From: Nitrospirota bacterium
Lineage (GTDB): Bacteria > Nitrospirota > Nitrospiria > Nitrospirales > Nitrospiraceae
Direction: 5' to 3'
NCBI GenBank assembly: GCA_016219645.1
Contig: JACRLR010000026.1
Coordinates: forward strand, 1-64,000
DNA: 64,000 bases
Position numbers and translations under genes: made by a program. The stretch's first letter is position 1; each line of letters starts with the position of its first letter. The notes under the pieces are model-generated. The model had not been told where the DNA came from and searched no databases. It saw only the letters and a list, made by a program, of their open reading frames with translations. Shown here piece after piece: positions 1 through 64,000 of this stretch.

Positions 1-182
1 CCGAGGTTCCGGGCGGCCCGACAGCGGGCTAACCCCGAGAAAGACGCGCTCGGACCAGCGGATTCCCACCTGTTTGCCCCCGTTGATCCACCCAGGAACA
101 GAGTTCTTCGTGCAAACATGAATTAATCAGACCTTCCCTAGCTGTCACGCTGGCCGGCATCCTAGCCTTAGTCGCCACCACA

Positions 183-500
183 GTGCTGCCTTTGCAAGCG
201 GTATTCGGGGAGGGCGGGGCGCGGCGGGACGTTGTGCGTCAAGAAGAGCAGAACCTCAAGGAGGCCCTTGAGCACGCGAAAGAAGCGGTGGACCATGGCA
301 AACAGGGTCATGCTGAGACACTCCTGGCACATGCGGAAGCCGCGCTGCAACATGCCCTGAAGGGAGGCACGGATCATCCGCATGTGGCCGAAGGGATTGC
401 ACATCTGAAAGAAGCCATTGAGCATGGGAAAGCGGGCCATGCTGACGTAGCCACGAAACACGCAGAAACCGCTGTCATGCACCTGTCTCAGGGAAAGTAA
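183..500 (+). CDS. SmbP-like small periplasmic metal-binding protein (5' end damaged)
   Basis: Resembles the small metal-binding protein SmbP of ammonia oxidisers: short helical repeats rich in His, such as EHAKEAVDHGKQGH and EHGKAGH, where paired His residues are thought to bind Cu or other divalent metals in the periplasm. The first in-frame start is GTG at 183, but it lacks a ribosome site and lies inside a signal-peptide-like stretch. The same frame reads back through LAVTLAGILALVATTVLPLQA to about position 123. An ATG at 118-120 sits one base out of frame with it and runs into a stop at once, so a single-base deletion near 122-124 probably disrupts the true start. The family is recognised with good confidence; whether the gene is expressed is uncertain. 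Confidence 0.6.
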   Translation: MLPLQAVFGEGGARRDVVRQEEQNLKEALEHAKEAVDHGKQGHAETLLAHAEAALQHALKGGTDHPHVAEGIAHLKEAIEHGKAGHADVATKHAETAVMHLSQGK

Positions 501-556
501 GATAGTAAGGCAAAGAGGGTAGGTGAAGAAAAGGGAGTCAGCAACAGTGGGGGTGC

Positions 557-579
557 TTAAGGGGTCTGACCCCTTTTAT
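557..579. repeat. GGGGTCTGACCCC palindrome (REP-like or terminator)
   Basis: The arms AAGGGG and CCCCTT pair around a TCTGA loop and are followed by TTTTATT, so the element could end transcription of the upstream SmbP-like gene. GGGGTC-N-GACCCC palindromes also occur as dispersed REP-like repeats in many genomes. The 13-mer TTAAGGGGTCTGA recurs in direct orientation at 782-794. Confidence 0.5.
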
Positions 580-784
580 TCCTGATCGACCGCAATTCCA
601 ACCGTCCCTATCTCAAAAACCGCCAACTTCAACAGCTCCGCTTGATCCCCTGAACACTTCACAGAGAATCAAATTGGGGAAACCCAGCCGTTCTCTCGGC
701 AACTGAGCGTCAAGCCATTCGGTATGGGGAGTACGCGTTCCCCGGAGGTAATCGACCCATACCGTCGTATCGAGAGTGAGGTTA
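576..784 (-). pseudogene. Remnant of a VapC-like PIN-domain toxin
   Basis: On the minus strand, the stretch from about 782 downward encodes LDTTVWVDYLRG, the typical N-terminal motif of PIN ribonuclease toxins with the first catalytic Asp, followed by a segment ending in ILCEVFRG. The frame then breaks near 640; a shifted frame continues as AELLKLAVFEIGTVGIAVDQ to a TAA at 576-578. No start codon with a ribosome site, no C-terminal catalytic Asp cluster and no antitoxin gene are seen. It is a decayed fragment lying between two copies of TTAAGGGGTCTGA. Confidence 0.55.
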
Positions 785-820
785 AGGGGTCTGAGGTGGC
801 CCGGATTTGACAGACACCTT

Positions 821-930
821 GAAACGGGGAAAAGGGTGGGTGGGATGATCCCGACTGCGCGCGTCCAACGAGGGGAGTCTTCGACCGCGCGTTGCGCGAG
901 CAAAGGGATCGTCCCAGCTACCCCGTTCCC
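821..930 (-). repeat. Long imperfect hairpin element, copy A
   Basis: Directly after the cysNC stop codon. Outer arms (GAAACGGGG with CCCCGTTCC, TGGGATGATCCC with GGGATCGTCCCA) enclose a core, ACTGCGCGCGTCCAACGAG - spacer - CGCGCGTTGCGCGAGCA, that recurs at 5556-5606 and, on the other strand, near 49540-49595. It may act as a terminator or RNA stability element; a mobile palindromic repeat is also possible. Confidence 0.6.
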
Positions 931-932
931 TG

Positions 933-2777
933 CTAGATCGAATACTGAAAGATCGGCTTCGCCCCAATCGCCTGAGCCAGCACTCCACGGCGTTTGAGTT
1001 CTTCGAGAATCAGCCGAGTGGCTGCATCGAAGTCTACCGGACCTGAAAGTACGATATCGGTATTGGGCGGGACTTCCTCCGGTACCTTGCTCATATGAAC
1101 GGCAACCACCGGGACCGGATGGACGAGCGTCCTGATAGCCTGTGCTGCTTCGACATAGGCCATGCCGAAAGGATTGGTCGTCGAGACCACAATTAACCCG
1201 GTATCGACAAGTAACCTCGCGACTTCTCCGTAGCGGCGAGCCATCTCTGTCGCCTGGCCTCGCTCCCCCTCCGAAAGATCTGCATCGAGCCCCCGTCGGA
1301 GATTCTCGCCATCGAGCAGGTATGCATGTCGGCCGTCCGCTACGAGTCTTGCTTCGATGGTTCTGGCAAGGAAAGACTTCCCCGTATGCCGCCCCCCGGT
1401 CACCAGCACTATGGCGGCCCGGTGGCCGTACTGTTGCGCGCGATCCTCGACGCCGACCTCGCCTTTCACCCAGGCGAAATCCCGTTGCCGCGCTTCTTCG
1501 CGGAGAAACTCCTGATCGTCACGGACCAACTCTGTCACGATCCCGCCGCCGGCAATGTCATACTCGTCCACGAGGACAAACCGGCCCGTTGCCTCAGACG
1601 AAACCGAGAGGTCAAATGCGACCGGCGCTTTCGTCCGAATCGTCAATTCAGCAACCTGGTTCTTATTCACGACCGCGCTGCCTTGCTGCTGCGCCAGATC
1701 CATCGTGTCGATGATTCGATGGATAGTGGCAATTTCACAATCGACTTCTTTCGTCGCCACTCTGAGCTGATAGCGCCTGCCCCGCTCCAACGGCTTCCGG
1801 CCCAGCCAGAATACGTTGGCTCGAAAGGCCGTCGATACCAGCGGGAGTTCATCTTGATGTGAGGCGATCTCTCCTCGTTCCACAAAAATCTGCTCGTCGA
1901 GCGTGACACCGACTGACTGGCCCGCATGGCCCTCGATCGGTGGAGGATCGATATTGAACGCCTCAATCGACTTGATCGTCGCCCGTTTGTTCGACGGTGA
2001 AAAGACCAGAGAGTCGCCGACCTTGACACGCCCGGCTGTGACGCGCCCTGTAATAATGCGGCGGGCATCGAACTTGTACACATCCTGAACCGGCAGGCGA
2101 AGCGGCTGCTCGGACCGCCCCGGCTCCTTACGAAAGGCACTGAGTGCGTCCAGCACGGTCGGACCGCTGTACCACGGCATTGACCCGCTCCGGTTGGCGA
2201 TATTGTCTCCGAGTTTGGCACTGACCGGAATGATCTGCTGGGGAACCGCCTTGAACTGCCCGAGGAATTCCCGATATTCCTTTTCAATCCCGTCGAACAC
2301 ATCCTGCCGGTAACCGACCAGATCCATCTTGTTCACCACGACGGCAAACTGGCGGACGCCCAGGAGAGACAAGAGATAGCCATGTTTTTTGGATTGTTCC
2401 TTCACTCCCTCCAACGCATCGATCAGCAGCAACGCCCCTTCGGCCCTGGCCGCCCCGGAGATCATGTTCTTGAGAAACTCCTTGTGCCCCGGCGCATCGA
2501 TGATGATGTAGTGCCGGCCCTTCCAGCCAAAGAAGGTCCGCGCCGTATCGATCGTGATGCCCTGCTCCTGTTCTTCAAGAAAGGCATCGAACAGGAACGC
2601 ATACTCAAATTCCTTCCCCTGCTGCTGACAGATGGCTTGGACCTTTTCAAGTTTGCCATCCGGCAACGATCCCGTATCGGCATAGAGGCGCCCCAGCAAT
2701 GTCGACTTCCCGTGGTCCACATGCCCAACAATGACGATATTCAGACTGTCCGATGGTTTCGAGATTGTTTCTGCCAT
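933..2777 (-). CDS. cysNC: Bifunctional sulfate adenylyltransferase subunit 1 / adenylylsulfate kinase
   Basis: The 614-residue protein starts with an EF-Tu-like GTPase of the CysN family: GHVDHGKS near residue 18, DAPGHKEF near 94 and NKMD near 149, followed by beta-barrel domains. CysN couples GTP hydrolysis to formation of adenylylsulfate (APS) by CysD. From about residue 450 a CysC-like kinase domain follows, with P-loop GGRHTGKS and [11 protein letters not shown], which in the family phosphorylates APS to PAPS. The neighbouring reductase looks APS-specific, so the kinase half may serve other needs or be reduced in activity. It is the last gene of the sulfate operon, separated from cysD by a large inverted repeat. 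Confidence 0.93.
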
Positions 2778-2787
2778 TCCTAGACTC

Positions 2788-2912
2788 CAGAATGTTCAAA
2801 CAGGCAGTCCAGCAAGGCCGCAGGGAGCCCAGCGACTGAGGCGTACCCTTGTGGTACGTCGCAGGGAGATGGGCGACTGAGAACGCCGCTGGATGCCTGT
2901 TTCAACATTCTG
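2788..2912. repeat. Palindromic intergenic element between cysD and cysNC
   Basis: Outer arms CAGAATGTTCAAACAGGC (2788-2805) and GCCTGTTTCAACATTCTG (2895-2912) pair at 17 of 18 positions. Inside are further complementary blocks (TCCAGC/GCTGGA, GCGTACC/GGTACGT) and two copies of GCAGGGAG...GCGACTGA spaced 41 bases apart. It fills the whole cysD-cysNC gap and would lie in their shared transcript, so it could affect processing, stability or partial termination. Confidence 0.65.
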
Positions 2913-2915
2913 CCG

Positions 2916-3713
2916 CTACATGTAGCCATCTTTGCGAAGCAACTCCATCCCGCGCCCTTCGTCCTGTGCTCGACCCGATCGCTCTGCTACCGTCGTATGC
3001 CGCAACTCATCGATAATGTCGTCCACAGACTTCGCGGTCGACTTGATCGGGGTCGTACAGGGTGCACAGCCGAGACTGCGGTAACGGGTGCCGTCGCCTT
3101 TGTCGAGGTACAGATCCATGAACGGGATGTTTTCGAGCTTGATATATTCCCAAATATTGATTTCCGTCCAATCCAGCAGCGGATGGATCCGGATGTGGGT
3201 TCCCGGAGGAAAGGTCGTCTTGAATTGATCCCAGAGCTCCGGCGGCTGATCACGGAAATCCCAATCGCCGTGCTTGTCGCGCGGCGAGAAGTAACGCTCC
3301 TTGGCTCTCGTCCCTTCCTCATCTGCGCGCACTCCCAGAATGATACCTGTATAGCCCTTCTGCTCAATCAATTGCTTGAGCCCATTGGTTTTCAAAGCCG
3401 TGCAGCAGTTAACGCGGCCCAGCGTATGGTTCATTCCAGCCGCGAGCGCTTCCTTGTTCTGGCCCACGACTAAGTTCAGGCCCCACTCGCGGGCCATGCG
3501 GTCTCGATATTCGATCATGGCGGGGATTTTATAGCTTGTGTCGACGTGTAAAAGGGGAAACGGGACGTGGCTGAAAAAAGCCTTTCTGGCCAACCACAGC
3601 AGCACGGTCGAATCCTTCCCCATCGACCACAGCATCGCCAGGTTGTTGAAATGTTTATAGGCTTCTCTGAGGATATAGACGCTCTGATCTTCTAATTGAC
3701 GAAGGTGTTGCAC
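2916..3713 (-). CDS. cysD: Sulfate adenylyltransferase subunit 2
   Basis: CysD is the catalytic subunit of ATP sulfurylase, forming adenylylsulfate from ATP and sulfate together with the CysN GTPase. The 265-residue protein has the PP-loop SMGKDST near residue 31, [12 protein letters not shown], and the C-terminal [14 protein letters not shown] typical of the family. Its length is slightly short of the roughly 300 residues of the E. coli protein. The start is GTG at 3713, with GAGAGGA eight bases upstream. It lies 21 bases after the trpD2-like stop and before cysNC in the same operon. Confidence 0.95.
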
Positions 3714-3734
3714 GGACTCAATCCTCTCGTATGC

Positions 3735-4796
3735 TCAATATGGTCGACCGGCTGCACCAATTTCCACCGGCTCCTGAGTCAATTCCTCCAGCTTTCGCGC
3801 CGCCGCCCCCTCTTCAATCGCACGTCGCGCCAGCGGCACACATGAGGCCCATGTCGCCCCCTTGCCTGCGGCATACAGAATCAACGATGCGTTCATCAAT
3901 ACCCAGTGGTAGGGTCCGCCAGGAACTTGATTGTGAAGAATCCGCCGGATCAGATCCGCTTCTTTCTCTCGCTGATCAGACGGAAAACCAGCCATATCGC
4001 GTGGTGTGCCCAGCGGCATCCCGACGTCTCTGGACGCGAACGAGAGAGGCGTAATCCTCTCATCTCGCAATTCCAGCACCCTGGTGATGCCTGCGACCGA
4101 GAGCTCAGGGTCGCCTTCAACGCCGCTCACCACCAACGCACGGGGGCAAGCCAGCATTCGCAATACTTCAGCCGTCTTTTCAAAATGGGGAGGATGGGAT
4201 AGTCCGACGACCTGAGACAAGGCACGAGCCGGGTTCAAGAGCCTGGCTATAGGATGAAACACATTCCGCACCCCCAACTCTTGCCGCATTTCTAAAAAAC
4301 GATAGACCGGAGGGTGGTAGAGGGCGATGTCCAGATAGGCAAATCCATGCCGTGCCACTGCCTCCGCCGCTTCTTTCGGCCCCATCTCAACCGGCAGGCC
4401 CAAGGCTTTGAAGACCCCGGCATTTCCTGCCCGGCCGGGAATCCCGTCATAGCCATGCATCAATACCGACGCGCCTGCCGACACCGCCACGATTGCGGCA
4501 GCAGCAAGAGCATGAAAGGTTTCTTGTTTGCCGGCGTAACTCGGCAGATCCACAACGCCGAGATCTCGCTGGATCGGGACAGGCGCCACATAGGAGCGCA
4601 CGACTGCGGTCATCGAGGCCAGTTCGGTGACCGATTCCGTCTTGACCCGCATGGCAACGAGAAAGGCCCCCACCTGTGCCTGCGTGGCTTCCCCTTCAAT
4701 GAGCGATTTCATCGCCCGTTTCGCTTCGTCCCAGGTGAGATCCTTGGCAGCTCTCGGCCCCTTCGCAATCTTGGCGATCAGATCCTGCATCGACAT
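3735..4796 (-). CDS. TrpD2-like (anthranilate phosphoribosyltransferase family) protein in the sulfate operon
   Basis: The fold is that of glycosyltransferase family 3 / anthranilate phosphoribosyltransferase: an N-terminal helical domain (TWDEAKRAMKSLIEGEAT, QVGAFLVAMRVKTES) and a catalytic-type domain with GYDGIPGRAGNAGVFKALG. The GTGGD PRPP-binding motif of true TrpD is missing; LPSYAGKQETFHALAAA stands there, as in the TrpD2/YbiB branch, which binds nucleic acid rather than making tryptophan. A role in tryptophan synthesis is unlikely. The start is chosen at 4796 because cysH TAA and this ATG overlap as TAATG, implying translational coupling. Its task in sulfur assimilation is unknown. 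Confidence 0.75.
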   Translation of the reverse strand: MSMQDLIAKIAKGPRAAKDLTWDEAKRAMKSLIEGEATQAQVGAFLVAMRVKTESVTELASMTAVVRSYVAPVPIQRDLGVVDLPSYAGKQETFHALAAAAIVAVSAGASVLMHGYDGIPGRAGNAGVFKALGLPVEMGPKEAAEAVARHGFAYLDIALYHPPVYRFLEMRQELGVRNVFHPIARLLNPARALSQVVGLSHPPHFEKTAEVLRMLACPRALVVSGVEGDPELSVAGITRVLELRDERITPLSFASRDVGMPLGTPRDMAGFPSDQREKEADLIRRILHNQVPGGPYHWVLMNASLILYAAGKGATWASCVPLARRAIEEGAAARKLEELTQEPVEIGAAGRPY

Positions 4797-5503
4797 TATG
4801 AGGCCTTGTGTAACCCGCACTCGGTCTTGGTAAAAGTTTTCCACCGCCCCGCGCGGGAATCTTCGCCGGGCATCACGGGGCTCGTGCAGTATGTGCAGCC
4901 GATACTGGGATAGTTGCGGTCATGCAATGCGTTGTAAGGCACTCCATGGACACGGATGTAGGTCCAGACATCCTCCCAGGTCCACTGCGCGAGTGGATTG
5001 ACTTTCGCTAACTGAAATTTCTGGTCCCACTCGATCAGCTTGGCATTGGCCCTCGTGACAGACTGGTCCCGCCTGATCCCGGTGATCCAGGCGTCGAACT
5101 CCTTAAGCACTCGCGTGAGGGGTTCCACTTTGCGCAACTCACAACATTGATCGGGCTGGCGCGTCCACAGGGCCTCGCCATACTGAGCCGCTTGCTGCTC
5201 CGGCGTGAGCAACGATTTCACCTGCATCACTTGTTGTGGCTGCAACCCGTAGCGCTCGATCACGCGATCACGCGTGGCATAGGTTTCGGGAAAGAGAAAA
5301 TCCGTGTCGAGGTAGAAGAGTGGCACAGACGGATCAATACGGTGGACCATATCTACAAGCACAACATCTTCCGCCCCGAAGCTGCAGGCCAGAACAATCT
5401 TCGGCTCGTACCGTTCAATCGCAGCAGCCAGCACCTCTTGCGGCTGCCTTGCCTCGAACGACTCGCCCCACGCCTGTAGTTCTTCCGATGAGATATTTCC
5501 CAT
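4796..5503 (-). CDS. cysH: Adenylylsulfate (APS) reductase, thioredoxin-dependent, Fe-S type
   Basis: Reduces APS (or PAPS) to sulfite with thioredoxin electrons. The 235-residue protein contains ACSFGAEDVVLVD (PP-loop region), DTDFLFPETY and RRDQSVTRA. The pairs QCCELRK and CTYCTS can ligate a [4Fe-4S] cluster, which marks the APS-using branch. The C-terminal KTECGLH holds the catalytic cysteine. Start ATG at 5503 follows a purine-rich AGAAAGAAG; an in-frame extension to 5707 would run through the inverted repeat and is rejected. It is preceded by hairpin element copy B and overlaps the trpD2-like gene by one base. Confidence 0.93.
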   Translation of the reverse strand: MGNISSEELQAWGESFEARQPQEVLAAAIERYEPKIVLACSFGAEDVVLVDMVHRIDPSVPLFYLDTDFLFPETYATRDRVIERYGLQPQQVMQVKSLLTPEQQAAQYGEALWTRQPDQCCELRKVEPLTRVLKEFDAWITGIRRDQSVTRANAKLIEWDQKFQLAKVNPLAQWTWEDVWTYIRVHGVPYNALHDRNYPSIGCTYCTSPVMPGEDSRAGRWKTFTKTECGLHKAS

Positions 5504-5532
5504 TGACTTCTTTCTACCTTCACTCACACCCC

Positions 5533-5628
5533 GTGCGGCGAGAAGGATGATTTCCAACTGCGCGCGTCCAACGAGCACTTTCCGAATGTGCGCGTTGCGC
5601 GAGCAAGGAAACATCCTTCTCGCCGCAC
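5533..5628 (-). repeat. Long near-perfect hairpin element, copy B
   Basis: The arms at 5533-5555 and 5607-5628 pair over 22 bases with a single bulged T. The enclosed core, CTGCGCGCGTCCAACGAG - spacer - GCGCGTTGCGCGAGCA, matches copy A, while the arm sequence is different yet self-complementary. It begins at the sulfite reductase stop codon and lies upstream of cysH. Confidence 0.7.
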
Positions 5629-8123
5629 TATTCCACTTTTTCGACCAAAATCCGATAGTGATCTGCGGCGGCTTCGAGCGGTTCCTGCACCAACAATTTA
5701 TGCCCATCGTTTTTCAAGCTCAGGGGCACGTTCTTGATGGGTTCCCCCGCATCGAGCCAGACTTCCAATTGTTCGCCTGCATCCATCATTTCCAGTTTCA
5801 GCTTGGTCTTGACGTAATTCATCGGACAAGCCACTCCTCGTAGATCGTATACCGGCACGCTGGACGGGGCAGGTGCGGGAGCAGACAATACCGTAGGCGT
5901 AACCTCCTGTGCCACGCTGGTCGCAGCGCCTTCTGCCTTCCCCACTGGCGCCAATTTGAGATCTTTCCCCATCTGATCCGTGGCGGCACGACAGGCATCG
6001 ACGAATCCCTTGGCAAAGGCCATCTTGTCGCGAGCCGATTCGCCCGTGGTGTCCTTCGGCCCTAAATCGCCGACGCTTTTCCTCAAGTCTCGATACATCG
6101 CGGGAACGATGCCTTTTTGCGCGATCCGGCTGTCGAATTCGATGAAGGTTTCTGCATCGGTCGAAGGTTCAAGCCCTTCCGTGACCAGCAACGCCTTGGC
6201 AGCGGCCAACACCGCGCGATACGACTTGTTCACCGAGACGGAATACTGATGGTTATCGACAAGCAGTTTCGCCTGATACAGCTCTTGATCGGCTTCCAGA
6301 ATGCCGTTTTCAATCATTTCAAGTGCGCCGCCGGCACACTCACCGGGACCGAGGTCCTCCAAGACAAACTCGTCTTCCCCTTCCCAGTCATAGTAGAAGG
6401 TCGGATCATCTTGGAAAGACGGGACGATCGTGTAAGGGATCAATTCATCCTTGAGTTTGACCTTGCCGACGCGATCGATGAAGGCCGGCAGCCCTTCGCC
6501 GGATACACGGTCACGCCGATACACTTCAATCAAATGTGTGATGGCCGCTGACACACTCTTGGCCGGCAACTTGACCACCATCTGTCCGATCTTCGCCGTC
6601 CCGTCGACCCGTCCACCCAAATGCAATTCGTAAAATGGCGCAACGTGCTCGCCGATTCGTTTTCCCACTCCGTGCAAGCCGATCGTGGCGATATGGTGCT
6701 GCGCGCAGGAGTTATGGCAACCGCTGATCTTGACGCTGACATCTTTCAGATCCTCAGGAACCAACCCGGCCGGGAACACCTCTGCCAGGGCTCGCGCGAG
6801 CCCCTTGGAAGACGTGATCCCCAGACCGCACGTATCGGTGCCTGGGCAGGCGATAATATCTTCGACCAATTCGGCGCCGGGGTCGGCTAAGCCCTGTGAG
6901 GCCAAGTCATCATAGAGGTCGGCGATGCGCGACTCCGGTATCCATCGAATGACCATGTTTTGATTGATCGTCGTCCGAATGTTGCCGTTGGAGTAGCGAT
7001 CCGCAAGATCGGCGATGTGCAGCATCTGTTCTGTCGTGAGATCGCCCATGAATAATTTCGTCACGGCGGCGACGTAGCCTTCCTGCTTCTGACGAACCAC
7101 ATTGGTGCGTCGCCACATTTCAAACGGCGTCTCCGGTCGCGTAGCCTGGTGGTGTCCATTGTTCTGCGCCGCTGATGGCTTCGCCCCATTCGACGTGGGC
7201 ATGATCAGGTGGAGCGGCTCGTCAGGATAGGAGAGTAACTTGATCGGCTCATGGGTCGGACGGGCATGCCCCATTGAGACATACGCCTCTTCCCACCGAC
7301 GTTTGAATTCCTCGAACCCCAGCTTTTCGATGACAAACTTCATCCGGGCTTTCGTGCGATTTTTTCGATTGCCCAAGGTGTCGAACACCCGAATCACGGC
7401 TTCCACACTTGGGATCAGCTCATCCATCGGCGTGAATTCCCGAAGAACCTGCGCGAGTCTGGGAGCTGACCCGAGACCGCCTCCTGCAACCATGCGAAAA
7501 CCGACGGCTCCGTCCGCGCGCTTGGCTGCAAGAAGCCCGATATCGTGAATCGGCGTGAGCGCGCAGTCCTGCTGACAGCCGGAGAAGGCAATCTTAAATT
7601 TGCGCGGGAGACTCTGGTTGAGTGGATTCCTCAAGAGGTGGAGCGCGACGGTTTTCGCATAGGGCGTCACATCGAATACTTCCCCTCGGCAGATTCCGGC
7701 GAGATGGCAAGCTGTGACGTTACGCACCGTGTTCGCGCAGGCCTCTCTCGTAGTCAGGCCGACTTCCGCCAATCCACGCATAATGGCCGGCACATCCTGT
7801 AATTCGACAAAATGGAGTTGGATATCCTGGCGCGTGGTCACATGCCCGACACCAGTGGCATATCGCTCGGCTAATTCCGCGACCCGACGAAGCTGGTTGG
7901 ACGTCAGTCCCCCGAAGGGGATCTTGATTCGGACCATCTGGACGCCGGCTTGTCGTTGACCATAGATGCCATATTGGAGCCGAAATGGTCTAAACAGATC
8001 GCTTGAAACATCACCGGAAACCAGGCGGCGGGCCTCAGCCTCGAAGGTCTCGATCTCTTCCATAATGGCAGGAGCAATAGGCTCTATGTTTATGGGCACT
8101 ATGCTAGGTGGTGTGCGATTCAT
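5628..8123 (-). CDS. Siroheme sulfite/nitrite reductase fused to a TusA-like domain
   Basis: An 831-residue protein. Residues about 45-560 hold the two half-repeats of the nitrite/sulfite reductase hemoprotein family, with siroheme/[4Fe-4S] ligands CPGTDTC and GCHNSC. In this operon it most likely reduces sulfite to sulfide. Residues about 590-720 form an extra helical region (QYSVSVNKSYRAVLAAAKAL) resembling HEPN-type bundles. The last 75 residues are TusA-like (YDLRGVACPMNYVKTK with the single sulfur-carrier-type Cys). Such a tail could receive or relay sulfur; this is inference. Start ATG at 8123 follows GAGGTCAACCT, nine bases after the Rrf2 gene. Confidence 0.9.
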   Translation of the reverse strand: MNRTPPSIVPINIEPIAPAIMEEIETFEAEARRLVSGDVSSDLFRPFRLQYGIYGQRQAGVQMVRIKIPFGGLTSNQLRRVAELAERYATGVGHVTTRQDIQLHFVELQDVPAIMRGLAEVGLTTREACANTVRNVTACHLAGICRGEVFDVTPYAKTVALHLLRNPLNQSLPRKFKIAFSGCQQDCALTPIHDIGLLAAKRADGAVGFRMVAGGGLGSAPRLAQVLREFTPMDELIPSVEAVIRVFDTLGNRKNRTKARMKFVIEKLGFEEFKRRWEEAYVSMGHARPTHEPIKLLSYPDEPLHLIMPTSNGAKPSAAQNNGHHQATRPETPFEMWRRTNVVRQKQEGYVAAVTKLFMGDLTTEQMLHIADLADRYSNGNIRTTINQNMVIRWIPESRIADLYDDLASQGLADPGAELVEDIIACPGTDTCGLGITSSKGLARALAEVFPAGLVPEDLKDVSVKISGCHNSCAQHHIATIGLHGVGKRIGEHVAPFYELHLGGRVDGTAKIGQMVVKLPAKSVSAAITHLIEVYRRDRVSGEGLPAFIDRVGKVKLKDELIPYTIVPSFQDDPTFYYDWEGEDEFVLEDLGPGECAGGALEMIENGILEADQELYQAKLLVDNHQYSVSVNKSYRAVLAAAKALLVTEGLEPSTDAETFIEFDSRIAQKGIVPAMYRDLRKSVGDLGPKDTTGESARDKMAFAKGFVDACRAATDQMGKDLKLAPVGKAEGAATSVAQEVTPTVLSAPAPAPSSVPVYDLRGVACPMNYVKTKLKLEMMDAGEQLEVWLDAGEPIKNVPLSLKNDGHKLLVQEPLEAAADHYRILVEKVE

Positions 8124-8132
8124 AGGTTGACC

Positions 8133-8582
8133 TCATATGTGGTACATCAACGATCGCTCTTGTTCGAGCAACCGTTGCTGCCCGGCTAGTTCTTCCACGC
8201 TTATGGCTTCGAGCACTCCTCGCTCAGCTCGATAGACCTGCTCCCATACCTTCCCAAGTAACAGTTCCTGTTTGTTCAGTCGTCGCGCTTCTGCCCGGTC
8301 AGCTCTACCTCTTAATGGCAGGAGCGGACCGTCGAGCGCTTCAAGAATCTCGACGACTGATACATCGGAGGGTTTCTTTGAAAGTATGTACCCCCCCTGC
8401 GCGCCGCGAAGGCTCGATACTAAACCGGCCTTCTTCATCCCGTAAAGGACCTGTTCAAGAAAGCGAGCAGGAATTGCCTGTCGTCGTGCGATCGATTTTG
8501 CCTGGACTGGTGCAGCCCCAAAATGCATCGCTAAATCGACTGCCGCCATGATTCCATAGGTTGCCCTGAGAGATACCTTCAT
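8133..8582 (-). CDS. Rrf2-family transcriptional regulator of the sulfate operon
   Basis: A winged-helix regulator of 149 residues: MKVSLRATYGIMAAVDLA at the N-terminus, recognition region IPARFLEQVLYGMKKAGLV and wing LRGAQGGYILSK. It contains no cysteine, so it cannot bind an Fe-S cluster as IscR or NsrR do. This resembles CymR-type members that control cysteine metabolism. First gene of the cys operon; its promoter region holds two palindromes, suggesting autoregulation. No clear ribosome site precedes the ATG. Confidence 0.88.
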   Translation of the reverse strand: MKVSLRATYGIMAAVDLAMHFGAAPVQAKSIARRQAIPARFLEQVLYGMKKAGLVSSLRGAQGGYILSKKPSDVSVVEILEALDGPLLPLRGRADRAEARRLNKQELLLGKVWEQVYRAERGVLEAISVEELAGQQRLLEQERSLMYHI

Positions 8583-8590
8583 ACATGAGT

Positions 8591-8651
8591 ATTCCGGTCG
8601 GAATTAAAATTCATTGCTCGTTTAATACCCCACGGAAGGCCTTCCTGTCAA
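8591..8651 (-). promoter_or_regulatory. Promoter and palindromic operators of the rrf2-cys operon
   Basis: Read on the minus strand: -35 TTGACA (8646-8651), 18-base spacer, -10 TATTAA (8622-8627). A perfect 12-bp palindrome GGAAGGCCTTCC (8634-8645) fills the spacer, and ATTCCGACCGGAAT (8591-8604) lies just downstream of the expected transcription start. Either could be the Rrf2 operator. Confidence 0.55.
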
Positions 8652-8751
8652 GCCACCTGTCTCCAATGGGTAGCGCAAATTTTTTCTCCGGCCTTGCTTC
8701 AATGACAGTGAGAGGAATGTGAACAATTATTCTTCTTGAGCGTCTTTCCCA

Positions 8752-8780
8752 TTGACACAATTTCTTAATAGGCGTAAGAG
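8752..8780 (+). promoter_or_regulatory. Possible sigma70 promoter
   Basis: A perfect TTGACA at 8752-8757, a 17-base spacer and TAAGAG (weak -10). It would transcribe a 400-500 base stretch with no convincing long gene, ending near the hairpin at 9162-9207. Confidence 0.35.
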
Positions 8781-8875
8781 GAACCTACGGCCCATTCATT
8801 CGATCAGGGGTACCGGACAGAACGCGCGACTGTCAACGGGTGCCCCGCCAACTTTCTCAAGAGAGGAGGGTAGCG

Positions 8876-8947
8876 ATGGATGACCTGACTCCACCTGGCC
8901 ACACAGGCCCGCCGACTCGAGGGCGGGACTCTGATCGGTCGTGCTAG
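8876..8947 (+). CDS. Possible 23-residue peptide
   Basis: ATG at 8876 is preceded by AGAGGAGGGTAGCG, one of the strongest ribosome sites in this otherwise empty region. The peptide runs MDDLTPPGHTGPPTRGRDSD, then RSC and a TAG stop. It is Pro/Gly-rich and ends in Cys. It resembles no family I know and may be a leader peptide or chance. It lies about 0.8 kb upstream of the RiPP-type radical SAM gene. Confidence 0.25.
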   Translation: MDDLTPPGHTGPPTRGRDSDRSC

Positions 8948-9161
8948 CCGGTTCTCCACTGGCTGTGCCGTTACGGCACAAAAATCCAAGAAGGTACAAG
9001 CCGCTAAAAGATGGAGAACTCGACGCTGGTGCGAGGAACACAAGCGCCTGGGACGTATTTTTGCTCCCCCGATCAGTTGTCCAATGCTCAAGCCGTCGCG
9101 CGGGCCTCAGTTTTACCTGGGCCGAGACAGTCTACATAAGAAATCTGGCGTCCTAAGCGCC

Positions 9162-9207
9162 ACAACATGGGCGACCTCCCACCTTAGTGCAGGGTCGCCC
9201 ATGTTGT
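9162..9207 (+). terminator. 15-bp perfect hairpin
   Basis: ACAACATGGGCGACC (9162-9176) pairs exactly with GGTCGCCCATGTTGT (9193-9207) across a 16-base loop. The tail is only partly T-rich (TGTTGTTCT), so it is a possible terminator for the upstream region and isolates the pterin dehydratase gene. Confidence 0.45.
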
Positions 9208-9330
9208 TCTAGGCTTGCAAAGAGTCCCTCCCTGTTCTTTACGAACTTGCCCTTCCTCTCGAGCCCCCTTTAGAATACCGATCTAGACGTAACCCTCGGA
9301 TGCAGTGATGTCCAACCAGGAGGTGGCGCC

Positions 9331-9681
9331 ATGGGCCTTGCTGACAACAAATGTATCCCCTGCCGCGGCGGGGTGCCACCGGTTCCGCCCGATCGTGCTC
9401 AGACTCTATTGAAAGAGCTTGGCCGTGGATGGTCATTGAATGGACAAGGACATCTGGAACGGCTCTACACATTCGCCGACTTTGCTCAAGCGTTAGCCTA
9501 CGTGAACAGGGTGGGAGCCGTGGCAGAAGCGGAGGGGCACCATCCTGATCTCTATCTCGCCTGGGGCAAGTGCAAGATCGAGATCTGGACACACAAGATC
9601 GACGGTCTGACGGAGAGCGATTTTTACTTGGCAGCCAAAGCCGATCGGGAGTTTGAGCCGTTTCGCGCGGTGGCTGACTAA
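9331..9681 (+). CDS. Pterin-4a-carbinolamine dehydratase family protein
   Basis: A 116-residue protein whose second half carries the family motif EGHHPDLYLAWGKCKIEIW and HKIDGLTESDF. Members dehydrate 4a-hydroxytetrahydropterins formed by aromatic amino acid hydroxylases, or act in molybdopterin-related metabolism; no hydroxylase gene is nearby. The N-terminal 20 residues contain CIPC and are unusual for the family. Start ATG at 9331 follows CCAGGAGGTGGCGCC. It lies 42 bases before the radical SAM gene and may share its transcript. Confidence 0.85.
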   Translation: MGLADNKCIPCRGGVPPVPPDRAQTLLKELGRGWSLNGQGHLERLYTFADFAQALAYVNRVGAVAEAEGHHPDLYLAWGKCKIEIWTHKIDGLTESDFYLAAKADREFEPFRAVAD

Positions 9682-9723
9682 CCGTGAGCCGGATGGTTGT
9701 CGCATGACCTTACGAGGCATGAA

Positions 9724-11583
9724 ATGAGCGACAAAGCCCAAGTGGCGCTCGTCAACATGCCGTTCAGCTACTCGAAGTTTCCTTCCATCCAGCTGGGAAC
9801 CCTGTCCGCTCTGCTCAAGTCTCAACAGATCCCTGTCGACTGCCATCACCTGAACGTGCGATTCGCCTACCAGATCGGCGTCCCCCTATATGAAACGATT
9901 TGTGAGAAGCGGGGGCTCTTCGGTGAATGGCTATTTTCATACCTCTTATTCCGCGATAATCCGAAGCGCGCTGAGTATGCCCGCCTGTTCAAGCCGGTGT
10001 TTGAGCAAGTCACCAAGGAGAGCGGCTATCCAGCTTCATTTTTCGAAGACATGATGGAGAGGACTGCACCACAGTTCTTGACCTGGGCGCTGACTACCAT
10101 CGACTGGGGCCGGTACAAGATCGTCGGCTTCACGTCGACATTCGATCAAAACGTCGCCAGCCTCACGATGGCGAAGTTGATCAAGGATCTCTATCCTGAA
10201 ATTGCGATCGTCTTCGGCGGAGCGAATTACGACGGTGAGATGGGATTGGAATATTTCCGAGCTTTCCCCTTCATCGATCATGTCGTAATCGGAGAGGGAG
10301 AAGAGGCATTTCCGGCGCTGGTCCGAACGGTCTTGGAGGGAAGGGGCGACAAGGTACCAGACGGCGTTGCATACCGACAAGGCCACCAGATCCAATTCAC
10401 ACCGAACAGCTCCCTCTTTACCGACTTCACGAGCACCGGCCCCCCAGACTACGACGACTATTACCACCTGCTTGCCGAACTCGGTGAGGCGGCCCAGGGA
10501 TTGGATCGTATCCTGCTCTACGAGGGTTCTCGCGGCTGTTGGTGGGGAGAGAAACACCACTGCACGTTTTGCGGGCTGAATGCCCAAAGTATGAAATTTC
10601 GCGCCAAATCACCGGAGCAGGTCTCGCAAGAGATGACCTACCTGTCCCAGAGATACGACACGGCACGTTTCCGCCTGGTAGACAATATCATCGACATGAA
10701 ATACATCGACAGCCTGTTTGGAAAATTCGCTGCAGACCATTGCGATCTGGACATCTTCATCGAAACCAAGAGCAATCTCCACAAGAGTCAGATTCGCACG
10801 TTAGCTGCCGGGGGTGTGAAATGTATGCAGCCAGGGCTGGAAAGTCTAAGTCTTCATCAGCTCCAGACGATGGATAAGGGCGTGACCCCGATGCAGAATA
10901 TTATCTGCCTCAAGTGGAGCGCCTATTACCACATCACAGTGTCCTGGAATATCTTGCTCGGGTTTCCCGGAGAAACCAATGAGGACTACCGGCGGCAAAT
11001 CGAACTTCTTCCATCATTGTTCCATCTGCAGCCGCCGGAGGGGGTCGGAAGATTCTGGCTGCAACGCTTCAGTCCCTACTACAGCAGGCCCCATGAGTAT
11101 GGTGTCCGCATTACCGGTCCTGGGATTGCCTACGAGTATGTCTATGACGCCCGACAGGTTGACCTGAGCAAGATTGCGTACGATTTCGAGTATGAGCTAG
11201 ACAATTGGAATGTGGATCAACAGGTATTCCAAGAATTGGTCGCCCTGGTGGAGGAGTGGCAACGATTAGCCGGTTCGAGTGATCGACCGTTTCTGTACTA
11301 TTCGAAGGCTATGGACTATGTCACAGTCTACGATGGTCGAAACCCAAAGGCGCCAATACGGCGGCGCTTCGATTGGCCTGCGGCTGAAATTATCGAGGTC
11401 TGTAACGAAACGGCCAAGAGCCCTGACCAGATCCGTACCCTGTTGGCACAGCGGCTGCACATGAATGGAGGCTACGATGAAGAGATGAATCAGGCCCTTG
11501 GGGTATTAACAGCTGCACGAATCCTCTACGAAGAACGTGGGAAATACTTTACCCTCGCCGTTCCAGAACACTCCTACCTCTAG
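9724..11583 (+). CDS. RiPP-maturation-type radical SAM protein (B12-binding domain)
   Basis: A 619-residue radical SAM enzyme. The N-terminal part resembles a cobalamin-binding Rossmann domain (VALVNMPFSYSKFPSIQLG at the start, IVFGGANYDGEMG, VIGEGEEAF). The SAM/[4Fe-4S] motif is RGCWWGEKHHCTFCGLN, characteristic of the RiPP maturation radical SAM protein 1 family, which modifies ribosomal peptides. A C-terminal winged-helix-like tail follows. ATG at 9724 with ACGAGG upstream is preferred over TTG 9697. No clear precursor peptide gene lies next to it; substrate unknown. Confidence 0.8.
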   Translation: MSDKAQVALVNMPFSYSKFPSIQLGTLSALLKSQQIPVDCHHLNVRFAYQIGVPLYETICEKRGLFGEWLFSYLLFRDNPKRAEYARLFKPVFEQVTKESGYPASFFEDMMERTAPQFLTWALTTIDWGRYKIVGFTSTFDQNVASLTMAKLIKDLYPEIAIVFGGANYDGEMGLEYFRAFPFIDHVVIGEGEEAFPALVRTVLEGRGDKVPDGVAYRQGHQIQFTPNSSLFTDFTSTGPPDYDDYYHLLAELGEAAQGLDRILLYEGSRGCWWGEKHHCTFCGLNAQSMKFRAKSPEQVSQEMTYLSQRYDTARFRLVDNIIDMKYIDSLFGKFAADHCDLDIFIETKSNLHKSQIRTLAAGGVKCMQPGLESLSLHQLQTMDKGVTPMQNIICLKWSAYYHITVSWNILLGFPGETNEDYRRQIELLPSLFHLQPPEGVGRFWLQRFSPYYSRPHEYGVRITGPGIAYEYVYDARQVDLSKIAYDFEYELDNWNVDQQVFQELVALVEEWQRLAGSSDRPFLYYSKAMDYVTVYDGRNPKAPIRRRFDWPAAEIIEVCNETAKSPDQIRTLLAQRLHMNGGYDEEMNQALGVLTAARILYEERGKYFTLAVPEHSYL

Positions 11584-11603
11584 CTGATTGGCACACCAGC
11601 CCG

Positions 11604-11936
11604 TCACATCGAGAGCTTCTCAGCTACATTGCGCATCTGGACTCCGTGCGCCAGCGAAGCACCACCTCGAATGGCACAGGCAACATGGGCAGCTTCCGTC
11701 ATTTCTTCGATATTCGAGCCTTTTTCAAGGGAGGCTTGCGTGTAGGCATCAATGCAGTAGGGGCATTGAACGGCATGGGCGACGGCGAGGGCAATCAGGG
11801 ACTTTTCCCTCTCGGTCAGAGCCCCTTCAGCAAACACAGCGCTGTAGTACGCCATGAATTTTTCCCAGAGATCTTTGTTGCCCTTACCCATCTCGGCGAA
11901 CTTTCCCAGGTCGTGGGGATGATAATAGGTCTCCAT
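11604..11936 (-). CDS. AhpD-like peroxidase-family protein (arsenosugar-biosynthesis-associated type)
   Basis: A 110-residue carboxymuconolactone decarboxylase/AhpD fold protein with the CxxC-type active site QCPYCIDAYTQ and upstream helix EREKSLIALAVAHAV. The N-terminal YYHPHDLGKFAEMGKGNKDL is typical of the small AhpD-like proteins usually found beside the radical SAM enzyme of arsenosugar synthesis (ArsS). No arsS or arsM gene is present in this window. ATG 11936 is preceded by GGAGTAACGG. It converges on the radical SAM gene, 20 bases away. Confidence 0.75.
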   Translation of the reverse strand: METYYHPHDLGKFAEMGKGNKDLWEKFMAYYSAVFAEGALTEREKSLIALAVAHAVQCPYCIDAYTQASLEKGSNIEEMTEAAHVACAIRGGASLAHGVQMRNVAEKLSM

Positions 11937-12033
11937 CCGTTACTCCAAATTATGAATGCTAAATTTTGAATGTTGAATGATCGTGCGCCGTTCATTCATA
12001 ACTCACAATTCCTCACTCCACTTTGCACGAGTG

Positions 12034-12318
12034 CTAGGCGTTGCTGGGCGGTTCAGAATCCGCCCGCATGAGCACCTGCGAAAATCGTGTGCCGACGATC
12101 CCAGTCACTTTTGCCATAAGGTCTGTGACTTCTTGCCACTCCCGCGGCGGAAGATCTTGTTTGAGTTGAGGATGGATCGCCCATTGAGCATCGACTTGTG
12201 TGCCCTTTCGGCTCACGAGCACCCGTAGCAGCTCCACTTCCTTGATGTGTGATTCGACATCCGCAGGTTGGGATCTATTTCCGTTTGATTCTCCCGATGG
12301 GGACGTTGAACGTGCCAT
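12034..12318 (-). CDS. Hypothetical protein, 94 residues
   Basis: I do not recognise this family. It is soluble with a disordered N-terminus (MARSTSPSGESNGN) followed by mixed helix, including DLPPREWQEVTDLMAKVTGI. The start at 12318 is chosen because GAAGGAGATTGGCGAT precedes it; an upstream in-frame start at 12354 has no ribosome site. No signal peptide or membrane segment. Confidence 0.55.
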   Translation of the reverse strand: MARSTSPSGESNGNRSQPADVESHIKEVELLRVLVSRKGTQVDAQWAIHPQLKQDLPPREWQEVTDLMAKVTGIVGTRFSQVLMRADSEPPSNA

Positions 12319-12466
12319 ATCGCCAATCTCCTTCCATCCTGTCGGTAGAATCATACCGCATCGCCATTCTATCTGTACATCTGCTGAATGGCTTCCGGGG
12401 CCAGCCGAGACAGTTCGGCCATCTGAATCGTCTGATGCGAGCGCAGCGGAATTGATGCCTTACGCC

Positions 12467-13285
12467 TTATGAAGGAGTTGGGTCTTCTTGAAGCAAGTCG
12501 AGCATGGCCTGATGGATCGGCCCATTGCTTGCGACCAATTCTTGCCCATAAATCGAATGGGGAGCGCCTTTGAAGTCCGTCACCGTGCCGCCGGCTTCTC
12601 GCAGAATGACGACTCCAGCTGCCATGTCCCAGGGGTTCAGTGTCACTTCCCAAAACCCATCAAACCGGCCGGCCGCAACATAGCACAGGTCCAGGGCTGC
12701 CGTTCCTGTTCGACGTAATCCCTGCACTTTCAATGCGAATCGTGCAAAGTGATTCAAGTTATTGTTCGTGGTCTCGCGAATGTTGTAGGCAAATCCCGTT
12801 ACGAGGAGTGCACGATCGAGATGGTCTGTTGTGGACACAGAAATGGGAATCCCATTGAGGTAAGCCCCATGGCCCATTTGCGCGGTAAAGAGTTCGTCTC
12901 GAGTCGGGTCGTAGACTACCCCGATAATCCCACGTCCGTCGCATTCCACCCCGACGGAGACACAGTAGGCCGGGAACCCATGGGCGAAATTTGTTGTGCC
13001 ATCGAGCGGATCGATCACCCATTTGTAACGGGATGGACAATGCTCGCTCAGTCCGCGTTCCTCGGCAAGGACAGGATGATCCGGGAAGGCGGCGTGGATA
13101 ACGTCGATGATCTGTTGCTCTGCCTGATGGTCCGCGTTCGTGACAAGATTGATGGTCTGCTTTAGTTCAATGTGGAAGCCGTTGCGCGTACATTCCGCTA
13201 GAACGGCTCCTCCCTGTCGAGCTGCGTCGGTGGCGACTGAGAGGAGACTGTCGAGAGGGACATCCTGACCTGACGGTAAACCCAT
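12467..13285 (-). CDS. suhB: Inositol-1-monophosphatase family protein
   Basis: A 272-residue Mg-dependent phosphatase of the IMPase/SuhB family. The metal-binding motif VIDPLDGTTNFAHG lies near residue 92, with EERGLSE upstream and the second signature WDMAAGVVILREAGG near 224. The family hydrolyses inositol phosphates or related sugar phosphates; SuhB also modulates rRNA transcription in enterobacteria, which cannot be judged here. The gene stands alone, divergent from the HARE-HTH gene. Confidence 0.92.
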   Translation of the reverse strand: MGLPSGQDVPLDSLLSVATDAARQGGAVLAECTRNGFHIELKQTINLVTNADHQAEQQIIDVIHAAFPDHPVLAEERGLSEHCPSRYKWVIDPLDGTTNFAHGFPAYCVSVGVECDGRGIIGVVYDPTRDELFTAQMGHGAYLNGIPISVSTTDHLDRALLVTGFAYNIRETTNNNLNHFARFALKVQGLRRTGTAALDLCYVAAGRFDGFWEVTLNPWDMAAGVVILREAGGTVTDFKGAPHSIYGQELVASNGPIHQAMLDLLQEDPTPS

Positions 13286-13424
13286 AAGGCAGCATCATAG
13301 CACGAGACTGTGTGCCACCCAGGTGTCTTGATGGGGGGATCGACCGAACAGAACGCAATCGTGGCAAGCATGGAAACGTTTTAAAGCGATCATGCCATAC
13401 AAGTCTTTATTGCAACTTTCTCTA

Positions 13425-13453
13425 TTGACTTGCTACGAAAGCAATGCTATAAA
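13425..13453 (+). promoter_or_regulatory. Sigma70-type promoter of the HARE-HTH gene
   Basis: TTGACT (13425-13430), a 17-base spacer and TATAAA (13448-13453), about 30 bases upstream of the start codon at 13483. Close to consensus. Confidence 0.6.
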
Positions 13454-13482
13454 GCAAGCATGCTTCATCCTGGGGCAAGTGC

Positions 13483-13992
13483 ATGGAAGAACTCACCGAT
13501 ATATTGGTTGGGCTTGAACAGCGAATCAGCGCGTACAAGAACCGTCTGCAAGAGCTCGAAAAGAAACGTCGTCGACTGGACGACGAAATCGCCACGATCA
13601 AAAAATACTTGGAATTGGCGGAAACCCTCTATCGTGTGGAAGCCGATAAAGCCAAGCTCGCCAGTCTCTCTAGTCAATTCTATTCCGACGAAAAAGGTGC
13701 TCGACAGCGACCGAATACGGATGTCACCGACCAGTCGAGAGAAATCCTCATGGGGCGGAGCAAGTATTCGGGGAAAAGCGTGTCGGAAGCGGCATACGAA
13801 ATGCTCCGCGAGGCGAACCGCCCGATGCACGCAAAAGAACTTGTGCAGCGGTTGGTTGAGGGCGGGCTCCAGATCAAGGGGAAAACGCCACTGACCTCAG
13901 TGGCCACCTCATTGAAACGGGACAAGCGGTTCAAGAAAGTGGGTCCCAATACGTTCGAAGCATTGGAACAGTCTTTGATCCACGCAGTGTAG
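13483..13992 (+). CDS. Coiled-coil protein with C-terminal HARE-HTH domain
   Basis: Residues about 5-65 form a long coiled coil (RISAYKNRLQELEKKRRRLD, then IATIKKYLELAETLYRVEA). Residues about 98-165 match the HARE-HTH winged helix (SVSEAAYEMLREANRPMHAK, GGLQIKGKTPLTSVATSLKR), which occurs in RNA polymerase delta, restriction enzymes and chromatin proteins and probably binds DNA or polymerase. The precise role is unknown. It has a strong promoter and is followed by a lysine-rich micro-ORF and a terminator. Confidence 0.7.
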   Translation: MEELTDILVGLEQRISAYKNRLQELEKKRRRLDDEIATIKKYLELAETLYRVEADKAKLASLSSQFYSDEKGARQRPNTDVTDQSREILMGRSKYSGKSVSEAAYEMLREANRPMHAKELVQRLVEGGLQIKGKTPLTSVATSLKRDKRFKKVGPNTFEALEQSLIHAV

Positions 13993-14040
13993 TGTGTCAA
14001 GTGAGTGAGACCTCAAAATGCACGAAGGGGGGTGAGAGTC

Positions 14041-14079
14041 TTGGCGACGAAGAAAGCAGCAAAGAAGAAGAAGAAGTAG
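14041..14079 (+). CDS. Lysine-rich 12-residue micro-ORF
   Basis: TTG at 14041, preceded by GAAGGGGGGTGAGAGTC, opens MATKKAAKKKKK followed by TAG. The composition resembles the basic tails of histone H1-like bacterial proteins. It sits between the HARE-HTH gene and a strong terminator, so it would be in the same mRNA. It could be a degenerate end of a longer basic protein. Confidence 0.3.
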   Translation: MATKKAAKKKKK

Positions 14080-14097
14080 TCCCCGCCTTGATTCTAG

Positions 14098-14129
14098 CGT
14101 CGGGAGCGAGGCTACTTGCTCCCGACGTT
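14098..14129 (+). terminator. Rho-independent-like terminator
   Basis: Perfect 10-bp stem CGTCGGGAGC / GCTCCCGACG with a 10-base loop, followed by TTAAG. It terminates the HARE-HTH transcript. Confidence 0.6.
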
Positions 14130-14230
14130 AAGTCACATCAGAGTCACCTGCACGTCATACAACATCACGCCAGTTCGGCAAACCTGCGCGCTAGCATTCT
14201 ATGCTAGGAGCCTAAGGAGAATGCGTGTTA

Positions 14231-15166
14231 TCAGGAAGCTTGGAGGGCCACCAGTGATGCGAATCGCGGTGCGGTCATGGCAGAACGATGCCCAGACACA
14301 GCGACTGTATCGCCAGTATTGAGTAACACCCAGCTGTCGGGGTGAGTGAGAATCTGCTGAACGAGACGCGTGTGTAGCGCATGCCCCGAACGCTCGGCGA
14401 GCAAGTGTCCAATAAACGGTACTCCGAGCAACGAAAAATCTCCGATCAAGTCTAGGATCTTATGACGCACGAACTCATTGGCAAAGCGAAGGCCCGACTC
14501 ATTAACAATACCGTCTTGAGAGAGCACGATCGTATTGTCCAGATTGCCCCCCTTCCCGAGCCCGCGCGCCCAAATGGCTTCCACCTCTTGCATGAACCCA
14601 AATGTCCTGGCATCCGCAATCTCATGCTCAAAAGCATGGGCTGAATGCTCATAGCCGTAGGTCTGAGTCTGGATCAAAGGATGATTGTAGTGGATGGAAT
14701 ACGTGATTTTGGTGGTTGAGGACGGTTCGATGCGAACTCGACGTGCCCCATCCACGACTTCAAGAGGCCGTGTGATTTTCAGATAGGGTTGCCGCCGGCT
14801 TTGAGACACAATTCCCACTGACCGAATTAAGCGAACAAAGTGTCCCGCGCTGCCGTCCATGACGGGAGCCTCACCGGCAGTAAGCTCAACATACACGTTA
14901 TCGATATCGAGCCCGGCCAATGCTGCCAGGACATGCTCAATCGTCTGTACTTGAAACCCGTTGCCGCTGATCGCCGTACAGAGTTCCGTAGGCACCACAT
15001 GTTCAATGGAAGCTGCGAGAGAGGCTCCGTCCTTGCCGTTCCGGTTTATGAAAACAACACCGGTATTTGGTGCGGCAGGCCTGAGCGTGAGGGTAACGGA
15101 CTGTCCGGAGTGCAACCCAACTCCTACACAACTCACTGCAGTCGCTAAAGTTTGCTGAGCCCTCAC
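14231..15166 (-). CDS. lpxC: UDP-3-O-acyl-N-acetylglucosamine deacetylase
   Basis: Zn-dependent deacetylase of the committed step of lipid A synthesis, showing that the host makes a lipopolysaccharide outer membrane. Visible motifs are VGVGLHSGQ near the N-terminus, TIEHVLAALAGL (Zn-ligand His), MDGSAGHFV, HKILDLIGD (Zn ligands) and SGHALHTRLV. The start is placed at GTG 15166 because GAGGTGA lies five bases upstream and the length (311) then fits the family; an in-frame ATG at 15205 would add 13 atypical residues. Confidence 0.93.
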   Translation of the reverse strand: MRAQQTLATAVSCVGVGLHSGQSVTLTLRPAAPNTGVVFINRNGKDGASLAASIEHVVPTELCTAISGNGFQVQTIEHVLAALAGLDIDNVYVELTAGEAPVMDGSAGHFVRLIRSVGIVSQSRRQPYLKITRPLEVVDGARRVRIEPSSTTKITYSIHYNHPLIQTQTYGYEHSAHAFEHEIADARTFGFMQEVEAIWARGLGKGGNLDNTIVLSQDGIVNESGLRFANEFVRHKILDLIGDFSLLGVPFIGHLLAERSGHALHTRLVQQILTHPDSWVLLNTGDTVAVSGHRSAMTAPRFASLVALQAS

Positions 15167-15295
15167 AACGTCACCTCGATAAAATTCATGTGGAAGCATC
15201 AGCAACTCGTGTGCCAGCGCGAATTGTTACATAAGCACAATATAACATATTGATTATACAATTTAATCTATCTTCTGTGGCAACATAAAGTCATG

Positions 15296-15327
15296 TTGTA
15301 AAAATCTAACACTTGTGACTTTTACAA
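15296..15327. promoter_or_regulatory. AT-rich inverted repeat upstream of lpxC
   Basis: TTGTAAAA and TTTTACAA separated by 16 bases, in a 250-base AT-rich spacer between lpxC and the response regulator gene. Possibly an operator; no regulator can be assigned. Confidence 0.3.
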
Positions 15328-15453
15328 TAGTTAGCGAACTGAAATTCATGTCCTTATTCGTCGCAGCCACCAGGACTCACATGGAGTCGATCACGAGATT
15401 TTGCAGGAAAGGTCGCTAAAATACCCCCCCCCTGTCCTGGCGGACCCCAATCA

Positions 15454-16125
15454 TTATGGCCGAGGGTCCAACTCGATCAAACCCTTCCGAATCGCCAGGA
15501 TGGCTGCCTGCGTACGATCGTAGACTTGTAGTTTATGGAAAATATTGCGCACGTGATTTTTGACGGTCTTTTCGCTCAGATCCAAGTGATTGGCAATTTC
15601 CTTGTTCGTCTTGCCGTCTGCCACCAAGCGTAGCACCGTGATCTCTCGTTCGCTCAGATCGTGCTCGACCCATCCAGGCTTTTTCCCTTTCTTCTGAGAC
15701 ATGAGGGAAAACTCCGCCAAGATCTTGCTCGCCACAGATGGATGGATCAGTGATTCGCCCTTATAGATTGCCCGTATTGCAGCGAGGATCTGCGAGGACT
15801 CTGAATCCTTTAAGAGATAGCCTGTGGCACCGGCGCGCACCAAATCGAAAATGTATTGCTGCTCGTCATACATGGTCAGGGCCACGATGCCAATGTGAGG
15901 GAACTCGCGCTTGATTTGTCTGGTCGCCTCGACCCCACCCATCCGGGGCATGCTCACGTCCATCAACACGACGTCAGGAAATAAGGTCTTCACCTTCTCG
16001 ACAGCCTCCATACCATCCTGAGCCTCGCCTACGATATGAATGTCGTCTTTCATCTTGAGGATTGCGGCCAGCCCCTCGCGTACGACGCGATGGTCGTCTG
16101 CGATAAGCACCTTAATCTTCTCCAT
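15454..16125 (-). CDS. NarL/FixJ-family response regulator
   Basis: A 223-residue two-component response regulator: receiver domain (KVLIADDHRVVREGL, phospho-acceptor Asp in VVLMDVSMP, conserved Lys in GYLLKDSES) and a LuxR-type helix-turn-helix at the C-terminus (LSEREITVLRLVADGKTNKE, VKNHVRNIFHKL). The start at 16125 gives the standard N-terminus and a 14-base overlap with the upstream kinase gene, its obvious partner. Target genes are not known. Confidence 0.92.
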   Translation of the reverse strand: MEKIKVLIADDHRVVREGLAAILKMKDDIHIVGEAQDGMEAVEKVKTLFPDVVLMDVSMPRMGGVEATRQIKREFPHIGIVALTMYDEQQYIFDLVRAGATGYLLKDSESSQILAAIRAIYKGESLIHPSVASKILAEFSLMSQKKGKKPGWVEHDLSEREITVLRLVADGKTNKEIANHLDLSEKTVKNHVRNIFHKLQVYDRTQAAILAIRKGLIELDPRP

Positions 16126-17221
16126 GGGTCTTCCTCTCCTTTTTATCCAGAGGGATGTCCACAACGATGGTCGTGCCATGCCCTTTTTGGGACTCTATCT
16201 TGCCCTCACCGCCCACGAGCCGAGCCCGCTCCAGGATTCCACGAATGCCGAAGTGATCCCATTTGTCGGGATCGCGCAGCACGGTGTCCATGTCGAATCC
16301 CACGCCGTTGTCCACGATGGTGACGCGGAGGAGCTTGGGGTCGATGTCCAGCCTCACGGTGACCCGAGTCGCTTTCGCATGTTTCTCCACGTTACTGAGG
16401 GCTTCCTGCACAATGCGAAACAGGAAGATCTTCGTACGCGGGAACAAGAGCTGTTCATCGCCGGATACATGGAACTGGGTCTTGATGTGATACTGAGTCT
16501 CATACGAGGTGAGATAGTTGGTCAGGGCAGGGAGCAACTCCATCTTCTCGTAGTGGAGCGGGCGGAGATTGAAGATGGCTTGCCGCGCTTCATGAATGGC
16601 CAGCTTCAGTTGTGCTTTGCTTTCGCGCAAGGCGGCCAGGCTGGCTTTCGGATCTTTTCGAATCAGTTGTAGACTCAGGTCCAGCTTGAAGTTTACCCCG
16701 GCCAGATTCTGCACGAGGCCATCGTGCATTTCGCAGGCAATACGCGTCCGTTCATCCGTCACCGCCACACCTGTCTCCTTGACATAAAGTCGATAGAGCG
16801 ACTGGTATTTATTCAAGGATTTCTCGATCTCTGCCGTGGCTCGGATGCGGGCTTCGATGAGTTCCCACATGAATTTAGCACTTGCCCCGCCGATGATGGT
16901 GACGCCCATCTGGTGGAAATCTTGGAGCGACTCCCAGACCTTCGCGTTCCCTGACACGTCGATGAGGAGGTCTACATGTTCAAGGTCTAGGAGCTGCCTG
17001 TAATCGCGGGTGACAGGAATATTGAGCCGCCTCGCCAGTGCAATGCCAGGAGCGTTGGCCTTGATTTCCGCCACGCCCACAATCTGGACTAGCGGATCTG
17101 CCGCAAAGACCTCCATCAGCGCCGTGCCGCCACGGCCCGCCCCGATGATCGCGACATGCGTGGCGCCCGATGTTCCGGTTTTGCGCAATCGTCTGGGAGA
17201 TAGGGCTTGGGTTGTCGGCAT
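16112..17221 (-). CDS. Soluble sensor histidine kinase with N-terminal Rossmann domain
   Basis: A 369-residue cytoplasmic kinase without membrane segments. Residues about 20-130 form a dinucleotide-binding Rossmann fold (VAIIGAGRGGTAL, VGVAEIKANAPG), the kind found in Gfo/Idh-type oxidoreductases and rare as a kinase sensor. Then come a linker helix, a HisKA_3 dimerisation domain (CEMHDGLVQNLAGV with the phospho-acceptor His) and an HATPase domain (NVEKHAKATRV, VDNGVGFD, GIRGILERARLVGG). It may sense NAD(H), NADP(H) or a metabolite and pass the signal to the adjacent NarL-type regulator. Confidence 0.88.
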   Translation of the reverse strand: MPTTQALSPRRLRKTGTSGATHVAIIGAGRGGTALMEVFAADPLVQIVGVAEIKANAPGIALARRLNIPVTRDYRQLLDLEHVDLLIDVSGNAKVWESLQDFHQMGVTIIGGASAKFMWELIEARIRATAEIEKSLNKYQSLYRLYVKETGVAVTDERTRIACEMHDGLVQNLAGVNFKLDLSLQLIRKDPKASLAALRESKAQLKLAIHEARQAIFNLRPLHYEKMELLPALTNYLTSYETQYHIKTQFHVSGDEQLLFPRTKIFLFRIVQEALSNVEKHAKATRVTVRLDIDPKLLRVTIVDNGVGFDMDTVLRDPDKWDHFGIRGILERARLVGGEGKIESQKGHGTTIVVDIPLDKKERKTHGED

Positions 17222-17321
17222 CTTGACGCCTTCTCGTTCAGAAATTGTACCCTGTTGTGGACCGACGATGCGCGGAAGGGCATGAAGAGCAGGATGAGGG
17301 GGGAGGAGGGACCTACCGCCC

Positions 17322-17786
17322 TCACCGCTCGCGTCGTTGCTGGGCCAACGTTCTCAGCTCATCCATGAACTGGTCGATGTCTTTGAACTCACGATAGACC
17401 GACGCAAAGCGAACATAGGCGACCTGATCCAATTGATGAAGCTCCTTCATCAACTCTTCACCCACGATCCGACTCTCGATTTCGGTTTCCCCCATTTCCT
17501 GAATACGTTTCTCAATGCGATCCGTCACGGCTTCGATGGTGGCAGTACTGATCGGCCGTTTTTCGCAGGCCTTCTTGAGGCCGGCGAGAATTTTTGTACG
17601 GTCGAACGACTCCCGGCGGCCGTCCTTTTTGACCACCATGGGAAGAATCTCATCGACGCGTTCGTAGGTGGTATAGCGGCGCTTGCAGCCGAGACACTCC
17701 CGGCGGCGGCGAATCACCTCGCCTTCCTTCGCCATGCGCGAGTCGACGACCTTATCTTCGAGTTCATCGCAGAACGGACATTTCAC
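17322..17786 (-). CDS. nrdR: Transcriptional repressor NrdR
   Basis: A 154-residue ribonucleotide-reductase regulator: N-terminal zinc ribbon ([34 protein letters not shown]) followed by the ATP-cone ([20 protein letters not shown]). NrdR senses ATP/dATP and represses nrd genes; none are in the window. It follows glyA by 31 bases on the same strand, a common arrangement. Confidence 0.95.
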
Positions 17787-17817
17787 AGGCGGTTATCCTG
17801 CCCCGTCTGATGTGGAT

Positions 17818-19080
17818 TTAGTAGGTATGAAAAAACGGGAAACGGCTGCAAAGCGCTTTGGCCTGAGTGCGGATTTCTTCGAGCATCGCAGGGTCTTGCC
17901 GATGCTGCAGCACCCGGTCAATCAAGCCCACAATCTCTTTCATCTCGGCTTCCCTCATCCCGCGGGTAGAGACAAGCGGAGTTCCCAGCCGAATGCCACT
18001 GGCGACGGCCGGCGGCTTTTCGTCGTAGGGTACAGCATTCTTGTTCACGATAATGCCGGCAGCGTCCAGTGCTGCATCCGCCTCTTTACCTGTAATACCT
18101 TTATTGGTCAGGTTCATTAACATGAGATGAGTATCCGTGCCGCCTGACACAATCTTGTACCCATGGTCGAGGAGTCCTTGGGCCAGCACTTTCGCGTTGG
18201 CGATCACCTGTTGCTGATACCGCTTGAAACCGGGCGAGAGGGCTTCTTTGAAGGCGACGGCCTTCGCTGCGATCACATGCATAAAAGGCCCACCCTGTAT
18301 ACCTGGGAAAATAAACTTGTCGACCGCTTTGGCATGCTCAGCCTTGCACATCACGACACCGCCTCGTGGCCCGCGGAGGGTCTTATGAGTGGTCGTGGTG
18401 ACAAAATCTGCATAGGGGACAGGATTCGGATGGAGCCCGGCAGCGATCAACCCGGCAATGTGGGCGATATCAACCAGCAGATAGGCGCCGACCGACTTCG
18501 CGATCTGTTGGAATCGCGGAAAATCGAAGGTGCGCGCATAGGCGCTAGCGCCTACGACGAGCATACGTGGACGGCATTCCTCCGCAAGCTTCTGCACCAC
18601 GTCATAGTTGACGGTTTCAGTCTCACGGTCCACGCCATAGGAAAACACACGGAACAGGATCCCTGAAAAATTGACCTTGCTGCCGTGCGTGAGGTGGCCG
18701 CCTTGGGCGAGGTCCATTCCCAGGATAGTGTCTCCTGGTTTCAATACAGAGAGATAGGCTGCCATATTGGCCTGGGATCCTGCGTGCGGCTGTACGTTTA
18801 CATGTTCCGCACCGAAGATCTGCTTGCAGCGCTCAATGGCGAGATTCTCTACCGTATCCACATGCTGACACCCGCCGTAGTAGCGTTTCCCCGGATACCC
18901 TTCGGCATACTTGTTGGTCATGAGGGATCCCTGGGCGGCCAGGACGGCGGGGCTGGCGAAGTTCTCCGAAGCGATCAAAATGAGTTTGTCGCGTTGCCGC
19001 TCTTCTTCGGCAGCCATCGCGGCATACACAGCCGGGTCTGCCGTTTTGAGCGCATCCAGCGAACCAATCACATCTTTCAT
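17818..19080 (-). CDS. glyA: Serine hydroxymethyltransferase
   Basis: A 420-residue PLP enzyme that converts serine and tetrahydrofolate to glycine and methylene-THF. Motifs include [27 protein letters not shown], and [14 protein letters not shown] with the PLP-binding Lys. Length is normal. It lies 17 bases after rplI and before nrdR, forming an rplI-glyA-nrdR group. Confidence 0.97.
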
Positions 19081-19097
19081 GAGAGATGATTCTCCTG

Positions 19098-19571
19098 TTA
19101 GGCCTCTGCAGGGGCCTCTTCAGCTTCCTGTTTCTTGACAACATGGATCACCACAGCTGCTGTCACATCCCGAGGAAGCTTGATCGGCACGGTGAAGGTG
19201 CCGAGTTCCTTGATTGGATGGTCCAGTTGGATCTTGCGCCGATCCACCGTAAATCCCTGTTCCAGCATTTTCTCCGCAATGTCTTTGACTGTGACCGACC
19301 CGAACATCTTGTCGTCCTTACCGACCTGCGCCTGTATCGTCAGAGACAAGGCTGAGATACTCTTGGCATGGGTTTCGATCTCCAGCTTTTCCTTCTTTGC
19401 CCGTTCGCCTGCTACCCGCTTGATATGCTCAAAGGCTTTGATACTGCGACTATCAGCCAGCACTGCTTTCTTGCGGGGGATAAGGAAGTTCCGAGCATAC
19501 CCGTCTCTCACGTCAAGCAAATCACCGAGATGTCCGACCCCGTCCATCGTTTCTTGTAGAATAACCTTCAT
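19098..19571 (-). CDS. rplI: 50S ribosomal protein L9
   Basis: A 157-residue ribosomal protein. The signature [16 protein letters not shown] lies near residue 25 within [18 protein letters not shown]..., followed by the long connecting helix and a C-terminal domain ending in an Ala/Glu-rich tail. Usual companions rpsF, ssb and rpsR are absent upstream; it begins its own unit with glyA. Confidence 0.96.
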
Positions 19572-19777
19572 GCCTCTAACTCCTTCTGTTGGAAAGGGAA
19601 AGAGGATACTGAGGGGCTAGTAAAAAGTCAATTCACGATGTGCATGTGATAGTACATGGCCTTGGTTGCCAAGCCATCGCGAATTCTGAGAACACACAAT
19701 TATGGCAGGCTGGACAGGTATAAGAAGCCGACCGTATGATGGCGAACGGATAATACGAAGGACTTTCCAGGGATTTC

Positions 19778-21229
19778 ATGACCGCACGAGACCTGATTGA
19801 GACGTGGGCGCTTCGGATTGAGGCCGAACAGAAATCGGCCAGTAGCACGACGCCCGACCAGCCGATTACTCAGGTGGCATGCCGACTTGTCGACACCATC
19901 GGCACGCTTCATCTATATGAGCTGACGCTTCCGCATGGGACATCTATTGAACATGACACTCCCTGCTCGATTATCCCTCACGATGACTTGGAGCCGACCG
20001 AGGGCATCGTGCTTGGCGGACAAGGGCATGTGATCCTTATGCAGACATTCGATGCCATTGGACAGTCCTGTACCGAGGCGACCGTGATTCCCGATCGGGC
20101 GGGGCGCCTGGTGACCTCGGCCAAGCGGCTGCGCGACATAATCGCACAGCCGGACTCCTATCGCCTCGGCCCGGCAGACCGCCTCGCTCCATTCCTCGGA
20201 GCGACAAGGGGAACGGAGGAAATTTCTGTGACGAGCGCAGGATCGTCGGCTCTCACGACAGTCTGGGATGACGATCTCTCCCAGCGCAGACAACGATTAG
20301 CCTCCCTGGCGATTGAGTTCATTCTCACCAATAAACGCACGCTGGTCGTTTGTCCCAATCACCAGACAGCAGACTCATTTGTCGGGGCAGCCGCCCGAGC
20401 CATAATAGCCGCAGGCCTCAAACATCAGACCTGGGTAAGTCGCTACGAAATTGCATTAGCCCAGCAGGTCGAAGGCATCGGGATTCATGAGCTGGGGTTC
20501 GAAGCCCAGATGGATCAGTTCTATACCAAGTCGCGTGCGGATAAGGCTGCACTTAGGCGTAAGTACGAACGGTTTCGAGAGTTGACACCGGTGCTGGCGT
20601 ATAAGGGGCAGAAGCAAAAGGACCTCGATGAGGTGCGTCTCTTGGAATGGCGATTGCTGACACAGATCAGCGACTTACAAGCCAAGATCAGCGAGGTCCA
20701 AACCACACTGGCTGAGTACGAGAATCTGCCACTCTTCCAACGACTCAGCCTGCAGGCTGTCGGGAAAAATGTCGATTCTCTGCAGCAATACCTCCAGCTG
20801 TACGAAAGTCAGTGCGCCGAACTGCGGAAGGAAGTCGATGTCGCCAAGGTGCGTATCGCTGAACTTGTACCGGAGGCTGCTGTGCCGAAAGATATGCGGC
20901 CGGAGTTTAGCGATCTGAAGGAAGAGATCACCCGGCTTGGCGGAACGAAAAAGATCCGGGAATTGCTTGCTGCGGAAGAAGACACAAACCGCCAAGCGTT
21001 TCTTCAGAATAGACGGGTCCTGGTGACCACAGCATCGCGGGTGCTCAATGATCCTCTGTTCAGTCGAGTCCGGTTCGATGTCTTGATCGCCGACGAGGCA
21101 CCGTGGATCGCAGCGGCTCCCCTACTCGGCGCCGCCGGACTTGTCCGCGAGCGGATTGTCATCAGCGGGGACCGGCGCGACATCGAGGCAGCAGGGCTCT
21201 GGAGACCACGCGAATCGCAGATCCGGTGA
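19778..21229 (+). CDS. SF1 helicase-like protein lacking the Walker A lysine
   Basis: A 483-residue protein with the layout of DNA2/NAM7/UPF1-type helicase N-lobes. An N-terminal beta-rich region is followed by TLVVCPNHQTADSFVGAAA (equivalent of motif Ia), a coiled-coil insertion (residues about 245-400), VLVTTASRVLNDPLF and FDVLIADEAPWIAAAPLLG (Walker B-like DEA) and IVISGDRRD (motif III-like). Where GxxGxGKT is expected the sequence is SAGSSALTTVW. The C-terminal helicase lobe is absent. It is probably not an active helicase. The function is unknown. Confidence 0.55.
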   Translation: MTARDLIETWALRIEAEQKSASSTTPDQPITQVACRLVDTIGTLHLYELTLPHGTSIEHDTPCSIIPHDDLEPTEGIVLGGQGHVILMQTFDAIGQSCTEATVIPDRAGRLVTSAKRLRDIIAQPDSYRLGPADRLAPFLGATRGTEEISVTSAGSSALTTVWDDDLSQRRQRLASLAIEFILTNKRTLVVCPNHQTADSFVGAAARAIIAAGLKHQTWVSRYEIALAQQVEGIGIHELGFEAQMDQFYTKSRADKAALRRKYERFRELTPVLAYKGQKQKDLDEVRLLEWRLLTQISDLQAKISEVQTTLAEYENLPLFQRLSLQAVGKNVDSLQQYLQLYESQCAELRKEVDVAKVRIAELVPEAAVPKDMRPEFSDLKEEITRLGGTKKIRELLAAEEDTNRQAFLQNRRVLVTTASRVLNDPLFSRVRFDVLIADEAPWIAAAPLLGAAGLVRERIVISGDRRDIEAAGLWRPRESQIR

Positions 21230-21244
21230 TCGAAATGCGCTTGC

Positions 21245-21274
21245 TTGACGAGGGCCTCAAGAATTCAGGATAAT
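21245..21274 (+). promoter_or_regulatory. Promoter of tRNA-Leu
   Basis: TTGACG (21245-21250), an 18-base spacer and GATAAT (21269-21274), placing the transcript start shortly before the tRNA at 21293. Confidence 0.5.
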
Positions 21275-21292
21275 CAGCTTCCACCTCGATGT

Positions 21293-21379
21293 GCCGAAGT
21301 GGCGAAACTGGCAGACGCACTAGATTCAGGGTCTAGCGCCCGCAAGGGTGTGCGGGTTCAAATCCCGCCTTCGGCACCA
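21293..21379 (+). tRNA. tRNA-Leu (anticodon CAG)
   Basis: An 87-base class II tRNA. Acceptor arms GCCGAAG and CTTCGGC pair perfectly, with an encoded CCA end. The anticodon stem CTAGA/TCTAG holds loop TTCAGGG, giving anticodon CAG. A long variable arm (CGCCCGCAAGGGTGT) and the T loop GGTTCAAATCC confirm leucine identity. Confidence 0.97.
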
Positions 21380-21504
21380 AACTCACTCCCATCCCAGATT
21401 TCTAGCCATAAACAACTGCTCGGCCAGGATGGCGTTCGTCACCCATTCGCTTTCTGCGCCATTTCTTGGATGAACGGCACGTATCACACAGCTGCACGAG
21501 TTTT

Positions 21505-22431
21505 TTATGGACGAGCGGCAAGCATACGGGCTGAAAGAAGAATCGTCAGGCGGCTGTGGAGTGCGGTGAGATCATCGAGCAGTTCGATCTTCGTATCACG
21601 AAGGCGATCTCCGAAGGCGAGGGCGCCCTGGCCACCCACGCCAACAGACCAGCGGGTGGCAAGCTTCTCAAGCTCCTTGATTTGTTGGAGCGTGGCGGCC
21701 TCCGACTTTATCTCAGTGAGAGAGAGAAGCACGAGGTCGGGCTTGATCTTCTCGCAGAAGGTCGCGAGGTCTGAGCTGGGAAGGTCGGAGCCGAGGTAGT
21801 AGACGTGGCAGCCTTTGGTCGCTGCAATATATGCCACAGCCTGGGCGCCGATCTCATGTGTTTCGCCCTCCGGGCAAGCGATCAGGACTCGTGGACCGAA
21901 TTCATTCACCGGAAGTTGATTCATGACCGAAAACAACTTCTGTTGGATGATCTTCGTCACATAGTGTTCGACCCCAACAGTCAACTGGCCTTGATGCCAG
22001 AGGTCACCGACTCGACGCTGCAATGGAAGCAAGATCCGCTGGACAGCTTCCTCAAATGGAACAACTGCCACTGCGCCATTAAGCCTCCGTTCGAACCCTG
22101 CCTTATCGAGCGGCTCAAGCGATCTAACCAACTCATCCAACAGACGCTCATGGGGATGCTGCCCTTCCGCAGACACTGGCGTTGCCACGCGCATGCGGGC
22201 GATCAGTGAATCGCTTCCCTCCTCTGCGAGCGCGCCGATCGTGGCTCCTTGCTCCATCTGTGCTTTCACAAACCGTAGGAGCGCAACCTCTTCATCGCTA
22301 TATTCTCTATAGCGGTTAGAACTCCGTGAAGGTTTGACAAGTCCATATCGCCTCTCCCAGACCCGAATCACGTCCCTCGAAAGCCCAGTCAGTTTCGCAA
22401 CTCTATGAATTCTATGAGTATTCATACTCAT
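21505..22431 (-). CDS. carH: CarH/LitR-type MerR-family B12-dependent photoreceptor regulator
   Basis: A 308-residue regulator with a MerR helix-turn-helix (IHRVAKLTGLSRDVIRVWER, then RRYGLVKPSRSSNRYREY), a four-helix bundle with LWHQGQLTVGVEHYVT, and a cobalamin-binding Rossmann domain with ETHEIG. The W-x9-EH pattern and the lower-ligand His are the hallmarks of CarH, which binds adenosylcobalamin, represses DNA as a tetramer in the dark and falls off on illumination. Start at 22431 or 22425. It is transcribed away from the gene island it probably controls. Light dependence is inferred from family motifs. Confidence 0.88.
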   Translation of the reverse strand: MSMNTHRIHRVAKLTGLSRDVIRVWERRYGLVKPSRSSNRYREYSDEEVALLRFVKAQMEQGATIGALAEEGSDSLIARMRVATPVSAEGQHPHERLLDELVRSLEPLDKAGFERRLNGAVAVVPFEEAVQRILLPLQRRVGDLWHQGQLTVGVEHYVTKIIQQKLFSVMNQLPVNEFGPRVLIACPEGETHEIGAQAVAYIAATKGCHVYYLGSDLPSSDLATFCEKIKPDLVLLSLTEIKSEAATLQQIKELEKLATRWSVGVGGQGALAFGDRLRDTKIELLDDLTALHSRLTILLSARMLAARP

Positions 22432-22533
22432 AACATCATTCTATTATGACGTCCAATGTTTGTCAAATATTTTACTGAAAAACACTTGACACATTGGACA
22501 TAATGCTTTATACATTAGACATACATTGGACAC
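22414..22533. promoter_or_regulatory. Divergent promoters with repeated ACATTGGAC operator boxes
   Basis: Plus-strand promoter: TTGACA (22486-22491), 17-base spacer, TATACA (22509-22514). Minus-strand promoter for carH: TTGACA (22461-22466), 17-base spacer, TAGAAT (22438-22443). ACATTGGACAT at 22491-22501, ACATTAGACAT at 22512-22522 and ACATTGGACAC at 22523-22533 are direct repeats 21 and 11 bases apart; an inverted copy lies at 22451-22459 in the carH promoter spacer. ATGAGTAT-TC-ATACTCAT (22414-22431) is a palindrome over the carH start. Confidence 0.7.
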
Positions 22534-22550
22534 TGTATAAGGAGGCGATC

Positions 22551-22847
22551 ATGGCAAGAGCGTTTCTGGAGAGGACAACTGAGAAATATCCGGCGCATTC
22601 AACCGCCTCTTCTGCCGTTCAGTATCAATCGACCTGCATCAGATGCGGTGGACTCATGGTGACCGATTTCTCTATGGATGTACTGTTTTGTCTCGACGAG
22701 ACGGAGTTTGCCGCGATTCGCTGTGTCCAATGTGGTGAGATTGTCGACCCCGTCATTCTGCGCAACCGAGGAGTTCAGCAAGGGCCGAAGACAACTCAGC
22801 TTGCAGGAAGGATGTTGCCAACCAATTGCGTGACAAAAGGTCGATAG
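22551..22847 (+). CDS. Small zinc-ribbon protein (first gene of the CarH-facing island)
   Basis: A 98-residue protein with CIRCGGLMVTDF and RCVQCGEIVDPVILRNR, two CxxC knuckles forming a zinc ribbon. Very similar motifs occur in the proteins at 27894-28286, 55149-55319 and, more distantly, 45837-45986. Start ATG at 22551 follows TATAAGGAGGCGATC; the longer frame from 22494 would begin inside the promoter. The role is unknown; a regulatory or adaptor function is possible. Confidence 0.75.
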   Translation: MARAFLERTTEKYPAHSTASSAVQYQSTCIRCGGLMVTDFSMDVLFCLDETEFAAIRCVQCGEIVDPVILRNRGVQQGPKTTQLAGRMLPTNCVTKGR

Positions 22848-22905
22848 ACCTGTGTTCAACCAACGAGGGTAGTCCTGGTGTTCCTAAACCAACGGGGGGT
22901 GTCCC

Positions 22906-23871
22906 ATGAGGAGTTACAGAGTGCTTCAGGTCGGATTGGGGGTGGCATTGGTGGCAGGAGCCATCTCCGTCGTCACAGCGGCGGACATGCCAAGCAGCGA
23001 TAAGGACATGGTACTGATACCAAAGGGCGAGTTCACCATGGGGAGCAACGAACATTCAGATGAAGCCAAGCACCAGGTCGTGCTCGATGCCTATATGATC
23101 GACAAGTTTGAAGCGTCAAACAAGCGGTACAAGGAATTTATGAAAGCCACCGGTCATCCGGCGCCGGCCTATTGGGATGATCCTCGGCTCAGCAAAGCTG
23201 ATCAGCCGGTGGTCGGCGTGAGTTGGACTGACGCAAGCGCGTTCTGCAAGTGGGAAGGCAAGCGGCTCCCAACGGAGGCGGAGTGGGAGCGAGCAGCCAA
23301 GGGTCCGCAAGGCGACAACCATTATCCCTGGGGCCATACACTCGACCCGAAGAAGGCCAACTATGGGCAGAACATTGGCCGGACGACCCCTGTCGATTCC
23401 TATCCCGAAGGAGTGAGCGGGTTTGGAGTTTACAACATGGCAGGGAACGTCTTCGAATGGGTCGAAGATTGGTATGACTTGAAATACTATAAGGAGAGCC
23501 TTGCCTTGAATCCACCCGGCGCCGAGAAGGGTTACAACTTTGCCAATCAAGGCCCGGTGAGGGTGCTGCGCGGCGGTTCCTGGCTTGCACCGGCAACCTC
23601 TCTTCATACCAGCCATCGGTTCTGGAATCAGCCCGAGAATAACTCCTATGGGGTCGGCCTGGGATTCCGGTGTGCCAAGTCAGTCCAGCAGGTTTCGGAT
23701 GACGCCATGCAAGCAGGACGCGACGCGTTCATTCAGGCATTAATCGCCATGGGTGTAGAGAAGCACGTCGATGCGATGGCCTCCATCGAGAAGGCGTTGG
23801 CTGCGGAGCCTGGCAACAAGGAATACCTGGCGACACGCGATCTGATCAACAAGAGCATGAAGAAGAAATAG
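22906..23871 (+). CDS. Secreted SUMF1/FGE-domain protein 1
   Basis: A 321-residue protein with a signal peptide (VLQVGLGVALVAGAISVVTA) and a SUMF1 domain: MVLIPKGEFTMGSNE, GKRLPTEAEWERAAKG, YNMAGNVFEWVEDWY, VRVLRGGSW and GLGFRCAK. True formylglycine-generating enzymes have two reactive Cys after RGGS; here there is none, so sulfatase activation is unlikely. A C-terminal helical stretch of about 70 residues looks like a TPR-type tail. It acts outside the cytoplasm. ATG 22906 follows GGGGGGTGTCCC. One of three such proteins in the island. Confidence 0.88.
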   Translation: MRSYRVLQVGLGVALVAGAISVVTAADMPSSDKDMVLIPKGEFTMGSNEHSDEAKHQVVLDAYMIDKFEASNKRYKEFMKATGHPAPAYWDDPRLSKADQPVVGVSWTDASAFCKWEGKRLPTEAEWERAAKGPQGDNHYPWGHTLDPKKANYGQNIGRTTPVDSYPEGVSGFGVYNMAGNVFEWVEDWYDLKYYKESLALNPPGAEKGYNFANQGPVRVLRGGSWLAPATSLHTSHRFWNQPENNSYGVGLGFRCAKSVQQVSDDAMQAGRDAFIQALIAMGVEKHVDAMASIEKALAAEPGNKEYLATRDLINKSMKKK

Positions 23872-23883
23872 GTCAAGCGCACG

Positions 23884-23905
23884 CGGGGGGGCATCGCGCC
23901 CCCCT
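23884..23905 (+). terminator. G/C-run hairpin between two island genes
   Basis: A run of seven G and a run of six C flank a short loop. No T tail follows, so it is more likely an mRNA-stabilising or attenuating hairpin than a full terminator. Confidence 0.35.
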
Positions 23906-23937
23906 CCGAGGGCCGACGTCGTGACGGGAGGACTGAG

Positions 23938-25473
23938 GTGAGTAAGTCTGAACCCATGGTGGCAAGCAATTCGACGTCGAACCCCGCTGCGATTCCTGAG
24001 AAGTCCCTCATTCTTCTCACAGGGGCCAGCGGGTACGTCGGCGGGCGACTCCTGCCGTCGTTGGAGAATGCGGGGTACCGCCTGCGCTGCCTGGCCAGGC
24101 ATCCAGAAATTCTCAAGCCGAAGGTCAGCCCCTCAACGGAGGTGGTCGCGGGTGACGTCCTGAATCGCCCGAGTCTCGACGCCGCAATGCGCGGGGTCGA
24201 TGTGGCCTACTACATGGTTCACTCCATGAGTTCGACCGGCTCTTTTGAAGAGACAGACCGGCAGGCGGCACGGAACTTTAGCGAAGCGGCGAAGGCAGCG
24301 GGTGTCAAGGGCCTCATCTATCTGGGGGGCTTGGGGAGCGATGACGAGGAACTCTCAGCCCATCTGCGCAGTCGGCACGAGGTCGGAGATATCTTGCATC
24401 AGTCGGGTCTGCCCGTTTGTGAATTTCGCGCGGCGGCCGTAATTGGGTCCGGCAGCGCCTCGTTCGAGCTGATTCGCGCGCTGGTGGAGCGCCTGCCGAT
24501 CATGCTCACCCCAAAATGGTGCAAGGGGAAAACGCAGCCCATCGCGATTGACGATCTGCTGGACTACCTGATCGAAGCGCTGCGAATACCCCTCTCCCAC
24601 TACCGCATCTACGAAGTCGGCGGGGCGGACCAAGTTTCCTACGCCGAGATGATGCTCGCATATGGGCGGCAACGCGGGCTAAAGCCTCTGATCATCCCCG
24701 TGCCGGTTCTCACCCCTTGGCTGTCTGCTCTGTGGCTGGGGTTGATCACGCCGGTATACGCACGTATTGGGCGGGCGATTATTGAGAGCATCGTCCATGT
24801 CACGGTGGTACGGGACAATGCCGCACTCACAACCTTTTCTGTACGTCCGATGGGAATCGATGAAGCCATTCACCGAGCCTTAGCCCATGAAGAGAGGCAT
24901 TTCGCCGCCACGCGCTGGTCCGATGCACTCTCCTCATCGGGCAAGGTGCCGTCGTGGGGGGGGGTACGGTTCGGCACGCGTCTCGTCGATTCGCGGACGT
25001 TGACCGTCGACGCGCCTCCTGAAGTCGTCTTCAAATGCATTGAGAGAATCGGCGGGGACAATGGCTGGTACGCATGGAACTGGCTATGGCGGGTGCGCGG
25101 ATTCATCGACCTGCTCGAAGGGGGGGTGGGCTTGAGACGAGGGCGGCCGTTTGCCACCACCCTGCGCGTCGGGGATACGGTCGACTCATTTCGTGTTGAG
25201 GCAATTGAGTCGAACCGCCGTCTGCGGCTCAAATCCGAGATGCATTTGTACGGGCGGGCGTGGCTGGAATTCGAGGTGACTGGTACAGGTTCTTCAACAA
25301 CGATCCGGCAGACCGCAATCTTTGATCCAGTGGGGCTGATCGGGCAGACCTATTGGTATACGCTCTACGTCCCGCACCAGTTCGTGTTTAGTGGGATGCT
25401 GCGGGGAATCGCAACTGCCACGTTGCAGGAAATGAGTAGACCTCAAACGGTTGGAGCTCCGCTCTCTTCTTGA
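23938..25473 (+). CDS. SDR-family NAD(P)-binding protein with C-terminal DUF2867 domain
   Basis: A 511-residue fusion. Residues about 22-310 are an atypical short-chain dehydrogenase/epimerase (LILLTGASGYVGGRLLPSLE, YYMVHSMSSTG, GVKGLIYLGGL). The rest is a DUF2867/START-like lipid-binding-type domain (RTLTVDAPPEVVFKCIERIG, GWYAWNWLWRVRGF, GRAWLEFEV). Such fusions are often annotated as NAD(P)H-binding or YbjT-like; substrate unknown. Start GTG at 23938 is preceded by GGGAGGACTGAG. In light-induced LitR operons of other bacteria SDR proteins recur, which fits this position. Confidence 0.8.
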   Translation: MSKSEPMVASNSTSNPAAIPEKSLILLTGASGYVGGRLLPSLENAGYRLRCLARHPEILKPKVSPSTEVVAGDVLNRPSLDAAMRGVDVAYYMVHSMSSTGSFEETDRQAARNFSEAAKAAGVKGLIYLGGLGSDDEELSAHLRSRHEVGDILHQSGLPVCEFRAAAVIGSGSASFELIRALVERLPIMLTPKWCKGKTQPIAIDDLLDYLIEALRIPLSHYRIYEVGGADQVSYAEMMLAYGRQRGLKPLIIPVPVLTPWLSALWLGLITPVYARIGRAIIESIVHVTVVRDNAALTTFSVRPMGIDEAIHRALAHEERHFAATRWSDALSSSGKVPSWGGVRFGTRLVDSRTLTVDAPPEVVFKCIERIGGDNGWYAWNWLWRVRGFIDLLEGGVGLRRGRPFATTLRVGDTVDSFRVEAIESNRRLRLKSEMHLYGRAWLEFEVTGTGSSTTIRQTAIFDPVGLIGQTYWYTLYVPHQFVFSGMLRGIATATLQEMSRPQTVGAPLSS

Positions 25474-25544
25474 TAAGTCGATGAAGCGCCATGCGGAAAT
25501 GTTGGAACGGTTGTTGTCGATGGGTCAATTGTGACGTAGGAGCA

Positions 25545-25916
25545 ATGATGATACACGGCAAGATTCTTCTTCCAGGGATTGTGCTGATTGCGCTACTCGG
25601 GGCTTCACCCCTCCGGGCTGATCCCATCGATACGGCCAGGCATCCACAGCCAGATAAGATCCAGACGGTCCATCAGGCTAATCATGAGGTGGACCAGGCG
25701 TGGGAGATCTATCATCGGGCGGCGTTGGGCGGAACGGTCGCGTCCCCTGCCCTACAGGCCGAAATCGAGCAGCACCTCCATGAAGCCAGAACTCTCGTCA
25801 GCCAGGCGCAGGAGGCAGCCGAGCGGGGAGATAAGCGTCAGGTGCAGCGTCTCGTGAACCAGGTGAAAGTCCATGCCACCAAGGCCATCGAGGGAAGCAA
25901 GGAGCAGAAGAAATGA
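25545..25916 (+). CDS. Small periplasmic helical protein (SmbP-like topology)
   Basis: A 123-residue protein with signal peptide (ILLPGIVLIALLGASPLRA) and paired helices such as IEQHLHEARTLVSQAQEAAE and VQRLVNQVKVHATKAIEG. The helical hairpin layout recalls the SmbP-like protein at the left edge, though it has fewer His. The start at 25545 (ATGATG) follows GTAGGAGCA; the longer in-frame ORF from 25491 is Cys/Trp-rich and unlikely. Its TGA overlaps the next gene's start (ATGA). Confidence 0.65.
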   Translation: MMIHGKILLPGIVLIALLGASPLRADPIDTARHPQPDKIQTVHQANHEVDQAWEIYHRAALGGTVASPALQAEIEQHLHEARTLVSQAQEAAERGDKRQVQRLVNQVKVHATKAIEGSKEQKK

Positions 25917-26758
25917 CGCAAGGCCTGAGGAGAAGAGGAACTCGCTGGAGCACTATTGTTGCGATGATGGCCCTCGCCTCTGCCGTTGCCATTGCGCCTG
26001 TCACAGCAGCACCGGCGATTCCCAAAGAGGTTGACCCGGTCCCCATGGTGACGATTCCAGCTGGAGAATTCTTGATGGGGAATCCAGAAGGAAAAGGGCG
26101 GGCAGATGAGTGGCCGCAGCGATCTGTGTACCTCGACGAATTTGCGATCGATCAAGTCGAAGTGACGAATGAGCGATACCTGGTGTTTGTCAAGACCACC
26201 GGCCACCGGAGCCCTCCGAACTCCTATGGCACTGGCCCGCTCCTGTCCGTGAAGGGAATTGAACAGCTTCCGGTCGTGCAGACCACCTGGTATGACGCCA
26301 AGGCCTATTGTAGTTGGGCTAAGAAGCGGCTCCCGACGGAAGCGGAATGGGAAAAGGCCGCTCGCGGCACCGATGGTCGTCTCTTTCCCTGGGGCAATGA
26401 ACCAGGGACGTCAAAGCGCGCGAACTTTGACCGTGAGTGGGAAGAGGAGAAAACCTTGCATCCAGTCGGATCCTTGCCAGGGGGAGACTCACCCTACGGG
26501 GTGAAGGACCTATCTGGTAATGCTCGAGAGTGGGTGCAGGATTGGTATGACGCTGACTACTACCAGCTTGCGCCGGATCGGAACCCGCAGGGTCCTGAGA
26601 AAAGAGGCGTGGTTCGATCGATTCGCGGGGGGTCCTGGCATAGTCCGATGTCGGACATCACGACGACGGCGCGCGGGCGAGGCGGATTCGCGCTGCAGAC
26701 CCATGGTACAGGCTTTCGCTGTGCACGGAGTCTCGCAGACCAGACCCAGCAGAAATAG
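25913..26758 (+). CDS. Secreted SUMF1/FGE-domain protein 2
   Basis: A 281-residue protein with a signal peptide (TIVAMMALASAVAIAPVTA) and a complete SUMF1 domain: MVTIPAGEFLMGNPEG, KRLPTEAEWEKAARGTDG, VKDLSGNAREWVQDWYD, SIRGGSWHSP and GTGFRCARS. The two catalytic Cys of formylglycine-generating enzyme are absent after RGGSW. It overlaps the preceding gene by four bases, so the two are translationally coupled. A hairpin about 115 bases downstream may end this part of the transcript. Confidence 0.87.
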   Translation: MTQGLRRRGTRWSTIVAMMALASAVAIAPVTAAPAIPKEVDPVPMVTIPAGEFLMGNPEGKGRADEWPQRSVYLDEFAIDQVEVTNERYLVFVKTTGHRSPPNSYGTGPLLSVKGIEQLPVVQTTWYDAKAYCSWAKKRLPTEAEWEKAARGTDGRLFPWGNEPGTSKRANFDREWEEEKTLHPVGSLPGGDSPYGVKDLSGNAREWVQDWYDADYYQLAPDRNPQGPEKRGVVRSIRGGSWHSPMSDITTTARGRGGFALQTHGTGFRCARSLADQTQQK

Positions 26759-26873
26759 ACGGCGACAAGGTGAAGCGATGAGACCAGAGGACCGCAGCAG
26801 AGATAAGGAGGCCGGTTTCTTTTCCCGATCTTGGCAGGCGCCGCGAATCCTCGCTGCGTCTCCCGCTGAGGTA

Positions 26874-26908
26874 GATAGGCCCCTTCCTACACCCCGGAGG
26901 GGCCTATC
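26874..26908 (+). terminator. Hairpin terminator
   Basis: GATAGGCCCCT pairs perfectly with AGGGGCCTATC over 11 bp across a 13-base loop. No T run follows, but the stem is strong; it may split the island into two transcripts. Confidence 0.45.
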
Positions 26909-26976
26909 TGCTCGGTGAGTCACCGAGACTGGGGACGAGAATACATGGGGCTGTCGGCGGTGAGAAGGAGGACAAT

Positions 26977-27114
26977 GTGGACCTGATGATCTTCTGCGCA
27001 ATGGCACTGGTGACGCTGCGCTGTTGGACACGTGTCTCGCGATGGAGAATGGTAAAAGCACGTGTGCAATTCACCCACGGCTTATCGCTGCGTCGCCTAA
27101 AGAAGCGTCTCTGA
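26977..27114 (+). CDS. Small basic protein, 45 residues
   Basis: GTG at 26977 follows AGAAGGAGGACAAT, an excellent ribosome site. The product starts MDLMIFCAMALVTLRC and ends in a very basic LSLRRLKKRL, so it could be a single-span membrane peptide. No homologue is recognised. It occupies most of a 484-base interval between larger island genes; the rest of that interval holds the hairpin at 26874 and nothing else I can support. Confidence 0.45.
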   Translation: MDLMIFCAMALVTLRCWTRVSRWRMVKARVQFTHGLSLRRLKKRL

Positions 27115-27242
27115 TCCCGTCGTCGCACGGAACCGGCGGATGCAGGAGGCCAGGCGCGGATAATGGAGCATTCTTTATACCGCCACCGAGGTCGGATTCA
27201 GGAGCGAACCATCGCAAGAGCCGAAACAGGAGGGTTCGACCC

Positions 27243-27821
27243 ATGATGAGGCAAATAACACAGGCATGCGCGACGGTGCTTCTACTTGCCGCCGGACTGT
27301 CCTGCCCCGACATAGCCGCCGCACATGGAGTCAGCAGCGGAGAAGATGATCCTTGCCTGCGCCGGGTCGGTGAACACCTGGTCCATTTCAGCGCGTATCA
27401 GCCGCAATACCAACTGAACGATCAATACTGCACGGACATTCCTAAGGAAGGCGACACCTTCCTGGTCGTGGACCCGGCGCTGCGTAACGAGCCGGTCGGG
27501 ATGCGGGTCGTGAGGGGAAACGGAAGGGATGAAACCCTCGCTGAGATTGTGGCAGATCTGCGTCCGAGCCATCACCAGGACGGCGTGCTCCGTGGCGAAG
27601 TGCGACTGGACGAAGGGCTGTATACGGTTATTATTGCGGCGGAGAAGCAGAATTTGATGCGACGCCCGCAGTACCTCTTGCGGGTCCATATGACCGACTA
27701 CCAGAAGCTGATGGGCTCCGTGGGAGTACCACTGTTGGGTGTGTTGCTGGCGGGATGGCTCGGATACAAACTCTTTCGATCGAAATGGCTGCGGGATTGG
27801 TGGGTCGCCCTTCGGTCATAG
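27243..27821 (+). CDS. Hypothetical secreted/membrane-anchored protein
   Basis: A 192-residue protein with a signal peptide (ACATVLLLAAGLSC...AAAHG), a globular middle with three Cys-containing segments (DDPCLRRVGEHL, NDQYCTDIPKEG) and one C-terminal membrane span (VGVPLLGVLLAGWLGYKLF) with a basic cytoplasmic end. I do not recognise the family. The start at 27243 (ATGATG) follows GGAGGGTTCGACCC; the longer frame from 27024 is low-complexity and lacks a ribosome site. Topology suggests it faces the periplasm. Confidence 0.7.
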   Translation: MMRQITQACATVLLLAAGLSCPDIAAAHGVSSGEDDPCLRRVGEHLVHFSAYQPQYQLNDQYCTDIPKEGDTFLVVDPALRNEPVGMRVVRGNGRDETLAEIVADLRPSHHQDGVLRGEVRLDEGLYTVIIAAEKQNLMRRPQYLLRVHMTDYQKLMGSVGVPLLGVLLAGWLGYKLFRSKWLRDWWVALRS

Positions 27822-27893
27822 GGAGTGGCCCCGACCCGCGAGTCCATGGTTCAACGAAGTTCAGCGAGTTCTACGAACGATTGAAGCGTAGGT

Positions 27894-28286
27894 GTGACCA
27901 ACCACGGAGCTTGTCGCCCTGTGGCTTTGAACGGGAGGCCTGACAAACGCCCACGCTCCGTGTCGCAAGTCAGCGGAGGCAGCTGTACGCGTTGTGGGGG
28001 GTTGATGGTCACAGAGTATTATATGGACCTTCAGGACGATACAGGTCACATCGGCATCACCGGTATTCGTTGCTCCAGCTGTGGCGAGGTGATTGACCCG
28101 GTCATTCTTCGGAACCGATTGAACCAGACCCCTGATCTCTTGCATGTCGTGAAACGAAGGACATACTCTCAACGGGTGGGTCACGGTGAGTCAGATGGGC
28201 AAAATCAGAAGGGCCGTGGAATGACAGACAGGCTGATGATTGACCACTTGTTGGCTCCCCCCCGTGGTGGTCCTGACAGGGAATGA
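27894..28286 (+). CDS. Zinc-ribbon protein, paralogue of 22551-22847
   Basis: A 130-residue frame with CTRCGGLMVTEYYMDLQD and RCSSCGEVIDPVILRNRL, almost the same knuckles and linker as the first island gene. The N-terminal 25 residues are Arg-rich and low in structure. GTG at 27894 is the likeliest start, with a weak ribosome site. The C-terminal 40 residues are poorly structured and end five bases before the next SDR gene. Confidence 0.65.
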   Translation: MTNHGACRPVALNGRPDKRPRSVSQVSGGSCTRCGGLMVTEYYMDLQDDTGHIGITGIRCSSCGEVIDPVILRNRLNQTPDLLHVVKRRTYSQRVGHGESDGQNQKGRGMTDRLMIDHLLAPPRGGPDRE

Positions 28287-28290
28287 AACC

Positions 28291-29208
28291 GTGCAGATTG
28301 TTGTGACTGGCGGAACAGGATTCATCGGTCGGCCCTTATGTGCCTCGCTCTGTCAGGAGGGCCATCGGGTCACGCTCCTCACGAGAAGAAGAGAAGAGGC
28401 ACTACGTGTGTGTGGCTCAACCGTCACGGCCGTCGAGTGGAATGGCCGAGAGGCGGGAGCCTGGGAGCGCTGTCTCGAAGGTGCCGATGCTGTCGTCAAT
28501 CTTGCTGGTGCGCCGATTGCTGATGGCCGCTGGACCAATGCCCGCAAACGAGTCCTTGCCGAAAGCCGGGTCCTCACCACTCGTCTTCTGGTAGAAGCCA
28601 TGTCGCGTCGCACTTCGAAACCCCGTACGCTGGTCAGCGCCTCCGGTATCGGCTACTACGGGGCCGGTGACGATCGTGTTCTGGATGAAGGTGCCGCGCG
28701 CGGCCGAGGCTTTCTGCCCGATCTCTGTCTTGCGTGGGAAGCGGAGGCACTTCGGGCTGCAGAGTTCGGTGTGCGAGTCGTTCTATTGCGGACTGGAATG
28801 GTGCTCGAACAAGACGGCGGCGCCTTGCCGAAGATGCTGTTGCCATTCCAGTTCTTCGCGGGCGGCCCGATCATGCCGGGAACTCAGTGGGTATCGTGGA
28901 TCCATCGACGTGATCACATCGGTCTGATCCAGTGGGCACTCACGACGCCGAGTATCTCCGGCCCCGTGAATGCGGTAGCTCCCGAGCCTGTGACGATGAA
29001 TCGGTTCTGTAACGTACTCGCACAAGTTCTCCACCGACCATCCTGGCTGCCCGTTCCAGGCTTCGCGCTACGCATGGCGCTGGGCGAACTCGGGACGCTC
29101 ATGACCACGGGCCAACGGGTCAATCCGGCGAAGGCGCTCTCCATGGGCTATGTCTTTCACTATCCGAAACTGGAACCAGCTTTACAGGCGATCCTGACGA
29201 AGGGGTAG
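28291..29208 (+). CDS. TIGR01777-family epimerase (SDR39U1-like)
   Basis: A 305-residue NAD(P)-binding protein: IVVTGGTGFIGRPLCASLCQ, DAVVNLAGAPIADGRW, SASGIGYYGAGDD and WEAEALRAAEFGVRVVLLRTG. The C-terminal domain has PVNAVAPEPVTMNRFCNVL. This SDR subgroup often sits beside photolyase and LitR-type regulators in other bacteria; its substrate is not established. Start GTG at 28291 is chosen because it begins the Rossmann strand directly, after CAGGGAATGAAACC. Confidence 0.88.
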   Translation: MQIVVTGGTGFIGRPLCASLCQEGHRVTLLTRRREEALRVCGSTVTAVEWNGREAGAWERCLEGADAVVNLAGAPIADGRWTNARKRVLAESRVLTTRLLVEAMSRRTSKPRTLVSASGIGYYGAGDDRVLDEGAARGRGFLPDLCLAWEAEALRAAEFGVRVVLLRTGMVLEQDGGALPKMLLPFQFFAGGPIMPGTQWVSWIHRRDHIGLIQWALTTPSISGPVNAVAPEPVTMNRFCNVLAQVLHRPSWLPVPGFALRMALGELGTLMTTGQRVNPAKALSMGYVFHYPKLEPALQAILTKG

Positions 29209-29220
29209 AGGAGGTGCGTC

Positions 29221-29292
29221 ATGGCTCCAGTGATCGGTCTATTTGAATCCACTCTGTTTGCGGGACTCTGTGCAAGTGGACTCGCATATTAA
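29221..29292 (+). CDS. 23-residue hydrophobic peptide
   Basis: ATG at 29221 is preceded by GGAGGTGCGTC, an excellent ribosome site. The product, MAPVIGLFESTLFAGLCASG then LAY and TAA, is hydrophobic enough to enter the membrane. It lies between the epimerase and the PDZ gene. No family known. Confidence 0.4.
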   Translation: MAPVIGLFESTLFAGLCASGLAY

Positions 29293-29317
29293 TTGTCATT
29301 CACAAGGAGGTAATCAC

Positions 29318-29815
29318 ATGATGACCAAGAAGATGCGCGTCACAACCACTGTATTGCTGAGCGTGCTGACTGTCATGCTGTGTCAGATTTTAGGGAAGAC
29401 GAATGAGGTGTGGGCTGTTGAGGGGCAGGACAAACCAGAGAGTCAGGCCCAGCGACCGCATGGAGACGATGCCAACATACCGAAGGGCGTGATCGGCGTG
29501 TCGCTGCATGTTGGGGCGGACCGTATCGGGGATCCGGCTTCGCTATACGTGGCCCATGTGTATCCAGCTGGTCCTGCACAGCAAGCAGGCCTTAAGCACG
29601 GAGACGAAATCCTGACGGTGAACGGTGAGGCGGTCACCGGCAAGACCTATGAACAGGTCATACAGATGGTGCGAGGAGAAGCGGGGACCGCAGTGAAACT
29701 CGGCACCAAGGGCGAAGATGGCATCCGTGAACTGTCCATCACCCGTGTCGCAAGCGAGACTCTCTATAAGGACCAAAAGGGCCAGATGGGATCGCATGGC
29801 AGTCCAGCTCGATAG
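29318..29815 (+). CDS. Secreted PDZ-domain protein
   Basis: A 165-residue protein with an N-terminal signal or anchor (VTTTVLLSVLTVMLCQILG) and one PDZ domain: GVIGVSLHVGADR, VYPAGPAQQAGLKHGDEILT, VNGEAVTGKTYEQVIQMVRG. It has no protease domain, so it may be a binding adaptor for periplasmic partners. ATG at 29318 follows CACAAGGAGGTAATCAC, a near-perfect ribosome site; an upstream frame from 29243 overlaps the small peptide and is not needed. Confidence 0.8.
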   Translation: MMTKKMRVTTTVLLSVLTVMLCQILGKTNEVWAVEGQDKPESQAQRPHGDDANIPKGVIGVSLHVGADRIGDPASLYVAHVYPAGPAQQAGLKHGDEILTVNGEAVTGKTYEQVIQMVRGEAGTAVKLGTKGEDGIRELSITRVASETLYKDQKGQMGSHGSPAR

Positions 29816-29824
29816 GATGCAGTC

Positions 29825-29962
29825 ATGAAGCAGACTGGAACTGGGGGAGATATTCAGTTGCTGGGAGGATCACTCCTGATCATCGGTACCGCAGATCTCG
29901 TCTTCATCGATGAGTCCACGTCCGAAAACAGGCCGACGCCGGCGCCACAGGAGTTACTCTAA
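29825..29962 (+). CDS. 45-residue protein coupled to the photolyase gene
   Basis: ATG at 29825 follows AGGATGCAGTC. The product contains a short hydrophobic run (IQLLGGSLLIIGTADLVFI) and a Pro-rich acidic tail. Its TAA overlaps the photolyase ATG as TAATG, a sign of translational coupling. No family recognised. Confidence 0.5.
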   Translation: MKQTGTGGDIQLLGGSLLIIGTADLVFIDESTSENRPTPAPQELL

Positions 29963-31407
29963 TGCGCGGGATTGTCTGGTTTAGACGGGATCTGCGGCTC
30001 CACGATCAGCCGGCCCTGACCGCGGCCTGTGAGGCCTGCAGCGAAGTGATCCCGCTCTTTGTGTTCGACGAACCTCTCTTGCAGTCCCATGTCTTCGGCT
30101 CCGCCTGCGTGAATTTTATGCTTGGATGTCTTCAAGATCTGGCATCGTCGTTGCGTAATGGAGGGCTGGCGCTGCAGTGGCGTCGCGGCGAGCCGGTGGA
30201 AGAAATCGTTGAAGCCACGCGCGAATGGCAGGCCGATGTCGTCTATTGGAATCGTGACTATGAGCCAAGAGCCATTAATCGAGACCGTGCCGTCGAACAA
30301 CGATTGGCGCAGATCGGTGTCATCGTCCGGACGTTCAAAGACCATGTGGTCTTCGAGGCCGAAGAAGTTCGAAGCGCGACCGGCGAGCCGATGCAGCGGT
30401 ATAGCGCCTATCGTGCACGCTGGTGGACGAAGTGGCAAGCAGTGAAACCGACCGCCCTTCCAGTTCCCCGGGTCTTGAGGGCTAAAAAGGCTGCCTCATT
30501 GCCCATTCCGCCTCCGTTGCCCACCGCAAGCGACTTGGGATATCAGCCGGTGACGCTCTGGATCGAGCCGGGAGAGCGAAGCGCTCAGAAACGATTACGT
30601 TGCTTCGTCGAAGACCCCATTCACGCCTATATCACGGGGCGAAATCTTCCCGCTGTCGACGGCAGTTCGATTCTCTCGCCTCACCTTCGATTCGGGACCC
30701 TATCGGCCCGCGCCGCGGTACATGCGGCCCTGGCGTCGTTGGGACAGGGCAGACGCGTCTCTCGTCCCGATGTCTTCACCTGGATCGACGAATTAGTCTG
30801 GCGGGAATTTTTTCAGCAGGTCCTGGCGGCTTTCCCCCGTGTCGTCGACGAGCCATTCCGCCAGGTTCCGGCACCAGCTCCACGTGCGCCTGGCACCGAA
30901 CGCGATCGATTCTATCAGGCTTGGTGCGAGGGTAAGACCGGCGTTCCGATCGTGGACGCGGGCATGCGCCAACTGAACCAGACCGGATGGATGCACAACC
31001 GTGTTCGGATGATTGTCGCCTCGTTTCTCATCAAAGATCTGCGGATTGACTGGCAGAGCGGCGAGTGGTACTTCATGCAACGCCTCATCGATGCCGACGT
31101 CGCGGCCAACAACGGCAACTGGCAATGGTGCGCCTCGACCGGCACGGATGCGATGCGAGGGTACAGGATTTTCAATCCCCTGTTGCAGAGCAAGAAGTTC
31201 GATCCGAAAGGCGAGTACATCCGGAAGTATGTACCGGAGCTTGCGGCCGTTCCGACTGACCGGATCCATGCGCCACATCTGATGACCCATGACGAACAGG
31301 CTCTGGCCGAATGCCGCACTGATATAGACTATCCTTCGCCCATCGTGGATCACCGGCAAGCCCGCGAGGAATATTTGGCCCTCGGCAGACTACAGAAGGC
31401 GAGATGA
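29962..31407 (+). CDS. phrB: Deoxyribodipyrimidine photolyase (class I CPD type)
   Basis: A 481-residue photolyase that repairs UV-induced pyrimidine dimers using FADH- and blue light. The N-terminal antenna domain starts MRGIVWFRRDLRLHDQPAL. The FAD domain carries WREFF, GKTGVPIVDAGMRQLNQTG, WMHNRVRMIVASFLIKDL, GEWYFMQRLIDADVAANNGN and RIFNP. All typical residues of active photolyases are present. It is followed with a 4-base overlap by the TudS-DUF1722 gene, a pairing also found as phr and ybgA in enterobacteria. Confidence 0.96.
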   Translation: MRGIVWFRRDLRLHDQPALTAACEACSEVIPLFVFDEPLLQSHVFGSACVNFMLGCLQDLASSLRNGGLALQWRRGEPVEEIVEATREWQADVVYWNRDYEPRAINRDRAVEQRLAQIGVIVRTFKDHVVFEAEEVRSATGEPMQRYSAYRARWWTKWQAVKPTALPVPRVLRAKKAASLPIPPPLPTASDLGYQPVTLWIEPGERSAQKRLRCFVEDPIHAYITGRNLPAVDGSSILSPHLRFGTLSARAAVHAALASLGQGRRVSRPDVFTWIDELVWREFFQQVLAAFPRVVDEPFRQVPAPAPRAPGTERDRFYQAWCEGKTGVPIVDAGMRQLNQTGWMHNRVRMIVASFLIKDLRIDWQSGEWYFMQRLIDADVAANNGNWQWCASTGTDAMRGYRIFNPLLQSKKFDPKGEYIRKYVPELAAVPTDRIHAPHLMTHDEQALAECRTDIDYPSPIVDHRQAREEYLALGRLQKAR

Positions 31408-32357
31408 CGACCGCGCCCCTCCGTCTTGGGATCAGCCGTTGTCTCCTCGGAGACGAAGTCCGATTCGATGGGGGGCATAAGCGGGACAGTTTTCTGACCG
31501 ATGTGCTTGGCCGCTATGTGGAGTGGGTCCCGGTCTGTCCGGAGGTAGAGGCAGGACTGGGCACCCCTCGCGAGGCGATGCGGCTGATCGGCGATCCTCA
31601 AAATCCCCGGCTCGTGACGATTAAGAGCGGAATGGATCACACGCGCGCACTGGAAACATTGACCAAAGATCGTATCGAGGAACTTGAGGGCTTGGATCTA
31701 TCCGGATACGTCTTTAAGAAGGGCTCGCCGAGCTGCGGCATCGAGAGAGTCCGAGTCTACAATGAGGATGGGATGCCCAGCCGGAACGGGGTCGGGCTGT
31801 TTGCGCGGGCCTTCATCGAGCAGTTTCCACTGATTCCGGTCGAGGAAGAAGGGAGGCTTTGCGATTCGACGCTGAGAGAGAACTTTATCGAACGGGTCTT
31901 CTGTTACCGACGCTGGCAAGACCTCGTGCAGAGCGGCGTCACGAGGCAGGCGCTGGTGGAGTTTCATACGATCCACAAGTATTTACTCTTGGCCCATCAC
32001 CCGCAACAATGCGAGGCGCTTGGGTGGCTGGTTGGGCAAGCGGAGCGCCACCCCCCGAAGGAGCTTGCACTTCGGTATGGCGATCTGTTCATGAAGGCCC
32101 TGGCGGTGAAGGGGACGGTGCGAAAGCACGTGAATGTGCTTCAACATATTCTCGGATATTTCAAGGAGCGACTCAGCGCATCCGAGAAGGCCGAGCTGTT
32201 AACTGTGATCGGCGATTATCATCGGGGGCTCACGCCCTTGATTGTTCCTCTGACACTGATCAAGCACTATGTTCGAATCTTTGACGTGAGTTATATTCGC
32301 GAGCAGGTGTATCTCAATCCACATCCGAAGGAGCTTATGTTACGCAATCACGTGTAG
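31404..32357 (+). CDS. TudS-DUF1722 fusion (RudS-type tRNA 4-thiouridine desulfidase)
   Basis: A 317-residue protein. Residues about 1-150 are a DUF523/TudS domain: GISRCLLGDEVRFDGGHK, PVCPEVEAGLGTPR and KKGSPSCG supply the three Cys for a [4Fe-4S] cluster used in desulfuration. Residues about 190-310 are DUF1722 (HTIHKYLLLAHHP, KHVNVLQHILGYFK). Fusions of these domains (RudS) have been described as removing sulfur from 4-thiouridine in tRNA. s4U is the main near-UV chromophore of bacterial tRNA, which gives a sensible link to the photolyase. Function here is inferred from family. Confidence 0.85.
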   Translation: MTTAPLRLGISRCLLGDEVRFDGGHKRDSFLTDVLGRYVEWVPVCPEVEAGLGTPREAMRLIGDPQNPRLVTIKSGMDHTRALETLTKDRIEELEGLDLSGYVFKKGSPSCGIERVRVYNEDGMPSRNGVGLFARAFIEQFPLIPVEEEGRLCDSTLRENFIERVFCYRRWQDLVQSGVTRQALVEFHTIHKYLLLAHHPQQCEALGWLVGQAERHPPKELALRYGDLFMKALAVKGTVRKHVNVLQHILGYFKERLSASEKAELLTVIGDYHRGLTPLIVPLTLIKHYVRIFDVSYIREQVYLNPHPKELMLRNHV

Positions 32358-32387
32358 ATCTTCTTGTCTGAGGAAAGGAGTGTGCTG

Positions 32388-32897
32388 ATGGCAACTGTTA
32401 TACGGGGAGTAATTCTTGTGGGACATGGGGGCATTCCCAAGGGCTGCCCGCAGGAGTTAATCACGAAACTGAAACGCTTAGAAGCGCAGCGGCGGGCGGC
32501 GGGCGCACCGATGTCGGCAGAGGAACATGAACTGGATACGAGAATCCGCCGATGGCCGAGAACACCCGAGACGGACCCCTATCAATCGGGACTCGAGGCA
32601 GTGGCTGCTGAGTTGCGAGCCAACCTGGGCAATGTGCTCTTTGCCGTGGCCTACAACGAGTTCTGTGCCCCGACCTTGGAAGAATCGGTGGAAGAGCTGA
32701 TCAAGAAGGGCGCGACCCACATCACCGTAACGACAACGATGTTTACGCCCGGCGGTTCTCACTCGGAAGTTGAGATTCCTGAAATCCTCGGTCATCTGCG
32801 GCCGCAGCATCCGGAGGTCGAACTCCGCTACGCCTGGCCGTTCGATCTGACGCTTGTTGCGAACACCTTGACGGAACAGATAAAGCGCTTTTCCTGA
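32388..32897 (+). CDS. CbiX/sirohydrochlorin chelatase-like protein
   Basis: A 169-residue protein of the CbiX-fold: VILVGHGGIPKGC with the N-terminal His and TMFTPGGSHSEVEIPEIL with the second His, the pair that binds metal in short cobalt/iron chelatases. An insertion of about 35 residues after the first motif is unusual. It could insert Co (B12 route) or Fe (siroheme) or only deliver metal. Start ATG at 32388 follows GAAAGGAGTGTGCTG; an upstream TTG at 32364 is less likely. In the same co-directional island as the B12-dependent regulator. Confidence 0.75.
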   Translation: MATVIRGVILVGHGGIPKGCPQELITKLKRLEAQRRAAGAPMSAEEHELDTRIRRWPRTPETDPYQSGLEAVAAELRANLGNVLFAVAYNEFCAPTLEESVEELIKKGATHITVTTTMFTPGGSHSEVEIPEILGHLRPQHPEVELRYAWPFDLTLVANTLTEQIKRFS

Positions 32898-32975
32898 ACA
32901 GGATCGTGGGGAAGCAGCAATAGCAAGCAAGTCTATGATGGGCCGACCGGTGAATACAGGGCAAGGAGGAGAGGC

Positions 32976-34181
32976 ATGGGAGTGAGGCAAAGCGAGCAGA
33001 TGCGGTTGCGTGCTCTCGGTTTGCTGGTGGCTATCACGTTCGTGGTGTGGGTCGCAGGCCCGGCCCAGGCGCAGCAGAAGAAGATCACCGGTGAAGATGG
33101 GGCGCCGATGGTGCTCGTGCCGGCGGGGGAATTTACCATGGGGAGCAACGATGGTCGTGGCGATGAAACGCCCGTCCATCAGGTCTATCTCGATGCCTAT
33201 TACCTCGACAAGTATGAGGTGACGGTCGGGCAGTACGCGAATTTTCTGAAAGCCACGGGCTTTAACGGGCCGCCGATGTGGGCGACCATGGGCCAGCCGT
33301 CCCATCAGAAGCGCCCGATCGTGAATGTCGATTGGTCGGATGCGAGTAACTATTGCGAGTGGGCCGGCAAGCGGCTGCCGACGGAGGCGGAATGGGAGAA
33401 AGCGGCGAGGGGGACGGATGGGCGTATCTATCCCTGGGGCAATGAACCTCCCAATACGCTCCGGGCGAACTATGGGCAGGAGAAGTGGAACAACCATACC
33501 GCGCTGGTGCCGGTGGGGCAATTGAAAGACGGCAAGAGCCCCTATGAGATCTATGATCTGGCGGGGAATGTCTGGGAGTGGGTAAGCGACTGGTATGACC
33601 CGGACTATTACGCAACCAGCCCCCCTCAGAACCCGAAGGGGCCGGAAAATGGTAAATACAGAGTGTTACGGGGCGGCTCGTGGGACCTCGCTCCGGAGCA
33701 CCTGCGATCCACGCGCCGGGATTTCAATATACCGTTGGCCCCCACCTATGAGTCACCGGCCTATCGGAACTTCAACAGCGGGTTCCGCTGTGCGAAGAAT
33801 CCAGGGCTGGCTGACCCCGGGGGACTAATGACATTGAGTCCGGTTCCGGCCGATTATGCCGACAAACATATGCCGGCTGGCTGGTGGACAGATACTAATA
33901 TCATCGAGGAGGGAAGGCAGATTTATTCCCAGGAGGGCTGCCGCAGTTGCCATAAGGACGGCAAACCGGTAAAAAGTGGGGGAGGGCTTCGTGACCCAAA
34001 AAACACCAGCCGTTTCTCAGACAGCTACTGGTTCTGGCGAGTGGCGGAAGGAGTTCCAAAGACAAGCATGAAGGCCTGGAAGTCGTTCCTCTCAGAAGAG
34101 CAGATCTGGCAGGTGATCGCGTTCGTGCATCAGTTCTCGCATGGGGGGAAACCCTCCGAACACACGGATTACAAACCCTGA
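32976..34181 (+). CDS. Secreted SUMF1-domain protein fused to cytochrome c
   Basis: A 401-residue protein: signal peptide (LGLLVAITFVVWVAGPAQAQ), a SUMF1 domain (MVLVPAGEFTMGSNDGRGDE, GKRLPTEAEWEKAARGTDG, VLRGGSWDLAPE, NSGFRCAKNPG), then from about residue 290 a monohaem cytochrome c with EGCRSCHKDG and a likely Met ligand in PKTSMKAW. No catalytic FGE Cys pair. Haem attachment places it in the periplasm. It might pass electrons while the SUMF1 part binds a partner. ATG 32976 follows GCAAGGAGGAGAGGC. Last co-directional gene of the island. Confidence 0.87.
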   Translation: MGVRQSEQMRLRALGLLVAITFVVWVAGPAQAQQKKITGEDGAPMVLVPAGEFTMGSNDGRGDETPVHQVYLDAYYLDKYEVTVGQYANFLKATGFNGPPMWATMGQPSHQKRPIVNVDWSDASNYCEWAGKRLPTEAEWEKAARGTDGRIYPWGNEPPNTLRANYGQEKWNNHTALVPVGQLKDGKSPYEIYDLAGNVWEWVSDWYDPDYYATSPPQNPKGPENGKYRVLRGGSWDLAPEHLRSTRRDFNIPLAPTYESPAYRNFNSGFRCAKNPGLADPGGLMTLSPVPADYADKHMPAGWWTDTNIIEEGRQIYSQEGCRSCHKDGKPVKSGGGLRDPKNTSRFSDSYWFWRVAEGVPKTSMKAWKSFLSEEQIWQVIAFVHQFSHGGKPSEHTDYKP

Positions 34182-34212
34182 CGGGGGTCTAGGCTGAACA
34201 CCCTGACAAGGC

Positions 34213-34246
34213 TGAGAACGACTCAGTACGTACCAAGTCGTTCTCA
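34213..34246. terminator. 11-bp hairpin after the island
   Basis: TGAGAACGACT pairs perfectly with AGTCGTTCTCA across a 12-base loop, just past the SUMF1-cytochrome stop. On the plus strand the tail is A-rich rather than T-rich, so it is a weak terminator candidate; it may serve both converging genes. Confidence 0.4.
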
Positions 34247-34346
34247 AAAGAACTCATCAGACGACCTTCGCCTTTGCCAGGATCCATGCACACGGAACGT
34301 TCACTTCCGGCACTGGCTGGCACCTGCCCGCCATCCTATCCGCTCG

Positions 34347-34988
34347 TCACACGCTGCTTGCCGAGACTGGCTTCGCTGGCTTTTCCGGTGAGCGATCTCC
34401 GCCTGGCGGTCCCTCCTGAACCATTTTGATCATGGAGATGATGAACAGCACGTAGAGCGCGATGCCGACGTAGATCAAGTAGGGCTGGACACCCCCAGCC
34501 TCCTTCAATGCCTCGTCCCGCTTGGCCTGATCGCCCCAGGCACCCTGCTTGATCCGACCGACTTGCTCGCGGCAATGCCAGTAATAGACATAGTTCGCTG
34601 TTGCTCCGGCCATGACACTCCAGATGAGCCCCACGGTGATGTCGCCGGTCAAATAGGTCGAGATCATTGGGCCGAGAGCATAGACCAAGGCATAGGTATA
34701 CATTTTTCTATAGAGAAACCAGAGGAATGAAACATAGAGAAAGGCCGGCCAGTTCCAGGTCAGGGCAAACTTCGGCTTATCTCCCAACCCGAACTTTCTA
34801 AAATGGTGCAGATAATGGTCGGCGTAGGGACCGATGAATTGACGCCAGAGCTGCTCATCGGTGTGTATCACAGGTGCGATCGGGGCGGCGATCGGGGCTT
34901 CAGACTCGATGGCTAATGTGCTGCCGCACTGGTGACAGAATTTTGCGTCTTCTTGGTTCTGCTGTTGGCAATGTGCACAGGCTTTCAT
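34347..34988 (-). CDS. Zinc-ribbon membrane protein (DUF2628-like)
   Basis: A 213-residue protein beginning MKACAHCQQQNQEDAKFCHQ and CG, a double CxxC zinc ribbon, then a cytoplasmic linker and several membrane segments (WPAFLYVSFLWFLYRKMYTY, ALVYALGPMISTYLTGDITV, YLIYVGIALYVLFIISMI). It resembles DUF2628-type inner-membrane proteins. The function is unknown. The start at 34988 gives the zinc ribbon at the very N-terminus; upstream in-frame residues look non-native. Convergent with the island. Confidence 0.72.
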   Translation of the reverse strand: MKACAHCQQQNQEDAKFCHQCGSTLAIESEAPIAAPIAPVIHTDEQLWRQFIGPYADHYLHHFRKFGLGDKPKFALTWNWPAFLYVSFLWFLYRKMYTYALVYALGPMISTYLTGDITVGLIWSVMAGATANYVYYWHCREQVGRIKQGAWGDQAKRDEALKEAGGVQPYLIYVGIALYVLFIISMIKMVQEGPPGGDRSPEKPAKPVSASSV

Positions 34989-35131
34989 CCCGCACAGAAT
35001 AGCACAATACAGACAATACCTGGTACAGAGGGCGGGCGATTCCGCCTCGCATCGTCTACCTTCCACTACAAGTTGCTTCCAGCGGGAGGCCTATGCTACC
35101 TTCCCTTACTTTACAAAGGGATACGTCTATT

Positions 35132-36328
35132 ATGCCGACAGAGGAACTGAAGCAGGATGCCGCACGTTATATGATGCAGACCTATACGCGTCAACCGCTT
35201 TCGATTGTGCGGGGACGTGGGACGAAGGTGTACGACCTCGAGGGGCGGGAGTATCTCGATTTCGTCGGTGGGATTGCGGTCAACATTCTCGGACATGGTC
35301 ACCCGGATCTGGTGCAAGCGATCCAACGCCAAGCCGCGCAGCTGATCCATACCTCGAACCTCTACTACACTGAGCCACAAGTGAAGCTCGCGCAGTTCCT
35401 GGTGGAGCATTCCTTTGCCGACAAGGTGTTCTTTTGCAACGGCGGGGCCGAGGCCAACGAAGCCGCGATCAAGCTGGCCCGCCGCTACTCTCATGACAGG
35501 TACGGAGCAGGGCGGTTCGAGATCGTCACGATGACGAACTCGTTCCATGGCCGAACAATGGCGACGTTGACCGCGACCGGCCAGGACAAGGTCCAGAAGG
35601 GCTACGAGCCATTGCTGCAGGGTTTCAGCTACGTCCCGTTCAATAGTCTGGGAGACCTGGAACGGGCCGTGACTGACAAGACTGCAGCCATCATGCTCGA
35701 GCCGATTCAAGGCGAGGGGGGCGTCTTTGTCGCGGACCGTGAATATTTGAAACAGGTGAGAGATTTATGCACAAAAAAAGATGTGCTGTTGATTTTCGAT
35801 GAGGTCCAGACCGGAATGGGACGGACAGGGACGCTCTTCGCCTATGAGCAGTTGGGGGCGCAGCCGGACATTATGACCTTGGCAAAAGGGTTAGGTGGCG
35901 GTGTGCCCATCGGAGCCTGCCTTGCCATTGACTCCGTTGCAAAAACCTTTTCGCCCGGAAGCCACGCCTCGACATTCGGCGGCAATCCGCTTGCCTGTGC
36001 CGCAGGACTGGCCGTCTGCCACGCTCTAATGGACGCACGAGTACTTGAACATGCGCGGAAAACAGGAGAGTATTTTGCGAAGAAGTTATCCGACTGTAAA
36101 GCCCGACACCGCGTGGTACGAGAGGTGCGCGGTCTCGGTCTCTTGCAGGGGATCGAGCTTGATATGGATGCAAAAACCGTCGTGAGCGAGTGTTTGGCTC
36201 GCGGCATTCTGGTCAATGCGACCGGCGAGCACATACTGCGGTTCGTACCACCTCTCATCATCAGCCAACCGGAAATCGATCATTTGATTGAAACGCTTGC
36301 TCAGATTTTTGACGCACAGGCATCATAA
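35132..36328 (+). CDS. argD: Acetylornithine aminotransferase
   Basis: A 398-residue class III PLP aminotransferase converting N-acetylglutamate semialdehyde to N-acetylornithine. Motifs: FVGGIAVNILGHGHPDL, FCNGGAEANEAAIKLAR, FHGRTMATLTATGQ, LIFDEVQTGMGRTG and TLAKGLGGGVPIGA with the PLP Lys. Start chosen at 35132 (MPTEELKQDAARYMM); an in-frame ATG at 35093 would extend into an unlikely N-terminus. It begins the argD-argF-argG-argH operon. Confidence 0.94.
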   Translation: MPTEELKQDAARYMMQTYTRQPLSIVRGRGTKVYDLEGREYLDFVGGIAVNILGHGHPDLVQAIQRQAAQLIHTSNLYYTEPQVKLAQFLVEHSFADKVFFCNGGAEANEAAIKLARRYSHDRYGAGRFEIVTMTNSFHGRTMATLTATGQDKVQKGYEPLLQGFSYVPFNSLGDLERAVTDKTAAIMLEPIQGEGGVFVADREYLKQVRDLCTKKDVLLIFDEVQTGMGRTGTLFAYEQLGAQPDIMTLAKGLGGGVPIGACLAIDSVAKTFSPGSHASTFGGNPLACAAGLAVCHALMDARVLEHARKTGEYFAKKLSDCKARHRVVREVRGLGLLQGIELDMDAKTVVSECLARGILVNATGEHILRFVPPLIISQPEIDHLIETLAQIFDAQAS

Positions 36329-36345
36329 GTATCTGTCATACCGTA

Positions 36346-37332
36346 ATGGACATAACAAGGATGACCACACGAGCGACAGAAGTACGGACCGGGAAAAAAG
36401 ATCTTCTGGACATTGCTGCCATCAGCAAGGCGGGCGTGGAGAGCTTGCTGTCGTCGGCGATCCTCTTGAAAGACAAACTGCGGCGTGGAGTTCCTCATCC
36501 CCTCCTTGCCGGGAAGACGTTAGGTCTCCTGTTCCAGAAGCCGTCGACAAGGACTCGGGTATCGTTCGAGGCGGGCATGAATCACTTGGGCGGCTATGCC
36601 ATGGTTCTGCCCATGGCCGATATCCAGCTTTCGCGTGGGGAAAGTATCGCCGATACGGCGCGCGTGTTGTCGCGCTATCTCGACGCGATCGTCATTCGTA
36701 CCTACGACCACTCCATCGTGGAGGAATGGGCGAGGGAAGCGACGATGCCGGTGATCAATGGGCTGACCGACCTGAGCCACCCCTGTCAGGCTCTCTCAGA
36801 TCTCCTGACCATTCGCGAGAAAAAGGGCCGGTTAAAGGGGATCAAGATTGCGTATATAGGAGACGGCAACAATGTGGCGAACTCTCTCATCGAGGCAGCG
36901 GCGAAGATGGGGATGCTCATCACACTCGGCTGCCCAGCGGGATTTCAGCCAGAGCAGCATGTCGTCGATAGGGCAAGGGTCGCGGCAGCAGACACCGGGG
37001 CAGTGATTGAAATCGGGCACGATCCCAACATTGCGGCCAAGGACGCAGACGTCATCTATACCGATGTCTGGATCAGCATGGGTCGTGAGAGGGAGCATGT
37101 GCGAAGACTCAAAGCTCTGGCGCCTTATCAAGTGAACAGCCGGCTGCTGCATCGCGCCAAGCCTGATGCGATCGTCATGCATTGTCTGCCGGCCCACCGG
37201 GGTGAAGAAATCAGCGCCGACGTGCTGGATGGCCCACAGTCGGTCATCATCGACCAGGCAGAGAATCGACTGCATATGCAGAAAGCCATTCTCGCAAACC
37301 TAATAGGCAAGAGGAGGCGAACGAGACGATGA
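36346..37332 (+). CDS. argF: Ornithine carbamoyltransferase
   Basis: A 328-residue transcarbamylase making citrulline from ornithine and carbamoyl phosphate. [20 protein letters not shown] carries the carbamoyl phosphate site, [13 protein letters not shown] the second motif and [13 protein letters not shown] the ornithine loop. The start at 36346 is uncertain; ATG 36361 is an alternative. The end overlaps the argG start by four bases (ATGA). Confidence 0.95.
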
Positions 37333-38540
37333 GTCAGGGCATAAAGAAGGTGGTGTTGGCCTATTCAGGCGGGCTCGATACCTCCGTAATCTTGAAGTGG
37401 CTACAGGAGACCTATGATGCCGAAGTCATCGCGTTCTGCGCGGATCTTGGCCAGGGCGAGGATCTTCAGGCGATCAAGGCGAAGGCGAAGGCGCTCGGCG
37501 TGAAAAAAGTCTATGTGGAAGATCTGCGGGAAACATTCGTCACGGACTACGTCTTTCCAATGTTGCGCGGCAATGCCATGTATGAAGGGTGTTACTTGCT
37601 GGGGACGTCGATTGCGCGCCCGCTCATCGCACGCCGCCAGGCAGAAATCGCGCTGAAAGAAGGCGCCGAAGCGGTCTCGCACGGTGCCACCGGCAAAGGG
37701 AACGATCAGGTGCGGTTTGAGTTGACGTATACGGCCATTGCGCCGAAACTCAAAATCATTGCGCCTTGGCGTGAGTGGGCCATGCGCTCACGGCGGGAAT
37801 TGATTGAGTACGCTGATCGCCATGGCATCCCGGTCACCGCGACGAAAGCGAAGCCCTACAGCATGGACCTCAACTTGTTCCACGTGAGCTACGAAGGGGG
37901 CATTCTCGAAAATCCGTGGGAAGCGCCGCCAGATGAGATTTTCCAGATGACTGTGTCGCCAGAACGGGCGCCGAACAAGCCTCTCGAAGTTGAGATTGAG
38001 TATGAGGCCGGCAATCCAGTCGCCGTGGACGGAAAGAAGATGAGTCCGGCCACGTTGCTGGCCCATCTCAACAAGCTGGGCGGAGCACATGGGGTCGGAC
38101 GTGTCGATCTGGTCGAGAACCGCTACGTCGGCATGAAGTCGCGCGGAGTGTATGAAACACCGGGCGGGACGATGCTGCATGTCGCACATCGCGGCCTCGA
38201 ATCACTGACCATGGATCGCGAGGTACTTCATTTCAGGGACAGTCTGATTCCACGATTCGCCGATCTGATCTACAACGGCTATTGGTTCAGTCCCGAACGT
38301 GACATGGTGCAGACGGCCATGGATGAGGCTCAGAAGGATGTGTCAGGGACTGTGCGAGTGAAGTTGTACAAGGGCAACTGCACAGTGGTCGGACGAAAGT
38401 CCAAAAATTCGCTGTATCGTCTCGACATCGCAACGTTCGAAGAAGACGACGTATACAACCAGAAAGATGCCGAGGGGTTCATCCGGCTGAATGCGTTGCG
38501 TCTGAAAATCAGGGCTCAACGGCGGAAGGGTTCAATGTGA
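37329..38540 (+). CDS. argG: Argininosuccinate synthase
   Basis: A 403-residue ATP-dependent ligase joining citrulline and aspartate. [18 protein letters not shown] is the N-terminal PP-loop; [31 protein letters not shown] and [10 protein letters not shown] are family signatures. Full length. Its TGA overlaps the argH start. Confidence 0.97.
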
Positions 38541-39952
38541 TGGGACGACGGAGCAGACGTCTGCCGCAGCGTCCAACAAGCGAGAAGGCGTGGGCTGGAC
38601 GGTTCCGACAGCAGACGAACCGTCTTGTGGAGACCTTTACCGTTTCTGTGGCGGTCGATCGCCGGCTCTATTCCTATGACATCCAGGGCAGTATCGCCCA
38701 TTGCAAGGCGCTGGGAAAGGCGCGCGTACTGACCCCCTCTGAAACCAGGACGATCGTGCATGGTCTGGGATCAGTGAAGACAGAGCTGGACCGGGGCCGC
38801 TTTCGCTTCACCCAGCAGGATGAAGATATTCACATGGCGATTGAGCGCCGGTTGACAGAATTGATCGGCCCACTTGGCGGCAAGCTGCACACGGGCCGTA
38901 GCAGGAACGACCAGGTTGCGCTGGACATCCGACTCTATTTACGGGATCAACTTGGTCAGCTCGTCGCGCATCTGGAGCACTTCCAACGCGTCCTAGTGGG
39001 GAAAGCGAAGGCGAATCGAACAGTCGCCATGCCTGGCTATACGCATCTGCAGCGAGCCCAGCCGGTCTTGCTCGCCCATCATCTCCTGGCCTATGTGGAA
39101 ATGATCGAGCGGGACAAGGGACGGCTTCGCGATGCATCGGTGCGTGTGAATGTTATGCCGTTGGGATCTGGCGCGCTCGCGGGAACAAACTATCCAGTCG
39201 ATCGCCGGCTCACTGCTGAGCTGTTGGGTTTTCCCACCTTGACGCAAAACAGTCTCGATGCCGTCTCCGATCGAGATTTCATGATCGAGGTGGCATCGGC
39301 ACTGGCAATCATCATGATGCATCTGTCTCGGCTCAGTGAGGAATTAATTCTCTGGTCGTCCCAGGAGTTCCGATTCGTCGAGCTTCCCGATGCCTTCTGT
39401 ACCGGCAGCAGTATGATGCCCCAGAAGAAGAATCCCGATGTGCCTGAATTGGTGCGGGGTAAGACAGGACGTGTCTACGGCCATCTGATAAATCTATTGA
39501 CGACGCTCAAAGCCTTACCCCTGAGTTATAACCGGGATCTTCAAGAGGATAAGCCAGCGCTCTTCGACGCCCTCGATACTGTCGTCGCATCGGTCGATGT
39601 CCTGACGGAATTGATGCGCCGGCTCACCATCAACCGGGATGTGCTCAAGCAGACCGTTCAGAGTGGCGGCATGCTTGCCACGGAAGTTGCGGATTATCTT
39701 GTGACCCGGGGTGTACCTTTTCGTGACGCACATGCGATCACGGGCCGTCTGGTGCGTGCTGCGCTGGATCAAGGCCGTGAACTCACCGATTTCTCGCTCG
39801 AGGAGCTGCAGGCATTTTCAGAGCGAATTGAAAAGAATCTTTTCTTACGGTTGACGGTCACCGCCGCGATCGACCGGAAGTCTCAGGTAGGTGGAACTGC
39901 CCGAACGCGAGTGGAACAGCGTATAAAAGACCTCGAGCGGATGCTCTCGTGA
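38540..39952 (+). CDS. argH: Argininosuccinate lyase
   Basis: A 470-residue fumarase-superfamily enzyme releasing arginine and fumarate. KLHTGRSRNDQVALD, PGYTHLQRAQPVLLAHHLLA and the signature GSSMMPQKKNPDVPE are present. Start either ATG 38540 (overlapping argG TGA) or GTG 38537. A short N-terminal Arg-rich extension (GRRSRRLPQRP) precedes the usual beginning. Confidence 0.96.
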   Translation: MGRRSRRLPQRPTSEKAWAGRFRQQTNRLVETFTVSVAVDRRLYSYDIQGSIAHCKALGKARVLTPSETRTIVHGLGSVKTELDRGRFRFTQQDEDIHMAIERRLTELIGPLGGKLHTGRSRNDQVALDIRLYLRDQLGQLVAHLEHFQRVLVGKAKANRTVAMPGYTHLQRAQPVLLAHHLLAYVEMIERDKGRLRDASVRVNVMPLGSGALAGTNYPVDRRLTAELLGFPTLTQNSLDAVSDRDFMIEVASALAIIMMHLSRLSEELILWSSQEFRFVELPDAFCTGSSMMPQKKNPDVPELVRGKTGRVYGHLINLLTTLKALPLSYNRDLQEDKPALFDALDTVVASVDVLTELMRRLTINRDVLKQTVQSGGMLATEVADYLVTRGVPFRDAHAITGRLVRAALDQGRELTDFSLEELQAFSERIEKNLFLRLTVTAAIDRKSQVGGTARTRVEQRIKDLERMLS

Positions 39953-40215
39953 AGATGCGGACGACAAATCCGACACCCATCATGGCAGGGGTGCTGCTGG
40001 TCATGTCGGTTGGCTGTGGGGCTGTGGGGTCGCCGATTCCTCCTGAAAGGGTCGGTGTAAATGCGACCATCGAGCGCCAAAAGGCGTTAGAGTCACTGGA
40101 GGAAAAGCGGCGCAAGGACGCAGCGCTGCTCGAATCCACGGAACCGGAACCGGACTCAGCGCTCCAGGGACAGGATGTCAACCTCCCCCCGTTAGAACCT
40201 GTGGGAACAAGGTAA
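39949..40215 (+). CDS. Small outer-membrane-type lipoprotein
   Basis: An 88-residue protein with signal peptide and lipobox (AGVLLVMSVGC), followed by a charged helix (ERQKALESLEEKRRKDAALL) and a Pro-rich tail. Starts at GTG 39949 with a 4-base overlap of argH (GTGA). Small lipoproteins, often LptM/YifL-like, commonly sit between argH and lysA; that assignment is tentative. Confidence 0.7.
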   Translation: MKMRTTNPTPIMAGVLLVMSVGCGAVGSPIPPERVGVNATIERQKALESLEEKRRKDAALLESTEPEPDSALQGQDVNLPPLEPVGTR

Positions 40216-40492
40216 TTTCAGAGGCCATTCTTGCTAGACCTCAGTGGCAAGATACAGCTATACTGAGACCTTTGAAAATCGAAGCTGCTCTCTGCTCCAG
40301 AGCATTCTGTGAGGGAGTGAACGAAGCTATATCATCTTGCGGATTGGAGTCCTTCGAGTCCGAGCATGGGAGCACAGTCCATTCCTGACGAAAAAGCAAA
40401 GTAAGACGGCCATTCGAGCCGCTCAAGACATTTCAACGGACCTATTGACCGCCTCAGCCAACTAGCCTGACAGAGGTAAGGAGGATCGATTC

Positions 40493-42445
40493 ATGGAGCT
40501 TATTCAACCTACGCGGCACAGTCAGCTCGTTGGGCATCCACCAATGGTCAAGCTCGCACCGGGCAAGCGGCTGTTGCTGGTCGATCCTTATCCTCGCAAT
40601 AGCCCCTATAGATTGACCGCGTCGGAACGACGCGCGGTGTGGTTTCCCAAGCTGAGCTTGCCGACCATAGCGGCCTATACGCCGGCCAATTGGGAGGTCA
40701 GTCTGGTCGATGAGGCGGTGCACGATATCGATTTCGACTTTCCCTGTGACATGGTTGGCCTCTCCATGTTTACCTGCTATGCCCCTCGCGCCTACGAGAT
40801 TGCGGCAGAGTTTCGCAAGCGGGGTAGGACGATCGTCATGGGGGGAGTTCATCCCACCTACTGCCCCGATGAAGCGCTCCGACACGCGGATGCGATCGTC
40901 TGCGGTGAAGCCGAAGATCTCTGGCCTCAACTGGTTGCGGACTATGAGGCGGGGAAGATGCAGCGCATGTACAAGATGACGTCGTTCCCTTCGCTGGAAA
41001 ATTACAAGAGCCCACGCGTCGAATTGCTGAGCCCTGACTCGTACATGACGAGACAGTGCAGTTTCACAACCAGAGGCTGTCATTTCGATTGCGAGTTCTG
41101 CAGCGTATCTCCGTTCAACGGAAAGACTACGCGGCGCCGGCCTGTGCAGGAAGTGATCACAGAGCTTCGAAACGTTCAGCGATGGATCCGCAGTGAAGTA
41201 GTCGAGAGATTGCGCGATGAGCCGATGTGGAAAGCCTTCCTCACCACGCTGAAGATTCGAGTCGGTATCGAGGACGGCAGCATCGTCGCGTTTGTCGACG
41301 ACTTGCACAACAGCAACCGCGCCTATTGCCGTGAGCTCTGGGCTGCCCTGAAGCCGCTCAAGCTTAAATGGGGCTGCCAGTCTACGATGTTCCTGGCTGA
41401 CGACGAAGAGATGGTCAAACTTGCGGCAGAAAGCGGCTGCGTGTCGGTGTTTGTCGGTATGGAATCGCTCGATGAAGAGGCGCTTGATGAAACGAACAAG
41501 CCGTTTAACCGGGTTCTGAAGTTCTCCAAAGAGATCAAGATGTTCCACGATTATGGGATCATGGTGAATCCAGGAATCGTGTTCGGATTCGACAGTGACG
41601 ATGTGACCGTGTTTGAACGAGCGGTCGACTTTTTGACGAAGAACCAGGTGGAATTGGCCTACTTCAACGTGTTGACGCCTCTTCCCGGCACACAGCTGTT
41701 CGACCGATTCGAAAGGGAAGGTCGGATCTTCGATAGGGACTGGGCGAAGTACGACGGAAAACATGTCGTGTTCCAGCCGAGCAGGATGACGGTTGAACAG
41801 CTACAAGATGGTTTCCACTGGGCCAACCATCAGTTTTATTCGATCCCTTCCATCTGGAAGCGACTGTCCGGCACGAGTCAACGGCTGATTCCTCGATTCG
41901 AGATGAATCGGGAGTTCCGGAAACTGGTCAAGAGAACCTGCCCGAAAGCGTCCCTGTCGCCACTCGCAGGCGTATTGAAGAATCTCCAAGCGAAGCTTCC
42001 CGTGTTGGACAAAGAGCAATTGGTTCCAAGCGCGCTGCATGCGTTGAAACAGCATCTCGATCCAAACGCGCTCTCCGCGCAACAAATGATATTTCACATC
42101 AAGGCCAAGCGGCATGACAAGTTTGCGGCATTGTTCGTGGACCTTGATGGCACCCTCGACCGTCTGAATGCCTTGGAATTGATCAAGCGGATCAGGGAAG
42201 CGGCCAATCATGCGCGCATGGACATCATTGTCAACTTCGAACACCTCAAGCTGGCGACGCCAGACGCCCTCAAGACATTGATGGATTCGGACGCGATGAA
42301 GGTCGCGATTCCGAATGTGAAGGTCCGCTTTCGTAAGTTTAAGGATGCCTTTGAGGCTTCCGTTCAGGGTTTCTCCCTTGCAGGCTTGCAGGGCTTCTCG
42401 CTCGCAGGGCTCGAACATCTGAACGAAGATTCATCTGATGCATAG
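40493..42445 (+). CDS. B12-binding radical SAM protein with C-terminal STAS-like domain
   Basis: A 650-residue protein. The N-terminus is a cobalamin-binding domain (VGLSMFTCYAPRAYEIAAEF, VMGGVHPTYCPDEAL), the middle a radical SAM barrel with the cluster motif RGCHFDCEFCSV and VFVGMESLDEEALDETNK. The last 110 residues (KFAALFVDLDGTLDRLNALE, then ANHARMDIIVNFEHLKLATP) fold like a STAS/anti-sigma antagonist domain, an uncommon addition. A short duplicated GFSLAGL ends the protein. ATG 40493 follows GGTAAGGAGGATCGATTC. It overlaps lysA by 8 bases. Substrate unknown. Confidence 0.82.
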   Translation: MELIQPTRHSQLVGHPPMVKLAPGKRLLLVDPYPRNSPYRLTASERRAVWFPKLSLPTIAAYTPANWEVSLVDEAVHDIDFDFPCDMVGLSMFTCYAPRAYEIAAEFRKRGRTIVMGGVHPTYCPDEALRHADAIVCGEAEDLWPQLVADYEAGKMQRMYKMTSFPSLENYKSPRVELLSPDSYMTRQCSFTTRGCHFDCEFCSVSPFNGKTTRRRPVQEVITELRNVQRWIRSEVVERLRDEPMWKAFLTTLKIRVGIEDGSIVAFVDDLHNSNRAYCRELWAALKPLKLKWGCQSTMFLADDEEMVKLAAESGCVSVFVGMESLDEEALDETNKPFNRVLKFSKEIKMFHDYGIMVNPGIVFGFDSDDVTVFERAVDFLTKNQVELAYFNVLTPLPGTQLFDRFEREGRIFDRDWAKYDGKHVVFQPSRMTVEQLQDGFHWANHQFYSIPSIWKRLSGTSQRLIPRFEMNREFRKLVKRTCPKASLSPLAGVLKNLQAKLPVLDKEQLVPSALHALKQHLDPNALSAQQMIFHIKAKRHDKFAALFVDLDGTLDRLNALELIKRIREAANHARMDIIVNFEHLKLATPDALKTLMDSDAMKVAIPNVKVRFRKFKDAFEASVQGFSLAGLQGFSLAGLEHLNEDSSDA

Positions 42446-43700
42446 TTTCGAGTATCGACAGGGAGAACTCTATTGCGAACAGGTGCCGGTCAGCCGGATT
42501 GCAAAAGAGGTCGGGACACCCTGCTATGTCTACAGCTATGAAACCCTCGTCCGTCATTTTCGAGCCTACGATGGAGCCTTCAAGAACGTACCCCATGTGA
42601 TCGCCTTCGCCATGAAGGCAAACTCCAATATCGCAATCCTCCGTCTCATGGCACAAGAAGGGAGCGGAGTGGATATTGTGTCCGGGGGGGAACTCTTTCG
42701 AGCCCTCAAGGCTGGGGTTCCTCCCTCAAAGATCGTATTCGCAGGCGTCGGCAAGAACGCTGAGGAGATTCGAGAGGCCCTGAAGGCCGACATCCTCATG
42801 TTCAACGTCGAATCTTCAGCTGAGCTGCGTGCACTGAATGAAGTAGCTGCTGCTGTCGGAACCAGGGCGAGAGTCGCCCTGCGGATCAATCCCGACATCG
42901 ACCCAAAGACGCATCCCTACATCTCGACCGGTCTCAAGAAGAGCAAATTCGGAATCGCCGCCGACCGCGCCCTCGAAGAATTCGCGCTGGCTTCCTCACT
43001 TGCCAACATCGATGTCGTCGGGGTCCATAAGCACATCGGGTCGCAGTTGACGGAAGTGACGCCGTTTGTCGAGGCCGTGAAGAAGGTCGTCAAGCTGGTC
43101 GAGGCCTTAAAAGCCCAGGGTATCAATATCCGGTACGTCAATATCGGCGGCGGTCTTGGCATTACCTACTCGGACGAAACGCCGCCGCATCCGCAAGACC
43201 TTGCGGATGCCGTATCGCCGCTTCTAAGGGATCTGAATGTGACACTCATCATGGAGCCAGGCCGCGTCATCGTCGGCAATGCCGGCATCCTTGTGACGAA
43301 GGTATTGTATCGAAAAGACGGAGAAGCGAAACGATTCATTATTGTTGATGCAGCGATGAACGACCTGATCAGGCCGAGCCTCTACGGGGCCTACCATGAA
43401 ATTCGCCCCTTGTCCGAGGCAGTGTTGCAACGGCCCAAGCACAATGTGGATGTGGTCGGACCTGTATGTGAGTCCGGCGATTTTCTGGCGAAGGACCGGT
43501 CATTGCCGGAAGTCAATCCGGACGATATGCTCGCGGTGATGAGCGCGGGGGCCTATGGCTTTGTGATGGCCTCCAATTATAATTCGCGACCACGAGTGCC
43601 GGAGGTCCTGATAAAAGGCGGAGAGATCCACGTGATCAAGACCAGAGAGACCTACGACGATTTGGTAAAGGGCGAAACTATTCCGGCATTTCTCAATTGA
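42438..43700 (+). CDS. lysA: Diaminopimelate decarboxylase
   Basis: A 420-residue PLP fold-III decarboxylase, last step of lysine synthesis. FAMKANSNIAILRL contains the PLP Lys, VGVHKHIGSQLTEVTPF and NIGGGLGITYSDE are conserved, and VGPVCESGDFLAKDR is the second active-site motif. First of the lysA-dapA-dapB group. Confidence 0.97.
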   Translation: MHSFEYRQGELYCEQVPVSRIAKEVGTPCYVYSYETLVRHFRAYDGAFKNVPHVIAFAMKANSNIAILRLMAQEGSGVDIVSGGELFRALKAGVPPSKIVFAGVGKNAEEIREALKADILMFNVESSAELRALNEVAAAVGTRARVALRINPDIDPKTHPYISTGLKKSKFGIAADRALEEFALASSLANIDVVGVHKHIGSQLTEVTPFVEAVKKVVKLVEALKAQGINIRYVNIGGGLGITYSDETPPHPQDLADAVSPLLRDLNVTLIMEPGRVIVGNAGILVTKVLYRKDGEAKRFIIVDAAMNDLIRPSLYGAYHEIRPLSEAVLQRPKHNVDVVGPVCESGDFLAKDRSLPEVNPDDMLAVMSAGAYGFVMASNYNSRPRVPEVLIKGGEIHVIKTRETYDDLVKGETIPAFLN

Positions 43701-43744
43701 TTGATAGAGAGGCGTGACGCCTGCGCCCTCTGGGAAAGAATCCC

Positions 43745-44617
43745 ATGTTTATAGGTACTTTAACCGCCATTGTGACTCCTTTCCGCAATGGCAAACTGGA
43801 CGAGCAAGCCTTCGGCGACCTCATAGAATGGCAAATCGCCAACGGGACGAACGGGATTGTGCCCTGCGGCACCACAGGTGAATCTGCCACCCTCACGCAC
43901 CAGGAGCACCACCGCGTAGTCGAGCTGACCGTTGAGGTGGTCAACCGACGCATCCCTGTCATTGCAGGAACCGGGTCCAACAGCACTGCCGAAGCCGTGT
44001 CTCTCACGAAACATGCGAAGCAGGCAGGAGCCGATGGGGCGCTGATCATTACTCCCTATTACAACAAGCCGATGCAAGAGGGACTGTACCGACATTACAA
44101 GGCACTCGCGGAGTCCGTGGACCTTCCACAGATTTTGTATAACATTCCCGGACGTACCGGCGTGAACATGTTGCCGTCCACTGTCGCGAGGCTCTGCGGG
44201 TTACAGAACATCGTCGGGATCAAAGAAGGGAGCGGGTCAGTCCAGCAAGCCTCCGAGATAGTGAGTACGTGCGGCGACCGGATAACGGTCCTGGCGGGAG
44301 ATGATGCTCTCACGTTGCCCATGATGGCAGTCGGAGGGAAGGGTGTCATTAGCGTGACGTCAAACATCGTCCCGTCCCAAATGGCTCAATTGGTCCAGGC
44401 ATTTTTAAGCAGCCGTATTGACGAGGCTCGGCGGATTCATTCTGCTTTGTCGCCGTTGTTCAACGCCCTATTTTACGAGACCAATCCAATCCCTGTGAAA
44501 ACTGCGTTAGGCCTGATGGGGAAGATCGACCCGGAGCTGCGTCTTCCGCTTTGTGCCATGGCAACTGAGACAAAGGACAAGCTTACTCGGGTCTTAAAAG
44601 ACGCAGGCCTCATTTAA
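43745..44617 (+). CDS. dapA: 4-hydroxy-tetrahydrodipicolinate synthase
   Basis: A 290-residue TIM-barrel aldolase that condenses pyruvate and aspartate semialdehyde. PCGTTGESATLTHQEH, ITPYYNKPMQEGLYRHYKA, LYNIPGRTGVN and IKEGSGSVQQ (Schiff-base Lys) are present. Confidence 0.97.
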   Translation: MFIGTLTAIVTPFRNGKLDEQAFGDLIEWQIANGTNGIVPCGTTGESATLTHQEHHRVVELTVEVVNRRIPVIAGTGSNSTAEAVSLTKHAKQAGADGALIITPYYNKPMQEGLYRHYKALAESVDLPQILYNIPGRTGVNMLPSTVARLCGLQNIVGIKEGSGSVQQASEIVSTCGDRITVLAGDDALTLPMMAVGGKGVISVTSNIVPSQMAQLVQAFLSSRIDEARRIHSALSPLFNALFYETNPIPVKTALGLMGKIDPELRLPLCAMATETKDKLTRVLKDAGLI

Positions 44618-44638
44618 CGCGAGGTATGAGGGGTTCGG

Positions 44639-45442
44639 ATGATCAACGTCATCGTTGCAGGGGCTGCTGGTCGCATGGGCTGTCGGCTGGTTGCCCTAAT
44701 TAGGGACTCGACCACCTTGACGTTGTCCGGTGCAATCGAAGGGAAAGGCCATCGCTCGATGGGCAGCGACGCAGGAGAGACAGCGGGCTGCGGACATGCA
44801 GGTATTCCGATCACCGACGATTTTGTGGCGCTTCTTGAAAAAGGCGAGGTCGTCATCGATTTCTCTTCTCCAGAAGCGACAATCCATCACTTACGCGCAA
44901 CGGCAAAACATCGACGAGCCACGGTGATCGGCACAACGGGGTTTTCCACCCCCCAACTCCAAGAAATTACAGCTCTTGCGTCCCAAGCTCCCTGCGTGCT
45001 GTCGCCCAACATGAGCGTAGGCATCAATCTTATCTACAAGGTCATTGGCGAGATGGCAAAAACTCTGGGGAACGAATACGACATCGAGGTGATTGAGGCG
45101 CATCATCGTCACAAAAAGGATGCGCCGAGCGGAACGGCGCTTAAGATGGCAGAAGTCCTGGCAAAGGCTGTAGGCCGCGACCTGAATCAGGTCGGCGTCT
45201 ATGCCAGAAAAGGTCTGGTCGGGGAACGGAAACAGAACGAGATCGGGATACAAACAATCCGTGCCGGCGACATTGTCGGCGACCACACAATTCTTTTCGG
45301 CGGAATAGGCGAACGGATAGAAGTGACACATCGAGCAAGTAGTAGAGATACCTTCGCAGGGGGCGCTTTACGTGCCGCCCAGTGGGTGGTCCGGCAACCT
45401 CCAGGCCTGTACGACATGATGGACGTGCTGGGTCTCCGATAG
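44639..45442 (+). CDS. dapB: 4-hydroxy-tetrahydrodipicolinate reductase
   Basis: A 267-residue NAD(P)H reductase. INVIVAGAAGRMGCRLVALI is the nucleotide-binding loop, TVIGTTGFSTPQ and LSPNMSVGINL follow, and IEVIEAHHRHKKDAPSGTAL is the substrate signature. Last gene of the lysine group. Confidence 0.97.
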   Translation: MINVIVAGAAGRMGCRLVALIRDSTTLTLSGAIEGKGHRSMGSDAGETAGCGHAGIPITDDFVALLEKGEVVIDFSSPEATIHHLRATAKHRRATVIGTTGFSTPQLQEITALASQAPCVLSPNMSVGINLIYKVIGEMAKTLGNEYDIEVIEAHHRHKKDAPSGTALKMAEVLAKAVGRDLNQVGVYARKGLVGERKQNEIGIQTIRAGDIVGDHTILFGGIGERIEVTHRASSRDTFAGGALRAAQWVVRQPPGLYDMMDVLGLR

Positions 45443-45636
45443 TTTCTCCCTCCTGTTCCAATTTCTCTAAATCAGGGATCCGGACGCCAACCTTGTGCCT
45501 CCGTGATGATGCACCAGACAAAGCACGTTGGGTTCATATCAGCCGAGGGGAGCAGGCAGAGAAGGGGGCTAGAGCATGGGCGGGAGGGAATCACTCAGAT
45601 TCTGCACTACGTGCAGGTGATAGCTCGCTTCACAAA

Positions 45637-45828
45637 CTATCGAGTGACTTCCTCAAGGTCAGGTTCGTCTGCCTGATTAAGATTGATCGCCCTTCGTTTG
45701 GCGATCGCAGCAGATAGACGGGCATAAACTTCATAGGCGGAGTCCGTCCAATCCTCGCTCGGCGGACATCCGCGAAAGGCAGCTTCAGCTGCCTTATGCT
45801 CGTCGTACGTGAGCGGTTTCGCTATCAT
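45637..45828 (-). CDS. Conserved small hypothetical protein, 63 residues
   Basis: The product (KPLTYDEHKAAEAAFRGCPP, then EDWTDSAYEVYARLSAAI) looks like a compact helical protein of a type I have seen annotated as hypothetical in related genomes. It follows the zinc-ribbon gene by eight bases. A longer in-frame ORF to 45972 is the out-of-frame shadow of that gene. Confidence 0.5.
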   Translation of the reverse strand: MIAKPLTYDEHKAAEAAFRGCPPSEDWTDSAYEVYARLSAAIAKRRAINLNQADEPDLEEVTR

Positions 45829-45836
45829 AGCGCCGG

Positions 45837-45986
45837 TTAATGTCTCGCGGTAATCGGCCGAGGTTCCTGATCTGCTGATTTCCTGCGACCACAATTCAAA
45901 CAAGCAAACACTGTGATTGCAAGACCTGCGTTCAGGTCCACTGCCCGTTCCGGTAACATCGCCCCACGGCATTTGTCACAAATCAT
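45837..45986 (-). CDS. Small zinc-ribbon protein, 49 residues
   Basis: ATG at 45986 (or 45989) opens MICDKCRGAMLPERAVDLNA, followed by FACLNCGRRK: two CxxC knuckles with the same spacing style as the other small zinc ribbons in the window, though without the DPVILRNR tail. It overlaps in another frame with a longer meaningless ORF. Likely co-transcribed with the next small gene. Confidence 0.55.
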   Translation of the reverse strand: MICDKCRGAMLPERAVDLNAGLAITVFACLNCGRRKSADQEPRPITARH

Positions 45987-46151
45987 CATGATGGCGGCAA
46001 TCTACCATACTAAGGCATGGAAGCATATCCACCTGAAGTACTGGGTCTTCCTGGAGAGGTAGGCTCTTCCGCTCATATGGAGCTAGGCCATTTGAGGAGA
46101 GGGAAGGAATGGGAGTTCGTTAACGAATAGCCCTGAACCGGGCATGGGTCC

Positions 46152-46180
46152 TTGACAGCCGTGGTGCTGTCCCATAGGAT
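46152..46180 (+). promoter_or_regulatory. Promoter of the YHS-domain gene
   Basis: TTGACA (46152-46157), a 17-base spacer and TAGGAT (46175-46180), 26 bases before the start codon at 46207. Confidence 0.5.
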
Positions 46181-46206
46181 TGTGGTGTTAAGAAAAGTCC
46201 ACCACT

Positions 46207-46467
46207 ATGTATAGAATTTTCCTCGCTATCGGGCTTCTTATTGTACTGTACTTTCTCGTCCGGCGCGCCGTCACCGCCGTCACGAAGATCAAGGGGCGGA
46301 GCGAACCGGATCGGCTCCCTCCTGGTAAAAATCACATGGTACAGGATCCCGTCTGCCTGGTATTTGTTCCAAGGGGAACGGCAATAACGGAAGAAATCGG
46401 GGGGCAGACGTATTACTTCTGCAGCCAGTCCTGTGCACACAAGTTTCAGGAAAAGCTCGCAGGCTAA
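46207..46467 (+). CDS. Membrane-anchored YHS-domain protein
   Basis: An 86-residue protein: one N-terminal membrane span (IFLAIGLLIVLYFLVRRAV) and a YHS/TRASH-like metal-binding domain (VQDPVCLVFVPRGTAI, YYFCSQSCAHKFQEKL). Such domains bind transition metals such as copper or iron in metallochaperones and ATPases. The 3' end overlaps the convergent lipoprotein gene by four bases. Confidence 0.82.
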   Translation: MYRIFLAIGLLIVLYFLVRRAVTAVTKIKGRSEPDRLPPGKNHMVQDPVCLVFVPRGTAITEEIGGQTYYFCSQSCAHKFQEKLAG

Positions 46468-46775
46468 CAGCCCGAGTAACTGTAGTCGGAGAGTTTCTCT
46501 TCTTTGTCGAATTTGAGCGTGATCTGGCATTCGTTGGGGGAAAAATTAAACAGAGGCGGGCCTGACTTGCCACCGGCAATACGATAATAGGTCCATGTTT
46601 CGCCCCCAAAAAATCTCGGGGCCTTGCCGCTCGGTGCCCCCCAGTTCTTTTCAAACCAGGCCTTGTCCTTACCTTGAAGTTCGGCTGGCTTGAGTGATTG
46701 TTCAAGATAGGGGTTGCTACCGCCGCACCCGGCCAGGGCCAGACTAAATAGGAGCACCCAAACCCCTCGTTGCAT
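46464..46775 (-). CDS. BamE/SmpA-like small lipoprotein
   Basis: A 103-residue lipoprotein: signal and lipobox in GVWVLLFSLALAGCGG, then ELQGKDKAWFEKNWGAPSG, which resembles the start of the SmpA/BamE fold, and a C-terminal strand region ending in Cys. The start at 46775 follows GATAGGAGAATGCGCG. Probably anchored to the outer membrane; the exact role is uncertain. Confidence 0.65.
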   Translation of the reverse strand: MQRGVWVLLFSLALAGCGGSNPYLEQSLKPAELQGKDKAWFEKNWGAPSGKAPRFFGGETWTYYRIAGGKSGPPLFNFSPNECQITLKFDKEEKLSDYSYSGC

Positions 46776-46971
46776 CGCGCATTCTCCTATCGGCGGTAAA
46801 GATACATGAAGTAACAAGCCATCGGGAGCAATCGAATTCTAACCGGCCGTTCGGAGCCTGTCAAACCGTCGTATGCCGGCAGGAGATTGCAGTCAGGTTG
46901 AGTTCTTCATAGAATAGCCGATAACGAATCAATCGTGAAAATTTCTCATCACGACATGAAAGGACAAGCCC

Positions 46972-47619
46972 ATGAAATTCTTTCTTGATACTGCCAACGT
47001 CAAAGAAATTCAGGATGCAGCCAGCCTCGGACTTCTGGATGGAGTGACGACAAACCCGTCGCTCGTCGCCAAGGAAGGGCGCAGTTTTAAGGAAATGCTC
47101 GTCGAGATCTGCAACATCGTGGACGGGCCGATTAGCGCGGAAGTCGTCAGCCTCGAAGCCGATGCCATGGTGAAGGAAGGGAAGGGGCTTGCGAAGATCC
47201 ACAAGAACATCGTCGTGAAGGTGCCGTTGATTGCGGAGGGATTGAAGGCAACCAAGAGATTGGCCTCCGAAGGTATCAAGGTGAACGTCACGTTGTGCTT
47301 TTCTCCGACCCAGGCACTCCTGGCGGCAAAAGCTGGCGCCTGGTGCGTGTCACCCTTCATCGGTCGACTCGACGACATCAGTTCGAACGGGATGGAACTG
47401 ATCCGACAGATCCTGACCATCTATCGCAATTATGACTATAAAACCCTGGTGCTGGTGGCCAGCGTTCGTCATCCTCAGCACGTGGTCGAGGCTGCGCTAG
47501 CCGGTGGGCATATCTGTACGATGCCCTTCTCGATTTTTCAGCAGATGGTAAAACACCCGCTGACGGACATCGGACTGAAGAAGTTCCTTGCAGACTGGGA
47601 AGCTCAGGCCAAAAAGTAG
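46972..47619 (+). CDS. tal: Transaldolase / fructose-6-phosphate aldolase family
   Basis: A 215-residue small transaldolase: [43 protein letters not shown] with the Schiff-base Lys, [18 protein letters not shown] and SPFIGRLDD. This short clade includes both transaldolase and fructose-6-phosphate aldolase, which the sequence alone does not separate with certainty. Confidence 0.93.
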
Positions 47620-47621
47620 AC

Positions 47622-48329
47622 CTATCGCCGCCCTCGTCTAGGCTCAGACTCGGCAAGCCGTTGCCGTGCCGTCGCAAATATTTGGTGGAACATCGGCTTG
47701 GTCAGTTTGCCGGTGAAGGTGTTTTGCTGGCTTGGATGGTAGGAACCGATTAGTGTCGTGTTCCAGGGTAAGACCTGGACCATTCCATGGGAAAACTTCG
47801 GAAGGGGCGAGGGAAGTCGCCTCCCCTCATCCCGGCAGGCTTTCAAATAGTGATCGAATGCGATCTTGCCCAGCGCCACTACCACTCTGGTGTTCTGTAA
47901 TAGCCCTATCTCTTCACGCAGATAGGATCGACAGGCCGTGAATTCTTCAGGGTTGGGCTTGTTGTCCGGCGGTGCACAACGGACTGTGGCGCCGACGTAA
48001 CAATCTGACAACTCTAACCCATCACCCCTGTGGTGTGAGCCTGGTTGGTTGGCAAAGCCAAATCGATGTAGAGCATCATATAGCCAGTCCCCGCTCCGAT
48101 CACCTGTAAACACTCGTCCGGTTCTGTTACCACCGTGAGCTGCCGGCGCGAGCCCCAGCACGTAGAGCCTGGCGTGGGGGTCTCCGAATCCTGGGACCGG
48201 ACGGCCCCAATAGGTCCAGTTCTCGAACTGCCTCCGTTTCCTTGCGGCAATTGCCTCTCGATAGACGACGAGCCGAGGACAGAGGGTGCAATGAGTGATG
48301 CGATCATTGAGGAGGGCCAGCGCACCCAT
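47622..48329 (-). CDS. Family 5 (UdgB-type) uracil-DNA glycosylase
   Basis: A 235-residue Fe-S uracil-DNA glycosylase. CTLCPRL, RCAPP and CRSYL contribute the cluster Cys. YWGRPVPGFGDPHARLYVLG and LAPAAHGGNRTGRVFTGDRS are diagnostic of family 5, and GSYHPSQQNTFTGKLT is the C-terminal motif. It removes uracil and other deaminated bases. Convergent with tal, two bases apart. Confidence 0.92.
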   Translation of the reverse strand: MGALALLNDRITHCTLCPRLVVYREAIAARKRRQFENWTYWGRPVPGFGDPHARLYVLGLAPAAHGGNRTGRVFTGDRSGDWLYDALHRFGFANQPGSHHRGDGLELSDCYVGATVRCAPPDNKPNPEEFTACRSYLREEIGLLQNTRVVVALGKIAFDHYLKACRDEGRRLPSPLPKFSHGMVQVLPWNTTLIGSYHPSQQNTFTGKLTKPMFHQIFATARQRLAESEPRRGRR

Positions 48330-48446
48330 AGCTGGCGCAGTCTAGCACGAATGGAAAGATTGATCATACTTGCCGGTCCCCTGTCAGGCTGTTAGCATAG
48401 GTCGTCGACTTCGAACCGTTCATTGTAGGCAGGAGGCAGGATTGGC

Positions 48447-49514
48447 ATGACAACGTGGCTTCGGCGAATACTGGTGCTCAGTGGGCTGTGTGTAATGATG
48501 GCACTTCCGATAGCAGGAGCAGCCCAGCATCCGTTAGAACATTCCGACGCGAAAGAGACTGCGCTTCGATCCGGACCCAATGTAGAACCGGATCGAGAAT
48601 TGAATCTTCTCGATTCGCTTGAGAATCCCAATGAGTCTGAGGGTCGCCTGGTTATTCTTCCAGAAATCAAGCGAGAAGGAGAGCGCTACTTCCTTAGCTC
48701 ATTCAAGCTGCCTGACAAGCTGACCTTCGCCGGTCAACCAGTCCCGCTTGATAACTGGCAGGTACGTGAACGCATCGAATACGAGTTCTATCAATTTTTG
48801 GAAGACCAGGGTGAAAGTATCATTCTCGCCAAACGGACCGGGCGTTGTTTCCCTCCCGCCGAGAAGCAGTTGGCGGAAGCGGGGTTGCCGGATGATCTCA
48901 AATATATGCTGCTGGTGGAGAGTAAGTGCGTGGCCGCTGCTTATTCCAAGGCGAAAGCGTCAGGGCCGTGGCAGTTCATTCCTTCAACCGGACGACGCTA
49001 CAGCCTCAAGAGCGATGCTGTGCGGGACGAACGACGCAACTTGGAAATGTCCACTGAGGCGGCAGTCAAGTATCTCAAGTATCTCAAAGACTTCAAGGAG
49101 AACGATTGGTTTATGGCCATGGCATCATATAATGCCGGCGAAGAACGGGTGCGCAAACTCCTCAAGGAACAAAAAATCACCGACTATTGGAAGATGCACG
49201 GGCCACGGGAAACGATGCGCTATGTTCCGAGAATCATCGCGGCGAAAGAAATCTACTCGCAGCCGGAGAAATATTTGGGGCTCAGCAAAAAGGACCTGTA
49301 CATGCCGATGGAAACAGAAACGGTCACCGTCACAGTAAAAGAGCCGCAGCGTGCCCTCACCTCAATTGCCGAGGAATTTGGGAGCTATTTCTTGGAGCTC
49401 AAGATGCTAAATCCTGAATTCAAGAGGGACGCGCTTCCACGCGGAACCTATCAGATAAAAGTTCCACGACAGACTTGTCCCACTCGCTGCTTCGTTCAAG
49501 ATAAGATCCCCTAG
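48447..49514 (+). CDS. MltD-like lytic murein transglycosylase
   Basis: A 355-residue secreted enzyme: N-terminal signal (ILVLSGLCVMMALPIAGAA), SLT domain (LPDDLKYMLLVESKCVAAAY with the catalytic Glu, ASGPWQFIPSTGRRYSL, MAMASYNAGEERVRK), and a C-terminal region (ALTSIAEEFGSYFLELKMLN) resembling a divergent LysM module. It cleaves peptidoglycan glycan strands in the periplasm. Followed by hairpin element copy C. Confidence 0.88.
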   Translation: MTTWLRRILVLSGLCVMMALPIAGAAQHPLEHSDAKETALRSGPNVEPDRELNLLDSLENPNESEGRLVILPEIKREGERYFLSSFKLPDKLTFAGQPVPLDNWQVRERIEYEFYQFLEDQGESIILAKRTGRCFPPAEKQLAEAGLPDDLKYMLLVESKCVAAAYSKAKASGPWQFIPSTGRRYSLKSDAVRDERRNLEMSTEAAVKYLKYLKDFKENDWFMAMASYNAGEERVRKLLKEQKITDYWKMHGPRETMRYVPRIIAAKEIYSQPEKYLGLSKKDLYMPMETETVTVTVKEPQRALTSIAEEFGSYFLELKMLNPEFKRDALPRGTYQIKVPRQTCPTRCFVQDKIP

Positions 49515-49535
49515 CAGGGGGGCTGGTCCGGTCAG

Positions 49536-49600
49536 TCCCCTGTGCTCGCGCAACGCGCGGTCTCAGAAGACCCTCGCCTGGGCTCGTGGCACGTCCCTAC
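49536..49600 (-). repeat. Hairpin repeat element, copy C (diverged)
   Basis: On the plus strand GTGCTCGCGCAACGCGCGGTC (first 20 bases from 49542) is the reverse complement of the 3' core half of copies A and B; GGCTCGTGGCACG further on matches the 5' half less well. Located between the mltD-like and glycerate kinase genes. Confidence 0.45.
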
Positions 49601-49666
49601 GTGTCAGCGGGTGGGAGGGTGAAAACGTTGCGCGCAGTGGGGGACTCACCGGGCCAACATAAGGTG

Positions 49667-51028
49667 ATGAACACAGCGGGCCTAATCAACAGCGTGATAC
49701 AGATTCCATCCTCTCCTATCCGGCCACTTCTGAAGAAACTTATCGTTCGAGGGCTGACCTCAGTCAATGCCGGTAGGGCGATCCGCCGAGCCATCTCAAA
49801 ACACGGCAACGTGTTGATCATTGGCCGGCGTCGGTATGACCTGCACCGCTATGAGCGCGTGGTCGTGGTCGGGGCAGGAAAGGCAACAGCCTCGATGGCC
49901 CAAGCGGTGGAACGGCAGCTAGGGCCTCGACTCGACGGCGGATTAGTCGTAGTAAAACACGGCCATCGCCTGCCGACGAAACGTATCATCGTGGCGGAAG
50001 CCGGCCATCCAGTTCCTGATCAATCTGGTCAGCAGGCGGCAGCCAGGCTCTGTGCCATAGCCTCAGAGCTCGGCCGACGCGATCTCTTAATCGTGCTCCT
50101 ATCAGGCGGTGCGTCCAGTTTGCTCCCATGTCCTATTCCAGGAGTTACGTTGGCCGACAAGCAACGGACCACAAGGGAACTGTTGCGATGCGGCGCGAGT
50201 ATCCAAGAAGTGAATACCGTGAGGAAACACCTCTCCCGCATCAAAGGCGGGCGTCTCGCCGAGTTGACCAAAGCCTCTGTTGTGACGCTGATTCTATCAG
50301 ATGTATCGGATGACGACCTCAGCGCCATTGCCTCGGGGCCGACAGTCCCGGACCCGACAACCTATCAAGACGCTAAGGCGGTTCTGAAACGCTATCGCAT
50401 CTGGCGAGCGGTCCCTCAGCGAGTGCGTCGGCATCTCGACCGGGGATGTCAGGGGCTCGTGAACGAGACCCCGAAGCCCGGCTCTTCTCTGTTTCGCCGA
50501 GTCTATCATTGTATTATCGGAAACAACGGAGCAGCTGTCACAGCCGTGGCCCGGGCAGCCAGAGAAGCAGATCTTCGCACATTCGTTCATACCCCGGGCT
50601 TAACCGGAGAGGCCCGTGAGGCAGGGAAACGATTTGGTGCATTGGCGAAGCAGATTGCTCGCAGTGGCAAACCGTTGCACAGGCCCTGCTGTGTAGTGGC
50701 TGGTGGGGAAACCACCGTAACCGTCACTGGAAAGGGAACAGGCGGACGGGCCCAAGAATTTGCCGCAGCCGCCGCTCTGGAAATCTCTGGTCTCGCCAGG
50801 GCATGGGTTGTGGCAATCGGCACCGACGGTACCGACGGTCCGACTGACGCGGCTGGTGCTGTCGTCGATGGTGATACCGTGGCCCGTGCGCAGCGCTGTG
50901 CGATCGATATCGAGGACGCATTGAAACGCCACGACATCTACCCTGCATTGAAGAGGCTCCATCAACTCATTACCACCGGTCCAACCGGCACGAACGTCAA
51001 CGATCTTTACCTCCTCCTCCTGCTCTAG
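49667..51028 (+). CDS. Glycerate 2-kinase (MOFRL family)
   Basis: A 453-residue protein of the GckA/TtuD family, phosphorylating D-glycerate at carbon 2, sometimes annotated as hydroxypyruvate reductase. VVVGAGKATASMAQAVE, IVLLSGGASSLLPCPI, VRKHLSRIKGGRLAE and the C-terminal MOFRL region (GTGGRAQEFAAAAALEI, GTDGTDGPTDAAGAVVDG) are present. Start chosen at 49667, after CATAAGGTG; the upstream in-frame start at 49586 lies in repeat-derived sequence. Confidence 0.9.
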   Translation: MNTAGLINSVIQIPSSPIRPLLKKLIVRGLTSVNAGRAIRRAISKHGNVLIIGRRRYDLHRYERVVVVGAGKATASMAQAVERQLGPRLDGGLVVVKHGHRLPTKRIIVAEAGHPVPDQSGQQAAARLCAIASELGRRDLLIVLLSGGASSLLPCPIPGVTLADKQRTTRELLRCGASIQEVNTVRKHLSRIKGGRLAELTKASVVTLILSDVSDDDLSAIASGPTVPDPTTYQDAKAVLKRYRIWRAVPQRVRRHLDRGCQGLVNETPKPGSSLFRRVYHCIIGNNGAAVTAVARAAREADLRTFVHTPGLTGEAREAGKRFGALAKQIARSGKPLHRPCCVVAGGETTVTVTGKGTGGRAQEFAAAAALEISGLARAWVVAIGTDGTDGPTDAAGAVVDGDTVARAQRCAIDIEDALKRHDIYPALKRLHQLITTGPTGTNVNDLYLLLLL

Positions 51029-51043
51029 GTAGTATCCATTTCA

Positions 51044-53665
51044 ATGACTCGTCCCCTCCTCCTTCCCTTGGCCTCCTGCACTCAACCGTCTCTTGTTGGA
51101 GGGAAGGCTCTCGGCTTGGCGCGGTTGCTCGCAGGAGGATTCCTCGTTCCCCCCGGATTCTGCGTGACGACAGAAGCCTACGACCGCGCGCTTCGCGCGA
51201 CGGGTATTTCTCCAACCGACCAGTGGCAGGCTGCCCAAAACTCCTCCGGGGCTGAACGCCTACGGATACTCTCCCACTGTCACCACCTCATCCAGAACTG
51301 CGACATCGCTGAATTGACGGCACTGATCATCGCTCAGGCGCGAAGCTTGGATCTGCCGTTGCCTGTGCTGTGGGCGGTGAGATCGTCAGCAACGAACGAG
51401 GATGGGGCTCAGGCGAGCTTTGCCGGGGTTTATCGTACGCGCCTCGGTATCCCGCTGGAGGAGATGGGCTTGGCGGTGAAGGATCTGTGGCTATCGATCT
51501 GGGATGAGCGCGTCCTGAATTATCAGGCGACGTCGGGATTGAGCGGAACGCCCCCCGCTATGGCCGTTGTGATCCAACCGATGCTGGAGGCGCGAGCCGC
51601 CGGTGTGTCTTATTCCATCCATCCCCTCACTGGACGAACAACTCAGGTGGTAATCAACTCGGTTGCGGGGCTTGCGGCAGCCCTCGTGGATGGGCGCGTC
51701 ACACCGGATCAGTATGTGGTGGAGATGGGCAAAAACGGTCAACCGATCCGGATTTGCGAACGGACGGTCACCGGACAGTCGCAGGCACTGCAGGCGACCA
51801 GCCAAGGTCTTCGCGAATTGCCGTTACCGGATGATGCAGTTGGGCGCGCAACATTGTCGGATGACCAACTGTTTGCTCTGGCCCGTACAGCCAAAGAGAT
51901 CGAATTACAATTCGGCCATCCAGTGGATCTCGAATGGCTCTACGACGATCGTCGCCTATGGTTGCTCCAGGCACGCCCCATTTTTGGTTTGCCCCGATCC
52001 ACCCCATTCACCAATGATGACTGTGAATGGTCTCGTGCGAACTTTAAAGAAACCATGCCGGAGTTGCCGAGTCCTCTTGGGCTGTCGTTCCTTGAGATGT
52101 TCATGGACCGCTACATTCTGGCACCCTATCGGAATCTTGGCTGCCGAATTCCCGAAGGCGTCACATCGGTCCGCATATTCCAGGGACGACCCTACATCAA
52201 TATGACGCTATTTTATTCCCTTATCGTACAACTCCGGGGAGATCCTGCTCCGTTTACGGAACAGATGGGGGGTGAAGTCCTGACCCGGGTTCCTGAGGCC
52301 CACCCTCTCGGGTGGTTGACGATCACCCGTGCCGCAGTCGTGATGATGGCCGAACTGAGAAAGGTCGTCCACGATGGGCCGGCTTGGTTTGCGGAGATGA
52401 AATCGATGGCTGCCGAGCATCGCGCCGATCGACTTCGAAATATCTCCAGCGAAGCCATCGCTCTGCATCTCGATACCATAGGAAAACGGCTCGATGAACA
52501 GGAGCTGACATTTGGCATCGCGGGAGGGGTGTCGCAGTGCTTGCAAACGTTGGGCAGCCTGTTGCCTCAGTGGTTAGGTGAAGATTGGAGAGCGCTGCTG
52601 AACGGGGCGCTGCAAGGTCAGGCAGCAGTGATTAGCGCGCAACAGATTGTCCGATTGGCTGAAATTGCGGACATGGTCCGACGGGACCCTCGATTGACTG
52701 CGTGGTTTACCGAAGAACAATGGGACCCGAACGAGTTTCGTCGCCGCCTCGAGGGGACTGATGTCCTTCATGCTTTCGACCGATATCTCGAGGACTATGG
52801 CCATCGTGGGGTCGGTGAATCGGACCCCATGTCACCCCGATTCAGAGATCGGCCGGAGTTGTTATTGTCTGTATTGCGCACACAAATTCTGGCTCCAACC
52901 AGTGCTACTCCGGTAGACATTCTTCAGCGTCAAGCCGCGGTGCGGGAGCGGGCACTGTCACAGATTCGCGCGAGGTTTGGATGGCGAATCCATCGGTGGG
53001 CTATCTTTTCATGGTGGTATCGACGACTTTGCCGGTTCTTCGCCCTGCGGGAGGCGAACCGGCATCATCTGATGTACTACTCAGCGGCGGTGCGCAGCTT
53101 ACTGCTTCGTCTTGGCGAGTTGCTGGTAGAACAGGAACGGCTCTCGTCCCGGGAGGATATTTTCTACCTCACGATCAACGAACGCGCAGAATGGTCCACC
53201 GGAGGGCTACGTGACTGGCGAGGACTGATTGAGGCCCGCCGGGCCGAGCGAGACCGTTACGCTACGGTCAGCGTTCCAGACACGATTCGGGATTGGAATG
53301 CATTGGTCCGTGGCACAGACACACCCATGCCTATGGATTCGGAGAAGATCCTGCACGGGATTCCCATCAGTCCAGGACTGGTCGTGGGACCGGTACGATT
53401 CGTCCGATCGATGGAGGACTGGAGTCGGGTCTGTCGCGGCGACATCCTAGTCGTCTCAGCCATTGACCCCGGCATGACGCCGTTATTTGGCGTGGCATCG
53501 GGGCTCGTCGCCGAGATGGGCGGGACATTGTCCCACGGAGCGATCATTGCTCGCGAGTACGGATTGCCCGCAGTGGCCAATGTGCATGGTATTACCACCA
53601 GGCTTAAAGAAGGGGATCGAATCAGCCTGGACGCGGAGCGAGGACAGATCATCATTCAAGATTAG
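51044..53665 (+). CDS. PEP/pyruvate-binding phosphotransferase, rifampicin-phosphotransferase-like
   Basis: An 873-residue protein with three domains: an N-terminal ATP-grasp-type PPDK_N domain (LVGGKALGLARLLAGGF, WAVRSSATNEDGAQASFAG, DLEWLYDDRRLWLLQARP), a long helical middle of about 420 residues, and a C-terminal swivelling phosphohistidine domain (GGTLSHGAIIAREYGLPAVA). It lacks the PEP-binding barrel of PEP synthase. Length and order equal those of rifampicin phosphotransferase, in which the middle domain binds the substrate. The real substrate is not known; antibiotic resistance must not be assumed. Confidence 0.8.
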   Translation: MTRPLLLPLASCTQPSLVGGKALGLARLLAGGFLVPPGFCVTTEAYDRALRATGISPTDQWQAAQNSSGAERLRILSHCHHLIQNCDIAELTALIIAQARSLDLPLPVLWAVRSSATNEDGAQASFAGVYRTRLGIPLEEMGLAVKDLWLSIWDERVLNYQATSGLSGTPPAMAVVIQPMLEARAAGVSYSIHPLTGRTTQVVINSVAGLAAALVDGRVTPDQYVVEMGKNGQPIRICERTVTGQSQALQATSQGLRELPLPDDAVGRATLSDDQLFALARTAKEIELQFGHPVDLEWLYDDRRLWLLQARPIFGLPRSTPFTNDDCEWSRANFKETMPELPSPLGLSFLEMFMDRYILAPYRNLGCRIPEGVTSVRIFQGRPYINMTLFYSLIVQLRGDPAPFTEQMGGEVLTRVPEAHPLGWLTITRAAVVMMAELRKVVHDGPAWFAEMKSMAAEHRADRLRNISSEAIALHLDTIGKRLDEQELTFGIAGGVSQCLQTLGSLLPQWLGEDWRALLNGALQGQAAVISAQQIVRLAEIADMVRRDPRLTAWFTEEQWDPNEFRRRLEGTDVLHAFDRYLEDYGHRGVGESDPMSPRFRDRPELLLSVLRTQILAPTSATPVDILQRQAAVRERALSQIRARFGWRIHRWAIFSWWYRRLCRFFALREANRHHLMYYSAAVRSLLLRLGELLVEQERLSSREDIFYLTINERAEWSTGGLRDWRGLIEARRAERDRYATVSVPDTIRDWNALVRGTDTPMPMDSEKILHGIPISPGLVVGPVRFVRSMEDWSRVCRGDILVVSAIDPGMTPLFGVASGLVAEMGGTLSHGAIIAREYGLPAVANVHGITTRLKEGDRISLDAERGQIIIQD

Positions 53666-53777
53666 CCATTTTGCGTTCAAATTGACAGACCGTATAAGTC
53701 GTGCGACGCTGCATTTACCTGGCAAGGAACTCGAGTTGGGGGCCCAAACCCAACGTCCTTTGATAAGGAGGTGTCTC

Positions 53778-54119
53778 GTGCATACGATGACCGTTGTCGC
53801 GTTTGCAGCATTATGTTTGCTTGGGACCAGTTCGCCCGTACTTGCGGACGATACCTTGAAGGGTGAGCTAGCTTCTATAAAAAGTGAGATGAAAACCGAG
53901 AAAGATGCGATGAAGGCTCAAGATAATGCGATGAATAGCGAAATGAAGTCAAAGAAAGGAGGGGTGAAAGGCCCGATAACGCAGTATAGAGAGAAGATGA
54001 AGGCCAAACGCCATGAAATGATGGAGGAAATGAAGGCACATAGGGAAGCCGCAATGGCTAATCCGCCCGCTCCTGCTACCGTACCTGGTCCTGTTGCCAC
54101 TCCTGCACCTGCACCATAA
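53778..54119 (+). CDS. Secreted Lys/Met-rich helical protein with Pro-rich tail
   Basis: A 113-residue protein. Signal peptide (VVAFAALCLLGTSSPVLA), then strongly helical repeats (KSEMKTEKDAMKAQDNAMNS, YREKMKAKRHEMMEEMKAHR) rich in Lys, Glu, Met and His, ending in alternating Pro/Ala. Met- and His-rich periplasmic helices often bind metals; that is a guess. GTG at 53778 follows TGATAAGGAGGTGTCTC, a near-perfect ribosome site. The longer frame from 53487 overlaps the PEP enzyme and is a shadow. Confidence 0.7.
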   Translation: MHTMTVVAFAALCLLGTSSPVLADDTLKGELASIKSEMKTEKDAMKAQDNAMNSEMKSKKGGVKGPITQYREKMKAKRHEMMEEMKAHREAAMANPPAPATVPGPVATPAPAP

Positions 54120-54284
54120 TTGTCGCAGGTGCGACGGTTGATTGCCTGGCCCTCGGGAGACCTCCCTTTCTGAGGGCTGGAATTTCCCTTTCTGCCTGTC
54201 GCTTTTATTAAACCTGTCACTCGCCTTGTTCCCCCACGGACCTTTTGCTAGGATGCGTTGGCCTCACCATCCATCGGGCTTTGC

Positions 54285-55058
54285 ATGAAAATCGCTACCT
54301 TCAACGTCAATTCACTCCGAAAACGTCTGCCGATCGTGCTGGGTTGGCTTGCCCAGCAGACGCCCGATGTGCTCTGTCTTCAGGAAACCAAGGTCCAGGA
54401 CAGCGAATTTCCGCTGTTGGCATTGGCCGAATCTGGGTACGAAATCACGTATCGAGGAATGAAGTCGTATAACGGCGTCGCGATATTGAGCCGGAAGAAA
54501 CCGGAGTCGGTGGCATACGGGTTTGACGATGGAGGTGAATCGGAGGATGCGCGGATCCTGCGTGTGATAATCAAGGGGATTCCCATCATCAATACCTACG
54601 TGCCGCAGGGCTTCGAGATAGACTCACCAAAGTATCAATACAAGCTCGGCTGGTATGATCGACTGCGCAAATATTTCGAGAAGCACGTGCCCCCGAACAA
54701 ACCAGCTATCTGGTGCGGTGACATGAATGTGGCTCCTCGGCCGATTGACGTGCACAGTCCCGAGAAACACCTCAAGCACGTCTGCTATCACGAGGATGCG
54801 CGCCGGGCCTATGAGCGGACATTGGCGTGGGGATTTCAGGACGTGTTTGTGAAGCTCTATCCCGATCGACAACAGTATACATTTTGGGATTATCGGGCGC
54901 CTGGCTCGCTAGAAGCAAATAAAGGCTGGCGCATCGACCATATTCTGGCAACGGCCCCACTGGCAGAGAAATGTCAAAGGGTAGACGTGGACATCGAGCC
55001 GCGGCGAGCGAAAGACCCCTCAGATCACACATTCTTATGGGCGGAGTTTTCGGTCTAA
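54285..55058 (+). CDS. xth: Exodeoxyribonuclease III
   Basis: A 257-residue EEP-superfamily nuclease: MKIATFNVNSLRKRLP, LCLQETKVQDSEFP (metal-binding Glu), ESGYEITYRGMKSYNGVAIL, WCGDMNVAPRPIDVHSP and RIDHILATAPL, ending in DHTFLWAEF. AP endonuclease/3' exonuclease of base excision repair. Start at 54285 matches the family N-terminus. Confidence 0.95.
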   Translation: MKIATFNVNSLRKRLPIVLGWLAQQTPDVLCLQETKVQDSEFPLLALAESGYEITYRGMKSYNGVAILSRKKPESVAYGFDDGGESEDARILRVIIKGIPIINTYVPQGFEIDSPKYQYKLGWYDRLRKYFEKHVPPNKPAIWCGDMNVAPRPIDVHSPEKHLKHVCYHEDARRAYERTLAWGFQDVFVKLYPDRQQYTFWDYRAPGSLEANKGWRIDHILATAPLAEKCQRVDVDIEPRRAKDPSDHTFLWAEFSV

Positions 55059-55148
55059 CCACGAACGCAACGTCCACACCTGCCCAATTCGATTGGTGTG
55101 GCAAGTCGCCCGCACCGACCGAACTGGCTCACAAGCTTGAATGGACCT

Positions 55149-55319
55149 TCAAGCCGCCTTCAGGACCCGCTGCTTCACACCCAATGAGATTACGCGATTC
55201 TGTGCGATCAACGGATCAAGGACCAACCCACAATTGATACAGCGGAGCACCGTGGCTTCCTGAGAAAGCTCAGGTCGCCACTCTTTCACCATCAGCCCTT
55301 TGCATTTTTGACAGGTCAT
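55149..55319 (-). CDS. Small zinc-ribbon protein, 56 residues
   Basis: ATG at 55319 is preceded by AGCAGGAGGTGAACCAG, a strong ribosome site. The product carries MTCQKCKGLMVKEWRP, LRCINCGLVLDPLIAQNR, the same CxxC(K/G)GLMV and DPxIxxNR pattern as the two island zinc ribbons. It stands alone between xth and the YhiN-like gene. Confidence 0.7.
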   Translation of the reverse strand: MTCQKCKGLMVKEWRPELSQEATVLRCINCGLVLDPLIAQNRVISLGVKQRVLKAA

Positions 55320-55429
55320 CTGGTTCACCTCCTGCTTTCATGTGTTCATGCCGATGAGTCGGCCTGGCATAGGGGGAACTGTAACATCGGAAGATTAATA
55401 GGGTGTTAAATGGCAGTTAGAACTCTCTA

Positions 55430-56707
55430 ATGTCTATCCATGATGGTAGGCATGACATTGCGGTAATCGGTGCGGGGGCCGCCGGGCTGGCGGCCGCGAT
55501 TTTCGCAGCTGAAGCAGCTGTAAAGGGTGATCGCCCGAGGAGAATTGTGCTGTTCGATGGCGCAAAGACCATCGGGGCCAAGATTCTTCTATCCGGCGGC
55601 GGTCGCTGTAATGTCACCCACGATGTTGTGACCGCCACCGACTATTTCGGCAAGCGCCATATCATCAGGAATGTGCTGGCAGCCTTCACTGTCGAGCAAA
55701 CAATCAGCTGGTTTGCCTCACTAGGGGTCGAGCTCAAACGCGAAGAGACCGGCAAGCTCTTCCCCGTCACTGACAAGGCGCGAACCATCCTCAGTACCCT
55801 TGTCACCCGTTGTCACGAGCTAGGTGTTACCCTTCTACCTGATCATCGCGTGACAAGCGTGGAATCGCCTACAGAGTCTGGATTTGTCCTGCAACACAGC
55901 CACGGAACGCTGCACGCGGGGCGCGTCATCCTGGCGACTGGAGGCCGATCGATTCCCAAGTCTGGGAGTGACGGTTTCGGGTACAATCTTGCTCGGCGCC
56001 TTGGCCATTCAGTAACAGCTACTGCCCCGGCACTCGTCCCTCTGGTGCTCGCGGGCACGATGTTCCACAAGGCGCTCTCCGGCCTCTCACAAGAGGTCGA
56101 ATTGACGACGATGGTGCAGAGGCGCAAAGTCGATCAGCGGATAGGAAGTTTGCTCTGGACGCACTTTGGCATCAGTGGCCCAGTAGCTATGGACGCAAGC
56201 CGCTTTTGGACATTAGGGCAAGAAACTGGTGAGAGCCCAGCCCTCTATGGCAATTTTTTTCCAGGCGCGACGCAGGACCACGCGAAGCAGTGGTTCATGG
56301 GTCAAGCAGCCGGTACCCCTCGACGATCCCTTGTCAAGACTCTCGCGCAACGAGTTTCGGAGCGGTTTGCCGAGGCGCTCTGCATTCATATCGAATGCGA
56401 TCCGCAGAAGGCCATTGCGCAACTGCCCCGGAATGATCGAGATCGACTGATCGAGGCACTCTCAAAGTTCCATTTTCCGGTGGAACGAGATCGCGGCTGG
56501 AACTATGCAGAAGTGACGGCAGGGGGAGTCCCTCTCGAAGAGATCAGTTTCAGGACGATGGAATCCAAGCTGACCCCGGGCCTCTATCTGATCGGCGAGA
56601 TTCTCGACTGCGACGGCCGGATCGGCGGCTTCAATTTCCAATGGGCGTGGACGACAGGATGGCTCGCAGGACATGCAGCTGCCAAGAATATGCCGGCAGA
56701 CATCTAG
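55430..56707 (+). CDS. YhiN/HI0933-family FAD-dependent oxidoreductase
   Basis: A 425-residue flavoprotein: IAVIGAGAAGLAAAIFAAEA (FAD Rossmann), GAKILLSGGGRCNVTH, LATGGRSIPKSGSDGFGY, and C-terminal GLYLIGEILDCDGRIGGFNF. Family members are predicted NAD(P)/FAD-dependent oxidoreductases, some acting on bile acids or unknown substrates. Confidence 0.92.
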   Translation: MSIHDGRHDIAVIGAGAAGLAAAIFAAEAAVKGDRPRRIVLFDGAKTIGAKILLSGGGRCNVTHDVVTATDYFGKRHIIRNVLAAFTVEQTISWFASLGVELKREETGKLFPVTDKARTILSTLVTRCHELGVTLLPDHRVTSVESPTESGFVLQHSHGTLHAGRVILATGGRSIPKSGSDGFGYNLARRLGHSVTATAPALVPLVLAGTMFHKALSGLSQEVELTTMVQRRKVDQRIGSLLWTHFGISGPVAMDASRFWTLGQETGESPALYGNFFPGATQDHAKQWFMGQAAGTPRRSLVKTLAQRVSERFAEALCIHIECDPQKAIAQLPRNDRDRLIEALSKFHFPVERDRGWNYAEVTAGGVPLEEISFRTMESKLTPGLYLIGEILDCDGRIGGFNFQWAWTTGWLAGHAAAKNMPADI

Positions 56708-56856
56708 GTCAGCCGATGAGCCTGAGATTTCTCTCGACGCGGCTGCGCATGGAACCTTCCTTTTCTTGACAGTATGGAGAAGATCATCTATCCGTTGACA
56801 AGCGAGGGTCATCCTGTCGAACAGCCCAAGCGGTCGGAATCAGAGGAATTGATGAT

Positions 56857-57375
56857 ATGGGGCGCATTCTGAGCTGTCCACGGTGCCAGAAGGATGGTCC
56901 TTTGCGGTCTCACCCGCAATCGCCGCGCGAGCACCTCGCCTCCTTCATCTTTGTAGCGCCGTTCCGCTGTCCATCGTGCAGTCATCGCTTTCTGGCGTCC
57001 CGTCTAGGGCTGGATCATCCCACGCATCCGATCGATCGACGCGAACACCTCCGGATTCCCGTGCGACTCTATCTTTCCTTCTCAGGAGGCAAAATCCGCG
57101 GTGAGGGAACAGTGCTCGATCTCTCGATGGGTGGTTGTATTGTCAGGAGTGAAACCCGGGTCCATACGGACGAAATCTTCTATCTGCAACTGTCACTCGG
57201 TGAAGGCGAACTACCTCTTGAAGTAGCTGCGATGGTTTGTTCGGTGACCGCCCGCGGCATCGCCTTCAAGTTCCTTCGCGCTGCTCAAGAGAACAAGCGC
57301 TTGCAGGCCTTTGTCCAAGCCCAGACAACAGATCAGCCGGATAAGCACTCGCTTCACACCGGTGCCGCCGCCTGA
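56857..57375 (+). CDS. PilZ-domain protein with N-terminal zinc ribbon
   Basis: A 172-residue protein. CPRC near residue 8 and CPSC near 39 form an N-terminal zinc ribbon. A PilZ domain follows, with the c-di-GMP motifs RREHLR (RxxxR) and DLSMGGC (DxSxxG), then strands to residue 150. It should bind c-di-GMP and act as an effector; the target is unknown. Confidence 0.85.
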   Translation: MGRILSCPRCQKDGPLRSHPQSPREHLASFIFVAPFRCPSCSHRFLASRLGLDHPTHPIDRREHLRIPVRLYLSFSGGKIRGEGTVLDLSMGGCIVRSETRVHTDEIFYLQLSLGEGELPLEVAAMVCSVTARGIAFKFLRAAQENKRLQAFVQAQTTDQPDKHSLHTGAAA

Positions 57376-57531
57376 GCAGGCCTCTGAACCTGTTATCCAT
57401 CCCAGCATTATCTCCACAAGAACAATAGGCGAGCGAGACGGGTCAAAGGACGTGGAGATCAATCTGCTCATGTCACGCCTGTCTCATACGCCACGCGAAA
57501 CAGTCTCTGGCGGATTGCATTCAGGATCCTG

Positions 57532-57837
57532 TTAGAGTGGTGTTTCCCAGGCAGAGTGAAGCGGATGGTTATTGATTAAGTCATCGTGTGTGGCCAGATC
57601 ATAGGGTTCGATGGCGAGGTCCTGTTCATTGAGCTGCTCCGGACAGGCGGAGGAACAGAGATAGACGCGATAGGCTTCGGCCTTCTCTTTCGTAGCAAAC
57701 CGACAAAGTCCATATTCCGGCATCCCAGATGAGGGATACCAAAACGCCAGGTCAATCGCACTCCCCTGGTAGATACCGAGGGTGCAATGTGTGATCTGAA
57801 AGCCGCCGGGCAAATGTGAGGTGGGTTCAAGCGACAT
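57532..57837 (-). CDS. Hypothetical protein, 101 residues
   Basis: A soluble protein of unrecognised family with several aromatic residues and Cys (FQITHCTLGIYQGSAIDLAF, ATKEKAEAYRVYLCSSACPE), no signal or membrane segment. It is divergent from lemA and its start lies in the lemA upstream region. Confidence 0.55.
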   Translation of the reverse strand: MSLEPTSHLPGGFQITHCTLGIYQGSAIDLAFWYPSSGMPEYGLCRFATKEKAEAYRVYLCSSACPEQLNEQDLAIEPYDLATHDDLINNHPLHSAWETPL

Positions 57838-57932
57838 CAGCCACCCTCCTACGTACCATAATAGCGTTTGTCATGATAGCATGCTCGGTACGCAGCGCTA
57901 AAGACCGGCGTTCGTCGAGAAGGAGGATGGCC

Positions 57933-58532
57933 ATGAGCAGTCGTATGTCGACGTTCACTATAGTCGCCTCTGCAATTCTGTTTGTAGGGCTTTCAGGGTG
58001 CGGCTACAACGATCTCCAGGGACTGGACGAGGACACCAAAGCCGCATGGAGCGAAGTAGTCAATCAGTATCAGCGGAGAGCCGACCTGATCCCGAACTTG
58101 GTCGCCACCGTCAAAGGCTATGCTGCGCATGAGAAGGACACACTGGAAAGCGTTGTGCAAGCGCGATCTCAGGCCACTGGAATTCAAGTGACACCGGAAA
58201 CGTTGAAAGATCCTGCTGCGTTCGAGAAATTCCAACAGGCGCAGGCCGGTCTCAGTTCAGCCTTAGGACGCCTGATCGCCATTGCCGAGAACTACCCGAA
58301 CTTAAAAGCCGATCAGAACTTCCGTGATCTCCAAAGTCAGCTCGAAGGGACGGAGAACCGTATCGCCGTCGCGCGCAAACGCTACATCGAGAAAGTGGCA
58401 GAGTACAACAAGAGCGTCCGCTTCTTTCCCACGAACCTGACGGCAAAATACATCCTCCATATGGAAGAAAAACCGAACTTCACCGTCGCGGATGAAAAGG
58501 CTGTGGCCAAGCCGCCAGAAGTCAAATTCTAG
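57933..58532 (+). CDS. lemA: LemA-family lipoprotein
   Basis: A 199-residue protein with lipobox (ILFVGLSGCGYNDL) and the LemA helical core: VNQYQRRADLIPNLVATVKG, AHEKDTLESVVQARSQATG, AENYPNLKADQNFRDLQ and VAEYNKSVRFFPTNL. Anchored to the membrane; function poorly known. ATG at 57933 follows AGAAGGAGGATGGCC. First of a lemA-TPM-TPM operon seen in many bacteria. Confidence 0.92.
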   Translation: MSSRMSTFTIVASAILFVGLSGCGYNDLQGLDEDTKAAWSEVVNQYQRRADLIPNLVATVKGYAAHEKDTLESVVQARSQATGIQVTPETLKDPAAFEKFQQAQAGLSSALGRLIAIAENYPNLKADQNFRDLQSQLEGTENRIAVARKRYIEKVAEYNKSVRFFPTNLTAKYILHMEEKPNFTVADEKAVAKPPEVKF

Positions 58533-58540
58533 GAGGCAGG

Positions 58541-59422
58541 TTGAGGTTCAGCCAGAGAGTCTGGGGGACAGGGTTTTTCTTCATCGTAGCCTTCACCTGG
58601 GCCTTGGCTTCCTGGGCCCTCGACGTGCCGCCGCTCACAGGCCGCGTCGTGGATCTTGCGCATGTGTTGCCACCGGAAATCGCCAGCTCACTCAACCGCG
58701 ACCTCGAAACCCACGAGTCGAAAACCAGCAATCAGGTAGCTGTTCTGACGCTGCCATCCCTCGAAGGCGAACCGCTCGAATCCTTCTCCCATCGTGTCGC
58801 GACCACCTGGAAGCTCGGCCAGAAGGGAACGGACAACGGCATCCTGCTCCTCATCGCCCTACGAGAGCGAAAAGTCCGTATCGAAGTGGGTTATGGCCTG
58901 GAAGGCACCTTGACGGACCTCCGTTCCGCCCACATCATTCGCCAGGAAATCGTGCCTCGGCTGCGAAGTGGAGACCTGCCGGGTGGCATTGCCGCCGGGG
59001 TGCAGGCTATTCTCAATACCATTGAAGGCACTTACAAAGCTGACGAGATGCTGCCAGGTCATACCAGTTCAGACCAGGAGCTAGCCGCGATTGAATATGT
59101 GACCATCGGGATCGTCGTGGGGATTTTGGCTGGCATCCTGTTGAGCCACGGACTACGAAGCACCCGTGCGCTGTTCGGGAGTCTGCTCGCATTTCTCGTC
59201 GCACAGTTTGCGAGCGTGATATTAGGTCTTGCAGCCGCCGGGATCACGGCCTTCTTCCTGTGGCTTCTCTTGCAGGCGAATCGCGGCAGAGGCCAAGGTG
59301 GAGGGTGGGGAGATGGAATTGTGATAGGTCCGGGCGGGGGATTCGGCGGCGGTGGGGGCAGGGGGGGGTTCAGTGGAGGGGGCGGAGGTTTTGGCGGCGG
59401 CGGAGCTTCGGGAGGTTGGTAA
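58541..59422 (+). CDS. TPM-domain protein (YgcG-like) with Gly-rich tail
   Basis: A 293-residue protein: signal peptide (GFFFIVAFTWALASWA), TPM domain (LTGRVVDLAHVLPPEIASSL, RKVRIEVGYGLEGTLTDLRS), two membrane spans near 195-250 and a Gly-rich C-terminus (GGGGFGGGGASGGW), a standard feature of the family. TTG at 58541 follows CTAGGAGGCAGG. It abuts the second TPM gene. Confidence 0.9.
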   Translation: MRFSQRVWGTGFFFIVAFTWALASWALDVPPLTGRVVDLAHVLPPEIASSLNRDLETHESKTSNQVAVLTLPSLEGEPLESFSHRVATTWKLGQKGTDNGILLLIALRERKVRIEVGYGLEGTLTDLRSAHIIRQEIVPRLRSGDLPGGIAAGVQAILNTIEGTYKADEMLPGHTSSDQELAAIEYVTIGIVVGILAGILLSHGLRSTRALFGSLLAFLVAQFASVILGLAAAGITAFFLWLLLQANRGRGQGGGWGDGIVIGPGGGFGGGGGRGGFSGGGGGFGGGGASGGW

Positions 59423-60070
59423 ATGGTGCACTTCACCGACGCAGAACGAGAACGGATTAAGCAAGCCGTTCAGCAAGCCGAACGGGGCACAAAGGGCGAG
59501 ATCGTGCCAATGATCGTCTCGGCCTCGGCATTGTACCGCGAAGCCGGCTATCGAACGGGACTCATTTTGGCCCTAGTCGCACTGGCTCTCCTTCTGACGA
59601 TTGAAACCTACTGGCTCCCCTGGGGGTGGCACGCCGGCAACGCCGGCTGGCTCATGCTCATAGTGGTAGCCACCTATGGCATCGGACAGTGGCTCGGGAC
59701 CCTCCCAAACATCATCCGCCTCGTCACGTCTCGCGAGCGCATGGCATACAAGGTAAAGCTGCGTGCCGAACAGGCGTTCTATCAGCATGGCTTACAGAAT
59801 ACGAAAGAGCGCACAGGCATCCTGATCCTCGTCTCACTGTTGGAGAGACGCGTGCATGTGCTGGCGGACAAAGGAATCAACGATCATGTGCCTCCAGGCA
59901 CATGGGAGAGCCTCGTCAGCGGCATCCTCGAGGGAATCCGTGTCGGAAACCCAACCGACGCCATCTGCGACGCGATTACAAAGTGCGGCGAACTCCTCTC
60001 GCGAGTCAGCCCTGCCGGGTCCGGCGACAATCCAGACGAGTTGCCCGACACGCTGATTCAAGAATCCTAA
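59423..60070 (+). CDS. TPM-domain membrane protein
   Basis: A 215-residue protein: FTDAERERIKQAVQQAERG, KGEIVPMIVSASALYREAGY at the N-terminus, two membrane spans (LILALVALALLLTIETYWLP, WLMLIVVATYGIGQWLG), then TGILILVSLLERRVHVLADK and GINDHVPPG of the TPM fold. Starts immediately after the preceding stop. Probably works with LemA and the first TPM protein. Confidence 0.87.
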   Translation: MVHFTDAERERIKQAVQQAERGTKGEIVPMIVSASALYREAGYRTGLILALVALALLLTIETYWLPWGWHAGNAGWLMLIVVATYGIGQWLGTLPNIIRLVTSRERMAYKVKLRAEQAFYQHGLQNTKERTGILILVSLLERRVHVLADKGINDHVPPGTWESLVSGILEGIRVGNPTDAICDAITKCGELLSRVSPAGSGDNPDELPDTLIQES

Positions 60071-60119
60071 TCGTCGGCTGGATAGACTGACCAGCATCGT
60101 TCCGCTAGAATCCCAATAC

Positions 60120-61736
60120 ATGTCGGATCCTACGGTAGTGACCCCAGCGCCAACGAATACACAGGATGAAACTCGCTCGGTGGTCAAAGCGGCCGGAGTG
60201 ATCGGCGTGGCCACCTTCTCCAGCCGTATCCTTGGTTTCATCCGTGATATGGTGCTTGCGAGGCTCTTTGGTGCAACACCAGCGGCAGATGCCTTCTTCG
60301 TAGCCTATCGAGTCCCCAACTTGCTTCGTGAACTATTTGCGGAAGGATCGATGTCTTCCGCCTTCATTCCGGTCTTCACTGAATATCAGACGCAAAAATC
60401 GAAACGAGATGCCTGGGAACTGGCGAGCGCGGTCTTCACTACACTGCTGACGATTGTCATAGGCGTCACCCTCGTGGGGATTCTTGCTGCATCCGGGATC
60501 GTCTGGCTTCTGGCGCCAGGGTTTCATAACGACCCCGTGAGGCTGGGCATGACCACGTTGCTCACGCAGATTATGTTTCCCTATCTGATCTTTATCAGCC
60601 TGGCTGCATTGGCCATGGGAATCCTGAATTCCATGCGCGCCTTCGCGGCGCCAGCCTTCTCACCAGTGTTCTTCAACATTTTTATCATCGGCTGCGCGCT
60701 GTTTCTATCGCCGATGATGTCCGAGCCGATCCTGGGCGTCGCCATTGGGGTCGTCGCCGGAGGCTTGGCACAGTTCCTCATGCAACTGCCGGGCTTGAGT
60801 CTGCGTGGCATGCTATTCGGGTTCCGGTTCAACCCGGGCCATCCCGGTGTCCGGCGGATCGGGGCACTGATGGTGCCATCGCTTCTCGGTCTTTCCGTGA
60901 CGCAGATCAATATCACCATAAGCACGATCCTCGCCTCTTTTTTCGCCGGTGGACCGACCTATTTGTTTTACGGCATGCGCCTCATCCAGTTTCCTCTGGG
61001 CATCTTCGGCGTCGCACTGGCCACAGCCATTCTGCCCACGCTCTCGGCACAGGCCGCGCGCGGGGCACTGGCGGAATTGCGCACGACCTTTGGATTCGGC
61101 CTTCGCATGATCCTCTTTATCATGCTACCGGCGATGCTGGGTTTGATCCTTCTACGTCAGCCGATTGTTCATCTGTTCTTCGAGCACGGAACCTTTACGG
61201 CACACGATACGGCTGAAACCGCAGTGGCAGTGCTCTGCTATTCAGTAGGTCTCTGGGCATTCGGTGGAGTCCGCATTATCGTTTCAGCCTTCTATTCTTT
61301 GCAAGATACGCGCACACCCGCCATCTCGGCAGCAATTGCCGTCGCAGCCAACCTCGTTTTCTCGCTCCTCCTGATGTCGTCTCTTGGCGCGGCAGGCCTC
61401 GCCCTGGCCACAGCATTGGCGGCAATGGTAAACGGAGGCATCTTGATCGTCGTGCTGCACCGTCGACTAGGCGGTGTGGACTGGGGATCAGTGGGACGCT
61501 CATTACTCCGTGTGCTGATCGCATCCGTGCCGTTGGTCATAGTCTGTGCCTGGGTGACCACGGCACAGGTCTGGACCCATCCCGGTGAATGGGTCGAGAA
61601 GTCGATCATGCTCTGTATGGCGATTGGAGTGAGTGCCGTCGGATATCTGGGCATCCACGCCCTACTGAGGTCAGAAGAGCTCAAGTTGGTATGGGAAATG
61701 TTGCGGAAAAAACTGGGCCGAGTCACGGCTCATTGA
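60120..61736 (+). CDS. murJ: Lipid II flippase MurJ
   Basis: A 538-residue polytopic MATE/MOP-superfamily protein with about 14 membrane spans: GVATFSSRILGFIRDMVLAR, RVPNLLRELFAEGSMSSAFI and IQFPLGIFGVALATAILPTL are MurJ/MviN signatures. It moves lipid-linked peptidoglycan precursor across the inner membrane. Confidence 0.95.
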   Translation: MSDPTVVTPAPTNTQDETRSVVKAAGVIGVATFSSRILGFIRDMVLARLFGATPAADAFFVAYRVPNLLRELFAEGSMSSAFIPVFTEYQTQKSKRDAWELASAVFTTLLTIVIGVTLVGILAASGIVWLLAPGFHNDPVRLGMTTLLTQIMFPYLIFISLAALAMGILNSMRAFAAPAFSPVFFNIFIIGCALFLSPMMSEPILGVAIGVVAGGLAQFLMQLPGLSLRGMLFGFRFNPGHPGVRRIGALMVPSLLGLSVTQINITISTILASFFAGGPTYLFYGMRLIQFPLGIFGVALATAILPTLSAQAARGALAELRTTFGFGLRMILFIMLPAMLGLILLRQPIVHLFFEHGTFTAHDTAETAVAVLCYSVGLWAFGGVRIIVSAFYSLQDTRTPAISAAIAVAANLVFSLLLMSSLGAAGLALATALAAMVNGGILIVVLHRRLGGVDWGSVGRSLLRVLIASVPLVIVCAWVTTAQVWTHPGEWVEKSIMLCMAIGVSAVGYLGIHALLRSEELKLVWEMLRKKLGRVTAH

Positions 61737-61744
61737 GGTCACAC

Positions 61745-62269
61745 ATGCGACAAGCGATCGTCTTCAAGTCACGATGGGGCTGGATGGGCGTTTCAGAAAC
61801 GACACAGGGGATCGATGTTGTGGTATTGCCGAAGTCCTCGCAGCGAGCCGTGCTGACAGAGTTGCAATTGCCCGAGACCGCCTTGTTGGAAGGCCGCACT
61901 TCTCCACGACTACGGGAGGCACAGGCACAATTAACCGGCTATCTGGCAGGGAAACGGAGGTCCTTCGACCTGCCACTGGACCTCACAAGGGGAACGAACT
62001 TCCAGCAGAAGGTCTGGCAGACCCTTTGCCGTGTCTCTTATGGCCGACTTCGATCCTATCAGTGGGTGGCTGTCCGTATCGGAGGTAGTGAGTACGCTCG
62101 TGCCGTCGGTAATGCCGTCGGAGCGAATCCGATGCCGATTGTGATTCCTTGCCATCGGATTGTAAGCCAGGATAAGTCGCTCGGCGGATTCTCAGGCGGC
62201 TTAGATACGAAACGAAAGCTGCTCACGCTCGAGGGAACCTTGGCTGAACTCCGACCGGAACCATCATAA
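61745..62269 (+). CDS. ogt: Methylated-DNA-protein cysteine methyltransferase
   Basis: A 174-residue O6-alkylguanine repair protein. GTNFQQKVWQTLCRVSYGRL, the acceptor motif PIVIPCHRIV and GGFSGGLDTKRKLLTLE are present. The start at 61745 lies eight bases after murJ; the longer frame from 61589 overlaps murJ and is a shadow. Confidence 0.93.
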   Translation: MRQAIVFKSRWGWMGVSETTQGIDVVVLPKSSQRAVLTELQLPETALLEGRTSPRLREAQAQLTGYLAGKRRSFDLPLDLTRGTNFQQKVWQTLCRVSYGRLRSYQWVAVRIGGSEYARAVGNAVGANPMPIVIPCHRIVSQDKSLGGFSGGLDTKRKLLTLEGTLAELRPEPS

Positions 62270-62272
62270 CCG

Positions 62273-62722
62273 ATGAAGGCCGTGATTCAGCGGGTGACCA
62301 GGGCGGCGGTTCACGTTGATGGCCAGACCGTGGGGCAGATCGAATCCGGTCTCCTTATCCTGCTAGGTGTGGCAAAAGGCGACGGAGAATCGGACGGCCG
62401 GTATCTCGTCGAAAAGATTTGCACTCTTCGAATTTTTTCCGATGAAGACGGGAAGATGAACCGCTCGCTGGTGGACATCGGGGGATCTGTTTTGCTGGTT
62501 TCTCAGTTTACGTTGATGGGCAGGACGGCGAATGGCCGTCGCCCGAGCTTTGAGGAGGCGGCACCACTAGAAGAAGCCAAGCGACTCTACGAGCAGGTCG
62601 CGGCAGGTTTTCGCCGCCATGGAACGCATGTAGAAACCGGGGTTTTTGCCGCACACATGCACGTCGAGTTGCTGAACGACGGGCCGGTGACCTTTGTGCT
62701 CGATAGTCGAGGCTCAAGCTGA
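62273..62722 (+). CDS. dtd: D-aminoacyl-tRNA deacylase
   Basis: A 149-residue proofreading enzyme that hydrolyses D-aminoacyl-tRNA. MKAVIQRVTRAAVHVDG, VSQFTLMGRTANGRRPSF and LLNDGPVTFVLDS (cross-subunit GP motif) are diagnostic. Three bases after ogt, so co-transcribed. Confidence 0.96.
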   Translation: MKAVIQRVTRAAVHVDGQTVGQIESGLLILLGVAKGDGESDGRYLVEKICTLRIFSDEDGKMNRSLVDIGGSVLLVSQFTLMGRTANGRRPSFEEAAPLEEAKRLYEQVAAGFRRHGTHVETGVFAAHMHVELLNDGPVTFVLDSRGSS

Positions 62723-63002
62723 CAGACTGCTCAGAAGCCCACCGATTCAGGAGGCCGTTTCGGGCCCGTCTCGTCAATGTCCTTGGTCTGGATTGATGAG
62801 TAAAAGCTGCCAGACAGATCACAAATGATGGTGACGGCCTGTTGATCTACTACTTTTGTACTGCTTGCAGGTTCTGCCAGTTCAGATCTATGCTCAAGTC
62901 TGTCTTGTGAGGACCGATAGAGGCCATAGGACCGACAACGGCGCTTCGATCAACACCTGGTATACTGAATTTGCACGTATTCGGAATGTTTGGGAGAGGA
63001 AT

Positions 63003-63569
63003 ATGGGAACGGAAGTCCCATTACAGCATCCACTCCGACGGCTCTTCGACGCCCTGACCGAGAAAAGCTTCACGGAACATCTCGGATGGGCCGACCCCAA
63101 CGTCACGGACTACCTGTCCAACCTGCTCGTCGAATTTACCCACACTGACCGACTCTATAAAATTAGGAATCGGCAAAACCGCCCAGTCGACACGGTGGTA
63201 GACCTGTTGTTCGAATCGGAAGTGTTGCTCGAAGCACAGTCGATGGATCGCGAACGGGACGTGCATCAACATATCGGTGATTTCACGTTGTTCATGGCAG
63301 GGCTCTTTCCTGAATATCTGCGACGCCTCAAGACAGCGGGATTGATCTACCATAAGGATTTCCTCGTCGACTACATGAAAACGGGAAAGCGCTCTTACGG
63401 GATCGTCGCGCAAATAGCTGACGGTCCATCCTCAGAGAACCCTCCGCTGTTCCGAAAACTCTCCGACAACTTCGAGCTCTGCGTCACTGGACTGGGATTC
63501 GTGCGGTCAGATCTGGACCGCATGAAAGATCCTGCGTACCGGCAGGCTCGAAACCTTCTCCTCAATTGA
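63003..63569 (+). CDS. Conserved hypothetical protein, 189 residues
   Basis: A soluble, mostly helical protein (LRRLFDALTEKSFTEHLGWA, VDTVVDLLFESEVLLEAQSM, GDFTLFMAGLFPEYLRRL). I recall similar hypothetical proteins in related genomes but no function. The start at 63003 follows GGGAGAGGAAT; the upstream in-frame region from 62856 looks non-coding. The 280-base gap before it holds only a possible -10 (TATACT near 62959). Confidence 0.65.
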   Translation: MGTEVPLQHPLRRLFDALTEKSFTEHLGWADPNVTDYLSNLLVEFTHTDRLYKIRNRQNRPVDTVVDLLFESEVLLEAQSMDRERDVHQHIGDFTLFMAGLFPEYLRRLKTAGLIYHKDFLVDYMKTGKRSYGIVAQIADGPSSENPPLFRKLSDNFELCVTGLGFVRSDLDRMKDPAYRQARNLLLN

Positions 63570-63678
63570 CCAGCTTCCGCTTCTCAGACAACTCGTGAAA
63601 TATTGAGTTGCGGGACCCGACAAGCCGGGGTAAATCCTGACGGACTTTTCAGCTTCTTGCCGGAGGCGTCGTGCAGCT

Positions 63679-64000
63679 CTACTTAAATGTCGAGATGAGT
63701 GCAAAGATAAAATCCATCGGAGTCGCAATCGCACATTTCAATGGGCCTTCGGGGGTAATGCAATCCTGTCCACCAATGTGTATACCGATTAACTTGGCGG
63801 CACCCCCCCGTGCGAACATGAAAACTGGTGCACCACTGTCGCCGCCAACGGCAAGGTAATCAGAAACAATCTGGCCCTTCTGCTCATCCTTGAGAAGAGT
63901 CTTGCCCTCTCGAATTTTTGGAATATTCAGCTCAGAGGTCTCCGCACCCCTTGGAATGATTGAAACCCGATATCCTGCGAGGTATACGGCCTTCTGCAAA
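63679..64000 (-). CDS. Trypsin-like serine protease, C-terminal part (cut by window edge)
   Basis: The readable 106 residues contain GGDSGAPVFMFARGGAAKLI, the catalytic Ser motif and following strands of chymotrypsin-fold peptidases, then LIGIHIGGQD. His and Asp of the triad lie beyond the right edge. No start codon with a ribosome site is visible in the window, so the gene continues upstream past position 64000. Confidence 0.75.
   Translation of the reverse strand, partial: LQKAVYLAGYRVSIIPRGAETSELNIPKIREGKTLLKDEQKGQIVSDYLAVGGDSGAPVFMFARGGAAKLIGIHIGGQDCITPEGPLKCAIATPMDFIFALISTFK

Follow-up and report, generated by a model that had tools for sequence, protein, structure and literature searches.

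The window analysed here, a stretch of 64,000 nucleotides from a Nitrospirota bacterium, contains a gene for a regulator of the CarH type and, in the intergenic region between this gene and its divergent neighbour, a group of short repeated boxes. This raises the question whether the boxes are the operator of the adjacent regulator and, if so, which genes and which signal they would connect. Four exact copies of the box ACATTRGAC, which occurs in the two forms ACATTGGAC and ACATTAGAC, are located inside 81 bp of the carH intergenic region. The original prediction had described three direct copies on the plus strand, and measurement from the sequence gives the same number with the same start-to-start spacings of 21 and 11. 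It had also placed an inverted copy within the carH promoter spacer, where it is found by exact match, and had claimed that the plus-strand boxes overlap and follow the plus promoter, with which the coordinates of hexamers and boxes agree. The features of the locus are as follows.

21505..22431, minus strand: carH-type gene, 308 aa, with a MerR HTH and two B12-binding domains
22443-22438, minus strand: -10 element TAGAAT of the carH promoter, from a consensus promoter search
22449..22459, minus strand: inverted unit ACATTGGACGT (TnnACG) in the carH promoter spacer, 93% column identity in 23 loci; contains the inverted box ACATTGGAC (22451-22459, exact match)
22460..22470, minus strand: unit ATATTTGACAA (TnnACA), which holds the carH -35 TTGACA; read from the sequence, TnnACA in register in 66/72 loci
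22466-22461, minus strand: -35 element TTGACA of the carH promoter, from a consensus promoter search
22486..22491, plus strand: divergent -35 element TTGACA, read from the sequence and invariant in 23 loci
22491..22501, plus strand: unit 1 ACATTGGACAT, overlapping the divergent -35, 97% column identity; contains box 1 ACATTGGAC (22491-22499, exact match)
22502..22511, plus strand: AATGCTTTAT, a degenerate unit of 10 bp that separates unit 1 from unit 2, read from the sequence
22509..22514, plus strand: divergent -10 element TATACA, read from the sequence, 96% column identity
22512..22522, plus strand: unit 2 ACATTAGACAT, overlapping the divergent -10, 91% column identity; contains box 2 ACATTAGAC (22512-22520, exact match)
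22523..22533, plus strand: unit 3 ACATTGGACAC over the expected transcription start, 86% column identity; contains box 3 ACATTGGAC (22523-22531, exact match)
22551..22847, plus strand: divergent gene for a 98-aa CxxC (zinc-ribbon-like) protein, with an AGGAGG ribosome site at 22540
22551..34181, plus strand: presumed target run of 13 co-directional genes, annotated by domain searches
29962-31407, plus strand: DNA photolyase gene within the 13-gene run

The box cluster is real and goes beyond chance. When the 130-bp intergenic segment was resampled 200,000 times with a Markov model, no sample had more than two exact boxes. On both strands of the 3.65-Mb genome ACATTRGAC has 30 exact matches, compared with 14 for the reversed control pattern; 26 of the 30 lie outside the operator region, and a fifth exact copy is located within the next coding sequence. 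When one mismatch is allowed, the pattern is not enriched over the entire 64-kb window (22 found, 18.9 expected), and the enrichment of the boxes is thus local. By number alone, the bare TnnACA motifs of the intergenic segment (7, with one pair 11 bp apart) are not significant; the argument is carried by the longer box and its conservation.

Published CarH operators consist of 11-bp direct repeats of the form nnnnTnnACAn that overlap a -35 or -10 element (PMC9304148). If the box is extended by one base, to ACATTRGACA, position 5 is T and positions 8-10 are ACA, so that it carries the TnnACA core. Direct repeats of this core in an 11-bp register are present on both sides of the intergenic region: units 2 and 3 (22512-22522, 22523-22533) abut as contiguous 11-mers, and on the carH side (22449-22470) the -35 hexamer TTGACA is itself a TnnACA repeat and is followed, exactly 11 bp downstream on the minus strand, by the inverted box. 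The core of this inverted box reads TnnACG in the window and TnnACA in most relatives. The resulting layout is that of two facing repeat arrays, one for each divergent promoter, whose repeats overlap both -35 elements and one -10. The assignment of the boxes to the CarH type of operator is therefore upheld by the TnnACA core, by the 11-bp direct-repeat register and by their location on the -35/-10 elements of both promoters.

Some details of the arrays deserve mention. The plus-strand array has three full units, the first two of which are separated by the 10-bp degenerate unit, and boxes 1 and 2 are spaced by 21 bp rather than 22; mapped CarH operators that contain degenerate units exist (PMC9304148). 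Only two clear units are present on the carH side, fewer than in most mapped operators. The stricter form of the CarH repeat, nAnnTnnACAn (PMC8156234), does not describe the plus-strand units, all of which have C at position 2; the later consensus nnnnTnnACAn does not demand A at this position (PMC9304148). Both promoters have a 17-bp spacer, and the carH promoter, with 11/12 consensus matches, is the best promoter match of the region. Note that the carH -10 is only about 6 bases away from the start codon (22431-22443); the carH mRNA may be leaderless or begin at the third codon.

The product of the carH-type gene matches the Pfam models MerR_1, B12-binding_2 and B12-binding, all above the cut-offs, and the structure of Thermus thermophilus CarH (5c8d) at 1.4e-33. 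The key AdoCbl residues of the Thermus protein are W131, E141, H142 and H177 (PMC11796333), and in the alignment to this protein the AdoCbl residues are kept (GxxW, Wx9EH, GExHExG); GxxWx9EH is present in 60 of the 61 distinct full-length orthologues. The NCBIfam CarH model NF052513 gives 143.5 bits, which is below its curated equivalog cut-off of 400, yet it is the best match in the library. Because the score falls under this cut-off, 'CarH-type' is the safe name for the protein.

The original prediction had, beforehand, made its reading dependent on conservation of the boxes in orthologous intergenic regions. The pattern is indeed kept at most of the 72 distinct carH loci from family, order and class that were compared (taken from Nitrospira MAGs, Nitrospira moscoviensis and genomes across the phylum), and it is matched more weakly by loci outside the family. 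An alignment of 23 loci gives a column identity of 86-97% for the boxes; the two spacers reach 64-66% and the flanks 39-52%. According to a spacing script that takes the best match within an offset range (for box 3, offsets around one or two turns) and hence leans to regular spacings, the carH -35 repeat and the inverted box are 11 bp apart in 66/72 loci, box 1 and box 2, scorable in 58 loci, are 21 bp apart in 51 of these and 22 bp apart in 5, and box 2 and box 3 are separated by 22 bp in 48 loci and by 11 bp in 8, the window among them. An unrestricted scan of 36 loci also has its spacing peaks at 21, 22 and 11 (7 and 9 arise from overlaps) and finds 5.7 boxes per locus versus 0.3 in shuffled sequence. 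Both in the window and in L045 box 3 follows directly after box 2, which is one 11-bp unit fewer than in most relatives. This sequence comparison suggests that a unit was lost in the lineage of the window, with the direction taken from the majority state and not from a tree.

We scanned 32 genomes of the genus, some of them incomplete, with three operator patterns. The operator is present at the carH locus in 21 of the 22 genomes that have a carH match, and the full operator set is present in none of the 10 genomes without carH (0/10). Within the genus the matches fall on carH loci and on duplicated carH/CxxC-gene loci, accompanied by a few unrelated single matches. The exceptional genome (G006) has only a carH remnant, the B12-binding half without the DNA-binding domain (L043, around 8001), and neither the operator nor the first FGE-like gene of the run; its carH locus is possibly decayed or misassembled. 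The same FGE-like gene is found in 21/22 genomes with carH versus 0/10 without (Fisher 2e-7, relatedness ignored). Operator-like matches in three carH-less genomes were rejected: those in G013 (L121) and G020 (L184) resemble coding sequence, and the one in G005 (L116) is an isolated promoter match that lacks boxes 2 and 3. The carH copies of two duplicated loci (L136, L138) have decayed; the operator boxes and the CxxC gene are kept there, and a 5-bp insertion places box 2 out of phase with box 1 by half a helical turn. This phase shift in duplicates with a decayed carH (n=2) is suggestive.

A second operator was sought in the own genome by tandem TTNGACA, by TTGACACATTRGACA and TATACATTRGACATA with ≤3 mismatches and by triple TnnACA, and apart from the present locus none of these searches rose above the controls; the triple-TnnACA search gave one single match, equal to the control count. 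A one-mismatch match on contig C67 was discarded as an operator, as it is really the promoter of a tRNA-Val gene. This promoter with TTGACACATTGGGCA (L083 1501-1515; G000:C67:151879-151893) is kept in 7 genomes of the genus; the match is one base off the first box of the operator and is followed by no further boxes. A link to carotenoids was likewise rejected: the two PF00494 (phytoene/squalene-synthase-type) genes of the genome are located on other contigs and, judged by their neighbours, look like squalene/hopanoid-type loci. As there is no second operator by these searches and the PF00494 genes are on other contigs, control of carotenoid genes is not indicated.

The presumed target is instead the 13-gene run that starts with the CxxC gene. 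In addition to the photolyase it encodes, among others, a DUF523-DUF1722 protein, a CbiX-like protein, a PDZ protein, two NAD-binding oxidoreductases and three FGE-sulfatase-like proteins. A consensus search detected no strong plus-strand terminator and no internal promoter in the run, and the 13 genes presumably form one transcript. The FGE-sulfatase-like proteins are encoded at 22906-23871, 25913-26758 and 32976-34181, the last one being fused to a cytochrome c domain. The CxxC gene adjoins carH in most relatives; its 98-aa product has no match in Pfam or NCBIfam and no relatives in the plasmid collection. It is one of two related small CxxC proteins in the run (22551-22847, 27894-28286) with the motif CxRCGGLMV...CGExxDPVILRNR, the second of which also is without a Pfam or NCBIfam match. 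At six loci (L013, L021, L022, L027, L035 and L037) a different small protein, starting with M-A-G/E-K-x-R-Q-Y-L, is encoded opposite carH and the operator is unchanged; L035 and L037 have a second carH beside the CxxC gene.

The anatomy and register of the repeats, their overlap with the promoters, their conservation and confinement to carH loci, and the residues of the AdoCbl site are all observed here. On this basis we are confident that the region 22438-22533 is a double operator of the adjacent CarH-type B12 light sensor, which would serve dark repression of both promoters and relief by light. Binding by this particular CarH, its oligomeric state, the repression and the light response would then follow the studied CarH proteins by analogy. 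In the dark, AdoCbl-loaded CarH would oligomerise. On the divergent promoter it would occupy the three full 11-bp repeats and the degenerate unit that extend over the -35, the -10 and the start, and on its own promoter the two repeats that cover the -35 and the spacer; RNA polymerase would thereby be blocked both ways. Light would break the Co-C bond, upon which CarH would disassemble and detach from the DNA, so that both carH and the photolyase-containing run would become expressed. Coverage of the promoter DNA by a tetramer with repression in both directions, as originally predicted, would be in agreement with this model.

MerR-family proteins are often activators, and this suits a reading in which CarH binds the boxes and activates like a classical MerR protein; the AdoCbl site alone would equally fit a sensor of B12 status, in which case CarH would report AdoCbl status or the redox state. 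We regard such a function as unlikely. A classical MerR activator has a dyad in a lengthened spacer of 19-20 bp, whereas both spacers here have the normal 17 bp and the repeats are direct and lie on or beyond the -10, which favours repression over MerR-type activation. The gene run moreover includes a photolyase, a light-requiring enzyme, and the studied CarH proteins that bear these residues are light-released repressors (PMC9304148, PMC8156234).

Since the tie between CarH and the boxes is drawn from sequence, one could also assign the boxes to some other regulator that by coincidence is encoded or conserved in the same genomes. However, both the core and the 11-bp register of direct repeats correspond to CarH, and the array is present at carH loci across the class and gone where carH is gone, which makes a different regulator very improbable. 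The least probable explanation, to which we give hardly any weight, is that the likeness reflects promoter conservation only, that is, TTGACA/TATACA hexamers plus chance. The boxes do overlap both -35 elements and one -10, and the tRNA-Val promoter contains TTGACACATTGGGCA in 7 genomes, but conservation also reaches 86-93% in box 3 and the inverted box, which do not belong to the hexamers, the spacing of box 2 and box 3 shifts by a whole 11-bp unit, and genomes without carH miss the pattern.

If the boxes are taken as a CarH-type double operator, the locus may have a wider meaning. Nitrification is inhibited by light, and for the comammox organism Nitrospira inopinata the authors propose a role of gene regulation in recovery and urge molecular work (PMC9797979). 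We see about even chances that Nitrospirota nitrifiers and their relatives sense light via a B12 photoreceptor whose sole linked target is a photorepair/stress run and not a carotenoid pathway, that the array evolves by whole 11-bp units, and that the circuit could contribute to the unexplained gene-level response behind light-inhibited nitrification. We found no description of CarH in nitrifiers in the open-licence literature, which is weak evidence as most subscription journals were outside this search. A conserved single-locus operator of the CarH type would provide a specific and testable light-response circuit in these bacteria, and the dozens of natural operator variants, with unit-sized length differences and half-turn insertions, offer material for studying how CarH reads DNA.

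The operator of T. thermophilus CarH has three 11-bp direct repeats, and those of Bacillus megaterium have four repeats or three plus one pseudo-repeat (PMC9304148). The Nitrospirota window shares with both the TnnACA core, the 11-bp direct repeats and the overlap with -35 or -10; as in Thermus, a -35 TTGACA lies inside a repeat (here on the carH side), and as in one of the Bacillus arrangements three full units are combined with one degenerate unit (PMC9304148). It differs from both by two facing arrays on divergent promoters, by a 10-bp degenerate unit inside the array, by C at position 2 and by a presumed target without carotenoid genes. In Myxococcales, the CarA/CarH operators comprise five mixed units over ≈55 bp, and Sorangiineae have sites in a divergent crtI-carH intergenic region (PMC9304148). 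Both groups thus combine full with degenerate 11-bp units on the promoter and share a divergent carH arrangement, whereas the targets are carotenoid genes there and photolyase and stress-type genes in the Nitrospirota run. The class II LitR sites of Pseudomonas (TGTACA-N12-TGTACA) are located over the -35 and after the start (PMC9758184). There, too, a repressor of the LitR/CarH family acts on light-inducible genes of the photolyase type (PMC9758184), but it is released by a LOV protein and not by its own B12, and core sequence and spacing are different. Operators of this kind are already known, and in myxobacteria they also comprise degenerate units and divergent arrangements. As far as the open-licence literature shows, what is new is the setting in Nitrospirota and nitrifiers, the deep conservation, the facing arrays and a presumed single-locus photolyase target without carotenoid genes.
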